Assembly (NCBI GenBank): GCA_903915035.1
Contig: CAIWRI010000030.1
Location: forward strand, 1 to 53,630
DNA from: an uncultured Nitrosomonadales bacterium
GTDB lineage: Bacteria > Pseudomonadota > Gammaproteobacteria > Burkholderiales > Gallionellaceae
Length of the DNA stretch: 53,630 nucleotides
Direction of reading: 5' to 3'
The position numbers and the translations under genes are program-made. The notes below the pieces were generated by a model. That model was given only the letters and a program-made list of their open reading frames with translations, was not told the DNA's origin and did not search any database. Every line of letters starts with the position of its first letter. Position 1 is the stretch's first letter. Of this stretch, positions 1 through 53,630 are shown in pieces.

Positions 1-74
1 CCAAAACCGCCTTTGGAACGGCCCGGTGCTTTTTTTCCGCCCCGTTCTTCGCCAGTTAAATTTATGCTGCTCAT
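1..74 (-). CDS. Partial hypothetical protein, N-terminus only
   Basis: An open frame enters the window from the left edge on the minus strand. Its ATG is at 74-72 and 24 complete codons are visible, starting MSSINLTGEERGG and continuing with a basic, glycine-rich stretch (KKAPGRSKGGF). No good Shine-Dalgarno sequence precedes the ATG, and the rest of the gene is outside the window. I do not recognise the family. It may be a real divergent gene relative to asnB or a chance frame. Confidence 0.25.
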   Translation of the reverse strand, partial: MSSINLTGEERGGKKAPGRSKGGF

Positions 75-410
75 GCCATTAAAAATGGCTAATCCGACCC
101 GATTGGCAAAACCTCAACAAAAACTAGGAAATTCCTGTTAAAATTCGGAGACAATAGGTGAGAGTGTCGCTTAAAGATTGTAAAGCCACCCTCTAAACGA
201 AGATGTGCACGTTGATTGTAAGCTGCACATATTTTCGTACAGGCGAGCAAACCTCAAGCACTTCTGGCTTTTCAGTAAACTAATCCATATATTCTAACCT
301 TGCCATAATTAAATGTCGCTGAAAGCTTGCTGGATGCTTCTGTACATTTTGTTGCAATGTTAAGCTTGTAAAATGTGAAGTATTAAATATTAAGAGTATG
401 GTGAATTTTA
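75..410. other. Intergenic region upstream of asnB-like gene
   Basis: These 336 bases carry no convincing coding frame. The region is A+T-rich, especially over the last 100 bases before the amidotransferase start, as expected for a promoter region, but I could not assign -35/-10 or -24/-12 boxes. Just before the ATG at 411 there is no strong Shine-Dalgarno sequence. Confidence 0.4.
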
Positions 411-2195
411 ATGTGCGGACTAGCAGGAATATATTCATATAGTGAACAGTTTATGCCTGTGGATGAGGCAGAGTTGATGCGTATCCGCGAGCATATGGTG
501 GCACGAGGGCCGGATGGTGCAGGAATATGGTTCTCGGATGATCATCGTATTGGATTGGCTCATCGACGACTGGCGATTATCGAGCTCAGTCCGGCAGGCG
601 CACAGCCCATGTATGATCCTGTAACGGGTAATTGGATTGTGTTTAACGGGGAAATTTATAACCATGTTGAGTTGCGTACGCAGTTAAATCTGGATGGTAT
701 TGCAACTTGCTCACATTCCGATACGGAAGTGTTGCTAAAACTGTATGCGCAAAAGGGGCCGGCAATGCTGAACCTGTTGCGAGGCATGTATGCATTTGCC
801 ATATGGGAGGCGGATAAGCGTGAATTGTTTATGGCCCGCGATCCGTTCGGCATTAAGCCGCTTTATATCGCCGATGACGGAAAAGTGCTGCGTTTCGCGT
901 CCCAGGTCAAGGCGTTGCTTGAAGGTCAAGTTGACACGCGCCCTGAACCTGCCGGGCACGCAGGATTTCTTTTATGGGGCTCTGTTCCCGAACCCTATAC
1001 GCTGTATCGAGGTATACGGGCACTCCTTCCCGGACATTGGCTGCGGGTTGCAAATGGCGCTGTAGGTCAGCAGGTTTGCTTTAACAGTCCGACTCATCTC
1101 CTGCGTCAAACACCCGTTGCAGAACCCGATGCCACGGAACAAACGCTTCAGCATCTTGCCGCCGCTGTAAATGAAAGCGTGTCTGCCCATATGGTGGCGG
1201 ATGTACCTGTCGGAGTGTTTTTATCCGCAGGCCTCGATTCCACCATGCTGGCGGCCTGTGCTGCCGGCATGGGCACACTGCGTACACTGACAGTGGGTTT
1301 TGAGGAATATAAAGACGGCATCTACGACGAGGCTGCGCTGGCAGGCGAAGTGGCAAAGCGCCTGGGCGCGGAGCATACCTTGCATCGTATTTGTGCGGCG
1401 AATTTTTTGGCAGATCGTGAAGCGATGCTGGCAGCCATGGATCAACCGTCAATTGATGGTATTAATACCTGGTTTGTTGCCAAAGCCGCTGCAAAACAGG
1501 GCTTGAAAGTGGCACTTTCCGGTATTGGCGGGGATGAATTATTTGGTTCTTACCCCAGCTTCGGACAGGTGCCGCGTTTACGAAAAAAACTGGAGATGTT
1601 TGCCGGAACTCCTGTGTTGAACAGTTTGGTGCGCAAAGGTTTATCTATCATCCCCGGTCTCCTGCCCTCTCCAAAATACGCAGGTCTGCTTGAATACGGC
1701 ACCACGCTGGAAGGAGGGTATCTGCTGCGCAGAGCGCTGTTTATGCCCTGGGAATTGAGTAATTTAATGGACCCTGAAATGGCAGTAGAGGGCTTGAAAG
1801 AATTGGACACACTCGCCGCGATAAAAGCGAACACCGACGGAATAGGCAGTGAACGCTTGAAACTGTCTGCGCTGGAGATGCAGTGGTATATGAAAAATCA
1901 ACTGCTGCGCGATGCGGACTGGGCGGGAATGGCGCATTCGCTGGAAATTCGAGTGCCTTTTGTGGACATGGCATTGCTTGGAAAATTGGTGGAAATTCCG
2001 TCACTTGAATATACCCAGGAAAAACGCATGGTCGCCCGCACGGTGGCACCCAATCTGCCGGAAGCCGTACTGAACCGCCCTAAAACAGGATTTTCGGTGC
2101 CGATACATCAGTGGCTGAACCCGGATGCGTCCAGTACAGTCAGTAGCCATCGTGAGTGGGCAAAGATTCTTTACCAAAGTTTTACCAGAAATTGA
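411..2195 (+). CDS. asnB: Asparagine synthase (glutamine-hydrolysing)-like amidotransferase
   Basis: The 594-residue protein has the two-domain AsnB layout. After the initiator Met comes the Ntn-hydrolase nucleophile Cys2 (MCGLAGIYSY), with the RGPDG motif around 32-36 and the glutaminase core to about residue 200. The synthetase half carries the PP-loop LSAGLDST at about 271-278 and GIGGDELFG at about 371-379. It would transfer glutamine-derived ammonia to an adenylated carboxylate, either aspartate or a sugar/peptidyl acid. AsnB paralogues of this length are common near polysaccharide loci in proteobacteria, where they are thought to amidate uronic acids. The large eps locus further right fits that, but asparagine synthesis is equally possible. 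The Cys2 requirement fixes the start. It is a stand-alone gene flanked by long A+T-rich gaps. Confidence 0.88.
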   Translation: MCGLAGIYSYSEQFMPVDEAELMRIREHMVARGPDGAGIWFSDDHRIGLAHRRLAIIELSPAGAQPMYDPVTGNWIVFNGEIYNHVELRTQLNLDGIATCSHSDTEVLLKLYAQKGPAMLNLLRGMYAFAIWEADKRELFMARDPFGIKPLYIADDGKVLRFASQVKALLEGQVDTRPEPAGHAGFLLWGSVPEPYTLYRGIRALLPGHWLRVANGAVGQQVCFNSPTHLLRQTPVAEPDATEQTLQHLAAAVNESVSAHMVADVPVGVFLSAGLDSTMLAACAAGMGTLRTLTVGFEEYKDGIYDEAALAGEVAKRLGAEHTLHRICAANFLADREAMLAAMDQPSIDGINTWFVAKAAAKQGLKVALSGIGGDELFGSYPSFGQVPRLRKKLEMFAGTPVLNSLVRKGLSIIPGLLPSPKYAGLLEYGTTLEGGYLLRRALFMPWELSNLMDPEMAVEGLKELDTLAAIKANTDGIGSERLKLSALEMQWYMKNQLLRDADWAGMAHSLEIRVPFVDMALLGKLVEIPSLEYTQEKRMVARTVAPNLPEAVLNRPKTGFSVPIHQWLNPDASSTVSSHREWAKILYQSFTRN

Positions 2196-2540
2196 GTTAC
2201 TCTGTAATTCGCACTGATTCAATCACCGTGGCCAGTAAATGACGCAGGTGTAATTTTATCTGCTCATTAATCTTTGCAAGAAATTGAACTTATATTTCGC
2301 TACATTCAGAGAAATTTACTCACCCGGATGAATATCGTGGCCAAGTGGACAAGCTCATGAGTTGGTCCATTTTGCATATAACTGCCATTATTTTTAACAG
2401 AAACAGTTTAATCGCCAGCGGACTACTTCGCGCTAGCATCGTTTATTGAGTGCATTACGTGATTGGTGTCAATTTGTTATTATGCTCAAGTTAAGTTCTA
2501 TCCTACCCACAAAATGCTGTCCTGCTGATTTTATTTCAAT
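2196..2540. other. Intergenic region upstream of surE
   Basis: A 345-base A+T-rich stretch without a plausible gene. It must hold the promoter of the surE-pcm-nlpD block. One weak candidate is TTACGT near 2456 and TATTAT near 2479, about 17 bases apart. No clear terminator follows asnB. Confidence 0.35.
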
Positions 2541-3287
2541 ATGCGTATCCTGATAAGTAATGACGATGGTTATTTTGCGCCCGGTTTGGCCTGTCTGGCT
2601 GAACATCTGGCCAAAATCGCCGAGATTATAGTGGTCGCTCCTGAGCGTGATCGTAGTGGTGCCAGTAATTCCCTGACGCTGGATCGACCGCTCAAATTAA
2701 AACGCGCTGCCAGCGGTTTTTATTACGTTAATGGCACACCGACCGATTGCGTCCATCTTGCCGTTACCGGTATGCTCGATTATCAGCCTGATATGGTGGT
2801 ATCCGGGATTAATGCAGGGGCGAATATGGGGGATGACACGATATATTCCGGTACTGTGGCGGCCGCAACTGAAGGCTATCTACTGGGTATTCCTGCACTC
2901 GCTGTATCACTCGCGGGGCGTGATTTGACGCATTTCGAAACAGCAGCCCGGGTCGCCGTGGACCTGGTGCAGCGCATCGCAGGCGGAACACATCAATTTC
3001 CCTGGTTACTGAATCTGAATGTACCGGATGTCCCTTTTGAGCAATTACGGGGAGTGGAAGTAACGCGTCTGGGCAAGCGGCATAAGGCGGAACCTGTGAT
3101 CAGGGCGAAAAGTCCGTCCGGGGAGACTGTCTATTGGGTCGGTGCCGCAGGCAAAGCGCAAGATGCAGGAGAAGGAACAGATTTTAATACGCTGAACAAT
3201 CAATGTGCATCGCTGACCCCATTGCAAATTGATCTGACGCAATATGGCGAAATCAATGCAGTCAAACAATGGCTGAAACAACAATGA
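2541..3287 (+). CDS. surE: 5'/3'-nucleotidase SurE
   Basis: A 248-residue SurE, the usual length for the family. The N-terminus [15 protein letters not shown] contains the paired metal-binding aspartates (D8, D9). Further family blocks are the [15 protein letters not shown] segment with its metal-ligand Ser at about 42, the [11 protein letters not shown] block near 75-85, and [20 protein letters not shown] near 97-116, which includes the ligand Asn. It is a cytoplasmic phosphatase acting on nucleoside monophosphates, linked to stress survival. It opens a compact block in which pcm overlaps its 3' end by the ATGA at 3284-3287, the classical surE-pcm-nlpD order. Confidence 0.95.
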
Positions 3288-3937
3288 ATATGCGGGGTAT
3301 CGGCATGACCTCCGCACGCACCCGGCAGCGCATGGTAGACCGGTTGCGCGATCAGGGTATTGTCGATGAAATCGTGTTGGCGGCGATGTATGAGGTGCCG
3401 CGTCATTTGTTTGTAGATGAAGCACTGGCCAGTCGCGCGTATGACGATGTGTCGCTGCCAATCAATTATGAACAAACCATCTCACAGCCCTATATCGTTG
3501 CACGCATGATCGAGCTACTGCGTGACACGGAACGTCCTGTCAGGCGTGTACTGGAAATTGGCACGGGCAGCGGTTATCAGGCGGCAGTGTTGGCACATGT
3601 GTTTCCTGAAGTTTATAGCACTGAGCGCATAGAACCCTTATATGAGCGCTCCGGAAAAATATTGCATAAGCTTGAAATCAACAACGTTACCGTAAGCTAT
3701 GCTGATGGCAGCGCAGGTTTGCCGGAAGTCGCTCCTTTTGACGGAATCATTATGGCTGCGGCGGCCCCGGCGATGTCGGCGGCATTGCGCGAGCAACTGA
3801 GCGTCGGCGGGCGCATGGTATTGCCGGTGGGGCGGCAGGAACAATGGTTATATCTGGTTGAGCGTGAGGCGCAGGGCTTTCGTGAGTCCCGGCTGGAACC
3901 TGTTAAATTTGTACCACTCTTAATGGGGAAAGTATGA
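3284..3937 (+). CDS. pcm: Protein-L-isoaspartate O-methyltransferase
   Basis: The enzyme uses S-adenosylmethionine to methylate L-isoaspartyl residues and so starts repair of aged proteins. The SAM-binding motif [17 protein letters not shown] is clear, as are [14 protein letters not shown] (substrate-side motif) and the post-I acidic residue in [12 protein letters not shown] chose the ATG at 3284, which overlaps the surE stop as ATGA and gives 217 residues. An upstream in-frame ATG at 3269 and a downstream one at 3305 ([10 protein letters not shown]) are alternatives; the latter is closer to the E. coli length. It is translationally coupled to surE and overlaps nlpD at 3934. Confidence 0.95.
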
Positions 3938-4809
3938 AAAGGATGTTTGTCGTGCTGCTGCTAGTGTTGGCGGGGTGCGCTTCAAGTAGCCGTCGTGCGC
4001 CGGAGATTGAACAGGATCAGGCGAACAGGAGCTTCAGACCAGACAGATCGTCTGAAATTTATTCGCGTCCGTCTGTGTATGTGGTGCAACGAGGTGATAC
4101 GCTGCGTGCAATTGCCTTTAATTATGGACTTGATCCGCGCGATCTGGCCGAGCGAAACCATATTCAGGATCCCAATCTGATTCAGGTCGGACAGCAGATC
4201 AATTTGATTGCAACGGAATCGCGTCCTGTCGTTAAGCAACGTTCTGTGCAATATCCGGTCAAAAATCAACCCAAAGTGATGAAGTATGCTTACAGCGAGC
4301 GGGCGGAGGTTAAAGAGGATGAGGTTCAGCGTCAACAGGATGCCGCACTTATACCGGGCAAGTTTGAAAGCAAATCCGTCGCACCAGTTTACAGACAGGA
4401 TGCTCAACCTGCGGCGGCGGTTGATGATGACCTGGCATGGACTTTGCCGACACAAGGCAATCTGACAGGGAGTTTTTCCGTAGAGGATCATCGTAAAGGC
4501 GTGGAAATCAGCGGTAAACTGGGTCAGCCGATTTTAGCCGCCGCGAGCGGAAAAGTCGTGTATAGCGGAAATGGTTTGCGAGGTTATGGCAATTTATTGA
4601 TTATTAAACATAATAATACTTTCATCAGCGCTTATGCACATAATGGCAAATTGCTGGTGAAGGAAGGTGGAATGGTCAAGGGCGGCCAGGAAATTGCTAC
4701 AATGGGCAATACGGATAGCGAAGGGGGCAAGGCAAAGTTGTACTTTGAAATTCGCCGTTTACGTGAACCTGTGGATCCTGCCAGGTACATGTCATTCAAC
4801 AGGCTTTGA
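3934..4809 (+). CDS. nlpD: NlpD-like lipoprotein: LysM plus degenerate LytM (M23) domain
   Basis: A 291-residue outer-membrane lipoprotein. It has a short hydrophobic signal with lipobox LAGC (Cys15), a LysM domain at about 48-90 (VVQRGDTLRAIA ... VGQQINL), a variable linker, and a C-terminal M23 domain from about 168. In active M23 enzymes the zinc ligands are H...D and HxH. Here those positions read RKGVEIS and KLYFE, so the HLHFE-type motif is lost, as in NlpD/EnvC. It is therefore likely an activator of a cell-wall amidase at the septum rather than a peptidase. It overlaps pcm by ATGA. In many proteobacteria rpoS follows nlpD; here a radical SAM gene follows directly. Confidence 0.92.
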   Translation: MKRMFVVLLLVLAGCASSSRRAPEIEQDQANRSFRPDRSSEIYSRPSVYVVQRGDTLRAIAFNYGLDPRDLAERNHIQDPNLIQVGQQINLIATESRPVVKQRSVQYPVKNQPKVMKYAYSERAEVKEDEVQRQQDAALIPGKFESKSVAPVYRQDAQPAAAVDDDLAWTLPTQGNLTGSFSVEDHRKGVEISGKLGQPILAAASGKVVYSGNGLRGYGNLLIIKHNNTFISAYAHNGKLLVKEGGMVKGGQEIATMGNTDSEGGKAKLYFEIRRLREPVDPARYMSFNRL

Positions 4810-4810
4810 A

Positions 4811-5647
4811 ATGCTCAACGTAATCGATCACGATCGCAATAGCGCTGCATTGCGCCATGTTTATCCTGTCGTGTCACGCAGGGCAGGCGGCGTCTCGGTC
4901 GGCATTAATCTTAACCCCAATAATGCCTGTAACTGGCGTTGTATTTATTGTCAGGTACCGGACCTGGTGCGCGGCACGGCCCCCTCTGTGGATCTGCTTT
5001 TGCTGGAGGCTGAATTGCGCAGTTTCCTGACATGGCTGTTGCAGGGCGATTTCATGCAGACACGCGTGCCGGAAGGTGCGCGGCGCATCAACGACATCGC
5101 GCTGTCGGGAAACGGTGAACCTACCAGTGCGGCTGAATTCTCCCGGGTCATCGCACTGATCACGCGCCTTCGAGCGGAACTGCTTGTTCCTGCCACTGTG
5201 AAAACAGTGTTGATTACCAACGGCAGTCTGCTTTATCGCCCTGAGGTTCAGCAAGGACTGCGCGAGATGTCTAAAATTCATGGCGAAGTATGGTTTAAAC
5301 TGGACAGAGCCAGCGAGGCCGGCATGCTGCAAATCAATGACACGCACGCACGTCTGGACAAGGTTCGTTTAAATCTGCTCGCCGCAATGGCAGCCTGCCC
5401 GACCTGGTTACAAACCTGCTGGTTCGCACTGGACGGTGTGCCGCCGTCGCAACAGGACGAAGATGATTATCTGGCCTTTTTGGCGGGATTGCCGGGCGAT
5501 GCACTGCAAGGCGTGTTGCTGTATGGCCTGGCAAGGCCCTCGTTGCAGTTTGAGGCACCGCGTCTGTCAGCGATGCCGGCAGCAACCCTCCAGGCTTTTG
5601 CCGATCGCATCGCAAGCCTGGGCTTGCCGGTCAAGGTCAGTATCTAA
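4811..5647 (+). CDS. Radical SAM protein
   Basis: A 278-residue radical SAM enzyme. The cluster-binding motif C-x3-C-x2-C is seen as CNWRCIYC (Cys40, Cys44, Cys47), preceded by GGVSVGINLNPNN and followed by a glycine-containing SAM-binding segment (DIALSGNGEPTSAAEFS, about 94-110). It would bind a 4Fe-4S cluster and make a 5'-deoxyadenosyl radical. The substrate cannot be read from the sequence. It most resembles the COG0731-like group of uncharacterised radical SAM proteins. I start it at the ATG at 4811, one base after the nlpD stop. The open frame extends upstream inside nlpD, but that part has no family resemblance. It is co-directional with nlpD and the DUF3025 gene 2 bases downstream. 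Confidence 0.85.
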   Translation: MLNVIDHDRNSAALRHVYPVVSRRAGGVSVGINLNPNNACNWRCIYCQVPDLVRGTAPSVDLLLLEAELRSFLTWLLQGDFMQTRVPEGARRINDIALSGNGEPTSAAEFSRVIALITRLRAELLVPATVKTVLITNGSLLYRPEVQQGLREMSKIHGEVWFKLDRASEAGMLQINDTHARLDKVRLNLLAAMAACPTWLQTCWFALDGVPPSQQDEDDYLAFLAGLPGDALQGVLLYGLARPSLQFEAPRLSAMPAATLQAFADRIASLGLPVKVSI

Positions 5648-5649
5648 CC

Positions 5650-6459
5650 ATGAAATGGGACAGAGAAGCGTTGCTGCAATCGCTGTTGTTCACCCCGCTG
5701 CATCCGGTAATTGCGGCTCTGCAGCCGGGAAAATTTCCTGCACTCGAAGAATTGAATGCACAAATTCATCAAAATTTAATCACCGTTCAGTCCGGCTATC
5801 AGCTCAAATTTGTAGAGCAGGGGACGGGCCTGCTGGCATTCGAGGCGCAATACGAACCGCGTTGTTATCTGACAGGTGAAGTGCAGACGCGGAAAGATAA
5901 CTTACACGATCTGTTGAATGCGCTGGTTTGGCTGACTTACCCGAAAGCCAAGGCGGCAATCAATGCGCGCCATTTTGCGGCCTTAACCGTGCAGAAACTT
6001 GCACAGCGCAGTCAACGCGGCGCGGTGCGCGACACTTCGACTTTGCTGGATGAATCCGGCGTGATTGTTGTTTACTCAGATGAAAAACTGGCAGGCCTGC
6101 TGCAGAATTTTCACTGGATAGAACTGTTCTGGCAGCAACGTGAACAGGTAAAAATCAGCATGGATTTTTATCTGTTTGGTCACGGCCTGTATGAAAAAGC
6201 GCTGAAACCCTACATCGGTATGACAGGACAAGGCTTGCTTCTGGCGGTGGAGCAGGCCTTCTTTAGTTGGTCAGTTGACGACCGGCGTGCACATCTGGAT
6301 ACGCTTTTGGCAGATTATCTGGCTAATCCTCAGCATTGTATCTGTACCCGTGAGTTATCGCCGGTCCCTTTGCTGGGTGTGCCGGGTTGGTCCCCGGATA
6401 ATAATTGTGCCGCTTACTATGAGAATACGGCCTATTTTCGCCCCGGTCGCAGGAAATGA
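5650..6459 (+). CDS. DUF3025 domain-containing protein
   Basis: A 269-residue cytoplasmic protein with no signal peptide. The block from the N-terminus (LLFTPLHPVIAAL), the central DLLNALVWLTYPKAKAAINARH and the DESGVIVV segment match the DUF3025 family of proteobacterial proteins, for which I know no function. It starts two bases after the radical SAM stop, so the two are very likely co-transcribed, and it may end the surE operon. Confidence 0.8.
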   Translation: MKWDREALLQSLLFTPLHPVIAALQPGKFPALEELNAQIHQNLITVQSGYQLKFVEQGTGLLAFEAQYEPRCYLTGEVQTRKDNLHDLLNALVWLTYPKAKAAINARHFAALTVQKLAQRSQRGAVRDTSTLLDESGVIVVYSDEKLAGLLQNFHWIELFWQQREQVKISMDFYLFGHGLYEKALKPYIGMTGQGLLLAVEQAFFSWSVDDRRAHLDTLLADYLANPQHCICTRELSPVPLLGVPGWSPDNNCAAYYENTAYFRPGRRK

Positions 6460-6563
6460 GGCTCAGGCAGTAACAGTCGCACAATACAGTTGCACAATCC
6501 GCAGCAAAAGCTATGATTAAGCCCTGATGCACAATACTTTTTCACTAACCACTTGAGGCGCAC

Positions 6564-6938
6564 ATGTTATTTTTTGACCTGTTTAGGCACGATCCGGAAT
6601 TTATTGAAATTAAAAGCGGGGCGACTTTGTGTAAAGAAGGCGATTCAGGCGACTGTATGTATGTTTTAATAGAAGGAGAGGCAGAAATTACCATTGCCGG
6701 CGTGTTGTTTGAAACCTGTGTGCCGGGCACATTTATGGGGGAAATGGCGGTTATTGACGGTTCAGAGCGCTACTCAACCGTAACGGCAGTTAAAAATTGT
6801 AAATTTGCAGTGATTGACAGCAAGCGCTTTCACTTTCTGGTTGATGAGTCGCCGAATTTTGCCATTGATGTGATGCGTGTCATGGCGCAAAGACTCAGAA
6901 AATGTGACCAGCGCATGCTTGCAAGTGTCTCTTCATAA
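6564..6938 (+). CDS. Small cyclic-nucleotide-binding domain protein
   Basis: The 124-residue protein is a single Crp/cNMP-binding beta-roll without a DNA-binding helix-turn-helix. The family pattern is visible as LCKEGDSGDCMYVLIEGEAEI, then CVPGTFMGEMAVIDGSERYSTVTA (the phosphate-binding cassette region, with GEMAVIDGSERYSTV in place of GE(L/M)A...RSAT) and a C-terminal helix (LVDESPNFAIDVMRVMAQRL). A stand-alone domain of this kind could be a sensor partner of another protein. The key Arg/Ser of cAMP-binding cassettes is only partly kept (ERYST), so the ligand is uncertain. The short DUF3820 gene follows six bases after its stop. Confidence 0.85.
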   Translation: MLFFDLFRHDPEFIEIKSGATLCKEGDSGDCMYVLIEGEAEITIAGVLFETCVPGTFMGEMAVIDGSERYSTVTAVKNCKFAVIDSKRFHFLVDESPNFAIDVMRVMAQRLRKCDQRMLASVSS

Positions 6939-6944
6939 CACCGT

Positions 6945-7157
6945 ATGGATTCTGAATTCCTGCAACTTTTGACACGGCGCGTGATGCCCTACGGGAAATA
7001 CAAGGGAAGTGTCATCGCAGATTTGCCCGGACATTATCTTAACTGGTTTGCCCGCGCGGGTTTCCCGTCCGGAGAGCTCGGGCGACTGCTGGCACTGATG
7101 CAGGAAATTGACAGTAACGGCCTTTCATCATTATTGGACCCGCTGCGCAAAGATTAG
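6945..7157 (+). CDS. DUF3820 family small protein
   Basis: A 70-residue protein with the DUF3820 signature: MPYGKYKGSVIADLPGHYLNWFAR, then a short helical tail. Family members are small cytoplasmic proteins of unknown role; one Pseudomonas homologue is called a quorum-sensing-regulated virulence factor. It lies 6 bases downstream of the cyclic-nucleotide-binding gene and probably shares its message. No own Shine-Dalgarno sequence is obvious. Confidence 0.82.
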   Translation: MDSEFLQLLTRRVMPYGKYKGSVIADLPGHYLNWFARAGFPSGELGRLLALMQEIDSNGLSSLLDPLRKD

Positions 7158-7391
7158 CCCGGTCATTTGAAATGGCAGTTCAATCCACAGATTCATACAG
7201 ATTTACAGCGTATTGCCGGGTTTGAACCTGCCATCCATCAGGTGAATTATAATCAGGTCGTCAATTTTACTTCTTGTTCTGCGCGTTTCCGCGTGAAACT
7301 GCTTTTTTAGTATTAACCATTGATGTCGAGCCATGCATGGCTGACCGGTCGTTATGTTACTGTCAAGATTTAAGCTTTAACGGGAGTGTGT

Positions 7392-8855
7392 ATGCGTCGC
7401 AGAATTTTTCATAATGTCCGAACCTATTTGGTGGCGCTGGCGATTATCGGTGTGGTGGTGACATTAGTTGCGACGATTTTTTTCACCCAGGGAAATTTAC
7501 CCTGGATCGCATTTCTGTCAGGTATTCTTGCCGCGTCCGTGCTGGCGGAAGCGGCACGTGCATCCCGCTCGGAATGGGTGTTGATGCGCAGAACAGCACA
7601 GCTAGCCGCAATGAAAGAGAAATTCGAGCATGAATCCGGCATGCTCAGGATCGCCGAACAAAAAATCTCGGATGATGATCATCGCTTGCGCCTGCTCGAC
7701 GATACATTGTCAACGATGATCGCACTCATAGGTGCCGACGGACGCTGTCAATATCATAACCGTGCATTTAGGGAATGGTTACATCTGAACTCCGCATTGA
7801 TTGATGGCAGGCCTTTACGGGAACTATTCGGTTCTAAGGCTTATGCCGGCATGGCAACCGCAGTCCAGCAATCTCTGGATGGACAAGCACTGCGCTATGA
7901 ACATTTGCAAGAGATGCCCGGGCGGGTGGTTTATCGCCTGTCGGTTGAACATGTGCCGCTGTGTGACGCATCAGGCAAGGTGAGCGGTTTTTACTGGCTG
8001 GCCGATGACATCACGCAACGCGATGATTTGACGCTAACTGAGAGTCGGGTAAAAAAGGCGCTTTCCACTGCTCACGATAGTAAGAAAAAATCTGTTTTAT
8101 CCGGTAAAAGCAGCGGAAGGGTGGAAGCGGGAATACAGTTTATTTCAGCAATCGAGCGTGGTGAGTTTTGCCTTTTTTGTCAGCTAATCTCGCCGCTGTC
8201 CGCAGCACCCGGTAATACGGCACATTATGAGATATTGATACGTTTGATTGAAGAAGAAGGTGCGATGATTCCACCCGGCGCATTTTTCTCTTTGGCTGAA
8301 AAGCATGGCTTAATGCCCTATCTGGATCGCTGGGTGGTCGAGCATGTGCTGAGATGGGCGGTCACTCAGACGGGGCGGGATAAGGATTCCATTTTTTTTA
8401 TCAATATGGCACAAACGACAATAAACGATCCTGCGTTCCCCGAATTTTTGTTAAGTGCGCTGGATGAGTCTGGTATGCCGGGTTCTCTGCTGTGTTTTGA
8501 AGTGCCGGAGACGACTTTGCTGGCAGCCGGCAGCCATGCAGCCGAATTTATTCGACAGGTCAGGCAATGTGGTTGCCGGGTTGCATTAAGTGGTTTTGGC
8601 CGGAATACGATTGATGAAATACGCGGGCTTCAGGTTGAATTTTTGAAACTGGACGGTAGCATGATACTTAATATGCTCAATAATCCTGCTGATCTTGCCA
8701 GGGTGATTTCAATTGACCGGACCGCCAAAAAAATCAGCGTTAAAACCGTTGCTGAACTGGTCGAAAGCGAAGAAATCGTCGCAAAGCTCAAGGAGATCGG
8801 TATCGACTATGCCCAGGGGTTTGGTATTTCCCGTCCAAGCAGGCTGGATGAGTAA
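7392..8855 (+). CDS. Membrane PAS-EAL protein with degenerate EAL catalytic motif
   Basis: About 487 residues. Two membrane segments lie within the first 60 residues (YLVALAIIGVVVTLVATIFF; IAFLSGILAASVLAEA), followed by a short coiled helix, a PAS domain (about 95-210) and an EAL domain (about 245-485). No GGDEF domain is present. In the EAL domain E-x-L-x-R is kept as EILIR, the Asn in FINMAQ, EVPET, KLDGS and AELVES also survive, but the metal-binding DDFG loop reads SGFG at about 398-401. Loss of both aspartates predicts no c-di-GMP hydrolysis, so it may be a c-di-GMP or ligand sensor. The start is the ATG at 7392 after GGGAG; a GTG lies six bases earlier. Confidence 0.87.
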   Translation: MRRRIFHNVRTYLVALAIIGVVVTLVATIFFTQGNLPWIAFLSGILAASVLAEAARASRSEWVLMRRTAQLAAMKEKFEHESGMLRIAEQKISDDDHRLRLLDDTLSTMIALIGADGRCQYHNRAFREWLHLNSALIDGRPLRELFGSKAYAGMATAVQQSLDGQALRYEHLQEMPGRVVYRLSVEHVPLCDASGKVSGFYWLADDITQRDDLTLTESRVKKALSTAHDSKKKSVLSGKSSGRVEAGIQFISAIERGEFCLFCQLISPLSAAPGNTAHYEILIRLIEEEGAMIPPGAFFSLAEKHGLMPYLDRWVVEHVLRWAVTQTGRDKDSIFFINMAQTTINDPAFPEFLLSALDESGMPGSLLCFEVPETTLLAAGSHAAEFIRQVRQCGCRVALSGFGRNTIDEIRGLQVEFLKLDGSMILNMLNNPADLARVISIDRTAKKISVKTVAELVESEEIVAKLKEIGIDYAQGFGISRPSRLDE

Positions 8856-8883
8856 ATTGATGTTTTGCAGGGATTCAAAAATT

Positions 8884-9315
8884 ATGGAAACTTATAGTTA
8901 CTGGTTTTTGCTGGCGTTGCTGTTGCTGGGGCTGGAAATGGCTACAACGACCTTTTATTTGCTGGTACTCTCTGTTGCGATGGCCGTGGCGGGTTTGGCT
9001 GCGATGCTTGCTGCGAGTATGGCATGGCAATTGCAGCTTTGTGCGCTGACCGTCATAGCGGGTAATCTTTTTTTGCGGCGCTGGAAAAAATCTCAGGTGG
9101 CGGAAGCGTGGAGTCTGGATGTTGGCCAGCCGGTGCAGGTGTTGACATGGCATGAAAATGGCACAGCAAGAGTCATGTATCGCGGAGCCGGGTGGGATGC
9201 CTGGTTGGATGCTGAGGAGGCGCGTGAACCGGCCTGCTTGCTTCGCGACGGGATTTTTTATATCAAGGCAATACGCGGCTCCAGCCTGATTCTCACACAT
9301 CACAAACATCTTTAG
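8884..9315 (+). CDS. NfeD-like membrane protein
   Basis: A 143-residue protein with hydrophobic segments at about 5-25 (YWFLLALLLLGLEMATTTFY), 28-45 and 45-62, followed by a soluble C-terminal OB-fold-like domain (about 80-143) containing GTARVMYRGAGWDAWLD. This is the NfeD1b-type layout, which partners a stomatin/SPFH protein in membrane microdomains. The SPFH gene follows 36 bases later. I start at the ATG at 8884. An in-frame ATG at 8860 would add eight polar residues. The frame also extends upstream inside the EAL gene. Confidence 0.86.
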   Translation: METYSYWFLLALLLLGLEMATTTFYLLVLSVAMAVAGLAAMLAASMAWQLQLCALTVIAGNLFLRRWKKSQVAEAWSLDVGQPVQVLTWHENGTARVMYRGAGWDAWLDAEEAREPACLLRDGIFYIKAIRGSSLILTHHKHL

Positions 9316-9351
9316 TTTTTTAATTCCGGTTCATCCGGTTCAGGAGGAAAT

Positions 9352-10263
9352 ATGGAAGTTTCATTGTTGGTACTGGTTGCAGCGATTATTTTTATTGTCA
9401 ATGCGCTCAAGGTTGTTCCTCAGCAGCATTCCTGGGTGGTTGAAAGGCTGGGGCGTTTTCATGCTGCGTTGTTGCCCGGGCTTAATATCGTCATTCCGTT
9501 TGTTGACCGCGTCGTCTATAAGCACATGCTGAAGGAAGTGCCGCTGGATGTGCCCAGTCAGATCTGTATTACCCGTGACAACACGCAATTGACCGTGGAT
9601 GGTATCCTGTATTTTCAGGTAACCGATCCGAAACTGGCATCCTATGGCACCAGCAATTACATCATGGCGATTACGCAACTAGCCCAAACCACGTTGCGTT
9701 CGGTGATCGGCAAGATGGAGCTGGATAAGACTTTTGAAGAACGCGACGATATCAATCGCGCGGTGGTGGCGGCGCTGGATGAGGCCGCCACCAGCTGGGG
9801 GGTAAAGGTGTTGCGTTACGAAATAAAGGATTTGACGCCACCTAAGGAGATTCTTCATGCGATGCAGGCGCAGATCACAGCCGAGCGTGAGAAACGGGCG
9901 CTGATTGCCGCCTCGGAAGGTCGCAAGCAGGAACAGATCAATATTGCCACGTGTGAAAGTGAAGCCTTTATTCAGCGTTCTGAAGGTGCCAAACAGGCAG
10001 CGATCAACACGGCTCAGGGAGAAGCTGAAGCCATCAAGGCCGTTGCTGCAGCAACCGCGCAGGCGATACAACAGGTAGCCCAGGCGATACAGTCGCCGGG
10101 CGGCATGGATGCGGTCAATCTCAAGGTGGCGGAAAAATATGTAGAAGCCTTTGGCAATGTTGCCAAGGCAGGCAATACTTTGATTTTACCGGGAAATTTA
10201 TCGGATATGGGAACCATGGTGGCTACAGCAATGAGCATCGTCAAGTCGCAGTCACGTTCATAG
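9352..10263 (+). CDS. qmcA: SPFH/Band 7 stomatin-like protein (paraslipin/QmcA type)
   Basis: A 303-residue inner-membrane protein. One N-terminal membrane helix (LLVLVAAIIFIVNAL, about 5-19) precedes the SPFH domain: VPQQHSWVVERLGRFHAAL, VPLDVPSQICITRDN, then LRSVIGKMELDKTFEERDDI. The C-terminal Ala/Gln/Glu-rich helix (about 175-245) should form the oligomeric coiled coil. Such proteins build cage-like oligomers with NfeD partners and influence membrane protein quality control. A strong Shine-Dalgarno AGGAGG sits just before the ATG. The gene ends facing epsL with a repeat cluster in between. Confidence 0.93.
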   Translation: MEVSLLVLVAAIIFIVNALKVVPQQHSWVVERLGRFHAALLPGLNIVIPFVDRVVYKHMLKEVPLDVPSQICITRDNTQLTVDGILYFQVTDPKLASYGTSNYIMAITQLAQTTLRSVIGKMELDKTFEERDDINRAVVAALDEAATSWGVKVLRYEIKDLTPPKEILHAMQAQITAEREKRALIAASEGRKQEQINIATCESEAFIQRSEGAKQAAINTAQGEAEAIKAVAAATAQAIQQVAQAIQSPGGMDAVNLKVAEKYVEAFGNVAKAGNTLILPGNLSDMGTMVATAMSIVKSQSRS

Positions 10264-10265
10264 TA

Positions 10266-10345
10266 CAAACAGGTTGGAAACAGGTACAAGATTCAAGGTT
10301 CAAAATTGTCCCTTGTTCCTGCCTTTAACTTGCCCCCTGTTTAAA
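10266..10345. repeat. Intergenic CTTG-ACCTG repeat cluster, copy a
   Basis: Between the convergent qmcA-like and epsL genes lie units in both orientations: AAACAGGTACAAG, TTCAAGGTTCAAAA, then CCCTTGTTCCTGCCTTTAA and CTTGCCCCCTGTTTAA. The two orientations can pair, giving a bidirectional terminator-like hairpin. The same units recur in six other gaps of this window. Confidence 0.7.
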
Positions 10346-11573
10346 AAATGATCTGTCCCGTCACATTGACAGAGTTATCGCCAAATTGGTTGGCCGTGAA
10401 ATATGAATAGCGGTTGATGTGCTGTATCGACGTGTGCAGCGTAATCGTGCGGCTCGCTGCCCAGTCCGCACTCAGCATGATGGTTCTCGTGGTGTCGCTG
10501 TGCCCGTTTGGGACTGCGCCGTTAATTGCACCCAGGTAACTCACGCGGGCCTGATCAATTGTTGCATGCATGCTGAGTTTTCCGCTCACTTGCCAGAATG
10601 GTGAAATTGAAAAATCGTCCGTGACCGCGTAGCTGCTATTGACACTCAGATACTGAGAGAAATTGCGCTGCGCGGTGAATTGGATAGTCGACTTCCCTGA
10701 GACAGCCCAAAGATAACTGACATTGCCAGCCATGCCGGAATAGTTGCGCTGCGAAAAGTGATTCTGATTGACGGACAAATGATTCAATTCACCGGTAAGC
10801 TGCGATTTTCCGGATAAAACCCATTTGAAATCGAGTAAATCATCGGTTTCAGTGTAGCCATTATCATTCAGGTTCACATAATCAATGGGTCTGTCCGTAT
10901 AGCTGCCCTGTGTATTTTGCTGCTTGAATGAGATGGTGTCCATGGCATCATTCTCATACAAAAAACCGGCATTCAAGGAGGTTCCCTTGCTGCCTTGTAT
11001 CTGAGCAATCAGGGCGCTGTAACTGGTTTGATTTTCAGATATGCCGGCAAGGGCGTGCCAGTAGCTCGTTGCCAGCCAGTCGCCATTGACAAAGCGACTC
11101 TGGGTCGTGGTTATCGTCTTGACCTGGGTTTGAATCGTCGCATAATTGGGCATCGTCTGATTCTGTGTTGCGCCTATCGTTCCGCTCAGGTCTTTGTCGA
11201 CTCGCCATGCCCAGGTTCCTTTATAGCCCTTGCTGTCATAATCAAGGTTGCTGAAATTGGTGAACCGGTTGTGCGCGATGGTGGTATCTAATGTGAAATT
11301 TTGCATCCCGTAGGTCTGGTTGTAACTCAAGTCAGCCTGTATCGTCCTGGTAGTGTCATACCTGACAGGATAGCCAGGGGCGGAAGCCGACAGCCGGAAT
11401 AGGTTGCTGTCATATGTGTAGGAAGTGTTGACGGCCAGTTGCAGCCCCTCCGGCAGCGCATCGACAACCGACGCTGCGTAGCCTGATAGGGAATCTGCGT
11501 AAACGTGAAAAGAGGCAACGCTCGGGAGCAGGATGGTAAGTAACAGTTTAGTGAGGGTTCTTTTACAGCGCAT
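10341..11573 (-). CDS. epsL: Exopolysaccharide operon outer-membrane protein EpsL
   Basis: A 410-residue secreted beta-strand protein. A signal peptide ends near residue 26 (LLLTILLPSVASFHVYA). The rest is alternating amphipathic strands rich in Thr, Ser, Tyr and Asn, and the chain ends in a terminal Phe after GQIIF, the usual signature for insertion by the BAM machinery. Together with the adjoining epsDEFG-xrtB-epsI genes this matches EpsL, a putative beta-barrel of methanolan-type loci, probably involved in moving the polymer through the outer membrane. It is on the minus strand and divergent from the SGNH hydrolase and epsD. Its 3' end touches the repeat cluster shared with the qmcA-like gene. 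Confidence 0.83.
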   Translation of the reverse strand: MRCKRTLTKLLLTILLPSVASFHVYADSLSGYAASVVDALPEGLQLAVNTSYTYDSNLFRLSASAPGYPVRYDTTRTIQADLSYNQTYGMQNFTLDTTIAHNRFTNFSNLDYDSKGYKGTWAWRVDKDLSGTIGATQNQTMPNYATIQTQVKTITTTQSRFVNGDWLATSYWHALAGISENQTSYSALIAQIQGSKGTSLNAGFLYENDAMDTISFKQQNTQGSYTDRPIDYVNLNDNGYTETDDLLDFKWVLSGKSQLTGELNHLSVNQNHFSQRNYSGMAGNVSYLWAVSGKSTIQFTAQRNFSQYLSVNSSYAVTDDFSISPFWQVSGKLSMHATIDQARVSYLGAINGAVPNGHSDTTRTIMLSADWAASRTITLHTSIQHINRYSYFTANQFGDNSVNVTGQIIF

Positions 11574-11868
11574 AATTCGCTTTCATTCTGGTTTTTATGC
11601 CGCTCGGGCAGACAAAATTGCGATAGGTCAGGCGCAAATAATTTTAATTAATTTTACACGTGATTCTAAATAAATGTTCCGCTACTGAGCGAATGGCGTT
11701 GTAAAAGACAGTTTGGGCGCATCACTGAAGATAAACATTGACGCAGCCAACCCGATGCGGTTCCGTCACCGGAAAAAATGAAATAGCCCTTTACTGAAAA
11801 ACCACCTATACCTGTTCACTGGAATCTGACAGAATGTCGCATGCATTTACCCTATAAAACCTGAACGA

Positions 11869-12552
11869 ATGAAACAAATAAAATTAGCTTTTACACTTTG
11901 CTTAACCTTATTTGTCGCAGGTCCGTCGTTTGCGCAGGACTGGGCAAATACAGCTCGATTTAAAGACGAAAATGCAAAACTCGCTTTACTTTCATCGGGA
12001 GAGAACAGGATTGTATTTATGGGGGACTCCATAACCGAGGGCTGGATGAATAATCACGCCGATTTTTTTAATGGAAAATCCTATATAAATCGTGGAATCG
12101 GCGGGCAGACTACACCACAGATGTTGGTTCGGTTCAGACCCGACGTAATCAATCTTAAACCTGCCGTTGTCGTTATTCTGGCAGGGACCAATGATATTGC
12201 CGGGAATACAGGCCCTTCAACACTGGAGATGATCATGGATAATTTAATCTCCATGTCTGAACTGGCAAAGGCGAATAAAATTAAAGTCGTTCTGAGTTCA
12301 GTTTTACCCGTTTTTGATTACCCCTGGAAATCCGGTCTTCAACCTGCAGACAAGATAATCGCACTGAATGTGATGATCAAAAACTATGCTGACAAGAATA
12401 GGATCGTTTACCTGGATTATTTTTCATCCATGGTCGATGAACGCAACGGTCTTAAAAAAGAATTCTCAGGCGATGGGGTTCACCCGAATATAGCCGGATA
12501 TAAAATAATGGAACCTTTGGCTGAAGAAGCGATAAAAAAAACGCTAAGGTGA
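11869..12552 (+). CDS. Secreted SGNH/GDSL-family hydrolase
   Basis: A 227-residue protein with a signal peptide (LAFTLCLTLFVAGPSFAQ). All four SGNH blocks are visible: FMGDSITEGW (nucleophile Ser), NRGIGGQTT (Gly), AGTNDIAG (Asn) and SGDGVHPN (Asp/His pair). It is therefore probably an active esterase or acetylhydrolase acting in the periplasm or outside. Its place between epsL and epsD suggests it could remove acyl groups from the exopolysaccharide. The gene is more A+T- and Lys/Asn-rich than its neighbours and the protein style (WANTARFKDENAKL) resembles Bacteroidota sequences, so lateral transfer is possible. No strong Shine-Dalgarno sequence precedes the ATG. Confidence 0.86.
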   Translation: MKQIKLAFTLCLTLFVAGPSFAQDWANTARFKDENAKLALLSSGENRIVFMGDSITEGWMNNHADFFNGKSYINRGIGGQTTPQMLVRFRPDVINLKPAVVVILAGTNDIAGNTGPSTLEMIMDNLISMSELAKANKIKVVLSSVLPVFDYPWKSGLQPADKIIALNVMIKNYADKNRIVYLDYFSSMVDERNGLKKEFSGDGVHPNIAGYKIMEPLAEEAIKKTLR

Positions 12553-12624
12553 TTTGTAAAAGAACATCCCGGTTTACGGGAATCACATGAAGCCGGCTGT
12601 TTGGTCCGTTATTTAGCCCGTTAT

Positions 12625-12798
12625 TTAGACAGGCGCGTAGCATCCATGCGCGGACTTCAGGATTGTTGCACCCGCGCGTTCGATGCGACGCCAATCGCCG
12701 CGCATGCTTTCAATTGCTGACTTTTCTGCTGATGAAGTAGTGCCACGGCTGACTGTAGAGATAAAGAACGATTTTTTTCTTCTTTGTACTGCTTTCAT
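12625..12798 (-). CDS. Small basic protein, 57 residues, unknown
   Basis: On the minus strand an ATG at 12798 is preceded by GGAGC about six bases upstream and opens a 57-codon frame ending with TAA at 12627-12625. The product starts MKAVQRRKKSFFISTVSRG, is rich in Arg, Lys and Ser, and has a central SMRGDWRRIERAGATILKS segment. The Shine-Dalgarno, the plausible codon use and its position in a 690-base gap argue for a real small gene. I recognise no family. It runs opposite to epsD and has no partner on its strand. Confidence 0.5.
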   Translation of the reverse strand: MKAVQRRKKSFFISTVSRGTTSSAEKSAIESMRGDWRRIERAGATILKSAHGCYAPV

Positions 12799-13240
12799 GA
12801 AAGCTCCTGATGATAATCCGTTGAAGTCATTATGCTAACAGCGCAGAGTTGCAATTTTATGACAGCGATTGATATCAACTTCGGGCCGCTTTCGTGTTAC
12901 TTTGAGATTTTCATTTTCCTGATCAATGCTCAGGATTTTCCTAATAGCATATAATGTGAACTATATCTATAGTCCATTGGAGCCAGTGTGAAATATTCAA
13001 CACTCTGTTAGCATCCGCAGGGATGAAATGGTTACAACAAATCAGTGCGAATTGTCCTTTGCCCCTGCTTACCGCTTGAACCTGTATTTAATGTACCTTG
13101 CCCCCCTTGAACTCGTATTTAACTTGCTAATTTATAGCGATTGTCTGTAAACTGCTCATAATTTTTTGGCATTGCTCCATGCTCGTATTAGGTAAAAAAG
13201 CATTGCTAAATAAATACTCATAAAAATTAAGGAAATTAAC
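12799..13240. other. Regulatory gap upstream of epsD
   Basis: No gene is visible. The gap holds a small hairpin TCCTGA-N7-TCAGGA at about 12918-12936 followed by a T-rich stretch, an A+T-rich block (AGCATATAATGTGAACTATATC) whose TATAAT near 12950 could be a -10 box, a copy of the CTTG-ACCTG repeat (13054-13127), and a strong AAGGA just before epsD. The promoter of the eps operon should lie here. Confidence 0.4.
13054..13127. repeat. Intergenic CTTG-ACCTG repeat cluster, copy b
   Basis: Units all in one orientation: CCTTTGCCCCTGCTT, CTTGAACCTGTATTTAATG, TACCTTGCCCCCCTTGAAC and TCGTATTTAACTTGC. Same family as the clusters at 10266, 14190, 15064, 25379, 27029 and 36801. Confidence 0.65.
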
Positions 13241-14173
13241 ATGCTGATTAATTCACGTCGACTATCTGTTGTCTTGCTGCTTGTCATTACCGGACTGACA
13301 GCGTGCGGTTCAGATGAAAAGAAGGAAGTCGGTCAGGTCGCAGCCAATGTCAATGGCCATGAAATCACAATCTATCAAATCAATCAGGTGCTCGCCCATG
13401 CCACCGGTGTGACAGAAGCCAATTTAGCCCAGGCGCGCCATGAAATTCTTGATAAACTGATAGACCAGGAGTTGGCTGTAACCAAGGCCACTGATGCCAA
13501 GCTGGATCGCTCGCCGGAAGTCGTGATGGCACTGGATGCCGCTCGTCGTGAAATTCTGGCCAAGGCTTATTATGAACAGGTCGCAAACAGCGCTGTGGGC
13601 GTGGAGAGTGATAAAGTCAAAAGTTATTTTGATGATCATCCCGCTTTATTTTCCAATAGACGCATTTATTCCATGGTGGACATTGCATTCAAGAGTGACG
13701 ACAAGGCCGTCGCACTCGTTAAAAACATGGTAGCAAGCAACAAGCCCATGCAGGAAATCGCACAAGCGCTCAAGGCCAACGGGACTTTATTTGAAGCGCA
13801 TAACTATAACAGCCCTGCCGAAAAATTGTCTCTTGAGATGCTGCCTTCCATCGCAAAGCTCAGCGACGGTCAAACCGGTGTGGTCTTGGCAGGCCCTGTG
13901 GTGCATGTGATCAATGTCATTAAATCGCAACAGGCGCCAGTTACATTTGAAGTCGCTTCACCGATGATACAAAAATATCTTAGCTCGGCGGACAAGCAAG
14001 CGCTGGTAGCTGCGGAGATGAAGCGCTTAAAGGATACTGCCAAGATCGAATATGTCGGCGAATTCAATAAAGCCTCAGCTCCCGTTGCAGCACCAACAGC
14101 TAGTGTCAAGGCATCAGAAGATAAAGCCGCTGAAGCCGCAAGCATAGCCAAGGGCGCTGCCGGCATTAAGTAA
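13241..14173 (+). CDS. epsD: EpsD family peptidyl-prolyl cis-trans isomerase lipoprotein
   Basis: A 310-residue lipoprotein with lipobox LTAC (Cys22). It then follows the SurA/PpiC plan: an N-terminal helical chaperone part (VNGHEITIYQINQVLAHATG ... LDKLIDQELAV) and a PPIase-like region from about 130, ending in an Ala/Lys-rich tail (after about 285). EpsD proteins are found specifically in exosortase-B-type polysaccharide loci and may help fold secreted or outer-membrane parts of the export machine. AAGGA precedes the ATG. It is the first gene of the co-directional eps series, and a hairpin of the local repeat separates it from epsE. Confidence 0.86.
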   Translation: MLINSRRLSVVLLLVITGLTACGSDEKKEVGQVAANVNGHEITIYQINQVLAHATGVTEANLAQARHEILDKLIDQELAVTKATDAKLDRSPEVVMALDAARREILAKAYYEQVANSAVGVESDKVKSYFDDHPALFSNRRIYSMVDIAFKSDDKAVALVKNMVASNKPMQEIAQALKANGTLFEAHNYNSPAEKLSLEMLPSIAKLSDGQTGVVLAGPVVHVINVIKSQQAPVTFEVASPMIQKYLSSADKQALVAAEMKRLKDTAKIEYVGEFNKASAPVAAPTASVKASEDKAAEAASIAKGAAGIK

Positions 14174-14189
14174 AACGAGGACAAACGCA

Positions 14190-14247
14190 GGTTAAAAGCA
14201 GGGGCAGGGTACAAGTTGCATCTTGCTCCTTGTACCTGCTTTTAAGA
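14190..14247. repeat. CTTG-ACCTG repeat cluster, copy c, forming a hairpin
   Basis: The left arm GGTTAAAAGCAGGGGCAG plus GGTACAAG and the right arm CTTGCTCCTTGTACC plus TGCTTTTAAG are inverted copies of the unit around TTGCAT. The predicted stem is about 20 imperfect pairs, ending just upstream of the epsE Shine-Dalgarno (AGAAGG), so it may tune epsD/epsE expression. Confidence 0.7.
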
Positions 14248-14260
14248 AGGACATAAAGTG

Positions 14261-15061
14261 ATGATTAAAGCCTGGAAAATAGTGTTGGCTACTTTTTTGT
14301 TCCTGTGGAGCATGCAGAGTCATGCCGGAGAAAACGGTGATTTCCTGTTGAGTGTGGGTGATTCCATCCGCATCGCAGTCTACCGCAATCCTGATCTGAA
14401 CCTGGATACCCGCATCAATGAAGATAGTACGATTACTTATCCTTTGCTTGGTGCGATCAAAGTTAGCGGCCTGTCAATTCCTCAGGCCGAGGCGCTGATT
14501 GCCAAGGGCTTGAAGGACGGTGGTTACATACAGGAACCGCAAGTCAATATCTCCATATCTACAGTGCGCGGCAATCTGGTTTCGGTGCTGGGGCAGGTCA
14601 CTCGTCCCGGGCTGTTTCCACTGGATCCTGCCAATCTGCGCCTGACCGAAGTGCTGGCGCTGGCGGGTGGCGTTGCAGGGGGCGGCGGAGAAAATGTTAT
14701 TTTGATGGGTTCACGGGATGGCAAACCCTTTCGCAAGGTAATCAATCTGGTATCCATTTATCTGGACAATAAAACGTCTGATGATATGGTAATCATGGGC
14801 CGCGATGAAATTTATGTTCCTTTGGCACCGGTGTACTATATCTACGGTGAAGTGCAACGCGCGGGAATCAATATGCTGTTGCGCGATATGACCGTCATTC
14901 AGGGATTGGCTCAGGGCGGCGGCTTGACCGCTCGAGGTACTGCACGCAACATTCTGATCAGCCGCAAACAGCCTGACGGCAAGGTGAAAAAGTTCCATCC
15001 TGAAATGGATGAACCCATTCAGCAAAATGATGTGATCTATGTGCATGAGAGCCTCTTTTAA
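14261..15061 (+). CDS. epsE: Polysaccharide export protein EpsE (Wza/OPX family)
   Basis: A 266-residue periplasmic export protein. A signal peptide ends near residue 24 (FLFLWSMQSHA). A Poly_export domain follows (LLSVGDSIRIAVYRNPDLNLDTRI ... TYPLLGAIKVSGLSI), then SLBB-type repeats (VSVLGQVTRPGLFPL; YYIYGEVQRAGINMLL). There is no lipobox Cys, so unlike Wza it is not an obvious lipoprotein. It would form part of the trans-envelope channel with EpsF and EpsL. AGAAGG lies 10 bases before the ATG at 14261; an in-frame GTG at 14258 is an alternative start. Confidence 0.92.
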   Translation: MIKAWKIVLATFLFLWSMQSHAGENGDFLLSVGDSIRIAVYRNPDLNLDTRINEDSTITYPLLGAIKVSGLSIPQAEALIAKGLKDGGYIQEPQVNISISTVRGNLVSVLGQVTRPGLFPLDPANLRLTEVLALAGGVAGGGGENVILMGSRDGKPFRKVINLVSIYLDNKTSDDMVIMGRDEIYVPLAPVYYIYGEVQRAGINMLLRDMTVIQGLAQGGGLTARGTARNILISRKQPDGKVKKFHPEMDEPIQQNDVIYVHESLF

Positions 15062-15063
15062 GC

Positions 15064-15175
15064 TCCTGTCCCTTGCCCCCTGTCCCTTGCTCCTGTATTT
15101 AATGTACCCTGCATCTGCTTTTAATGTACCTCGTACCTTGTACCTGTATTTAATGTATCTGTTTTTATTAGTACC
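15064..15175. repeat. CTTG-ACCTG repeat cluster, copy d
   Basis: The gap between epsE and epsF is almost wholly made of same-strand units: CCTGTCCCTTGCCCCCTG, CTCCTGTATTTAATGTACC, CATCTGCTTTTAATGTACC and CCTTGTACCTGTATTTAATG. This is the densest copy in the window, with at least five units. Confidence 0.75.
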
Positions 15176-15195
15176 TGATTTTTCGCGAATATTAT

Positions 15196-16662
15196 ATGAA
15201 TTTTGAGCAGTTTCTTGCCGTGCTGTGGGCACGTAAAAAAATTATTCTGATGACGATGACAACAATTTTTTTAATTGTCACCGTAATCACCTTCCGCACG
15301 ACTAAAATTTACAGCGCGGAAACGACCGTGTTAGTCGATGTGAAGAGTGCGGACCCGGTTGCGGGTATGCTCTCCGGCGCATTGCTGATGCCGGGTTACA
15401 TGGCAACACAGGTTGATATCATCAACAGTCAGCGCGTGGCGCAGCGCGCGGTCAAAATGCTGAATTTTGACAAGGTGCCGTCACTGGTCAGTGCCTGGCA
15501 GGAGGCAACGTCTGGCAAGCAATCCTTAGAAAGCTATTACGGCAAGGTACTCAATGGATCTCTGATCGTCACCCCGCCGCGCGAAGGCAATGTGATCACT
15601 ATCGCTTACAGTTCACCGGATCCAAAAGCGGCAGCGGCTGTTGCAAATATATTCGCACAGGCGTATATCGCAACCAATCTGGAAATGCTGGTCGATCCGG
15701 CCAGACAGTACACAGACTGGTTTGCAGTACGCGCCAAGCAGGTAAGGGAGCGGCTGGAAAAAGCCCAACAGGCGCTGTCAGCAGCTCAGGTAGCAAAAGG
15801 CATCGTTTCCGTGGATGACAGGCTGAGTACCGAAAACTACCGTTTGAGTGAGCTCTCCACTCAATATACACAAATAGAAGTGCAAAAGAGCGATGCCAAA
15901 TCCCATCAGCAGTCGGCGGAAAGCGATATGCAGACTAACCCGGATGTGTTGAATAACGGGGTGATCCTGAGTTTGCGCAGCATCATTATTTCGGCAGAAG
16001 GCAAGTTGCAGGAAGCGTCCAATGAGCTGGGGCCAAATCATCCCCAGATCAAACAGCAAAAGGCTGAAATTGAAACGCTGAAAGCCAAGTTGCTCCATGA
16101 AATGGACAATGTCAGAGCCAGCCTGTCAGCAAGCATAAAAATCAATGAGCAAAAGGAAACTGAGGTGCTGGCTGCACTGGAAGCGCAGAAAAAGCGTATG
16201 CTCGAACTCAAACAGCAGCATGATGAGCTGGCCGTTTTGACCACTGATGTGACTAATGCCCAGCGCGATTATGATGCACTTACCTTGCGTCAAAATCAGA
16301 GCGAGCTGGAAAGCCAGAACCAGCAGACCAATATCACCGTCCTGACACCGGCGGATTTGCCGCTCAGAGCAGCCAGTCCGAAAAAGATGAGCAACATGAT
16401 ATTGTCAATTTTTATCGGATTGTTTCTGGGTATAGTCGTTGCGCTGGTCAGGGAAATGGGCGACAGACGGATATATGGCAAGGGAAATCTGACCGATCTG
16501 GGGATTCCGATACTGGGTATATTGCGGCCAGCCCGCAAGCCGCCTTCCCGCTGGGGGCCTTCGCGCTGGCTGCCTGCCGGCAAATCGCTTTCCATCTGGC
16601 GGCCTGTTCGGAAACTGACTGTTCGTCTGGCCTTCTGGCGCCGGCGTAAACCCGTCTCCTGA
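15196..16662 (+). CDS. epsF: Chain-length determinant protein EpsF (Wzz family)
   Basis: A 488-residue polysaccharide co-polymerase. The Wzz domain begins at residue 1 with a membrane helix at about 16-35 (IILMTMTTIFLIVTVITF). A long periplasmic coiled-coil region spans about 175-390 (rich in Gln, Lys, Glu, Ala), and a second helix lies at about 400-418 (MILSIFIGLFLGIVVALV). It controls polymer length and works with the EpsG kinase encoded 17 bases downstream. Odd: after the second helix the cytoplasmic tail continues for about 60 residues, the last 40 being Trp/Arg/Pro-rich with repeated SRW/SIW units. The start has only a weak Shine-Dalgarno. Confidence 0.92.
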   Translation: MNFEQFLAVLWARKKIILMTMTTIFLIVTVITFRTTKIYSAETTVLVDVKSADPVAGMLSGALLMPGYMATQVDIINSQRVAQRAVKMLNFDKVPSLVSAWQEATSGKQSLESYYGKVLNGSLIVTPPREGNVITIAYSSPDPKAAAAVANIFAQAYIATNLEMLVDPARQYTDWFAVRAKQVRERLEKAQQALSAAQVAKGIVSVDDRLSTENYRLSELSTQYTQIEVQKSDAKSHQQSAESDMQTNPDVLNNGVILSLRSIIISAEGKLQEASNELGPNHPQIKQQKAEIETLKAKLLHEMDNVRASLSASIKINEQKETEVLAALEAQKKRMLELKQQHDELAVLTTDVTNAQRDYDALTLRQNQSELESQNQQTNITVLTPADLPLRAASPKKMSNMILSIFIGLFLGIVVALVREMGDRRIYGKGNLTDLGIPILGILRPARKPPSRWGPSRWLPAGKSLSIWRPVRKLTVRLAFWRRRKPVS

Positions 16663-16679
16663 TTAAACAAGGGAAATTT

Positions 16680-17537
16680 ATGGATTCATCGCAAGTTCCG
16701 GCTGAACGCACTATCGGCACCATCCTTATCGGTGCGGGCAAGCTTTCAGCGGCAGACGCAGAAAAAATTACATGGGAACAGGAACGCAGCAATCTCAGGT
16801 TTGGTGATGCGGCGGTCAAGCTGGGACTGCTAACCGAGGCGGATATCAAATCCGTACTGGCGCAGCAGTTCGGCTACCCCTATCTGGCTTATGGCGATAC
16901 TTCTATTGCGGAAGAAGTGATGGCTGCTTACAATCCTTTTTCTGTGCTGGTGGAAGAGTTGCGCGATTTGCGTACGCAGTTGATGCTGCGCTGGTTTGAA
17001 GCCAATGCGAAGCGCAAATGCATAGCCATAGCCAGCCCGGAAAGCGGCGAAGGGCGCAGTTTTATTGCTGCAAACCTGGCCGTGATTTTTTCGCAGTTGG
17101 GTGAACGAACGCTGCTGATCGATGCGGATTTGCGCAAGCCGCGCCAGCACCAGTTGTTCAAGATCGCTAATACTTCAGGTCTGTCGACGGTACTCGCAGG
17201 ACGCTCTTCTGTGAGCGATGCAATTGTAAAAATCGACAAGCTGCTCTGCCTTTCGGTTTTGCCCGCCGGCCCTACGCCGCCGAATCCGCAGGAGTTGCTT
17301 AGTCGCGATGCTTTTCATGATACATTAAACCATTACAGTGAATCGTATGATGTGATCCTCATCGATACCGCGTCTGCAAGCGAAAATGCCGATGCACTGA
17401 TGGTTGCTTCAAGGGCAAGTGCTGTACTGCTGGTGGCAAGAAAGAATTTCAGCCATCTGGACGCGATGCAAAAGCTGGTGATTAATCTGCAAAATTCGAA
17501 TATCAACATTGTCGGATCCTTGCTTAACGAATATTAA
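16680..17537 (+). CDS. epsG: Chain-length-determining BY-kinase EpsG
   Basis: A 285-residue P-loop kinase. Residues 1-65 form a small MshEN-like domain (TIGTILIGAGKLSAADAEKI ... LGLLTEADIKSVLAQQFGYP). The kinase part has Walker A SPESGEGRS at about 119-127, in which the usual Lys is Arg (as I recall for this family), Walker A' LLIDADLRK at about 142-150 and Walker B VILIDTAS near 225. The Tyr-rich autophosphorylation tail is nearly absent: the chain ends in a single Tyr (SLLNEY). It phosphorylates itself to cycle EpsF assembly. AAGGGA precedes the start. Confidence 0.9.
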   Translation: MDSSQVPAERTIGTILIGAGKLSAADAEKITWEQERSNLRFGDAAVKLGLLTEADIKSVLAQQFGYPYLAYGDTSIAEEVMAAYNPFSVLVEELRDLRTQLMLRWFEANAKRKCIAIASPESGEGRSFIAANLAVIFSQLGERTLLIDADLRKPRQHQLFKIANTSGLSTVLAGRSSVSDAIVKIDKLLCLSVLPAGPTPPNPQELLSRDAFHDTLNHYSESYDVILIDTASASENADALMVASRASAVLLVARKNFSHLDAMQKLVINLQNSNINIVGSLLNEY

Positions 17538-17545
17538 CTTGAATA

Positions 17546-18436
17546 ATGATGAATACACTGATAACTGAATTAAGAGCTATAAAGCAAAGATACACCTCTA
17601 ATGCGGGTCTCTGGGTGATGATTGCGGGACTGGCGGTGATGTTCATACCGGTATTTTATGATCTGATCGTCACGACAGGCATCTGGATGGATGATGTGCA
17701 TGCGCATGGACCTTATATTCTCGCTATCTCGCTGTGGTTACTGTCTAAGCGCTGGCGCGAGGCGGATGATATTGCAACTTTTAAACCGGCAGTAAAACTG
17801 GCATGGATTTTTTTTGTGCTTGCGGCTCTCTGCTATATTTCCGGCAGGTCACTGGATATCATCTATTTAGCAAGCGGTGCTTTCATTTTTGCCATGGCAG
17901 GGATCGTCTGCATGGAAGGCGGAAGACGTTTATTACAAGTGGTGAGGTTTCCGCTTTTTTTCATGATCTTCATGATGCCGCTGCCAAATTCGATAGTAGG
18001 CCCGGTGACCGACTTGATGAAATTCGCAGTATCAACCGTAACCGTGGATATGCTGCGCTGGGCCGGACTGCCAGCCGCTCAATCCGGCGTGATGATTGTT
18101 TTGGGACAGTACCATCTGCTGGTGGCTGATGCCTGTGCGGGTATGCGTACACTGTTCATGCTGGAATCCTTTGGCATTCTTTATCTTGATCTCGTTGCAC
18201 ATCGCTCCAGGCTGCGCAACATCCTGTTGCCGGTTTTAATCATTCCTATTTCTTTTACTGCGAATGTGATTCGCGTGATCGTACTGGCACTGATTACTTA
18301 TTATTTCGGCGATGCGGCAGGCCAGGGCTTTATGCATCAGCTGTCCGGAATTGTCTTATTCTTGACCGGGCTTATGATCATGATAGGTACGGATTCACTG
18401 TTGCGTTTAACAAGCAGGAAATATCATGGAAATTGA
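17546..18436 (+). CDS. xrtB: Exosortase B
   Basis: A 296-residue polytopic membrane protease/transpeptidase with about eight hydrophobic helices. The exosortase triad is complete: Cys197 in ADACAGMRT, Arg243 in TANVIRVIV and His264 in GFMHQLSG. It should cleave and re-attach proteins carrying the PEP-CTERM signal; one such protein is encoded at 25739-26404 with a VPEAD-type signal, matching the B-type system. The neighbours epsG upstream and epsI downstream (11-base overlap) are the standard context. Two consecutive ATGs (17546 and 17549) could start translation. Confidence 0.92.
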   Translation: MMNTLITELRAIKQRYTSNAGLWVMIAGLAVMFIPVFYDLIVTTGIWMDDVHAHGPYILAISLWLLSKRWREADDIATFKPAVKLAWIFFVLAALCYISGRSLDIIYLASGAFIFAMAGIVCMEGGRRLLQVVRFPLFFMIFMMPLPNSIVGPVTDLMKFAVSTVTVDMLRWAGLPAAQSGVMIVLGQYHLLVADACAGMRTLFMLESFGILYLDLVAHRSRLRNILLPVLIIPISFTANVIRVIVLALITYYFGDAAGQGFMHQLSGIVLFLTGLMIMIGTDSLLRLTSRKYHGN

Positions 18437-19136
18437 AATGCCAGCACATAAATCAGTCAGGCTGCAGCATTGGCTCATCGCATTTTTTATGGCAGGATGC
18501 TTTGCCATCGCAACGGCGATGATTCCTCATAAAACCTGGTACGATCATCTGGGCAGGCCCGATTATCAGCAGATTATCCCTTTGCAGTTTGGCGACTGGA
18601 CGGAAAGTTCGGATGGCTCGGGGCATTTTTTCGTAGACCCCCAGCAGCAGGACTCGCTGCATAATCTGTACACCCAGATCGTGAGTAGAACCTATGTGCA
18701 AAAATCTACCGGTCGGCACATCATGCTTTCACTCGCCTACGGCGATATTCAGTCTTACAGCAAGCAGTTGCACAGACCTGAGTCCTGTTATTCTGCCCAG
18801 GGACATGAGATCAGAAGTCTGTATGAAGATAAAATTCAGGAGGGTAACCGGAAAATCAATGTGTACCGCATGACTACGGCTGAAAATATTCAACGGGAAC
18901 AGGTAAGCTACTGGATACGCATAGGCGATACCGTACTCAGTGGACCTCCGGGCGCACTTAACATTCAGCGCATGAAAATGTCGCTCAAAGGGTATGTAAG
19001 CGATGGCCTGTTGTTCAGGGTATCTGAAATAAAGAATGATACCCAAGCCTCCTATTTGCTTCAAAATCAGTTTATTCATGATTTGCTGCATGCCTTGAGT
19101 CCGGCCCAACAGGAATTGTTAATCGGGAGCAGATAA
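18426..19136 (+). CDS. epsI: Exosortase-associated protein EpsI
   Basis: A 236-residue protein with one N-terminal membrane anchor (HWLIAFFMAGCFAIATAMIP, about 15-34) and a periplasmic DUF3485/EpsI domain. The typical LQFGDWTES, LSLAYGD, QLHRPESCYSAQGHEI and VSYWIRIGD blocks are present. In many loci EpsI is fused to or follows the exosortase, and it may assist the transpeptidation or polymer attachment step. It overlaps xrtB by 11 bases from the ATG at 18426, or starts at the ATG at 18438 two bases after the xrtB stop. It joins the next gene by TAATG. Confidence 0.9.
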   Translation: MEIEMPAHKSVRLQHWLIAFFMAGCFAIATAMIPHKTWYDHLGRPDYQQIIPLQFGDWTESSDGSGHFFVDPQQQDSLHNLYTQIVSRTYVQKSTGRHIMLSLAYGDIQSYSKQLHRPESCYSAQGHEIRSLYEDKIQEGNRKINVYRMTTAENIQREQVSYWIRIGDTVLSGPPGALNIQRMKMSLKGYVSDGLLFRVSEIKNDTQASYLLQNQFIHDLLHALSPAQQELLIGSR

Positions 19137-20173
19137 TGAATGCAGAAAAAACGCAGCTGTCCATTTTGTATTTAGGACCGGTTAGCGGTACTTGTCTTGA
19201 TCGCGCACATGCGATAAGGAGACTTGGACATCAGGTTGAGCATGTCGATTTAAGAAAGCTGCTTCCCGATACGCCTTGGATTGATCGCCTTATCTGGCAC
19301 ATAGGCGGAGATGTTTTCTGTCCGTGGATCGTAAAAAGACTAGGGGTGAGACTCACAGGCTTAAAATTTGATTTATGTTATGTGGACGGGGGGGAACTGG
19401 TTGCACCCGGCGTAATTGCGTTGCTGCGTCAGCATGCTGAAAAAATGATAAGCTACAGCATCGATGATCCGCTAGGCCCGCGTGATGGGGCGCGTTTCAA
19501 GGCCTTCCGGAAGAGTTTGCCTTACTATGACATCAATGCGGTCGTGCGGGAAGTTAATGTGGCTGAGGCTTATGTGCTTGGCGCTACAAAAGTCATGAGA
19601 GTTTACCGTAGTGCCGACGAGATCTCTCATGCACCCAGAATATTGACAGCACAGGATCATCAGCAATGGGATTCGGAAGTGCTGTTTCTGGGAAGCTGGT
19701 TTCCCGGGCGTGGTGCTTTCCTGCTTGATTTGGTTCAGCGTGGTGTGCCGTTGACCATCAGGGGGCCTAACTGGCATAAAGCACCGGAATGGCAAAAGCT
19801 TAAGGCTTACTGGAAAGGCGGCTCGATTGCCGGCGATGATTATGCAAAGGCAATACAATGCGCCAGGGTCAATCTGGGATTGTTATCGAAGGAAAACCGT
19901 GATTTGCATACCACACGCTCTTCGGAAATACCTGCCCTGGGCGGCTTATTCTGTGCGGAACGAACCAGCGAACATCTCGCCATGTATGAAGAAAAAAAGG
20001 AAGCACTGTTTTGGAACGATGCGGAGGAATGTGCCGCCGCCTGTCAGTATGCGCTTGCCGATAAAGCCAGATGTCTGGCAATTGCAGAAGCCGGTCATCA
20101 GCGCGTAAAAAAGAACGGACATTATAACGAAATGATTATCGCCTCTATTCTTGCTGCAGGTCTTGCAACATGA
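19136..20173 (+). CDS. CgeB-like glycosyltransferase
   Basis: A 345-residue cytoplasmic protein with two Rossmann-like halves. The C-terminal half has the CgeB/Glyco_trans_1_2 pattern: AIQCARVNLGLLSKENRD, TRSSEIPALGGLFCAERT and the EHLAMYEEKKEALFW segment. The first half contains SYSIDDPLGPRDGARF. It probably adds one sugar to the lipid-linked repeat unit; donor and acceptor cannot be read. It starts in the TAATG overlap with epsI and overlaps the flippase gene by ATGA at 20170, so translation is coupled. Confidence 0.82.
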   Translation: MNAEKTQLSILYLGPVSGTCLDRAHAIRRLGHQVEHVDLRKLLPDTPWIDRLIWHIGGDVFCPWIVKRLGVRLTGLKFDLCYVDGGELVAPGVIALLRQHAEKMISYSIDDPLGPRDGARFKAFRKSLPYYDINAVVREVNVAEAYVLGATKVMRVYRSADEISHAPRILTAQDHQQWDSEVLFLGSWFPGRGAFLLDLVQRGVPLTIRGPNWHKAPEWQKLKAYWKGGSIAGDDYAKAIQCARVNLGLLSKENRDLHTTRSSEIPALGGLFCAERTSEHLAMYEEKKEALFWNDAEECAAACQYALADKARCLAIAEAGHQRVKKNGHYNEMIIASILAAGLAT

Positions 20174-21453
20174 AACGCAGAATAATGGCCGGGATGGGGG
20201 CCAACTCTTTTGGCATGGCCATCACCATCGGCATACAGTTGGCATCCCTGCCGCTTTTTCTGCACTACTGGGATGCGGCAAGCTACGGTGTATGGCTGAT
20301 GCTATCGGCAATTCCCTCTTATCTCTCCATGGCTGATGTGGGTATGGTTACCGCTGCCGGTAACAAGATGACAATGGCGACGGGAAAAGGCGATATAGCC
20401 GAAGCCAATCGGGTGTTTCAAAGCGCACAGTTGTTCATGGCTATCGTCTGCGGCTCGCTTGCTGTTGTCGTAGTGCCGCTGGTCTTGTGGGCACCGTTGC
20501 CCGGCATTGAAACAACGAATCAGCGTGTTGCTCTTGCCGCTATGTCATTCAGTGTCTTGTTATCCTTGTTTGGCGGACTGTCGGAGGCAACTTTTAAAGC
20601 TACTGAGCGCTATGCAACGGGCACGATGCTGGGCAATTACGCACGCTTGGGAGAATGGTCCGGGAGTATGCTGGGTCTGATTCTGGCGGGTAGTTTTTCT
20701 GCGGTTGCCTTGTCTGCGCTGACCATGAAACTGATCGGTGTCATAGCGGGAATGCTGATGGCAAGTAAAGGCAATCATGGTCTCAAATGGGGCTTTCACG
20801 CAGCCGATCGTGCTGAAATTCACACCATGGTCAAACCGGCAGTTTCATTCATGGCTTTTCCACTGGCGAATGCCTTGAGCCTGCAGGGAGTGACCCTGAT
20901 TGTGGGCGCGCTTTTCGGGCCGGTATCGGTTGCGATTTTTAATACCTATCGTACTATTGCGCGCCTGGCCGTTCAGGTAACCGCAATCTTAAGCCATGCT
21001 GTATGGCCTGAATTTTCACGATTGTATGGACAGGGCGCAATGTCTGCGCTACAAAATTTGTATCGCCGCACGTCCTTGTTGGCAGCCGGACAAGCAATAT
21101 TGCTTAGTCTGATAATTTACTTCGTGTCGCCTTTGCTTTTGCGTTTATGGACGCACGGCGCGATCGCGTTTATTCCTTCACTGATGCTATGGATGCTATT
21201 ATATGCCGCCGTCGCCGGAACCTGGCACATTCCCCGTGTGCTGTTGATGTCCACCAATCAGCATATCAGTCTGGCTTACTGGTCTTTGGCCTCAGGCGTG
21301 CTCATCGTAGGACTGGCGTGGATTATGGGACACACTTTTAATCTGAACGGAGTGGCAATTTCCATGCTGATCGGCGAATTGGCTATTGCAATAGTCTGTG
21401 GCTGGCTGGCCTTCGTTGCAGTAAAGCATGACAGAGAGGTTATTCCCCAATGA
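20170..21453 (+). CDS. wzx: Wzx-like polysaccharide flippase
   Basis: A 427-residue polytopic protein with about 12 to 14 hydrophobic helices and the polysaccharide-transporter/MOP layout (FGMAITIGIQLASLPLFLHYW at the N-terminus; GVTLIVGALFGPVSVAIF in the middle). It would flip lipid-linked repeat units from the cytoplasmic to the periplasmic face before Wzy polymerisation. It is flanked by glycosyltransferases with ATGA overlaps on both sides. The symbol is functional, not based on close homology. Confidence 0.85.
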   Translation: MKRRIMAGMGANSFGMAITIGIQLASLPLFLHYWDAASYGVWLMLSAIPSYLSMADVGMVTAAGNKMTMATGKGDIAEANRVFQSAQLFMAIVCGSLAVVVVPLVLWAPLPGIETTNQRVALAAMSFSVLLSLFGGLSEATFKATERYATGTMLGNYARLGEWSGSMLGLILAGSFSAVALSALTMKLIGVIAGMLMASKGNHGLKWGFHAADRAEIHTMVKPAVSFMAFPLANALSLQGVTLIVGALFGPVSVAIFNTYRTIARLAVQVTAILSHAVWPEFSRLYGQGAMSALQNLYRRTSLLAAGQAILLSLIIYFVSPLLLRLWTHGAIAFIPSLMLWMLLYAAVAGTWHIPRVLLMSTNQHISLAYWSLASGVLIVGLAWIMGHTFNLNGVAISMLIGELAIAIVCGWLAFVAVKHDREVIPQ

Positions 21454-22610
21454 AAGTTGTCCTGTCAACTCCCGGAAAGTTTCATACTTTCGATCTGGCA
21501 CGCGAGCTTTATGCCCGCGGTGCCTTAGCCGCAGTTTTTACTGGCTATCCCCGTTTCAAACTTCGTGATGAAGGTATTCCTCAGAAATTGATCCATACCT
21601 TTCCCTGGGTGCAATCTTCCTATATGGGCTTCCCGTGGAAACAGCATTTGCCGAGTGCAATTAGCCGGCAATGGGAAATTTTGTCAGGAATAACCCTGGC
21701 GGCTTATACTGCATTTAATTTACCGGAGTGCGATCTTTATGTCGGGCTTTCCGGTTCTGCGCTGAAAGCGGGTCAAAAAGCGCATCAACGCGGAGCGCGT
21801 TATATTTGCGATCGTGGCTCGGCTCATATCCGGGTGCAGGATCAGTTGCTGCGCGAAGAACATGAAATTTGGGATATGCCATTTTCAGGCATAGATCCGC
21901 GTACCATCGCGCGTGAAGAAGCAGAATATAGGGAGGCGGACTGCATTACGATCCCTTCTAATTTTGCTTACCGTTCTTTTATAAAGCAGGGTATATCAGC
22001 AGATAAATTACGTTTGCTATCTTATGGCGTTAATGTGAGCCGATTTCAGCCTGTTGCTGAACCCGCATCCGGCTGTTTTGATATTCTGTTCGTAGGCGGG
22101 ATGAGTCTGCAAAAGGGAATTCAATATCTTGTTCAGGCATATCAAAAAATCTCACATCCCAAAAAGTCGCTGACTTTCGTCGGTGCACCATCACAGCAAT
22201 TGATGGATAGGCTGAAGGATAGAGGGATATGGCCGTCCGATGCCAGGGTACTGGGACACATGCCGCAAACCGAACTGAAGAACATCATGAGCCGCAGTCA
22301 TGTGCTGGTCTTGCCCAGTATTCAGGAAGGATTGGCGATGGTCCAGGCCCAGGCTATGGCTTGCGGTTGTCCTGTCATCGCCAGCAAAAATACCGGCGGA
22401 GAAGATTTATTCACCGATGGTGAGGAAGGCTACATCGTACCCATACGCGATGTCGATGCGCTGGCTGAGAAGTTGCAATACCTGGCCGATCATCCTGAGC
22501 AAAGAACAGAGATGGGGAAAAAAGCCTTGCAGCGTGTGCAGCGTCTGGGGGGCTGGCATGATTATGGAGAAAAGGCGATGACGATTTATCGCGAAGTTTT
22601 ACAGAAATGA
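21450..22610 (+). CDS. GT4-family glycosyltransferase
   Basis: A 386-residue GT-B enzyme. The N-terminal domain has the HTFDLARELYARGALAAV pattern, and the C-terminal Glycos_transf_1 domain shows DILFVGGMSLQKGIQYLV and SIQEGLAMVQAQAMACG. In the latter the classical E-x7-E pair is E-x7-Q, a variant I have seen in this group. A retaining sugar transferase for the repeat unit is the likely role. ATGA overlaps link it to the flippase before and the polymerase after. Confidence 0.88.
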   Translation: MKVVLSTPGKFHTFDLARELYARGALAAVFTGYPRFKLRDEGIPQKLIHTFPWVQSSYMGFPWKQHLPSAISRQWEILSGITLAAYTAFNLPECDLYVGLSGSALKAGQKAHQRGARYICDRGSAHIRVQDQLLREEHEIWDMPFSGIDPRTIAREEAEYREADCITIPSNFAYRSFIKQGISADKLRLLSYGVNVSRFQPVAEPASGCFDILFVGGMSLQKGIQYLVQAYQKISHPKKSLTFVGAPSQQLMDRLKDRGIWPSDARVLGHMPQTELKNIMSRSHVLVLPSIQEGLAMVQAQAMACGCPVIASKNTGGEDLFTDGEEGYIVPIRDVDALAEKLQYLADHPEQRTEMGKKALQRVQRLGGWHDYGEKAMTIYREVLQK

Positions 22611-24166
22611 CGGTAAAGATTGCCATCAATAATGGGCTTCTCTTGATAACAATATTGTGTTTTTTTGCTCAAGCTCTTATTCAATTTTCCATCGATAATT
22701 TGTTTGCCGACTGTATGGTTATGACTACCGTCATGATTACCTTTCTGTATTTTCGATGGAGTAAGGCAATGGAGACGCATCCTTTGTCCAGCTTTGCTAT
22801 TGTCGGGCTTTGCGTGACCTCCTTATTTGGCGCGTTGCTGATACAGTCTACAGCCTCGACACCGATAGTCGCCAGTTTGCATCAGCCGCTGATCACTTTT
22901 TCCGTGCTGTGCCTGTACCAGTTGGTCTCGTTGCTGGCACATATGCTGTACCGCATCATGACCAAATCCTCTTCGCCGGGAATGTTGCGGCATGCAATGC
23001 AGAAACTGGGGGTTTATTCGAAGCCCTCGGCGATCAATCTTTGGATTATTGGTGGTTTTGGTTTGATGGCACTGCTGCTTGGCAGAACAAGTCCAGTCGC
23101 AAACGGATTTAGTTTTCTTGCCTGGTCGCCTTTTCTGATTCCAATTTATGCTTCACAGGAGCCTGAATATTGCAATATGAAGTTGCATTCTATCGGGTTG
23201 GCCTGCTACGCTACGGTAATCGTTATTATTGCAATGGCATTCAATGCGCGCGGCATGATGTTGGCTGGTGTGGCAACGGTTTTACTGGTATTTCTTCTTT
23301 TAGGCATGCGCAGTGTAAAACCGTTTCATGTGCAAATGCTTGTCAAATTGTGTCTGTTCGGTGTACTCGGGGGGGCTTTTTCCATGCCACTCGGCAATCT
23401 GGTCACCGCGATGGTGATGGCCAGAGGGGATCGCAATAAATCCACCGCAGCCGAAATGATAAGCAAGTCGGTGGAAAACCTTCAGCATCCGGATAAAATA
23501 AAAGCATATCGCATACATGCTTTGTTAGCGGATTTGCATACGGCCTATGATGAAAATTATATTGCCAATGCCATGCTGCAACGCTTTGTCATTACCAAGT
23601 TTCACGACAATGCCATTTATTATGCCGGCATGATTTCCGGCAAAGGGATAGATCAGCTAAATAAAATTACAGGGGATTTTTATTGGACGGTATTGCCGGG
23701 CCCTATTCTAAATTTTTTCAAAGTTGATGTGGATAAAGTCGGAATGCAGGGTACTTCCATGGGCGATGTGCTGGTTAATCTTGCGATTGGTTTGCCTGTA
23801 GGCGGGGAGAAGACCGGTTCGATGTTCGGACAAGGTTGGGCGCTTTACGGAGTCGCCTTTCCTTTTATTTATTTTATTATTTGTCTGATTTTGTTTGCCT
23901 CGATCGATATTTTTGCTTTTCAGGGAGCCAATGGCCAGCTTGAGATGACGGTGATCGGCATGTTGAATGTCTGGCCACACTTCCTTTTCGGTATTACTAA
24001 TGACTCATTCAGCGCGATGTTTATGGGCGTGGTGCGCGGCATACCGCAAACCGTGATTTTATATGGGGTAGTCTTCTCTATGGCAAAAGCAATATCGAAT
24101 AAGATTACCGGAACTCCGGCCGATAATAGTCCTGTATTATCGCAAAATAAGAGCCTAAAAAGTTAA
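22607..24166 (+). CDS. wzy: Putative Wzy-like exopolysaccharide polymerase
   Basis: A 519-residue protein with about ten membrane helices and a long hydrophilic loop at about 265-400 (EMISKSVENLQHPDKIKAY ... KGIDQLNKITGDFYWTV). This topology, and the position beside a flippase and transferases, fit a Wzy/O-antigen-ligase-type polymerase. Sequence similarity alone does not settle it, since such proteins share little identity. The start ATG at 22607 overlaps the preceding gene. G+C falls here relative to the epsD-G genes. Confidence 0.72.
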   Translation: MTVKIAINNGLLLITILCFFAQALIQFSIDNLFADCMVMTTVMITFLYFRWSKAMETHPLSSFAIVGLCVTSLFGALLIQSTASTPIVASLHQPLITFSVLCLYQLVSLLAHMLYRIMTKSSSPGMLRHAMQKLGVYSKPSAINLWIIGGFGLMALLLGRTSPVANGFSFLAWSPFLIPIYASQEPEYCNMKLHSIGLACYATVIVIIAMAFNARGMMLAGVATVLLVFLLLGMRSVKPFHVQMLVKLCLFGVLGGAFSMPLGNLVTAMVMARGDRNKSTAAEMISKSVENLQHPDKIKAYRIHALLADLHTAYDENYIANAMLQRFVITKFHDNAIYYAGMISGKGIDQLNKITGDFYWTVLPGPILNFFKVDVDKVGMQGTSMGDVLVNLAIGLPVGGEKTGSMFGQGWALYGVAFPFIYFIICLILFASIDIFAFQGANGQLEMTVIGMLNVWPHFLFGITNDSFSAMFMGVVRGIPQTVILYGVVFSMAKAISNKITGTPADNSPVLSQNKSLKS

Positions 24167-24184
24167 TATGGTGAGTATTTTATA

Positions 24185-25360
24185 ATGAACATTGTTCTGT
24201 TTTCTCATCCTGCATTCATGCAATCTCAAAGCATGCCGCGTTATGCCCGCATGCTGGAGTCAGCCTATCGCGCGCGGGGTCATCAGGTGCAAATATGGTC
24301 GCCGCAGCCCGTGTTTTATAACTGGGTTAAATGCGGAAGCTGGTCGAAGTGGGCGGGTTATATCGATCAATACATATTATTTCCGCAGTGGGTTAGGAAG
24401 CATGAAAAGCTGCAAACTGAGGATACTTTATTTGTATTCTGTGATCAGGCACTGGGTCCCTGGGTTCATCTGGTGAAACACCGTTTGCATGTGGTTCATA
24501 CTCACGATCTGCTGGCGTTGCGTTCTGCGCTGGGATTAATACCGGAAAATCCGACTTCGTGGACAGGAAGAATTTATCAGCACTATATTCGTCATGGCTT
24601 CAGACAGGCTAAGTACTTTATTTCCGTTTCAAAAAGAACCCGAGATGAATTGAAAGCGTTTGGCGGCGTTGTGCCGTTAATTTCCGAGGTGGTTTATAAC
24701 GGCCTTAATTATCCTTATGTGCCGGTGCCGATTGAAGAGGCCAGGCAAGCATTGCAACAGGCCGGTTTGTCCGTGCCGCCTGAGGGAATGCTGTTCCATG
24801 TCAGCGGTCATCAATGGTACAAAAATGTGCCGGGCATTGTGCGTATTTATGCCTGTTATGCGCGTCATTGCGATAATCCTTTGCCACTGTGGTTGCTGGG
24901 TCCCGTTGTCGATGACAGGTTGCAACTGGCTTTAGATGAAGTGCCGGCTAATGGAAAGGTCAATTTCCTGCATGGTGTGGACAACAGTGTCTTGCAGGCA
25001 ATTTATTCACTCTCCCGTGCATTCCTATTTCCCAGTCTGGCGGAAGGATTCGGTTGGCCTATCATAGAGGCGATGGCATGCGGTTGTCCTGTGATTACCA
25101 CGGGTGAAGGACCGATGAATGAAGTTGGCGGCACGGTTGCAAAATATATTCCGCGCCTCAAGATGGATGACGATGTGCAGGTCTGGGCAAAGAACGGTGC
25201 CGCTGTTCTTGTCGATCTGTTGAATCTGGGTGAAGCAGAACGACAGGCTTTGGTCTCTGAAGGTATCGCCTGGGCTGCAAATTTTACCGCTGACGCTGCT
25301 ATCGAAGGCTATTTGCGCGTCTACAAGCAGGTGATTGATCTGCAATCCAAACAGAAATAG
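24185..25360 (+). CDS. GT4-family glycosyltransferase
   Basis: A 391-residue GT-B enzyme. Visible signals are HVVHTHDLLALRSALG (domain 1), YFISVSKRTRDELKAFG, LFHVSGHQWYKNVPGI and SLAEGFGWPIIEAMACGCPV with an intact E-x7-E. It is the last gene of the first eps run. Its 3' end faces the minus-strand PEP-CTERM gene, with a repeat cluster and an inverted repeat between them. Confidence 0.88.
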   Translation: MNIVLFSHPAFMQSQSMPRYARMLESAYRARGHQVQIWSPQPVFYNWVKCGSWSKWAGYIDQYILFPQWVRKHEKLQTEDTLFVFCDQALGPWVHLVKHRLHVVHTHDLLALRSALGLIPENPTSWTGRIYQHYIRHGFRQAKYFISVSKRTRDELKAFGGVVPLISEVVYNGLNYPYVPVPIEEARQALQQAGLSVPPEGMLFHVSGHQWYKNVPGIVRIYACYARHCDNPLPLWLLGPVVDDRLQLALDEVPANGKVNFLHGVDNSVLQAIYSLSRAFLFPSLAEGFGWPIIEAMACGCPVITTGEGPMNEVGGTVAKYIPRLKMDDDVQVWAKNGAAVLVDLLNLGEAERQALVSEGIAWAANFTADAAIEGYLRVYKQVIDLQSKQK

Positions 25361-25378
25361 TGATAAACCTGCCTGTCT

Positions 25379-25434
25379 GCAAGGTTCAAAACAGGCGCCT
25401 ATTAAAGACAGGTTCAAGGTTCAAAGGCAGGGTG
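25379..25434. repeat. CTTG-ACCTG repeat cluster, copy e (reverse orientation)
   Basis: Units read as the complement of copies b, d and f: AAGGTTCAAAACAGGCGCC, ATTAAAGACAGGTTCAAGG and TTCAAAGGCAGGG. The copy sits at a convergent gene junction. Confidence 0.6.
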
Positions 25435-25649
25435 CATAAAAGCAGCTGTAAGAGATAAGTCCTCTATGTAGCAATGCTTACGGTAACCCTGCACACCCTT
25501 GACCCATCTCTCCAATACAACTCCGCATGATTTTTCAGTCGGTCGTTTTCATTTCTGTTCAAGATTGCCTGAGCTTCAGGACCTTGTTCCGGGCGGTCGA
25601 GGTCTTGCGCTGCTTGGTGGCATAGTGTTAGGTCGGTATTTTCTATTAT

Positions 25650-25718
25650 GGGGACAACACACGAAACGGAATTTTACGCTCGTTAGGCAATTCTTTAAGG
25701 CTTTCGCAAATTGTCCCC
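25650..25718. repeat. 69-base segment bounded by GGGGACAA / TTGTCCCC inverted repeats
   Basis: GGGGACAA at 25650-25657 and TTGTCCCC at 25711-25718 form perfect 8-base inverted ends around a 53-base core. This looks like a very small non-autonomous element or the remnant of a transposon end. The flanking gap (25435-25738) otherwise holds no credible gene. Confidence 0.4.
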
Positions 25719-25738
25719 TTGCAATATTGCTTTACCCC

Positions 25739-26404
25739 TTATGCCGATTTTTTGCGGCGAATCATGAATCCAAGCAAAGCCAGACCACTTAGCATCATCG
25801 TGTAACTATCTGCTTCCGGAACAGCGTCTATGATAGGTGCGGCAGTGTATTCATACGTAATGCTAAGTACCGCGTCAGAGTAATTGTGAATATTGGCTAT
25901 CACATTCGATGTGTTTGTACCAAGAAGACTAAAACCGGTAGTGGTGGACCAATTACCCGAAATAGTACCTGTACCGATCCAGCTACTCAGTCCGCTAGTT
26001 TGAGTTTGGTTATCTGTAGCCGCGGTCGTTGTTTGTGTCCCGGTATTTCCGGTATTGCCAGCCGCAATATTGCTCATGCTGTATTTACTTAACGAAGCAT
26101 CAATTTCGCTGGAATACGCACCAACATTCGCATCAAGAAGTGAAATTCCGGTAAACTTAACATTTTTTGCTGTACTTGATCCCGTATTCGTGAGAGTAGC
26201 AGAGATACTACTGGCGCCGGAGAAAGAAAAATCAACACCAGTGAGCGTGCCCAAAGAACTGTTAAATTGATTGACACTAAAGTTATTGTTCCAGTCGGTT
26301 AGGGTTAGAGATTGAGTAAAGGTTTGAGTTTCTGTCAGAGCTTGTGCAGAACCGACGGATAACAACAAGGCAGATAATGTTGCAGTAACAATAAGTTTTT
26401 TCAT
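25739..26404 (-). CDS. PEP-CTERM sorting-domain protein (choice-of-anchor E type)
   Basis: A 221-residue exported protein. It has a Sec signal peptide ending in AQA (about residue 22), a Ser/Thr/Asn-rich beta-sandwich body, and a C-terminal tripartite signal at about 194-221: the motif VPEADSY, a hydrophobic helix (MMLSGLALLGFMI) and a basic cluster RRKK. The VPEAD form with the MMLSGLALLGF helix matches B-type exosortases, so XrtB (17546-18436) is the probable processing enzyme. The protein may be anchored in, or associate with, the exopolysaccharide. It is on the minus strand inside the eps locus. No clear Shine-Dalgarno is seen. Confidence 0.88.
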   Translation of the reverse strand: MKKLIVTATLSALLLSVGSAQALTETQTFTQSLTLTDWNNNFSVNQFNSSLGTLTGVDFSFSGASSISATLTNTGSSTAKNVKFTGISLLDANVGAYSSEIDASLSKYSMSNIAAGNTGNTGTQTTTAATDNQTQTSGLSSWIGTGTISGNWSTTTGFSLLGTNTSNVIANIHNYSDAVLSITYEYTAAPIIDAVPEADSYTMMLSGLALLGFMIRRKKSA

Positions 26405-27110
26405 AATATTGTATTGTGATGGTGGGAGGGGAGGTGACTTTTACGCTGGCATTCGCAAGTCGCTCCTAGTTTAACACTTATTTTCCGAAGTGTTGCTATC
26501 GTTCCGGCCACGGACCGCTTAAAACGGGTTAGAGTGGCTCTACTTGGTCGTGCATGACGCTTGAGAAGCATTTAATGTTGCTTGCGAAAGTTTCCCGTGA
26601 CTTGCGGAAATCCCCCGTGACATGAAATTTGTTGCAAACGTACTGCTTCTGGAAAATTCATTGGTGCGCGCTACGGACAGACGGAGTGCGTACCTAAAAA
26701 AGATGCGAGTCTATATGCCAACAGGATTTAAAACTATCGGACTTGATGAATGGTGACGAAAATGGAGCTTTTTGAGTATTTTTTAAAAAATCAGCTCCGG
26801 CATCGCTGTCAATCCACCCTGCTTGCCCGGTAATGATCATCGCCGTGCGAGCTTTACATTTGTCGGCTATACCTGCCTGATTATTCAGCAAATTGAGCTA
26901 TAAAGTTGTGCTGTCATTGCCAGTGTGAACGATGTGGCTAATCCTGCAAACTTGTGGCATAATTCTTATCAATTATTATCACTTCAACTTGCTTCTGAGC
27001 CTTGTGGTTAGTAGTCAGTGGTCAGTGGCTTGCCCCTTGAACCTGCTTTGTGTATCTTGTACCTGTTTTTAACCTTGTACCTGTATTTAACCTGAACTTA
27101 AACTGATTTT
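26405..27110. other. Intergenic region between PEP-CTERM gene and second glycosyltransferase run
   Basis: About 700 bases with no credible gene. It holds a hairpin AACACTT-N7-AAGTGTT near 26474-26494, two CCCGTGAC direct repeats near 26590-26620, a weak minus-strand frame at 26694-26891, and copy f of the local repeat at 27029-27100 directly before the next gene. The promoters of both flanking genes should lie here, but I cannot place them. Confidence 0.4.
27029..27100. repeat. CTTG-ACCTG repeat cluster, copy f
   Basis: Three same-strand units directly upstream of a glycosyltransferase gene: CTTGCCCCTTGAACCTGC, CTTGTACCTGTTTTTAA and CTTGTACCTGTATTTAACC. The two last units are almost perfect tandem copies of 17-18 bases. 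Confidence 0.7.
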
Positions 27111-28265
27111 ATGAAAATTCTGCATATTCTCCCCTCGGTCAATCCCAAGGGTGGTGGTCCGATGGAAGGTGTGCGTCAGCGCGGGATGCGTCTGATTGAA
27201 ATGGGTCATCAGGTTGAAGTCGTGTCGCTGGATGATCCGGCCAGTTCCTTCATAACTGATTATGGCTTGCCGGTTCATGCACTGGGGCCGACCCAAGGCA
27301 GTTATCAATACAATTCTCGCCTGGTTCCCTGGTTACATCAGCATGCCAGGGCTTACGATGCGGTTATCATCAATGGCTTGTGGCAATACCACAGTTTTGG
27401 TGCTTGGCGCGCCTTGACCGGCATGAAAGTACCGTATTTCGTCTTCACCCACGGCATGATGGATCCGTGGTTCAAACGCACCTATCTCCTCAAACATCTG
27501 AAAAAATGGCTTTACTGGCCCTGGGCGGATTATCGCGTCTTGCGTGATGCCGAGGCGGTGCTGTTTACCAGCGAAGATGAACGTTTGCTGGCCCGTCAGT
27601 CCTTCTGGCTTTATAAGGCAAAGGAAGCGGTTGTATCCTATGGCACCAAAGCGCCACCGCAAAATGCAGAACTGTTAAGAACAAACTTCCTTGCCGTTTA
27701 TCCCGAACTTGCTGGTAAGCGCGTGTTGTTGTTTTTGAGCAGGATACAGGAAAAGAAAGGTTGTGATCTGCTGATAGATGCTTTTGCTCAAGTGGCAAAA
27801 CAGGATAACAGCCTGCATTTGCTGATGGCGGGGCCGGACCAGTCTGGATGGGTTGGCAAATTAAAAGAGCAGGCTCAGAATCTGGGTATTGCCGGGCGGA
27901 TTACCTGGCCCGGCATGCTGCGAGGCGAGATGAAATGGGGTGCTTTTTATTCGAGTGAGGCTTTCGTGCTGCCTTCACACCAGGAAAATTTTGGTATCGC
28001 CGTCGCCGAAGCGCTGGGTTGCGGTCTGCCAGTCCTGATTTCCGATAAAGTAAATATCTGGCGTGAAATTGAAGCCGATGGTGCAGGTATCGTCAATCCG
28101 GATACACTGGCCGGTACGCTCAAAACACTGGAAGCCTGGATGGCTATGGATGCCGGAAATCGTCAGCAAATGGCAGATCAAGCCAGAATAACTTTTGAGC
28201 AGCGCTATACCGTTGATGCCATGGCGAACAGTCTGATAGCAACCATAGAGAGATACTCCACATGA
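27111..28265 (+). CDS. GT4-family glycosyltransferase
   Basis: A 384-residue GT-B enzyme. MKILHILPSVNPKGGGPMEG gives the glycine-rich donor-domain start. VFTHGMMDPWFK, LFLSRIQEKKGCDLLIDAF and SHQENFGIAVAEALGCGLPV (E-x7-E intact) define the fold and active site. It opens the second co-directional sugar-transfer run and overlaps the acetyltransferase gene by ATGA. The only upstream sequence is the repeat cluster and a T-rich stretch; no good Shine-Dalgarno is present. Confidence 0.9.
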   Translation: MKILHILPSVNPKGGGPMEGVRQRGMRLIEMGHQVEVVSLDDPASSFITDYGLPVHALGPTQGSYQYNSRLVPWLHQHARAYDAVIINGLWQYHSFGAWRALTGMKVPYFVFTHGMMDPWFKRTYLLKHLKKWLYWPWADYRVLRDAEAVLFTSEDERLLARQSFWLYKAKEAVVSYGTKAPPQNAELLRTNFLAVYPELAGKRVLLFLSRIQEKKGCDLLIDAFAQVAKQDNSLHLLMAGPDQSGWVGKLKEQAQNLGIAGRITWPGMLRGEMKWGAFYSSEAFVLPSHQENFGIAVAEALGCGLPVLISDKVNIWREIEADGAGIVNPDTLAGTLKTLEAWMAMDAGNRQQMADQARITFEQRYTVDAMANSLIATIERYST

Positions 28266-28822
28266 TTATTCAAAATAACGATCCGTACACACAGCCTTGC
28301 TTTTCACTGGGCAATCGTGTGGCCCGCGCATTGTGGGGTGTGGTGTGGTTGCTATTTTTTCGACCCAGTCCACGAACTTTTCATGCATGGCGCAGACTGC
28401 TGTTGCGTGCATTCGGTGCGCGACTTGGCGAGCACGTCAACGTACATGCCAATGTCAAAGTATGGGCTCCCTGGATGCTGACGATAGGCAATCGCGTAGG
28501 CATAGCCAACGGCGTGACCCTTTACAGCATGGCTCCCATCTATATCGGCGATAATTGCGTTGTTTCACAAGGCGCTCATCTTTGTTGCGGTTCGCATGAT
28601 ATAGACTCAGCGAATTTTCAGCTTGTGGCCAGACCGATCCGGCTTGAGAAGCATGTATGGATATGTGCTGATGCTTTTGTTGGTCCTGGTGTATCAATCG
28701 CGGAAGGCTGTGTTTTGGGCGCTCGTGGAGTTGCAGTGAAAAGTATCACTGAACCCTGGTCTGTATGGGCGGGCAATCCTGCAATAATGAAAAGAACACG
28801 AAAACAGAATGCAATTTCATGA
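28262..28822 (+). CDS. WcaF-like hexapeptide-repeat acetyltransferase
   Basis: A 186-residue left-handed beta-helix acyltransferase. The hexapeptide turns are visible from about 60 to 165 (VNVHANVKVWAPWMLTIGNRVGIANGV, IYIGDNCVVSQGAHLCCGSHD, VWICADAFVGPGVSIAEGCVLG), ending with WAGNPAIMKRTR. It resembles the colanic acid acetyltransferase WcaF and would O-acetylate a sugar of the repeat unit from acetyl-CoA. It overlaps both neighbours by ATGA. Confidence 0.88.
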   Translation: MIIQNNDPYTQPCFSLGNRVARALWGVVWLLFFRPSPRTFHAWRRLLLRAFGARLGEHVNVHANVKVWAPWMLTIGNRVGIANGVTLYSMAPIYIGDNCVVSQGAHLCCGSHDIDSANFQLVARPIRLEKHVWICADAFVGPGVSIAEGCVLGARGVAVKSITEPWSVWAGNPAIMKRTRKQNAIS

Positions 28823-29646
28823 ATAATATTTCCATCTTGATTCTGACAAAAAACGAGCAGCAGGATCTTCCCGGTTGTCTTGAATCTCTTAGCTGGAGTG
28901 ATGATATCCATGTATTCGACTCTATGAGTACGGACGATACCGTTAGCATTGCTGAAAAATTTGGTGCCAAAGTGACTCAGCGGGAATTCGACAGTGAGTC
29001 CGTTCACAAAAACTGGGGACTGAAAAATATTCCATTCAAGCATGAATGGATTTATCACTCTGATGCGGATGAACGTGTCACGCCTGAGTTGGTTCAGGCA
29101 TTACAAGAATTCGTAGATAATCCCGGAAATTATAAGGCGTTAAGAATTCAGCGGAGAGATTATCTGATGGGGAAATGGCTCAGGCATGTTACGCCTTCGC
29201 CTTTCAATATCCGGTTGTTCAAATTGGGGCACATTCGCTATGAACGATTAACCAATCCGGTGACTATTATTGAGGGTGCCATAGCGGAAACAGAGCGGCA
29301 TTTCGATCATTACCCCTTTAGCAAAGGCATAACGCATTGGTTTGATAAACATAACCGATATAGTACTTCTGAAGCCAGTCAAATCGTTGCTAACCGGCAA
29401 TCAAGAGCGCCATTCAGTATCGGAGCGGTGCTGTTTGCAAAAGATGCCAATGAGCGCCGGTTTAATCAAAAAGAGCTATATTATCGACTTCCTGCTCGCC
29501 CACTGGTGATGTTCATGCTGCTGTACTTTATCAAACGCGGCTTTCTGGATGGCGCTGCAGGTTTGACTTTTGTTATCCTAAGATCAATTTATGAATACAT
29601 GATTGTGCTCAAAGTTGATGAGCTGGAACGTGCCGGGAAGCATTAA
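28819..29646 (+). CDS. GT2-family glycosyltransferase
   Basis: A 275-residue GT-A enzyme starting at the ATG at 28819, which overlaps the previous stop as ATGA. The frame runs further upstream but without family resemblance. The nucleotide-binding start ISILILTKNEQQDLPGCLES, FDSMSTDDTV and the metal-binding HSDADERVTPEL (DxD-type) are clear. The C-terminal 60 residues contain a hydrophobic segment (LVMFMLLYFIKRGF) that could anchor it to the membrane. It resembles the WaaE/KdtX-like group. It joins the next gene by TAATG at 29644-29648. Confidence 0.88.
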   Translation: MNNISILILTKNEQQDLPGCLESLSWSDDIHVFDSMSTDDTVSIAEKFGAKVTQREFDSESVHKNWGLKNIPFKHEWIYHSDADERVTPELVQALQEFVDNPGNYKALRIQRRDYLMGKWLRHVTPSPFNIRLFKLGHIRYERLTNPVTIIEGAIAETERHFDHYPFSKGITHWFDKHNRYSTSEASQIVANRQSRAPFSIGAVLFAKDANERRFNQKELYYRLPARPLVMFMLLYFIKRGFLDGAAGLTFVILRSIYEYMIVLKVDELERAGKH

Positions 29647-30893
29647 TGAAGATTCTTATTTACAGTGCTAACTTTGAACCTGAAACTACCGGCATTGGTA
29701 AATATTCGGGGGAGATGGCCTCATGGCTGGCAGCACAGGGGCATATCGTTCATGTCGTGGTCGCGCCGCCTTATTATCCGGCCTGGAAATTGAGCAAAGG
29801 TTATGACTGGCCACCCTATCGCCGCGAGCAATGGCATGGCGTGCAAATATGGCGCGCGCCGTTATGGGTGCCGAACCAGCCTGGCGGATTTAAGCGCGTA
29901 GTGCATCTGCTGACGTTCGCGCTATCTTCATTCCCTGTGATGCTGCTGCAGGCGTTTTGGCGACCGGATGTGGTATTGACAGTTGCGCCGGCTTTTGTTT
30001 GCGCACCTACCGGTTGGCTGACAGCCAGACTTTGCGGTGCCAAAGCCTGGCTGCATATTCAGGATTTTGAAGTCGATGTCGCCTTCCGTATGGGCATGCT
30101 TAAAGGTGCGTTTTTAAAGCGACTGGTGCTGGGTGGCGAGAGTTGGATGCTCAGGCGTTTTGATGTGGCATCTTCAATTTCCGCTTCCATGCTGGACAAG
30201 TTGCGACAGAAAAATGTGCCGAAAGACAGGATTGTTTTTTTTCCTAACTGGGTCAATATTTCACATATATATCCTCTGAGTGAACCCAGTATTTATCGCG
30301 CAGAACTGGACATCAGCCTTGAAACCAAAGTTGTGCTTTTTTCCGGTACACAAGGAGAAAAACAGGGATTGATGGTTATTCCCGATACGGCTCGAAGACT
30401 GGCGCACCGCGACGATATCATTTTTATTATTTGCGGTGATGGTGTCATGAGGCCGAAACTGGAAGCTGCCAGTGCCGGGCTCGCCAATATTCGATTTCTG
30501 CCCTTGCAACCTTTTGAACGTCTGGGGCAACTGCTGGGCTTGGCGGATATTCACCTGCTGCCGCAAAGTCCTGATGCGGCGGATCTGGTCTTGCCATCCA
30601 AATTATCAGGCATGCTGGCCAGCGGCAAACCTGTCATTGCAACTTGTCAGATGGGCACCGAGATTGCGATGATCGTTTCGCAATGCGGCCTTGTCGTGCC
30701 GCCTGAAAATGCCGCAGCACTTGCCGCAGCAATTGAGCGATTAGTCGATGACAGCGAGTTAAGATCCGTGCTGGGTCAATACGGACGGCGTTACGCCGAA
30801 GAAAATCTGGCTCAGGATGCTGTTTTGGGGCGGATGGTGAAAAAAATGCAGTCAATCAGGAATGAAAAATCAGATGCAATCGAGTCGAACTAA
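29646..30893 (+). CDS. WcaI/WbuB-like glycosyltransferase
   Basis: A 415-residue GT-B enzyme. MKILIYSANFEPETTGIGKY, PPYYPAWK and the HIQDFEVDVAFRMGML segment are typical of the colanic acid fucosyltransferase WcaI and relatives. The C-terminal domain has VLFSGTQGEKQGL and LPQSPDAADLVLPSKLSGML. Its last 25 codons have a second, slightly diverged copy at 31939-32003, downstream of the next gene. It is coupled to the GT2 gene by TAATG. Confidence 0.88.
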   Translation: MKILIYSANFEPETTGIGKYSGEMASWLAAQGHIVHVVVAPPYYPAWKLSKGYDWPPYRREQWHGVQIWRAPLWVPNQPGGFKRVVHLLTFALSSFPVMLLQAFWRPDVVLTVAPAFVCAPTGWLTARLCGAKAWLHIQDFEVDVAFRMGMLKGAFLKRLVLGGESWMLRRFDVASSISASMLDKLRQKNVPKDRIVFFPNWVNISHIYPLSEPSIYRAELDISLETKVVLFSGTQGEKQGLMVIPDTARRLAHRDDIIFIICGDGVMRPKLEAASAGLANIRFLPLQPFERLGQLLGLADIHLLPQSPDAADLVLPSKLSGMLASGKPVIATCQMGTEIAMIVSQCGLVVPPENAAALAAAIERLVDDSELRSVLGQYGRRYAEENLAQDAVLGRMVKKMQSIRNEKSDAIESN

Positions 30894-30917
30894 ATATCCG
30901 GCAAACGGAATGACTAT

Positions 30918-31928
30918 ATGAAGCCGGGAATATTTCGTTTACTGCTATCAACGTTAGTCGTCATCACTCACTATAGTAGTTTGAATGTTGGCGGAGCCGC
31001 TGTGTATTTGTTTTTTGCTTTAAGTGGATACTGGATATCCAAAATGTGGGAAGTAAAATATTCCAAAATGCGAAACCCCATCCCAACATTTATTATATCC
31101 AGAGTATGGCGGCTCGCACCGGTTTTTTTATTTTGTAGCATGCTGGCACTTCTAATTGTGGGGCTGTTGCCACACCTGTTTCCAACGGCTCATTCACCGG
31201 CTAAACTAACTACAAGAATTCTTGTTTCCAGTTTCATTTTATTGGGCTATCATGCCAATCCGCATGGTCCTCTTGGGCCGGCGTGGTCTCTTGACATGGA
31301 AATGCAGTATTATTTACTTGCCCCTGTTCTTCTGGTCGCGCTACGTAAAAGGCCATTGATTATGGCATCATTGCTTGTTGTACTTGGTTGCGCTTCTTCA
31401 GTAATTTATAATAATGCGTTGATAACGACCTATTTGCCTATGTTTTTGATAGGTATGCTGGTGGCCTTGCATCCTGAATATCTCGCCAGCAGGAAAAAAA
31501 TTATTGGCTCCGTTGTATTGGTAATAACAATTTTTCTGTTTTTTACGATTATTCCGGATTTAAGAAAAGTTCTTTTTGGAGGAGCACATCCCCATGACCT
31601 TTTTGCATTCAACGACTTATTGAATGTTAGTATTGCGCTTGCTGCAATGCCATTTGCAATGAGCACAGTTGTTCATAAGAGCAGTAAATTGGATAAGCTT
31701 TTTTCCGATTTGTCCTATAGCGTGTATCTGTTTCACTGGATTCCAATACTTATTGTTGCATATTATTTTCCTTGGCTTACAAATCAAGCATTTGCTGTGC
31801 GAGCTGTAGAAGTAGCGGGAATTCTCGTTTTTACTTATGTGGCTTCTTTGGCTATTACGCTTTGGATAAGCCGTCCTTTGATGAATGCACGCCCAATATT
31901 TATGCAAAATTCGATGGTAACGATATAA
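30918..31928 (+). CDS. Acyltransferase 3 family membrane protein
   Basis: A 336-residue polytopic protein with about ten helices of the OafA/YrhL acyltransferase fold. VVITHY provides the conserved His, followed by YLFFALSGYWISKMWEVKY, FIISRVWRLAPVF and GPAWSLDMEMQYYLL. It would O-acylate the exopolysaccharide repeat from a cytoplasmic acyl donor. The N-terminus is shorter than usual (the LDGLRG stretch is missing). Base composition is clearly more A+T-rich than the glycosyltransferases upstream. It lies between two copies of the 3' end of the WcaI-like gene, which suggests insertion. Confidence 0.83.
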   Translation: MKPGIFRLLLSTLVVITHYSSLNVGGAAVYLFFALSGYWISKMWEVKYSKMRNPIPTFIISRVWRLAPVFLFCSMLALLIVGLLPHLFPTAHSPAKLTTRILVSSFILLGYHANPHGPLGPAWSLDMEMQYYLLAPVLLVALRKRPLIMASLLVVLGCASSVIYNNALITTYLPMFLIGMLVALHPEYLASRKKIIGSVVLVITIFLFFTIIPDLRKVLFGGAHPHDLFAFNDLLNVSIALAAMPFAMSTVVHKSSKLDKLFSDLSYSVYLFHWIPILIVAYYFPWLTNQAFAVRAVEVAGILVFTYVASLAITLWISRPLMNARPIFMQNSMVTI

Positions 31929-31938
31929 GAGTAGTACC

Positions 31939-32003
31939 GGGTGGCGCTATGCCGAAGAAAATCTGGCTCAGGATGCTGTTCTAGGACAGTTACTAATGCA
32001 GTA
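31939..32003 (+). repeat. Duplicated 3' end of the upstream WcaI-like gene (remnant)
   Basis: Bases 31951-31980 are identical over 30 bases to 30795-30824 inside the WcaI-like gene, and the similarity extends to both sides with scattered changes. It can be read as the protein tail RYAEENLAQDAVLGQLLMQ followed by TAATAA. The remnant is cut off from any start codon and therefore marks a duplication or insertion boundary around the acyltransferase gene at 30918-31928. Confidence 0.85.
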
Positions 32004-32020
32004 ATAAATAGGAATTATTC

Positions 32021-33061
32021 ATGAAAATACATTTTAGTACTTTGGATGCGATACGCGGATTAGCTGCAATAGCAGTTATGATTTTGCATTATGCAGGTCA
32101 TAATGGATTGGGGTGGATGCCACGAGCATGGATGGCGGTAGATTTATTTTTTATTTTGTCTGGTTTTGTCTTGATGCATAGTTATTCGGAGAAAATTAAG
32201 CAAGGGAAATATAATTTACTTGGTTTTATTAAAATCCGCTTAATCAGGTTGATGCCGCTCTATATCATCGGTTTGTTCCTTGGATATTTGGGGATGGTGT
32301 ATTCATGCATGTTGCCTGCGGGTTCCTGTGAAAAAAATGTAATACCTGCTTTAAGTCATGGTTTGTTTTTGCTTCCCTATTTTACGAATATAATGTGGCC
32401 TTTTGGCTTTGGTGTTGAAAATATGATTTTTCCACTCAATGCGCCGGCCTGGTCACTTTTTTTTGAGTTACTCGTTAATCTTGTATTCTTCTATTGGCTT
32501 GCTAAATTTCAAAAGTTAGATTCAATTTTTATTGTTGGTATCGGTTTTATTGGATTATTACTAGCTTATTTTTTACACGGGTCAGTTAATGGCGGTTGGG
32601 GAATAAATAATTTTCATATCGGTTTTCCACGCGTCATTTATCATTTTTTTATTGGTATATTAGTTTATACAAAGTATCAAAAATATGGTCTTAATTCAAA
32701 GTTAGTTGCTTTTATTTCTATTTTACTTTTAATGCTTGCTTTTGCGTTTGACTCCAGTTTAGTTAGCATGTTGACCCTATTTTTCCTTTCTCCATTTGTT
32801 GTCCTGGCTAATGCCAAAGTGACATTGAATGGTTTGGCTGAACGAATATGTACATGGCTGGGAGATATTTCCTATCCGCTTTATATTGTGCATTGGCCAA
32901 TATTTCAGCTGTTATATTTATTTGGAAATCTCAAAGGATTAACTCCATCAGCGAGGGTATTCGTAATGAGTTGTCTCGCAATTATTTTTTCCTGGTTATT
33001 AGCGATAGTAGATAAAAAATTGAGGGCTAAATTTTCCAAAAAATCTAATGCTGGAATTTAA
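32021..33061 (+). CDS. Acyltransferase 3 family membrane protein
   Basis: A 346-residue OafA-type acyltransferase with the complete N-terminal signature STLDAIRGLAAIAVMILHYA (catalytic His at about 23), then FFILSGFVLMHSYSEKI and FIKIRLIRLMPLYI. About ten membrane helices follow, and the tail is cytoplasmic and Lys-rich. It probably adds an acetyl or other acyl group to the polysaccharide. The gene is strongly A+T-rich compared with the eps core, in line with recent acquisition along with the neighbouring acyltransferase and the broken glycosyltransferase. Confidence 0.88.
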   Translation: MKIHFSTLDAIRGLAAIAVMILHYAGHNGLGWMPRAWMAVDLFFILSGFVLMHSYSEKIKQGKYNLLGFIKIRLIRLMPLYIIGLFLGYLGMVYSCMLPAGSCEKNVIPALSHGLFLLPYFTNIMWPFGFGVENMIFPLNAPAWSLFFELLVNLVFFYWLAKFQKLDSIFIVGIGFIGLLLAYFLHGSVNGGWGINNFHIGFPRVIYHFFIGILVYTKYQKYGLNSKLVAFISILLLMLAFAFDSSLVSMLTLFFLSPFVVLANAKVTLNGLAERICTWLGDISYPLYIVHWPIFQLLYLFGNLKGLTPSARVFVMSCLAIIFSWLLAIVDKKLRAKFSKKSNAGI

Positions 33062-33164
33062 GTCGCATGTGAAAAATATTTGATATATTTTAAAACAGAA
33101 ACCAATATGGTAATATTGATCGTATTTTCAATACATTGTTTTGCACTTGAAAGGCTAAATTAAG

Positions 33165-34325
33165 ATGCGGCATCTATTATTAGTGACTGTCGAAAACCCT
33201 TATGATCCTAAGTCATGGAGCGGAACACCATACAATATATTAAAGTCGCTTGAGAACCGGTTTGATAAAATTACTGTTATCTCTAGCCCGATTCCAAAAA
33301 AAGGGTATCTTGACTCTTTCTTACGTTTAATTTTGGGCAGGAAAAAATATCCGCTCTGGATGACTAACACCGCATTGAAAGCATATGCAAAGCATTTTGA
33401 TGAGACCGTTAGAAAATCTCATCCTGATGCTGTATTGTGTATTTCGAGTCAGCATTTAATTTATGCAAAAGAGCTCAATCTTCCTGTTTTCATGATTTCA
33501 GATGCACCTTGGATTGCTTACAAAGAAGCCTACAAAAATTATGAAGCGTTACCGCTGCTTGCGTATAAATTTGCAAAACAGGAAGCGGAAGTTGCCAGGC
33601 GAATTTCTGCTGTCATTTACCCTACTCCCTGGGCATGCAAGGAAGCGGAATCACGGTTTGGCATACCCAAAGATAAAATAAAGTTGCTGTCATTTGGCGC
33701 CAATAGTTAGTGCGCCGATTCTGATGAAAAAATATTTTGTCGTATCAGTGAAAGAAAATTAGATACGCTTAAATTTTTATATATTGGTAAAGATTGGGAG
33801 CGAAAAGGGGGGCCATTGGCGCTGGATATTGTTCAGCTGGTAAATAATAGTGGATTTAATGCCAGCTTGCATATTATAGGTTGTAACCCGAGCATTGATG
33901 AAGCTATGCGTCAATATGTTTGTGAGTATGGCTATCTTTCGCCCGGTAATCCGGATGATCGTATCACAATGGAAAATGCATTTTCTCAGGCGGACTTTTT
34001 TCTTGTCCCGTCTTATGCAGAGTGTTTTGGTCTTGTTTTTGCAGAAGCGCAATCCTATGGATTACCCTGTATATCACTGAACAGTCATGGAATCCCTGGC
34101 GTTGTTGAAAATGGAAAAACGGGATTGCTTTTTGACCATGCCGCTTCAGCGGAATTAATCGCTGAGGAAGTCGTTAAATTAATTAAAGACCGGGTTGCCT
34201 ATCAGAATATGGCCATCGCTGCCAGAGCGAAGTTCAGTAATGAATTGAATTGGAGTTGCTTTGGTCACAAATTACATGAATTGATTCAAAATCACGATGA
34301 AGCGGATAAAACGGTGCATGATTAA
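33165..34325 (+). pseudogene. GT4-family glycosyltransferase gene interrupted by an in-frame TAG
   Basis: Two open segments, 33165-33707 and 33711-34325, lie in the same frame and are separated only by one TAG at 33708-33710 (codon 182). Together they make a full-length GT-B enzyme of about 386 codons. The first part ends DKIKLLSFGANS; the second continues CADSDEKIFCRISERKL, then LKFLYIGKDWERKGGPLALD and SYAECFGLVFAEAQSYGLP with an intact E-x7-E. Because the downstream half shows no decay, the mutation is recent, or the TAG is read through, or it is a sequencing error. The next in-frame ATG is at 33816. The region is A+T-rich like the two acyltransferases before it. Confidence 0.87.
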
Positions 34326-34419
34326 TTTTTAAGAGTAGGCACGAGTGTTGTTATTGTGATAGGCTGTAGCCAAAAGAGAACATAAGACCGGAAGCAACAC
34401 CGATTTTACGTCATTGCCA

Positions 34420-34439
34420 GACCAGAAGGGGTTCTGGTC
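34420..34439. terminator. Perfect hairpin without T-tract
   Basis: GACCAGAA and TTCTGGTC form an 8-base perfect stem around a GGGG loop in the gap between the broken glycosyltransferase and the beta-helix protein. There is no run of T after it, so intrinsic termination is uncertain; a protein-binding site or an element remnant is equally possible. Confidence 0.35.
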
Positions 34440-34600
34440 GTCGCCTGCCGCAGTCAGGAATTGCCTTGCTGTAATGAACTATGCCGGACTCTGACGATAA
34501 CCAGGAAATTTTTTGATTTACGTTCCAGTGAGTTTATAAAATTAGTGCCCCCTATTTTCTTTAATTTTTAAACGAATGCTTTTTTATGAAAGAATTAATC

Positions 34601-36799
34601 ATGAATAAATTGTATTCTTGTTTGTTGTGTGCAGGTGCGCTCCTGTTTTCAGTAAACTCATTTGCTAATACTATCAATCCGGTTGTTTTCAATGCCCCGC
34701 TGAGTGTACGCCCTGGTGATATTGTGGGATTTCAAGGCGAGAATTTTGGTGCAACACCTTCCGTGATTCTCGAAGGAGTGCACGCCGGTATTCCTTCCGT
34801 CCTGCCGCTGGTTAATACGTTTGGCACCGGCTGGCTTAGCTTCAGAATTCCGCAAAATATTACCGGTTCGCTTATTGTTCACGTTAACAATGGTCAAACT
34901 AATAGTACTTCCATCAAACTTAATGCGGCACGTGCCTATCATCTGGATGCGTTGCAAATCATCCCGAATGGCGCATTCCGGATATTTGGCCGTAATTTGG
35001 ATTTGCCGGGTTATACACCCGCTGTGACCGTGGGTGGTTCACCTGCTGTTGTCAATCTATCCGCCAGTAATGAAAATATGCTGGTGGTCACTGCGCCTTT
35101 GGGTTTATCTACCACAAGCAATACCGTTATTACGGTTGATAATGGTAATGGCACCGGGCCGTCCGTTCTGGACAGGAAAATTGCAGTGATCGCCGGCAGT
35201 ACGGGTGATCCTTATGCCCTGGGTGTGGGGTGGGCAGCCGCTTTTTCAGCTCATGCATCGACTATCGTTAACGCTAAAACCGATTCCAGGTTAGGTCGAA
35301 AAGTCGTCTGTGACGGTGTGACTGATGATACTGCCGCAACACAGGCTGCAATACAGCTCGCTGGTGCCTTGGGTGGCGGTGTGGTGCAGTTGCCTGTTGG
35401 CACTTGTCGTTTTGCAGGCGGCGTTCAGCTTCAATCCGGTGTGGTGCTTCAGGGGGCAGGAAAAGATGTCACAACAATCAACTCTGTATCGGGAGCCGCA
35501 TTTTATGCCACTGCGATTGACCTGGCAGGGGTGCGCAATCTGACGGTTACCAATATTACCAACGGTATACAGAGTCCCAAACTGATCAGCAGTACGCGGG
35601 TATTTATACAGAATGTAAAGTTTAATCTGGCTGGCGGACAATCACCATTTTTGTCAGGCAATCAAAATTATGCAGTAGAAGGTTGCGATTTCCTGCAACC
35701 GATAAACTCTAATTTGAACGGACCTTTAACCGTGGGGGGTGCCAGCGGCCTTTATTTTGCCGGTAATACATTTATTTTTGCGGATGGTGCACCCTCATTT
35801 GATAATGTTCATGATGCTTATATTGTGAATAATCACTTTTCCCGCGACGTGACAAATAACCAAAGCACGCCAAGTATCATTCATAGTCTGACTATGAACT
35901 TTGCCTACCGTATCGCCATAGTGAATAATGTTTTTGATGTGATCGGCGGACCTATTACCAATGTTCGCGGTGATGGAGAAACCATGTTGACGGAAGGCGG
36001 GGGCGGAAAACGCACGGAAAATCTGGGTACGGTGGCGAGCGCCACGGCAACAACGATTACTGATCCTACCAATACGATTAACGTGTTGCCCTTTGGTGGA
36101 AGTGTGATACCTGAAGATTACGGGGTTGCTATTGTGGGCGGCACGGGCGCGGGACAATCCAGACAGGTGACAGGCTATTCAAACGGAACGTTGACGGTGG
36201 ACAGGGCTTGGGATTCTATGCCTGACAGTACCAGTAACTATGCCACTTTTGTGTGGGGGCTGGAAAAGTCGCTTATCAAGGGGAATACGCTGAGTCAGAA
36301 TCCTAGAGGTATCTGGTTGTATCAAACAGCGGTACGGGAAGTTGATATTGTAAGCAATACTATCAGTGAGGGCGGTGGTATCTTTTTGCGCTCAGCTCAA
36401 ATTTACGCGAATAAATTATTTGATCCGATATATGGTGTTCGCATTGCAAATAATACGATTATCAATACGACCCAACATTGGCAATCGTATATCAATGTTA
36501 TCTTCAATCGTGCGGATATAACTGATTTTGGAATAGGTGTAATCGGTGTTGAAATCAGAAATAACAATCTTCAGGCAAATAAACCGAATATGTCGATAAC
36601 TGCTGAATTTCCTATGGAAGGATACAGTAACTGGATGCATGCAGAAGGTGCGACTCAGGCATTATCACTGGGACAGAACAGGCTGTTGGGCACGATCTTC
36701 CAGAATAATACCTTTACAAATTCCGATACCGGCATCATGGTCCGCAATGGCGCAAACGGCACTGTTTTAGATGGCAATCTGGGATATACCACGCCTTAA
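34601..36799 (+). CDS. Secreted TIG/pectate-lyase-like beta-helix protein
   Basis: A 732-residue exported protein. A signal peptide ends after FSVNSFA (about 22). An IPT/TIG-like immunoglobulin domain follows (NPVVFNAPLSVRPGDIVGFQ ... about 30-200), then a pectate-lyase-superfamily beta-helix that begins at VVCDGVTDDTAATQAAIQLA (about 220-250) and runs through many N-rich coil turns to the end. Such proteins cleave or bind polysaccharides, and here the likely target is the exopolysaccharide of this locus, for release or trimming. Catalytic residues cannot be assigned by eye. The ATG at 34601 is preceded by AAAGAA; an in-frame ATG at 34586 adds five residues and is equally possible. Confidence 0.82.
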   Translation: MNKLYSCLLCAGALLFSVNSFANTINPVVFNAPLSVRPGDIVGFQGENFGATPSVILEGVHAGIPSVLPLVNTFGTGWLSFRIPQNITGSLIVHVNNGQTNSTSIKLNAARAYHLDALQIIPNGAFRIFGRNLDLPGYTPAVTVGGSPAVVNLSASNENMLVVTAPLGLSTTSNTVITVDNGNGTGPSVLDRKIAVIAGSTGDPYALGVGWAAAFSAHASTIVNAKTDSRLGRKVVCDGVTDDTAATQAAIQLAGALGGGVVQLPVGTCRFAGGVQLQSGVVLQGAGKDVTTINSVSGAAFYATAIDLAGVRNLTVTNITNGIQSPKLISSTRVFIQNVKFNLAGGQSPFLSGNQNYAVEGCDFLQPINSNLNGPLTVGGASGLYFAGNTFIFADGAPSFDNVHDAYIVNNHFSRDVTNNQSTPSIIHSLTMNFAYRIAIVNNVFDVIGGPITNVRGDGETMLTEGGGGKRTENLGTVASATATTITDPTNTINVLPFGGSVIPEDYGVAIVGGTGAGQSRQVTGYSNGTLTVDRAWDSMPDSTSNYATFVWGLEKSLIKGNTLSQNPRGIWLYQTAVREVDIVSNTISEGGGIFLRSAQIYANKLFDPIYGVRIANNTIINTTQHWQSYINVIFNRADITDFGIGVIGVEIRNNNLQANKPNMSITAEFPMEGYSNWMHAEGATQALSLGQNRLLGTIFQNNTFTNSDTGIMVRNGANGTVLDGNLGYTTP

Positions 36800-36800
36800 T

Positions 36801-36935
36801 AAAGACAAGTTAAAGGCAGGGGCAAGGTTAAAGGCAGGTTCAAGAGGCAAGGGGCAAAAAACCTTGAATCCTGAGTCTGCCTTTAATTTTGTACCTTGTA
36901 TCCTGAGCCTTGTATCTGCCTTGCCCCTGTCTTTA
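36801..36935. repeat. CTTG-ACCTG repeat cluster, copy g, large inverted repeat
   Basis: Between the convergent beta-helix gene and rlmM. Left arm units are AGTTAAAGGCAGGGGCAAGG, TTAAAGGCAGGTTCAAG and AGGCAAGGGGCAAA. Right arm units in the opposite orientation are CCTTGAATCCTGAGTCTGCC, TTTGTACCTTGTATCC and GTATCTGCCTTGCCCCTG. The arms can fold into a long imperfect hairpin that could end both transcripts. Confidence 0.72.
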
Positions 36936-38336
36936 TCTGTTCTTCGTTTTACTCAAAAACACGGTGATTTCTTCCCTGTCATGGTAGAGCTGTTTAGCAA
37001 TCAGTTTATAGCTGATGCCTTCAATATCCAGACGTGAGCGTATGCCATTCAGTGCGGCATCAAGTGCAGTAACGCGCTGTTTCATCGGCAGTTTCAGATT
37101 GAAGATGGAGTGACGACACCAGCCATTCACGAACCAGTCGCCTATCAGTTCGGCAACCTTTGCGGGCTTATCCACCATGTCACAGAGCAGCCAATCTACC
37201 GCTTTTTTAGGCTGGAACTTAAAGCCGTCCTGTTTTAGATGTTCAACCAGAGGATGTTTTTCCAGCACGCCTTTCATCGGGCCGTTATCCACGGCGGTGA
37301 CGCGGATGCCGCGCCTGACCATCTGCCAACTCCAGCCGCCGGGTGCAGCACCCAGATCGACCGCGGTCATGCCGCTGCGCAGCAATCTGGTTTGTTCACT
37401 CTTATCCAGAAAAACCTCGATGGCTTCGGCCAGCTTCAGGGTAGAGCGACTGGGTGCTTCAGCGGGCATCGACTGCCTGACGATACCCATCAGTGAACTT
37501 GCGCTGTTGTAGGGATCGCTTGTGCCTATCAGTGCGGAGGATTTGTCAGGGAAGAAAATATGCAGGCGCGGCAGTTTTTTCGCTTCGGCAGCGTCACTGC
37601 GGCCCGCTTCGACTTCGACCGGAAGCAGTCGCCCCTGTGCCCTTAGTGCGGTTTCCAGCAAGGGGCCAAAACGGCGGGTAAAGGCCGATAAGGTCTTGCC
37701 GTCATTCGTATCAGGCACTTCCAGCCAAATCTCACTAAAGGTGCCGGTAAGTTCATTGATGGCTGCCAGCACGGGTGTCAGGCGGTCGCGTTCCGGCAAT
37801 TCTTCGATGATGTGGTGCAGGCGTATCAACTGGCGCGCAAAAATCAGCTCGCGGTAAGACAGGGTTTGTTCATTGATGGCCACGATGGCATAGCCGCTAT
37901 CCGGAATGATGCCGGGCTGTTCAGCCAGCACAGGACGTTGCGATCTTGCCTGTCCCACGGCTTCCTGAGTGCAGTCCTGTTCAAAGCCGGGCCGGCAATA
38001 TAGCAGCCAGTGAGTCAGTGCTGCTGATGAGCCTTCATGGCGGGGTGCCTGCGCGACTGGCTTAATGGCAGGTTTTACCGGAGCAACATTGCTTGCCAGT
38101 AAGCGTGACATTTTTGTGCCGATACGGCGTGGTTTTGCTGCTTCGTCCTTGGCAGAAAAACCTTTGGCGGGCGTTTTTACGCTGCGGGGTTTGGGGGCAG
38201 CAGGGCGCATCACAGTCGGGCGCGGCTTGGCCGTGTCAGTACTGATAGGTTTGGAGGTGGTTCGGGCGCGACGCGGTTTTGTCGTATCCGCAGTGACTGA
38301 AGCGCTGTTTGCTTGGGTTTTTTTCGTTTTTTGCAT
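36933..38336 (-). CDS. rlmM: 23S rRNA (cytidine-2'-O)-methyltransferase RlmM, extended N-terminus
   Basis: About 467 residues from the ATG at 38336. The C-terminal RrmJ-type Rossmann domain has AVDLGAAPGGWSWQMVRRG (SAM motif I), WLLCDMVDKP and FNLKLPMKQR, the catalytic Lys-Asp-Lys region. The central part (LLYCRPGFEQDC ... SEIWLEVPDTNDGK) is the THUMP-like recognition domain. It methylates C2498 of 23S rRNA in E. coli. Odd: the E. coli enzyme has 366 residues, whereas here about 100 extra N-terminal residues form a basic Lys/Arg/Pro/Ala-rich low-complexity tail. An ATG 36 bases upstream (38372) is an alternative start. It converges with the beta-helix gene. Confidence 0.92.
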   Translation of the reverse strand: MQKTKKTQANSASVTADTTKPRRARTTSKPISTDTAKPRPTVMRPAAPKPRSVKTPAKGFSAKDEAAKPRRIGTKMSRLLASNVAPVKPAIKPVAQAPRHEGSSAALTHWLLYCRPGFEQDCTQEAVGQARSQRPVLAEQPGIIPDSGYAIVAINEQTLSYRELIFARQLIRLHHIIEELPERDRLTPVLAAINELTGTFSEIWLEVPDTNDGKTLSAFTRRFGPLLETALRAQGRLLPVEVEAGRSDAAEAKKLPRLHIFFPDKSSALIGTSDPYNSASSLMGIVRQSMPAEAPSRSTLKLAEAIEVFLDKSEQTRLLRSGMTAVDLGAAPGGWSWQMVRRGIRVTAVDNGPMKGVLEKHPLVEHLKQDGFKFQPKKAVDWLLCDMVDKPAKVAELIGDWFVNGWCRHSIFNLKLPMKQRVTALDAALNGIRSRLDIEGISYKLIAKQLYHDREEITVFLSKTKNR

Positions 38337-38406
38337 AGCGCGTATTGTGGCACAGCTTTGGCCGCGAAGCATGTTAATATCTGCAACTTTTGTAAACTGA
38401 CTTTTA

Positions 38407-39063
38407 ATGAGTAAACGCTACGATTTAATTGTGTTCGACTGGGACGGTACGTTGATGGATTCCACAGCGATTATCGCAGGCTCAATTCAGTCTGCTTGTC
38501 GTGATTTGAATCTGACCGTGCCTGACGACGCAGCGGCACGCCATGTGATCGGTTTAGGCTTGACTGAGGCGCTGCGCCACGCCGTGCCGGATGCGCCGGA
38601 AGCGATGTATGCGCCGTTAGTTGCGCGTTATCGTCATCATTTTTTGGCGCAGGATGCGGAAATACTGCTGTTTGACGGCGCAAGAGAAATGATTATTGAA
38701 TTATTCGAGTCAGGTTACAGTCTGGGGGTTGCCACTGGCAAGAATACCGCCGGTTTGAATCGCGTGCTGGAATCTTCCGGCATGAAACGGTATTTTCACG
38801 CGACACGCACCGCAGAACAGACCGTCTCCAAGCCGCATCCCGCTATGCTTTTGGAACTGATGGCGGAATTAGCTGTCCATGCCGGGCGTACGCTGATGGT
38901 AGGTGATACGACGCACGACGTGTTGCTGGCGCAAAATGCCGGTGTGGATGTGGTGGCTGTTGCGTTTGGTGCGCATCCGGCAGCACAGTTGCTGGCGTTG
39001 CAACCGCTGGCATTAATAGAAAATTTTACCCGATTGCGTGCCTGGTTCAAGGCAAACGCTTAG
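38407..39063 (+). CDS. gph: HAD-family hydrolase, phosphoglycolate phosphatase-like
   Basis: A 218-residue HAD phosphatase. Motif I is VFDWDGTLMDST (nucleophile Asp and acid Asp), motif II is GVATGKNTAG, motif III has SKPHPAMLLEL and motif IV is MVGDTTHDVLLA. A helical cap sits between motifs I and II. It probably removes phosphate from 2-phosphoglycolate or a related metabolite; the E. coli Gph substrate is inferred, not shown. It is divergent from rlmM, and sppA follows after 28 bases. Confidence 0.85.
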   Translation: MSKRYDLIVFDWDGTLMDSTAIIAGSIQSACRDLNLTVPDDAAARHVIGLGLTEALRHAVPDAPEAMYAPLVARYRHHFLAQDAEILLFDGAREMIIELFESGYSLGVATGKNTAGLNRVLESSGMKRYFHATRTAEQTVSKPHPAMLLELMAELAVHAGRTLMVGDTTHDVLLAQNAGVDVVAVAFGAHPAAQLLALQPLALIENFTRLRAWFKANA

Positions 39064-39091
39064 CGCTGCGAAAATATTTTTAAGGGATGAC

Positions 39092-40033
39092 ATGTCAGAT
39101 CAAAATTGGGAACGCGGCATACTGGAGAAATTGGCGATGTCCGCCGTTCAGGAACAGCGACGCGCACGTCACTGGGGCATCTTTTTCAAGGTGCTGACTT
39201 TCAGTTACTTCTTTATCGTGCTGTTCATTTTTATGGGCTGGTTTGGCAAGAGCGAAGCGGCGCTGAGTACCGGCAAGCATACTGCGCTGATTGATATGCA
39301 AGGTGTGATTGCGGCCGATACGCCTGCCAGTGCCGACAATATCATTCCGAGTTTGCAGGATGCTTTCAAGGACAAAGATACCAAAGGCGTGATTCTGCGT
39401 ATCAATAGTCCCGGTGGCAGTCCGGTACAAGCGGGGCAGATTAACGATGAGATTCACCGCTTGCGCGTAAAATATCCGGCCATTCCCTTGTACGTGGTGG
39501 CAGGGGATATTTGCGCATCCGGTGGCTATTACGTGGCCGCCGCCGCCGATAAAATCTTTGTCGATAAGGCGACATTAATCGGTTCGATAGGCGTGTTGAT
39601 GGATGGTTTCGGGTTTACCGGCACCATGGAAAAATTAGGCGTGGAACGACGCCTGATTACCGCAGGCAGCAACAAGGGTTTCATGGACCCGTACTCGCCG
39701 CTGCGCCCCGATCAGCAAGCTTATGCCAAACAGATGCTAGCCCAGATACATCAGCAGTTTATCGACGTGGTGAAACAGGGGCGCGGCAAGCGTCTCAAAG
39801 AAACGCCGGATACCTTCAGCGGGCTGATCTGGAATGGTCAGGCAGGTGTGGCTATGGGGCTGGCAGATGGCTATGGCAGTGTCGAATCCGTGGCGCGCGA
39901 TGTGATCAAGGAAGAAAATGTCGTTGATTTCACAGTCAAGGAAGGTATTGCCGACCGGCTGGCGAAACGCTTTGGTGCGGGCGTGATGAGCGCAGCGGGC
40001 CTGTCAACACAAAGCGGGGTAAGTTTGCGCTAA
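39092..40033 (+). CDS. sppA: Signal peptide peptidase SppA (S49 family)
   Basis: A 313-residue membrane serine protease starting at the ATG at 39092 after AAGGGA. One N-terminal membrane helix lies at about 32-50 (VLTFSYFFIVLFIFMGW). The S49 domain shows ILRINSPGGSPVQAG, Ser143 in GDICASGGYYVAAAADKIF, TLIGSIGVLMDGFG and Lys195 in AGSNKGFMDP. Ser and Lys are 52 residues apart, the same spacing as in the short Bacillus SppA. It degrades signal peptides left in the membrane after cleavage. The short single-domain form is usual in betaproteobacteria. Confidence 0.94.
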   Translation: MSDQNWERGILEKLAMSAVQEQRRARHWGIFFKVLTFSYFFIVLFIFMGWFGKSEAALSTGKHTALIDMQGVIAADTPASADNIIPSLQDAFKDKDTKGVILRINSPGGSPVQAGQINDEIHRLRVKYPAIPLYVVAGDICASGGYYVAAAADKIFVDKATLIGSIGVLMDGFGFTGTMEKLGVERRLITAGSNKGFMDPYSPLRPDQQAYAKQMLAQIHQQFIDVVKQGRGKRLKETPDTFSGLIWNGQAGVAMGLADGYGSVESVARDVIKEENVVDFTVKEGIADRLAKRFGAGVMSAAGLSTQSGVSLR

Positions 40034-40055
40034 AAGCCGCTTTCCCGAATCCTGA

Positions 40056-40670
40056 TCAGCGCAGTAGTGGTTTTAAGGCATGCAACACGTTGTTCACGAT
40101 GCGTGGCTGGGCGGCGGCGGCAGGATGCAGGTTGTCAGCCTGAAACTGCGTGACGCCTTCCAGTAAAAACGGCAGCAGGCTGACATGGTGTTTTAAGGCG
40201 AGTTCCGTGTAAACATTTTGGAATTGCGCAATATAGGGCGCGCCGTAATTGGGTGGCAGTTTCATGCCGATCAGCAGTGTTTTAGCGTGAGCTCGCTTAT
40301 TTTTCAGCAGAATGTCGTCCAGGTTGTTTTTCATTTCTGCGGTGTTGTAGCCGCGCAGCCCGTCATTGGCACCGAGTTCCACGATTACGATAGCCGGTTT
40401 ATATTCGGCGAGAAGTTTGGCCAGGCGTACTCTGCCGCCCTGTGTGGTTTCACCGCTGATGCTGGCGTTTACAATTTGGAAATGGCCACGATCCAACTGA
40501 AGTTGCAACAGCACAGGCCAGCTGTCCTTAACTTCAATGCCATAGCCTGCCGACAGGCTGTCTCCCAGTATCAGGATGTTGGTTGATTGGATGCTGGCGT
40601 ATGCTGTGCCGGATAGCACACTGAGCAGCAGGATAATTTTAAGCAGCTTTAAAAAGGATAGCGTTTTCAT
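40056..40670 (-). CDS. tesA: Arylesterase/acyl-CoA thioesterase TesA-like (SGNH)
   Basis: A 204-residue periplasmic SGNH hydrolase. A signal peptide (LLKIILLLSVLSGTAYA) precedes block I ILGDSLSAGYG (Ser38), with SISGETTQGG (Gly), ELGANDGLRG (Asn) and DNLHPAAAAQP (Asp/His). It hydrolyses thioesters or aryl esters, as the E. coli TesA does. I start it at the ATG at 40670. The longer frame upstream lacks a signal peptide at its start and lies antisense to the ybbA gene. Its start codon overlaps that of ybbA on the other strand (CATG at 40668-40671), leaving no intergenic bases. Confidence 0.92.
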   Translation of the reverse strand: MKTLSFLKLLKIILLLSVLSGTAYASIQSTNILILGDSLSAGYGIEVKDSWPVLLQLQLDRGHFQIVNASISGETTQGGRVRLAKLLAEYKPAIVIVELGANDGLRGYNTAEMKNNLDDILLKNKRAHAKTLLIGMKLPPNYGAPYIAQFQNVYTELALKHHVSLLPFLLEGVTQFQADNLHPAAAAQPRIVNNVLHALKPLLR

Positions 40671-41343
40671 GACAGCAATTGTGCAGGCGGAATGCCTTAG
40701 TAAGCAAGTGTTAAGTGGCGATCTGCCGCTGATGATACTCCATGAGGTGAATTTTACGCTGGCAGCCGGTGAGAGTCTTGCCATTACCGGCGCATCAGGT
40801 TCAGGTAAATCGACCTTGCTAGGCTTGCTGGCAGGGCTGGATATGCCTGGCAGCGGGCGGGTCCGGCTAAACGGCATTGATCTGTTTGCGCTCAATGAGG
40901 ACGGGCGTGCCAGGCTCAGAGGTGAGCTGGCAGGTTTTGTGTTTCAGTCGTTTCATTTGCTGCCTTCTCTGACTGCCCTGGAGAATGTCATGCTGCCGCT
41001 GGAACTGCAAGGTGTCAAGGAGGCACGGAGCCGGGCTCAAGCATCGCTGCATCAGGTAGGCCTTACTGCCCGTGCCCATCATCTGCCAAAACACTTGTCC
41101 GGCGGTGAGCAGCAACGGGTAGCCTTGGCACGCGCATTCGTTACCCGCCCGAAAATACTCTTTGCCGATGAGCCTACCGGAAATCTGGATGCGCAAACCG
41201 GGGCCCAGATCATCAAGCTGATGTTTGAATTAAATCAACAGTTAGGCACCACACTGATACTGGTCACGCACGATCAGGCACTGGCCGCGCGCTGCGGCAA
41301 ACAATTGCGCCTGACTGACGGAACTGCGGTGATGCAAGCATGA
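40669..41343 (+). CDS. ybbA: YbbA-like ABC transporter ATP-binding protein
   Basis: A 224-residue ABC ATPase of the LolD/MacB type. Walker A is GASGSGKST (41-49), the Q-loop lies in [12 protein letters not shown], the signature is [15 protein letters not shown], Walker B is [12 protein letters not shown] and the H-loop is VTHD. In the usual tesA-ybbA-ybbP arrangement it energises an FtsX-type permease. Here the permease gene that overlaps its stop (ATGA at 41340-41343) is broken, so this ATPase has no visible partner. AAGGA lies about 10 bases before the ATG, within tesA. Confidence 0.93.
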
Positions 41344-41486
41344 ATTTGCTGCGTCTATCCTTTAATCTTTTGCGCCGCGACTGGCGGGCAGGGAGTAGCG
41401 CGTGCTGATGCTGGCGGTGAGTAGCTTATCTACCGTGGGACTGTTCGCCTACCGCGTGCGCCAGGCACTGGTGTTGCAGTTTGGTC
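41340..41486 (+). pseudogene. Truncated, frameshifted FtsX-type permease (ybbP-like) remnant
   Basis: The frame starts with the ATGA overlap of ybbA and reads [18 protein letters not shown], the classical start of YbbP-type permeases, but stops at TGA 41406-41408. Switching frame at about 41402 recovers VLMLAVSSLSTVGLF and RVRQALVLQ, the first membrane helix of the same protein. The homology ends at 41486, exactly where a REP hairpin begins, and the remaining ~750 residues are absent. The gene was therefore inactivated by a small indel and by loss or displacement of its body at the island edge. Confidence 0.85.
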
Positions 41487-41513
41487 GGGTGGATGCGCTG
41501 CGCTTATCCACCC
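41487..41513. repeat. REP-like palindrome (GGGTGGAT ... ATCCACCC)
   Basis: A 27-base imperfect palindrome: GGGTGGAT at 41487-41494 pairs with ATCCACCC at 41506-41513 around GCGCTGCGCTT. Such hairpins are typical repetitive extragenic palindromes mobilised by RAYT transposases. It marks the breakpoint in the permease gene. Confidence 0.75.
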
Positions 41514-41549
41514 TACAGCTTTTTGAGTGAAGTGTGTCCTTCCAGACGT

Positions 41550-41630
41550 GAAGCGTATCCTGTACGTTTGGAGGCACATCCCGTCGGGAGGCGCATCCCG
41601 TCGGGAAACTTATCCTTCACGACGCGAATG
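41550..41630. repeat. GC-rich imperfect tandem repeats with small palindromes
   Basis: Units such as AGGCACATCCCGTCGGG and AGGCGCATCCCGTCGGG (17 bases each) follow one another, each containing the palindrome CCCGTCGGG or a variant, with related TATCCTTCACGACG sequence. They are REP-like debris between the broken permease and the direct repeat. Confidence 0.6.
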
Positions 41631-41852
41631 TAAACTGACCTCAACGCCCCGACCCCACGAGCCACACCCCATCGGATAGAAATATTACGCTCTTAACCGA
41701 TGGTCGTCATCCACAATTCAATGGTAGAACCCAATGCCCCGCGACAACAAAGCGGCGGATCATGATATGGGCTGCGAGGAAAAATACATGCCCCAACGGA
41801 CGGAGAACGGGAAGGTAATCACGTAGGGGCGAATTTATTCGCCCATTCGCCC
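41631..41852. repeat. Left copy of the ~222-bp direct repeat flanking the restriction island
   Basis: Bases 41631-41852 match 52799-53021 with one single-base length difference and two substitutions (about 98.6 percent identity by eye). The repeat contains the REP-type palindrome GGGCGAAT-TT-ATTCGCCC near its right end. The right copy overlaps the 3' end of a RAYT transposase, so this left copy looks like a detached RAYT tail with its REP. The pair encloses about 11 kb. Confidence 0.92.
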
Positions 41853-41853
41853 T

Positions 41854-41897
41854 GGGGTCAGGTCTCCCGTTTTGCGCAAAACGGGAGACCTGACCCC
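41854..41897. repeat. Perfect 44-bp palindrome
   Basis: GGGGTCAGGTCTCCCG followed by TTTTGC is matched exactly by its reverse complement through 41897, giving a 22-base perfect stem with no loop. The GGGGTCAG ... CTGACCCC ends resemble hairpins associated with RAYT/REP elements. It could act as a strong terminator, or as a recombination or transposase target, between the broken permease and the island genes. Confidence 0.9.
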
Positions 41898-41949
41898 AAT
41901 GCCCCCCGGAGACCTGACCCCAATGCCCCCCCTGACCCCAACGCCCCCC
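41884..41949. repeat. C-rich 24-bp tandem repeat
   Basis: Two exact 24-base units (41884-41907 and 41908-41931), each GGAGACCTGACCCC plus AATGCCCCCC, followed by a partial unit to 41949 with one change. The first unit shares its start with the right arm of the palindrome, suggesting growth from that hairpin by slippage. Confidence 0.8.
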
Positions 41950-42020
41950 GAAACGTTTTCAGGGCAGGGTGTTAATTCGCGTCATGCCGCATTGATGGAC
42001 AGGATAAAAGGGAGGCAACG

Positions 42021-42287
42021 ATGAAAGCCGACATTATCAGCCGTTTTATCAAGCTGCTGAACGACGTGCAGCCCACCTTCAGCGAAGAACTGGCTGCGGG
42101 CATCGAGCGCCGGTTGCGCGAGGAATACCGTGGCGAGCGGGTGTATATCGCCAAACATACCGACAACCTGCACGCTATCGTCCGGTCGCGCTTTTCCGGC
42201 GACAACGTCGGCCAACTGGCCGTTGAGCTGAAAATCTCCCGCCGCACCGTCTACCGGTCGCTGCAAAGAAGGAATAAGACACCGTGA
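42021..42287 (+). CDS. Mor-family-like transcription activator
   Basis: An 88-residue protein with the Mor/C layout: an N-terminal helical dimerisation part (FIKLLNDVQPTFSEELAAGIE), a short strand (GERVYIAK) and a C-terminal helix-turn-helix IVRSRFSGDNVGQLAVELKI plus SRRTVYRSLQ. Mor of phage Mu activates the middle promoter. Stand-alone relatives occur next to mobile genes and defence genes. Here it is the first gene of the island, reads toward the helicase 238 bases downstream and so could control it. A strong GGGAGG lies just before the ATG. Confidence 0.82.
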   Translation: MKADIISRFIKLLNDVQPTFSEELAAGIERRLREEYRGERVYIAKHTDNLHAIVRSRFSGDNVGQLAVELKISRRTVYRSLQRRNKTP

Positions 42288-42356
42288 ATTACGCCTATTC
42301 GGTGAGAGTCTTACAAGCAGATGCTGATAATTATGAGTTCACGAAGCATAATTGCC

Positions 42357-42372
42357 TGTGATATAGATCACG
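42357..42372. promoter_or_regulatory. Near-consensus CRP-type operator
   Basis: TGTGA-TATAGA-TCACG matches the CRP/FNR-superfamily consensus TGTGA-N6-TCACA in nine of ten specified positions. It lies about 150 bases before the helicase gene, in a gap (42288-42524) that has no coding frame and is A+T-rich downstream. It may make expression of the restriction operon respond to cAMP or a Crp-like regulator. Confidence 0.55.
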
Positions 42373-42524
42373 TGAGCGATTCCGATTAACAATATCAGCG
42401 TTTGCCCTTATCATGCTCGCGGGATACTATCCTTCATTGATTACAACACCATTAACGAGCAATGCCATTCAATATAGCGGAATTTGAAATTATTGGTGTT
42501 CGGGTGGGTTACCCCGTTTAAACG

Positions 42525-45500
42525 ATGGAACTCATCGACAACATCAACCGACTGCTCGGCGACGACCTGAAGCAGACGATTAAGCCTGGCGCCAGGCTGA
42601 AAATCGCCGCCTCCTGTTTCTCGATGTACGCATTCGAGGCGCTCAAGGCCGAACTGGAAAAAATAGATGAGCTGAATTTTATTTTCACTTCGCCCACTTT
42701 TGTCGCTAACGAAGTCACCGACAAAATTCGCAGGGAGCGCAAAGAGTTCCACATTCCGAAATTGGATCGTGAGCGTAGCTTGTATGGCAGTGAATTTGAG
42801 ATTCAGCTTCGCAATAAGCTCACCCAGCGTGCCATTGCAAAGGAATGTGCTGACTGGATGCGGCGCAAGGCTACCTTCAAGTCCAATCGCAGCAAGGCTC
42901 CGATGCAGCAGTTTGCCTGCATAGAAGCCAGCGGCGCGGATATGGCCTACATGCCATTACACGGCTTCACAGCGGTTGATCTTGGTTATCAACAAGGTAA
43001 CGCCGTCTCCAATCTGGTCAACAAGATGGACGAACCCGCCTTTGCGACTACCTACCTCAGCCTGTTCAACCAAATCTGGAACGACCCTACCAAGCTGGAG
43101 GACGTTACAGCTCAGATTTGCGAACACATTGCATCGGTGTATCAGGAGAACTCGCCAGAAAGCATCTACTTTCTGATGCTATACAACATTTTTAATGAGT
43201 TTCTGGACGACATCGACGAAGACGTTTTGCCCAATGATCGCACCGGCTATCAGGACACACTGATCTGGAATAAACTCTTCAACTTTCAGAGGGATGCGGC
43301 TACCGGCATCATCAATAAGCTCGAAACTTACAGTGGCTGTATCTTGGCCGACAGTGTCGGTTTGGGTAAAACCTTCACGGCCTTGGCTGTGGTGAAGTAC
43401 TACGAGTTGCGAAACCGCTCCGTGTTAGTGCTCTGTCCCAAGAAACTGGCAGACAACTGGCTGAACTACAACCGCAACCTCAAGACCAACATCTTTGCCC
43501 GCGACCGCTTTAACTATGACGTGCTTTGCCATACCGATTTGCAGCGAACCAGCGGCGAGTCATTTGGCACGCCGCTCAACCGCATCAATTGGGGAAATTA
43601 CGATCTTGTTGTCATCGACGAATCACACAATTTTCGCAACAACGATGCCTATAAAGAAAAGGAAACACGCTACCAGAAGTTGATGAATCAGGTCATCCGG
43701 CAGGGCGTCAAAACCAAAGTGCTGATGCTCTCAGCGACTCCGGTGAACAACCGCTTCAATGACTTGCGCAACCAGCTGGCACTGGCCTACGAGGGGGATT
43801 CAGAAAACCTCAGTAAAAAGCTGCGTACCGATAAAACGATTGAGCAGATTTTTAGCAACGCGCAGGCAAGCTTCAATGCATGGGCGAAGTTGCCCGTCGA
43901 AGCGCGCACGGCTCGTGCCATCCTCGATTCGTTGGATTTCGATTTCTTTGAATTACTCGACAGCGTTACCATCGCACGCTCGCGCAAGCATATTCAGACT
44001 TTTTACGATACGAAGGACATCGGCTCATTCCCCGTGCGGCGTAAACCTTTGTCATTTCATTCTCCGCTCACTCAGCGCACGGATGTAATGAGTTTCAACG
44101 AGATTTTCGATCAACTTTCGTTGCTTAAACTCGCTGTCTATGCACCGATCAGTTACATCCTACCCAGCCGGCTAAAAAAGTATGAAGAAATGTACGACAC
44201 GCAAGTGGCGGGTGGCAAAAGCAAGTTCAAGCAAGTTGATCGCGAGAGGAGTTTACAGGCGCTAATGACCACCAACCTGCTCAAGCGACTGGAAAGTTCG
44301 ATTGAGTCGTTCCGCTTGACCTTGCAGTCACTGCGCACTAAGCACAACAGCACGCTGGACAAGATTAGCGCATTCAATCAGAGCGGCAGTGTTGCCAGCG
44401 TCGACGATTTGACGGATCAGTTGGAAAGTTTGGAAGCCGATGAGGATGACTTGCCGATACCCGTGGAAAACGAGATCGGCGGCAAGGTCAAAATCAGCCT
44501 GGCGGATATGGATCTGCCATCCTGGGAGCACGAGCTAAAATCGGATATGGAAATCATCGATGCGTTGCTGGTCTCGATGAACAGGGTGACACCTGCCGAT
44601 GATGCCAAACTTCAGCATGTCAGGGCGCTTATCCAGGCTAAAATCGCCAACCCGATCAATCCGGGCAATAGAAAGATACTGCTTTTTACCGCTTTTGCAG
44701 ATACGGCCAATTATCTCTACGCCAACTTAGCACCTGAGTTGTTGGAAATTCAGCACCTCTATAGCGCTAAAGTAACTGGTAGTTCGCCGCCCAAATCGAA
44801 CTTGACGAAGAACTATGATTTTCAGGAGCTGCTCACGCTGTTTTCCCCGCGCTCAAAAGAAAAATCTATCGTACTTCCCGGTGAACCTGCTGAAATTGAC
44901 CTGCTGATCGGCACCGACTGCATTTCAGAAGGCCAGAACCTGCAGGACTGCGACTACCTCATCAACTACGATATTCACTGGAATCCGGTGCGTATCATTC
45001 AGCGTTTTGGCCGGATAGACCGCATCGGCTCAACGAATGCCAGCATCCAGCTGGTCAACTACTGGCCGGATATTTCACTCGACGAGTACATCAACCTCAA
45101 AGAGCGAGTTGAGAGCAGGATGATGATCGCCGATGTCACGGCCACCGGAGATGACAACGTCCTTAGCGCTCAAGCCAACGACGTGTCCTACCGCAAGGAG
45201 CAATTGCGTCGCCTGCAAGAAGAAGTGATTGAACTGGAAGATTTGAAGACTGGTGTGTCGATTACTGACATGGGACTCAATGACTTTCGCATGGATTTGC
45301 TTAACTACGTCAAAGCCAATGGTGAGTTGAACAACATGCCGAGTGGGATGCATGCCGTAGTGCCTGCAAACCCGGAAACGGGTCTGTACCCGGGCGTGAT
45401 CTTCACGCTGCGCAATGTCAATCCGAACGTGAACGTCAGCCAGCATAACCGACTGCATCCCTACTATCTGGTCTACATCAACCGCGAAGGTGAGGTGATC

Positions 45501-45797
45501 CACGACCACACCGAGGTCAAGCGACTGCTGGATCTGGTGCGCAGCTGCTGCAAGGGGCAATCTCAGGCACTTCCTGATGCCTGCAGTCTGTTCAACAAGG
45601 AAACTGCTGATGGCCGCAAGATGCAGGTGTATTCCAACCTGCTGGGCAAGACCATCCGCTCGATGATCGCAGTGAAGGAAGAAACGGATATGGATAGTCT
45701 GTTCCGTGGAATGAGTCCTACTGCGTTGGGAGGTTCTTTCAAGGGGCTGGATGATTTCGAACTGATTGCCTTTTTGGTTATTCAGGAGGTGATTTGA
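42525..45797 (+). CDS. SNF2-type helicase with N-terminal PLD-like region (restriction island)
   Basis: A 1090-residue superfamily 2 helicase. The first ~180 residues resemble a phospholipase D-like fold (LKIAASCFSMYAFEALKAEL) but no HxK motif is visible, so that part is probably inactive. The helicase has Walker A ADSVGLGKTFTA (about 273-284), the DESH box VVIDESHNF (about 361-369), motif III LSATPVNN (about 400) and motif VI IQRFGRIDRIGS (about 824-835). A charged linker lies at about 580-660, between the RecA lobes. It would use ATP to move on DNA. It is co-directional with DUF4391, mod, yhcG and res and overlaps DUF4391 by TTGA, so it is the first gene of that operon. No good Shine-Dalgarno precedes the ATG. 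Confidence 0.9.
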   Translation: MELIDNINRLLGDDLKQTIKPGARLKIAASCFSMYAFEALKAELEKIDELNFIFTSPTFVANEVTDKIRRERKEFHIPKLDRERSLYGSEFEIQLRNKLTQRAIAKECADWMRRKATFKSNRSKAPMQQFACIEASGADMAYMPLHGFTAVDLGYQQGNAVSNLVNKMDEPAFATTYLSLFNQIWNDPTKLEDVTAQICEHIASVYQENSPESIYFLMLYNIFNEFLDDIDEDVLPNDRTGYQDTLIWNKLFNFQRDAATGIINKLETYSGCILADSVGLGKTFTALAVVKYYELRNRSVLVLCPKKLADNWLNYNRNLKTNIFARDRFNYDVLCHTDLQRTSGESFGTPLNRINWGNYDLVVIDESHNFRNNDAYKEKETRYQKLMNQVIRQGVKTKVLMLSATPVNNRFNDLRNQLALAYEGDSENLSKKLRTDKTIEQIFSNAQASFNAWAKLPVEARTARAILDSLDFDFFELLDSVTIARSRKHIQTFYDTKDIGSFPVRRKPLSFHSPLTQRTDVMSFNEIFDQLSLLKLAVYAPISYILPSRLKKYEEMYDTQVAGGKSKFKQVDRERSLQALMTTNLLKRLESSIESFRLTLQSLRTKHNSTLDKISAFNQSGSVASVDDLTDQLESLEADEDDLPIPVENEIGGKVKISLADMDLPSWEHELKSDMEIIDALLVSMNRVTPADDAKLQHVRALIQAKIANPINPGNRKILLFTAFADTANYLYANLAPELLEIQHLYSAKVTGSSPPKSNLTKNYDFQELLTLFSPRSKEKSIVLPGEPAEIDLLIGTDCISEGQNLQDCDYLINYDIHWNPVRIIQRFGRIDRIGSTNASIQLVNYWPDISLDEYINLKERVESRMMIADVTATGDDNVLSAQANDVSYRKEQLRRLQEEVIELEDLKTGVSITDMGLNDFRMDLLNYVKANGELNNMPSGMHAVVPANPETGLYPGVIFTLRNVNPNVNVSQHNRLHPYYLVYINREGEVIHDHTEVKRLLDLVRSCCKGQSQALPDACSLFNKETADGRKMQVYSNLLGKTIRSMIAVKEETDMDSLFRGMSPTALGGSFKGLDDFELIAFLVIQEVI

Positions 45798-46471
45798 TTA
45801 TCAACCTTCACCCGGCTTATCTGCTTTATCCAGCCAGGGCTGAGATGAACCGCACTTTGCCTAAGGGTAAGTTCTATGAATACGGAAGTATTAGCAGCAA
45901 AGTTCGCGAATATTTTGTAAGCCAGGTCGAAAAAATCACCTTAAAGTATGTACTGGCGAGTGCAACAAGCAATCTGCCGCCCAAAGATGGCGTATCTGAA
46001 TTTCATGTGTTTAGTTTGGAACTGAAAACTCCAGAGCTTAATCTTGACGTATTGCGCTGTATAGATGAAGTATGGCATTTTCCGGTCATTTTTGAGCTCT
46101 TATATGATGGAAAAATTAAAGTAGTCGCAGCCTGTAAGCGGGGCAGTGTTGCTGATGCCAGTCGTTGGGTATGCAGTGATTACTTTTCGACTGGTTGGCT
46201 GACTGGTGATATTCAGCGCACTGCTATGCCGCTGGCGCTTGATCTGGGCAATCTGTATGAACAGGTATTGAAACGACTGATTCCGTTGTCTGCCCGTCCG
46301 CTGGAAAATCTTGCCGATTTGGTTGCGCGCTCAGAGATGGTCAGCTCAAAGCAGCGCGATGTCGATAAAACAGTAAGCAAACTCGCTAAAGAAAAACAAT
46401 TTAACCGCAAAGTGGAAATCAACGCCAGTCTGCGGCAACTGAAAATCGAACTTGAACAATTGAGCCGTTGA
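45794..46471 (+). CDS. DUF4391 domain protein, TTG start
   Basis: A 225-residue protein with the DUF4391 pattern: MNRTLPKGKFYEYGSISSKV, then IDEVWHFPVIFELLYDGKIK and a C-terminal coiled-coil rich in Lys/Glu. It starts at TTG 45794, overlapping the helicase stop as TTGA, with an AGGAGGT just upstream. The first in-frame ATG is 17 codons later and has no such signal. I know DUF4391 as a family found next to SNF2 helicases and type III methyltransferases, with no established biochemistry. The LEN/DVLRCIDE region contains acidic residues but no recognisable nuclease motif. Confidence 0.82.
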   Translation: MIINLHPAYLLYPARAEMNRTLPKGKFYEYGSISSKVREYFVSQVEKITLKYVLASATSNLPPKDGVSEFHVFSLELKTPELNLDVLRCIDEVWHFPVIFELLYDGKIKVVAACKRGSVADASRWVCSDYFSTGWLTGDIQRTAMPLALDLGNLYEQVLKRLIPLSARPLENLADLVARSEMVSSKQRDVDKTVSKLAKEKQFNRKVEINASLRQLKIELEQLSR

Positions 46472-46496
46472 ACACTGGCGGACTAAGGAAATAAAC

Positions 46497-48482
46497 ATGG
46501 ATCAACTGAAAATGCACTCGCCCAACCTCATGCAAGCCAACGTTGCCCGCATTCGCGAGTTGTTTCCGAACTGCGTCACCGAAGCAAAGGATGCTGATGG
46601 CGCAGTGAAGCTGGCTGTGGACTTTGATCAGCTCCGGCAGGAACTTTCCGATTCCATCGTCGAAGGCCCTCAGGAACGCTATCACCTCAACTGGCCGGGA
46701 AAGCGCGAAGCGCTTTTAACAGCGAACGCGCCCATAGCTAAAACCCTGCGACCCTATCGGGAAGAAAGCGTGGATTTCGATACCACGCAGAATCTGTTCA
46801 TCGAGGGCGACAACCTCGATGCGCTGAAATTATTGCAGGAGACGTATCTCGGCAAGGTCAAGATGATTTACATCGACCCGCCATACAACACGGGTAAGGA
46901 TTTTATTTATGAAGATGATTTTTCTGAGAATAGCGAAGCATTCTTGATCAAATCAAATCAAGTAGATGAGAGGGGCAATCGTCTAGTTGCAAATAAAGAT
47001 TCGAATGGTCGTTTTCACTCTGACTGGCTGTCGATGATGTATCCAAGAATGAAACTTGCCAGAAATCTTCTTGCGGAGGATGGCGTTCTTTTCTTGACGC
47101 TAGATGACACTGAGGTTGCCAATATGCGACGTATTGGTGATGAAATCTTTGGGGAGAACAACTTCGTTGCAAACGTTGTATGGCAGAAAAAATATGCGGT
47201 AGCGAATGATGATCCGGGAATTGGCGTGATGCATGACCACGTCCTGGTATATCGAAAATCAGATGCCTTCGTCAGAGGCTTGCTCCCACGTAAAGCTGAA
47301 CAAAACGCACGCTATACCAATCAAGACAATGATCCTAGGGGTGAATGGGCTTCTGATAATTACGTTAGCAACAAATCCAAAGATGAGCGCCCGACGCTTT
47401 GGTACTCAATTACGCATCCCAAAACTGGTGCAGATGTGTGGCCGGAAGAGCATGCCGTCTGGCGTTACTCCAAGGAAAAACATTCGGAAATTGAAAGGGA
47501 GGGTAGGCTCTATTGGGGCCCTAACCAGTCCTACAAGAAGCCACGACTAAAGCGATACCTCAAGGAGGTTCAACAAGGAATTGTCCCTCCTACTTGGTGG
47601 ACGTTTGATGAGTGTGGACACAATGACGAAGCACAGAAAGAAACAGCTGCACTACTTGGACAAAAAGTATTCTCGACCCCAAAGCCTATACGTCTTATTG
47701 ATAGAATGATTGCCATTGCGGCTGCAAAGGATGGAATCATCCTTGATTTTTTTGCAGGATCTGGCTCAACTGCACACGCAACATTGAAGGCAAACGCCCA
47801 AGATGGGGGTGCCCGCCGGTTCATTGCCGTTCAACTTCCAGAGCCATTGTCTGAAGACAACAATACCCAAAAAAATGCAGCACTTTTCTGCAAGCAACTC
47901 GGTGTTGCGGCAAATATTGCGGAACTAAGCAAGGAACGCATCCGTCGCGCCGGCAGTAAAATCAAGCAGGAAAACGCAGGTAAGGAAGGCATCGACAAAC
48001 TTGATACTGGCTTCCGTGTCCTCAAAGTTGACACATCCAACCTGGCCGAAGTGTATTACACCCCCGACGCGGTGTCGCAAGACCTGCTGTCTGATCAGGT
48101 TGATAACATCAAATCCGACCGCACCGCCGAAGACCTGTTGTTTCAGGTCATGCTGGACTGGGGCGTTGATCTTTCGCTTCCTATCATTCGCGAAAAATGG
48201 AAAATTGACAATGGACAATGGGTAAGGTTAAGTGCTGATAATTCTCAATTCTCCACTATCAATTCTCAATTGTTTGAAGTGTTCTTTGTGGATGGCAATG
48301 CGCTGGCGGCCTGTTTTGATAACACGGGCAACATCGACGAGGCCTTCGTGAAGGAGCTGGCAAAAACACAGCCGCTACGCGTAGTGTTCCGCGATGCCGG
48401 TTTCAGGGACAGCGCGGTCAAGATCAACATCGAGCAGATTTTCAAGCTGTTGTCGCCGGGCACCGAAGTCAAGTGCATCTGA
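46497..48482 (+). CDS. mod: Type III restriction-modification methyltransferase subunit (Mod)
   Basis: A 661-residue N6-adenine methyltransferase of the beta class: the catalytic motif IV DPPY (127-130, MIYIDPPYNTGKD) comes before SAM motif I FFAGSGSTAHAT (about 418-428). The variable target-recognition region lies between, at about 215-390, so the recognition sequence cannot be inferred. It would methylate one strand of an asymmetric site and give Res its specificity. AAGGA precedes the ATG. Odd: a 27-28 residue insertion encoded by a repeat (48199-48273) splits the conserved REK ... VFFVDGNALAACFD segment near the C-terminus. Confidence 0.94.
   Translation: MDQLKMHSPNLMQANVARIRELFPNCVTEAKDADGAVKLAVDFDQLRQELSDSIVEGPQERYHLNWPGKREALLTANAPIAKTLRPYREESVDFDTTQNLFIEGDNLDALKLLQETYLGKVKMIYIDPPYNTGKDFIYEDDFSENSEAFLIKSNQVDERGNRLVANKDSNGRFHSDWLSMMYPRMKLARNLLAEDGVLFLTLDDTEVANMRRIGDEIFGENNFVANVVWQKKYAVANDDPGIGVMHDHVLVYRKSDAFVRGLLPRKAEQNARYTNQDNDPRGEWASDNYVSNKSKDERPTLWYSITHPKTGADVWPEEHAVWRYSKEKHSEIEREGRLYWGPNQSYKKPRLKRYLKEVQQGIVPPTWWTFDECGHNDEAQKETAALLGQKVFSTPKPIRLIDRMIAIAAAKDGIILDFFAGSGSTAHATLKANAQDGGARRFIAVQLPEPLSEDNNTQKNAALFCKQLGVAANIAELSKERIRRAGSKIKQENAGKEGIDKLDTGFRVLKVDTSNLAEVYYTPDAVSQDLLSDQVDNIKSDRTAEDLLFQVMLDWGVDLSLPIIREKWKIDNGQWVRLSADNSQFSTINSQLFEVFFVDGNALAACFDNTGNIDEAFVKELAKTQPLRVVFRDAGFRDSAVKINIEQIFKLLSPGTEVKCI
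48199..48273. repeat. In-frame palindromic repeat insertion inside mod
   Basis: The left arm AAATTGACAATGGACAATGG and the right arm, whose complement reads AATTGAGAATTGATAGTGGA, form an imperfect inverted repeat. Between normal Mod segments (SLPIIREK and EVFFVDGNALAA) it encodes KIDNGQWVRLSADN and SQFSTINSQLF. Related Mod proteins, as I recall them, go directly from REKI-GK to the VFFVD strand. The frame is kept, so the methyltransferase may still be active. Confidence 0.65.
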
Positions 48483-48492
48483 GGAATTGGCC

Positions 48493-48603
48493 ATGAGCGA
48501 GATAACAAATCATAGCGATTACCGGCAGGTTTTATGTGTTTCCAACCCACAGTTTGAATTTGCCCCGCAGGCTGTGGGACAATTGTCGAGGCGACTGCCA
48601 TGA
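48493..48603 (+). CDS. 36-residue mini-ORF between mod and yhcG
   Basis: GAGGA lies 8 bases before an ATG that opens a 36-codon frame (MSEITNHSDYRQVLCVSNPQ ... SRRLP) ending in TGA at 48601-48603, which overlaps the ATG of the nuclease gene (ATGA). The signal and coupling suggest it is translated, either as a small protein or as a leader that sets nuclease expression. It could also be the remnant of a longer gene. I recognise no family. Confidence 0.45.
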   Translation: MSEITNHSDYRQVLCVSNPQFEFAPQAVGQLSRRLP

Positions 48604-49673
48604 GTGTCACCTTAAAGCAAGATAGCGATTTTTTGCGCTTGCTGGGAACGCTGGTTGCTACCCACAGCACACTGCAACAACAAGCCGCACGCTCGGTAGA
48701 TACGGCGCTGGTAACACGAAACTGGTTATTTGGCTGGTATATTGTCGAGTTTGAGCAGGGGGCGGCGACTCGCTCCGTGCAGTACGGCAAGCAGCTCATT
48801 GCGCGCTTGTCCGAAGGTCTGACGCAACGTGGACTGCGCGGCGTGTCGGCAACTAATCTGAAGCAGTGCCGGGCGTTTTATCTGGCCTACCCAAAGATTG
48901 GTCAGACGCTGTCTGACGTATCTTCCCTGACGCCAAATGCACCCGCATTGGCTGAGCGCTTTGTACTGGGATGGTCGCATTATGTCGTGTTGCTAACGAC
49001 ACCTTCTGCACAAGAACGCCAGTTTTATGAAATTGAGGCGCATGAAAACAGTTGGGGTGTTCGTGAACTGAAGCGTCAGATCGCCACCTCGCTGTTTGAG
49101 CGTTTGTCTCTGAGCCGTAACAAGGATGAAGTGAAAGCCTTAGCCCAAGTTGGGCAACTGATCGCAAAGCCTGCCGACATCATCAAAAGCCCCTATGTGC
49201 TTGAGTTTCTGGATTTGCCGGAGCACCCAGCGTATTCAGAGCACCAGTTGGAAATCGCCATCATCGACAAGCTTGAGCACTTTTTGCTGGAGCTGGGGAA
49301 AGGTTTTTTGTTTGAGGCGCGCCAGAAACGTTTTACCTTTGATGACAATCATTTTTATGTCGACCTGGTTTTTTACAATCGCTTGCTGCGTTGCTATGTA
49401 GTGATTGATTTGAAAATTGGCAGCCTGACGCATCAAGACTTGGGGCAGATGCAGATGTATGTCAATTATTTTAATCGCCACGTGAAACTAGCCGAAGAAT
49501 CGCCCACTATTGGTATTTTGCTGTGTTACGACAAGAATGACGCGTTGGTTGAGCTGACTTTGCCGGAAGGCAGCAATATTTACGCCTCGCAGTATCAACT
49601 CTATCTTCCATCAAAAGAGGAATTGCGGCAAAAAATTAAGGAAGCAGAACTCGCATGGGAGGCTGGACAATGA
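48600..49673 (+). CDS. YhcG-like PD-(D/E)XK nuclease (DUF1016)
   Basis: A 357-residue protein with an N-terminal DUF1016 helical domain ([20 protein letters not shown] ... [18 protein letters not shown]) and a C-terminal PD-(D/E)XK nuclease domain. [29 protein letters not shown] (Asp at about 255) and [11 protein letters not shown] (about 266-276) supply the metal-binding Asp and the D-L-K pair. It likely cleaves DNA or acts as a structural nuclease subunit. It overlaps the 36-codon ORF and the res gene by ATGA, so it is embedded in the restriction operon, an unusual extra for a type III system. Confidence 0.88.
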
Positions 49674-52600
49674 AGCTGAAATTTAAGACTCAAGCCTATC
49701 AGACGGCAGCGGTGCAGGCTGTGGTCGATTGCTTCAAGGGGCAACCACCGGCTTTTTCTGATGCCATCAGCTACCGCATCGATCCGGGCAAAGCCAGAAA
49801 AGGGCAAATAATTGGAAGTACCGCAGACAGCGGTTCAGGGTTCAAGAACGCCGATCTAAAGCTGACCGATGCCGCGTTGTTTGAAAATATCACGGGTGTG
49901 CAGCATCAGCAGAACCTGCCGCAGTCGTTGACGCTGGTCAAAAATAAGGTCAGCCGTATCAATCTCGACATCGAGATGGAAACCGGTACCGGCAAGACCT
50001 ATTGCTACATCAAGAGCATTTTCGAGCTGAACAGGCAGTATGGCTGGAGCAAGTTCATCATCGTGGTGCCCAGCATCGCCATCCGCGAGGGCGTGGCAAA
50101 ATCGCTGGAGATCACGGCGGAACACTTTTTAGAGACATATCGCAAGAAGGCGCGTTTCTTCATCTACAACTCCAGGCAGCTGCACCACCTGGAAAGTTTC
50201 GCATCGGATGCCGGGATTAACGTGATGGTCATCAACGTACAGGCATTTGCGGCTCGCGGTGCGGATAACCGGCGCATCTACGAAGAACTGGATGATTTTC
50301 AGTCGCGCCGCCCGATTGATGTCATCAGCGCAAACCGTCCCATTTTGATTTTAGATGAGCCGCAAAAGATGGAGGGTGCGGCGACCCTGAAGTCCTTGGA
50401 AGAATTCAAGGCACTGATGGTGCTGCGCTACTCGGCCACCCACAAAACCACCCATAACAAGATTCATCGCTTAGATGCGCTGGATGCCTACAACCAGAAA
50501 CTGGTGAAGAAGATTGCGGTGCGCGGCATTTCGGTCAAAGGCTTGGCGGGCACCAATGCCTATCTGTATTTGCAATCCATTGAGATTTCGACCACAAAAT
50601 CGCCGGAAGCGCGCGTCGAGTTCGAGAAAAAGATGGCTGCCGGCGAGCCCAAAAGAATGATGCGCAAATTATCAAAAGGGGACAACCTGTATGTGTTGTC
50701 TGACGGTATGGAGCAGTACCGTAATGGTTATGTGGTATCGGACATCAACGCTAATACCGACACCTTGAGTTTTACCAACGGCGTTGAACTGTTCGTTGGC
50801 GAGGCGGATGGGGATGTGAATGAGGCTGCGCTGCGTCGCATCCAGATTCGCGAAACCATCAAGGCGCATTTCGACAAAGAGGAGGTTCTGTTCCAGCAGG
50901 GCATCAAGGTGTTGTCTTTGTTCTTTATCGATGAAGTCGCCAAATATCGTGACTATTCAGCTGCCGATGATAAAGGCGACTATGCGCGTATTTTCGAGGA
51001 AGAATACAACCAGCAGCTCAACGAGGTAATGGATCTGGATGAAACGCCATACATCAAGTATCTCAAGGGAATTGATGCTGCCAGAACGCACAGCGGTTAC
51101 TTCTCTATCGACAAAAAGACCAAGCGTGATGTCGATCCAAGCATTGCGAAAACTGGCGAGAACAAAGGTTTATCAGACGATGTGGATGCTTATGATCTTA
51201 TTCTGAAGGATAAAGAAACGCTTCTTTCATTGCCTAAGTCGACAGATGATGAGCTGTCGCGTAACAAGAAAAACGTTCGCTTTATCTTCTCTCATTCGGC
51301 GTTGCGTGAAGGTTGGGACAATCCTAATGTATTTGTGATTTGCTTCTTGAAGCATCCCGACTACAACAATGAAGTGACGCGTCGACAGGAAGTCGGTCGT
51401 GGCCTGCGTTTGTCTGTCAATCAGGCCGGCGACCGGATAGATCACCCAGCCATCGTCCATGACATCAATGTGTTGACCGTGGTGGCAGGCGAAAGCTTCA
51501 AGAACTTCGTCTTAGCATTGCAGAAGGACATCAGCGAGTCGTTGTCGGCGCGTCCCAAGCTGGCCGATAAAGCCTACTTCACAGGGAAGGTGCTGAAGAC
51601 GCCGGATGGTACTGTTACCGTATCGGAGGATCAGGCAACAGAAATCGAGTTCTATCTGATTCAGAACGGTTACGTCGATAAGAAGCGCAGCATTACTGCG
51701 AAATACCACCAGGCTAAGAAAGATGGCACGCTAGAGGCGTTGCCGGACGAACTACAACCTCTCAATGAGCAGGTCTTTCAGTTGATCGACAGTGTCTATA
51801 GCGACAGCCAGTTATTCGACATCGGGGACGACCGGCGTCCAAAGAAAAATCCGCTTAACAGCAATTTTGAAAAACAGGAGTTCAAGGAGCTGTGGAACAG
51901 GATTAACCGCAAGGCGGCCTATAGCGTCGACTTTGATTCGGTTGAGCTGGTTAAGAAATCAGTCGATGAACTGGATAAATACCTGCGCGTTACTCCCTTG
52001 CAATACACCATTCAATCCGGTGAGCAGGGCGATATAGCGACTTACGATGATGTCAAAAATGGTGATTCGTTTGTGTTGAAGACGACTAATATCGAAACTG
52101 ATACCAACTCGATACACTCTGGTGTGAAATATGACCTGATAGGTAAAATTGGCGAAGGAACACAGCTGACCCGTCGTGCGACGGCGGATATTCTCAAAGG
52201 GATCAACGCAGCTGTTTTTTCACAGTTCAGGACCAATCCGGAAAGCTTCATCTCCGAAGCTGTGCGACTAATCAACGAGCAGAAGGCAACAATGGTCATT
52301 GAACACCTGGCCTATGATCCTGTGGAAGATAAGTTCGATTTGGATATTTTCACTACGGGCCAGAGCAAACAAGATTTCAGCAAGGCAGGTGACAAGCTCA
52401 AACGGCACATCTACGACTACGTTGTTACTGATTCCGGCATCGAGCGGGAATTTGTTGAGACGCTCGATACCTGCTGTGATGTGGTTGTGTATGCAAAACT
52501 GCCGCGCGGCTTCCTGATCCCGACACCCGTTGGAGACTACAACCCCGATTGGGCAATTTCCTTCAAGGAGGGACTCGTCAAACACGTCTACTTCGTGGCG

Positions 52601-52765
52601 GAAACGAAGGGTTCCATGTCCTCCATGGTGCTCAATGAGATTGAGAAAACCAAAATTAAATGTGCGGGCAAGTTTTTCGATGAGCTCAACAGAAAATATG
52701 CGCCTGCAAACGTGAAGTACAAGGTGGTGGATAGCTTCGGGACCTTGATGGAAATGGTGAAGTAA
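49670..52765 (+). CDS. res: Type III restriction endonuclease subunit (Res)
   Basis: A 1031-residue helicase-nuclease. Walker [15 protein letters not shown] lies at about 101-114, the DExx box [10 protein letters not shown] at about 226-235, motif [12 protein letters not shown] at about 252-260 and motif [15 protein letters not shown] at about 569-581. A C-terminal PD-(D/E)XK nuclease region has YNPDWAISF and FVAETKGSM (about 955-980). It needs Mod for recognition and cuts after ATP-driven movement along DNA. It starts at ATG 49670, in an ATGA overlap with the nuclease gene and after GGGAGG. An ATG at 49655 is a weaker alternative. Active-site motifs are all intact. Confidence 0.94.
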
Positions 52766-52798
52766 CAGCAATGGCCTTTCTATTATCAGATACCCGAT

Positions 52799-53021
52799 TA
52801 AACTGACCCCAACGCCCCGACCCCACGAGCCACACCCCCATCGGATAGAAATATTACGCTCTTAACCGATGGTCGTCATCCACAATTCAATGATAGAACC
52901 CAATGCCCCGCGACAACAAAGCGGCGGATCATGATATGGGCTGCGAGGAAAAATACATGCCCCAACGGACGGAGAACGGGAAGGTAATCACGTAGGGGCG
53001 AATTTATTCGCCCATTCGCCC
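52799..53021. repeat. Right copy of the ~222-bp direct repeat
   Basis: Near-identical to 41631-41852. It begins 34 bases after the res stop, includes the REP-type palindrome GGGCGAAT-TT-ATTCGCCC at 52996-53013 and three tandem GGGCGAAT-type units on the complementary strand (the left copy has two). It overlaps the 3' portion of the RAYT gene, which points to a RAYT/REP element as the origin of both copies. Confidence 0.92.
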
Positions 53022-53478
53022 ATTCGCCCCTTATCCATATTGCATCCCAAAGCGGGTATTCTCCCATTTTTTTAACCAAACCAGCACGCAGCGGGTTCGC
53101 TACGATATACCGGGCGACAGCTTGAATATCCTCTTCGCAGCGCAGCGCGTGGTCATAATAACCCTTTTGCCATATCACACCATGCTGCCCATGATGCCGG
53201 TTGAGCGCTTGAGCTGAACGAGCCTTGAAATGTTTCATCGCTTCGGAGAGCGTCATTTTTTCGCCGAGTTGAAATAACCAATGCAAATGATCCGGCATGA
53301 TGACCCACGCCAGGCTGTTCACGATACCCTCCTCATGTAGTTTACGCATTTCCGCCACGACTAGCCTGCCATCGGTGAAATCTGCAAATAGCAATGCGCG
53401 GTTATGCGTGCAGATCGTGACATGATAAGCATGATAAGCGAGAGAAACACGACCTTTGAGGAGATTATCGCGTGACAT
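52876..53478 (-). CDS. rayT: REP-associated tyrosine transposase (RAYT, Y1/HUH family)
   Basis: A 200-residue single-domain HUH transposase. YHVTICTHNRALLF starts the fold, MPDHLHWLF (His64, His66) is the metal-binding HUH motif, and WQKGYYDHALR (about 103-113) contains the candidate nucleophilic Tyr. ARYIVANPLRAGLV completes the family pattern. Family members normally end near PLWDAIW (about 142-148). Here the frame continues about 50 residues through its own REP, encoding GEWANGRINSPLRDY, so the normal end seems lost. It probably nicks and moves REP hairpins such as those at both island edges. No good Shine-Dalgarno is seen. Confidence 0.9.
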   Translation of the reverse strand: MSRDNLLKGRVSLAYHAYHVTICTHNRALLFADFTDGRLVVAEMRKLHEEGIVNSLAWVIMPDHLHWLFQLGEKMTLSEAMKHFKARSAQALNRHHGQHGVIWQKGYYDHALRCEEDIQAVARYIVANPLRAGLVKKMGEYPLWDAIWIRGEWANGRINSPLRDYLPVLRPLGHVFFLAAHIMIRRFVVAGHWVLSLNCG

Positions 53479-53511
53479 GGCGGTTATATGGGGGTGCGCT
53501 CAAAAACCAAG

Positions 53512-53539
53512 TGCAACATTTTTAGAGGAGAATGTTGCA
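53512..53539. promoter_or_regulatory. Hairpin presenting the IS30 transposase Shine-Dalgarno in its loop
   Basis: TGCAACATT (53512-53520) and AATGTTGCA (53531-53539) are perfect 9-base inverted arms around the loop TTTAGAGGAG, which contains the GAGGAG Shine-Dalgarno. The start codon begins at the last base of the right arm. It could limit transposase translation. It also lies near the left end of the insertion sequence. Confidence 0.55.
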
Positions 53540-53630
53540 TGGGAAAAATTTACAAGCAGTTGAGTATCGAAGAGAGAACAATGATTCAGACACAGCTATC
53601 AATGGGGTTCAAGCCAGGGCAAATTGCTCG
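53539..53630 (+). CDS. IS30-family transposase, 5' end only
   Basis: From the ATG at 53539 the frame reads MGKIYKQLSIEERTMIQTQL then SMGFKPGQIA and runs off the window. This is the N-terminal helix-turn-helix of IS30-family transposases (YxxLTxEER ... GxSxxxIA). GAGGAG precedes the start. The bases around 53500-53520 (CAAAAACCAAGTGCAAC) probably belong to the left inverted repeat of the element, so the insertion begins about 20 bases upstream of the RAYT start. Confidence 0.85.
   Translation, partial: MGKIYKQLSIEERTMIQTQLSMGFKPGQIA

Follow-up and report, generated by a model that had tools for sequence, protein, structure and literature searches.

Comparison of gene architecture across related loci makes it highly probable that the restriction block in the window, the whole 53,630-nucleotide stretch of DNA that was analysed, consists of a four-gene core, Hel-DUF4391-Mod-Res, and one exchangeable cargo gene, yhcG (Table 1). 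Sequence comparison shows a collinear and tightly packed core whose genes are inherited together, with a middle part of Mod that changes independently. The seven reading frames placed in the block by the initial annotation are all present, and its junctions hold: a TTGA overlap joins Hel and DUF4391 at 45794-45797, an ATGA overlap joins the mini-ORF and yhcG at 48600-48603, and two other junctions are gaps of 25 and 10 bp. The proposed ATGA overlap of yhcG and res also holds, with an ATG at 49670 that overlaps the yhcG stop and is a likelier Res start than the longest-frame start at 49655. Inspected by eye, the motifs in Hel, Mod, YhcG and Res appear intact. Promoter and terminator scans gave matches no more numerous than those in shuffled sequences.

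Table 1 Features of the block and its surroundings, in window positions.
Feature	Position	Strand	Basis or remark
Direct repeat, left copy	41632..41852	+	Brackets the island
Mor-like 88-aa HTH protein	42021..42287	+	Adjoins the operon, not a conserved part; Pfam Mor match, relative in L211
Hel, SNF2-family helicase, 1090 aa (core)	42525..45797	+	Pfam and PADLOC matches; next to DUF4391 in relatives
DUF4391 protein, 225 aa, TTG start (core)	45794..46471	+	Pfam match, structure model
Mod, type III N6-adenine methyltransferase, 661 aa (core)	46497..48482	+	Pfam and PADLOC matches, EcoP15I Mod
Mod target-recognition region, about residues 195-385	within 46497..48482	+	Limits approximate
36-codon ORF, head of the Mod/Res slot	48493..48603	+	No homologue found; probably not a conserved part
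YhcG, DUF1016_N and YhcG_C PD-(D/E)XK (exchangeable cargo in the Mod/Res slot)	48600..49673	+	Pfam and PADLOC matches
Res, type III restriction subunit (core)	49670..52765	+	Likely start; longest frame from 49655; Pfam and PADLOC matches, EcoP15I Res
Direct repeat, right copy	52800..53021	+	Brackets the island

The Hel-DUF4391-Mod-Res core

Type III restriction enzymes are known as two-protein systems whose ATP-dependent cut falls about 25 bp away from an asymmetric site and normally calls for two such sites that face in opposite directions. The Mod and Res proteins of the window are sequence relatives of EcoP15I Mod (1.6e-57) and EcoP15I Res (8.4e-62). Mod is a type III-family N6-adenine methyltransferase (Pfam N6_N4_Mtase, 7.2e-35; PADLOC MTase_III, 2e-234) whose sequence contains DPPY and FAGSG, and Res combines an SF2 ATPase and, at its C-terminus, a nuclease domain (Pfam ResIII, 3.9e-13; RE_endonuc, 1.6e-31). 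The two genes share one operon, mod first, with the mini-ORF and yhcG between them, and the block exceeds a minimal type III system, as had been noted before. EcoP15I and EcoP1I are among the closest known systems. In phage P1, the annotation comprises res alone and a mod region with an inserted IS5, and shows neither Hel nor DUF4391 nor cargo, all present here, between res and lxc. A viral scan with Mod returned three loci, which were set aside.

Hel matches SNF2-rel_dom (4.8e-12) and Helicase_C (2.6e-11) in Pfam, and its best PADLOC match, C3a139 (HKD+Snf2, 9.6e-120), aligns from residue 180 onwards. Of the earlier description of this protein, the 1090-aa helicase stands, and the degenerate PLD-like N-terminus is plausible: in a profile comparison it aligned collinearly but weakly (hhalign probability 11.6%) with a helicase that carries a PLDc_2 domain. 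An active PLD nuclease at this end is unsupported: the N-terminal HxK(x4)D motif of HKD/PLD nuclease-helicases is lacking in Hel, and the pattern HxK(x4)[DE] occurs in the first 260 residues of 2 of 168 relatives. The structure model of Hel is poor (pLDDT 69.7), and a whole-protein comparison aligned the motor part alone.

DUF4391 matches its Pfam family at 2.6e-47 and no PADLOC or NCBIfam model. An alignment of 42 sequences contained no invariant residue; an enzyme was rejected on this ground, and DUF4391 is apparently a small, non-catalytic protein. Its structure model has a C-terminal helical hairpin, which was the main part spanned in a second structural comparison; a Foldseek search of the PDB had no hit with an E-value of 0.001 or less, which is no proof of a new fold. 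The Pfam entry gives no function, and in the open-licence PMC literature a single paper was found to name DUF4391, in a table of enriched domains. Our comparison supplies a context for it, as the near-constant partner of an SNF2 motor within type III restriction systems of a widespread kind.

In one phylum, sampled by way of DUF4391 (25 loci in 23 of 398 genomes), Hel adjoined DUF4391 in all 21 loci whose upstream sequence exceeds 300 bp. Mod followed it in 22 of the 23 loci that continue downstream at all, and Res was present in 19 of the 20 that continue far enough. All four genes were found in order in 129 of 152 loci with DUF4391, and complete cores occur in twelve named phyla. The window is one of these 129 loci, in which the four genes are collinear on one strand; two of the other 128 are near-identical to each other. 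The Hel/DUF4391 junction spans 50 bp or less in 116 of the 129, with an overlap of exactly 4 bp in 72, and exceeds 300 bp in 10. The count of 129 omits 16 duplicates (L031, L043, L070 and 13 loci of the Res scan) and the short loci L001-L026, and retains the near-identical pair L097/L137; when this duplicate is removed, 128 complete loci remain, with the short junction in 115.

Divergence of the core proteins was compared in 104 of the 129 loci. Hel, DUF4391, Res and the two Mod ends diverge in parallel (rank correlations of 0.82-0.95), with Hel distances correlating at 0.93 with DUF4391, 0.95 with Res, 0.83 with the Mod N-terminus and 0.90 with the Mod C-terminus. Against the target-recognition region of Mod the correlation is -0.08, and this region averages 28% identity in 241 pairs whose Hel proteins are more than 80% identical. 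The limits of the Mod domains are rough, since a part of the methyltransferase core, at about 386-470, shows as little correlation (-0.07) as the target-recognition region does, and the stretch 97-160 correlates only weakly (0.38). Correlated distances can stem from linked inheritance without contact.

Near-constant company, fixed order and correlated divergence bear out the earlier proposal in so far as it groups the helicase and DUF4391 with Mod and Res. The same observations argue against Hel-DUF4391 and Mod-Res being two independent defence systems that share an operon through defence-island clustering, which we consider quite unlikely even though the two pairs can be found apart. Of 28 loci that could be judged, 10 have Mod-Res of the same Pfam family and lack Hel-DUF4391. 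Fifteen rows of a Res tree were labelled as lacking Hel; seven of them end at contig edges (L224, L227, L230, L231, L234, L235 and L239), and those that are safely unlinked (L222, L226, L228, L229, L233 and L236-L238) occupy at least three places in the tree. The 'linked' label changes seven times on this tree, a quick one that includes a row with a very long branch. Hel and DUF4391 are almost never found without Mod: at L088 DUF4391 is present and Mod is absent within 9.6 kb, and L072 reads Res-Hel-DUF4391-Piwi with Mod absent in the 9.3 kb downstream. Loci L045, L046 and L052 have a short Mod match and no Res.

The pair might instead serve modification, by helping Mod to reach or choose its sites or by restraining Res on the host chromosome. 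The hel and duf4391 genes precede mod, and their distances follow both Mod ends as well as Res; however, many Mod-Res pairs do without Hel-DUF4391 and a direct sign of a methylation role is absent, and we regard this role as unlikely.

Cargo junctions and YhcG

Other genes, amounting to more than 300 bp, occupy the DUF4391/Mod junction in 35 of the 129 loci and the Mod/Res junction in 53 (35 and 52 without the L097/L137 duplicate, with neither slot filled in 61); these loci were found via Hel, DUF4391 or Res, and the proportions are not population frequencies. The slots contain Schlafen, RhuM, Fic, OLD, GmrSD, SIR2-HerA and other families. These were identified on 30 representative proteins, 21 of which scored above a Pfam cut-off, and on three further ones, with PADLOC applied to nine slot proteins; some, for example from L027, L163 and L209, matched no family. 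Among slot ORFs of at least 150 aa, 92 of 96 lie on the operon strand, a size limit that reduces, and does not abolish, the bias of the longest-ORF rule used to call them towards that strand. On a Hel tree of 124 of the 129 loci, the Mod/Res slot requires at least 40 changes of family, and the five nearest relatives of the window carry five cargo sets, all different from its own. These patterns indicate repeated turnover of the cargo at both junctions, and the two slots offer a natural catalogue of candidate anti-phage effectors.

The fast-changing middle of Mod is a feature that phase-variable Mod genes likewise display, and might point to an operon that works mainly as an epigenetic switch and not in phage defence. 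The apparently intact Res motifs and the defence or toxin kinds of cargo make such a function highly improbable.

YhcG contains both DUF1016_N (1e-31) and YhcG_C (2e-53), and its best PADLOC match is PDC-S02 (6.5e-130). The window and L165 are the only surveyed loci in which it separates Mod from Res, as judged with a profile built from the window's protein only, which may miss distant YhcG genes. The L165 protein is 32% identical; at L132, YhcG lies upstream of Hel. Apart from those of the window and L165, the 19 Mod/Res-slot ORFs of 300-420 aa belong to other clusters. YhcG_C is present in 54 of the 398 genomes of the phylum, and comparison of the two listings showed that the window's gene alone shares a contig with DUF4391. 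The genome of the window has four further YhcG genes, next to other modification or restriction genes, and the closest YhcG found (L211, 63% identity) is flanked by HsdS and HsdR in a type I operon. A core subunit was rejected on these grounds, with other cargo in the nearest relatives and YhcG at home in other operons; YhcG (DUF1016) is best classed as cargo. Variation independent of mod and res, named by the initial annotation as evidence against its proposal, is thus seen for DUF1016 and largely not for the helicase or DUF4391.

Proposed mechanism and known systems

We lean towards a type III system that is coupled to a motor and equipped with exchangeable backup effectors. Mod-Res would recognise unmethylated sites and cut like EcoP15I-type enzymes. 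Hel would be a double-stranded-DNA motor, joined by DUF4391 to conserved parts of Mod-Res, that travels along the target DNA or remodels it, either ahead of cleavage or afterwards; this motor-plus-adaptor role is about evenly balanced, tending to the doubtful side. YhcG could be a backup nuclease that acts once the core is engaged or blocked, a somewhat more tentative assignment. An extra ATP motor whose divergence parallels that of Res poses a directly testable question, namely how type III enzymes finish off phage DNA.

In a bolder version, which as a whole we hold to be rather doubtful, Hel-DUF4391 would act as a platform for docking and for sensing whether Mod-Res is engaged or inhibited, and would make the type III enzyme modular. 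Slot-specific cargo, one set at DUF4391/Mod and another at Mod/Res (a specificity examined by shuffling, with relatedness of the loci uncontrolled), would be held and then released as a second attack. The pair would be re-usable with a Piwi/Argonaute-like protein in the usual place of Mod, as in L072, and the loci would form an unnamed type III branch across a dozen phyla.

DISARM consists of DrmA, DrmB and DrmC beside a methyltransferase, and BREX is marked by PglZ and BrxC/PglY. No DrmB, DrmC, PglZ or BrxC/PglY was among the matches listed for eight block proteins against Pfam, PADLOC and NCBIfam. Hel shares the SNF2 motor domain with DISARM DrmD (6.6e-34) and with further SNF2 helicases from defence systems, but its matches to DrmD and DrmA are partial, that to DrmD far under the NCBIfam cut-off (143.9 of 610 bits). 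No account of Hel-DUF4391-Mod-Res was found in the open-licence PMC literature.

PMC3710099 describes restriction-modification operons that harbour genes for abortive infection (PrrC in PrrI, RhuM, Doc). These operons resemble the window in that they enclose toxin-like genes, which are proposed to add another line of defence; the PrrC example given there is type I, whereas the window combines a type III system with the Hel-DUF4391 pair and two cargo junctions. Auxiliary or backup effectors of BREX and BREX-related systems, as presented in PMC12839542, include cargo also found in the slots here, namely Schlafen with a histidine-kinase-like domain, GmrSD, OLD/TOPRIM and PD-(D/E)XK nucleases, but the core differs, being Mod-Res with Hel-DUF4391 in our loci. 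DUF4391, DUF1016 and YhcG are absent from the main text of that paper.

The mini-ORF, the Mor-like gene and upstream ORFs

The 36-codon ORF matched no NCBIfam model, and the longer frame at 48394-48600, searched in its place against Pfam and PADLOC, also gave no match. A tblastn search of the collected loci found no credible homologue (best E 0.32, in a stretch antisense to another ORF). A small subunit was rejected, as homologues did not exceed chance, and the ORF is probably not a conserved part.

The Mor-like protein scores just under the Pfam Mor cut-off (24.3 versus 24.9 bits) and had no match in a plasmid collection. A local model matched the window and L211 alone among the surveyed loci, and the L211 contig encodes an 81% identical protein beside a phage terminase, away from any Hel. 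A conserved regulator was rejected on this basis.

These results bear on the proposal of the initial annotation that all seven genes, among them yhcG and the mini-ORF, encode a single machine equipped with two helicases and two nucleases. Stop/start overlaps do tie the mini-ORF, yhcG and res together, and L165 has the same Mod-YhcG-Res order, with yhcG overlapping each neighbour by 4 bp. However, the closest relatives carry other cargo, YhcG resides in other operons, the mini-ORF is without homologue and the relative of the Mor-like protein lies elsewhere, which makes a single machine very unlikely; the association of Hel-DUF4391 with Mod-Res survives from that interpretation.

Upstream of the core, the ORFs of the relatives included a cluster of 12, one scanned member of which matched HTH_17, a cluster of eight, in which those of L105 and L106 are annotated as WYL, and varied others.

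The type III block and its flanks

All seven reading frames of the block lie at the positions given in the initial annotation. The helicase Hel, the DUF4391 protein, Mod and Res form what we term the core, in which Mod and Res are related in sequence to the corresponding EcoP15I subunits. Genes inserted at the DUF4391|Mod junction (slot 1) or the Mod|Res junction (slot 2) are referred to as cargo. No model in PADLOC or NCBIfam matched the DUF4391 protein, and the 36-codon ORF had no credible homologue among the compared loci.

Coordinates of features in the window and in selected compared loci (L-numbers)
Feature	Sequence	Position	Strand	Remarks
Direct repeat, left copy	window	41632-41852
TGTGATATAGATCACG	window	42357-42372		palindrome; sole match in the window (0.15 expected)
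Promoter-like match	window	42386-42414		10/12
Mor-like protein, 88 aa	window			score just under Pfam cut-off
Hel	window	42525-45797		SNF2-rel_dom and Helicase_C matches
DUF4391 protein	window	45794-46471		DUF4391 match, 2.6e-47
Mod, type III	window	46497-48482		EcoP15I Mod, 1.6e-57
YhcG	window	48600-49673		both YhcG domains present
Res, type III	window	frame end 52765		RE_endonuc domain; EcoP15I Res, 8.4e-62
Direct repeat, right copy	window	52800-53021		runs into the REP-associated transposase gene
REP-associated transposase gene	window	52876-53478	minus
Frame cut by the contig end	window	53540-53630
Piwi-associated locus	L072	1-6496
720-aa DUF4391 protein	L123	13279-15441
Type I operon with YhcG, GmrSD_N protein, and Mor-like protein beside terminase	L211	6562-18633
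Mod-Res with DrmD-like helicase	L220	1032-9361

The direct repeat (~222 bp, 99% identical) has just these two copies in the genome and brackets the whole island, with the copies 11.17 kb apart, so that recombination between them would delete it. The palindrome upstream of Hel is CRP/FNR-like; the promoter-like match that follows it before Hel is of a kind no commoner in this region than expected by chance. The frame at the contig end resembles the start of an IS30-type transposase.

Conservation and co-inheritance of the core

A search of 398 genomes of the window's phylum revealed DUF4391 in 23 genomes at 25 loci, whose surroundings were read with profiles that had been built up from the window's own proteins. 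Hel was located upstream in all 21 loci with >300 bp there, Mod followed in 22 of the 23 with any downstream sequence (L088 is the exception in this sample), and Res was present in 19 of the 20 with enough downstream sequence. When the set was enlarged with IMG/VR, GTDB contigs and plasmids, DUF4391 was found in 152 loci, 129 of which have the complete order Hel, DUF4391, Mod, Res (128 when one near-identical pair is counted singly). Among the best 80 of 564 relatives on GTDB contigs, 74 loci carry the complete core and span twelve named phyla, the largest shares being Pseudomonadota (40) and Actinomycetota (15), with one locus unplaced. In a set of 5,426 complete genomes of E. coli, DNA matching Hel-DUF4391 of plasmid pLAO18 at ≥97.5% identity occurs in 10, nine times on a plasmid and once on the chromosome. 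Two E. coli plasmids of ~112 kb, L109 and L241, have a repA region in common, followed by the core (Res of L241 is annotated as frameshifted), and the E. coli chromosome L240 carries nearly the same core ~11 kb from the tRNA-Ile next to mug.

The operons of L037, L069, L175 and L179 each contain two long Mod frames, possibly representing two specificities; multiple Mod matches, in shorter pieces, were seen in L172 and L180 as well. In L123, DUF4391 is the N-terminal part of a protein whose remainder matched no Pfam family. In L072, a Res fragment, Hel and DUF4391 are followed 19 bp downstream by a 684-aa Piwi-domain protein (PF02171, 2.1e-16), and Mod was not found within 9.3 kb after DUF4391.

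RE_endonuc exceeded 70 bits at 42 places in the 398 genomes, with DUF4391 within 15 kb in 18. We examined 20 of the remaining 24; ten of these retain 5.5 kb or more of sequence before the block, and all ten lack DUF4391. Thus, of 28 loci that allow a judgement, 18 have the pair. The wider Res family can do without Hel-DUF4391, and the pair looks dependent on Mod-Res, not the reverse. Two of the ten pair-less loci, L220 and L232, have a different SNF2 helicase upstream of Mod. That of L220 is DrmD-like (705 bits) and lies directly upstream of Mod-Res, in place of Hel-DUF4391; a 231-aa ORF separates its Mod and Res.

Across 104 loci with all four proteins full-length, distances for Hel, DUF4391, Res and the two terminal parts of Mod were correlated at 0.82-0.95. 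Mod residues 195-385, taken as the target recognition region, were uncorrelated with the other core parts (-0.07 to -0.11); the limits of this region are rough because residues 386-470 were likewise uncorrelated and residues 97-160 only weakly correlated (0.38-0.47). The middle of Mod diverges independently of the rest of the core. In 241 pairs with Hel >80% identical, mean identity was 80% for Res, 69% for DUF4391 and 28% for the target recognition region. Specificity is swapped while Hel and DUF4391 keep their association with Res and both termini of Mod. This co-inheritance favours the core as a physical unit, as support short of proof, since linked inheritance alone could produce it.

Predicted structures and proposed function

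The DUF4391 model (pLDDT 95.4) predicts an α+β domain followed by two long helices, with no confident match in the PDB. The Hel model is weak (pLDDT 69.7), its best PDB matches being RapA and other SF2 ATPases, including SNF2 remodellers. The N-terminal 235 residues of Hel weakly match a PLD-SNF2 helicase from the same genome, and the HxK(x4)[DE] pattern is absent from 166 of 168 Hel relatives. By homology, Mod-Res would act as a type III enzyme; co-inheritance and domain content suggest that Hel, tied to Mod-Res by DUF4391, may contribute an ATP-driven motor that travels along target DNA or remodels it. In the open-licence literature searched, we found no account of the Hel-DUF4391-Mod-Res set, and DUF4391 is named solely in a domain-enrichment table (PMC7784981).

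Cargo slots and the status of YhcG

The Hel|DUF4391 junction is ≤50 bp in 116 of the 129 complete loci (an exact 4-bp overlap in 72) and >300 bp in 10. A stretch of more than 300 bp separates DUF4391 from Mod in 35 loci and Mod from Res in 53; in 61 loci neither junction is that long. ORFs of ≥150 aa in the slots lie on the operon strand in 92 of 96 cases, and 15 of 16 clusters with at least two such members are confined to one slot (shuffled mean 4.9, 0/5000 as high, in a shuffle that ignores kinship among loci). By cluster names that rest on scanned representatives, slot 2 holds Schlafen/AlbA_2-HATPase (18, one a fragment), RhuM (8), YhcG (2), Fic, AAA_21 with DUF4276, PLD-like and Abi_2 proteins; slot 1 holds DUF2130 (5), UvrD-like helicases (3), zeta-like kinases (3), OLD-TOPRIM (2), SIR2 with HerA (2), GmrSD, AAA with subtilase and SieB; Bro-N proteins occur in both. 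On the Hel tree of 124 loci, slot 2 changed family at least 40 times and slot 1 changed occupancy at least 24 times.

YhcG is cargo. The initial annotation had proposed one seven-gene defence machine that included YhcG, a proposal contradicted by the cargo of the five nearest relatives and by YhcG in other operons. These relatives group with the window at 99% support and have Hel 83-89% identical to its own. They hold a 224-aa protein of no known kind (L027), a DUF2130-cluster protein (L093), OLD and DUF2130 (L105), a UvrD-like protein (L106) and, in L115, a 125-aa Bro-N-cluster member. Among the surveyed loci, YhcG lies between Mod and Res only in the window and L165 (32% mutual identity), and upstream of Hel in L132. 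YhcG_C occurs in 54 of the 398 phylum-sample genomes, with only the window's gene on the same contig as DUF4391.

Four further YhcG genes were observed in the window's genome (L243, L244, L245 and L246, on contigs C53, C48, C50 and C29). One has an MmeI-like neighbour, and two lie in type I settings, the first of these with HsdR and a Schlafen-like gene, the second with HsdS and HsdR. The fourth belongs to a DUF499/DUF1156/PLD-SNF2 helicase set similar to the BREX-related systems described in PMC12839542. The nuclease assignment of YhcG is a 2005 prediction, and its source (PMC1189080) notes one association with restriction-modification, in Methanosarcina. By precedent, YhcG could serve as a backup nuclease, in the manner of accessory toxins in restriction-modification operons (PMC3710099) and backup effectors in BREX (PMC12839542).

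The closest YhcG found, 63% identical, lies between HsdS and HsdR of the type I operon HsdM-HsdS-YhcG-HsdR on contig L211. The same contig encodes a GmrSD_N protein and, beside the large subunit of a phage terminase, a Mor-like protein 81% identical to that of the window.
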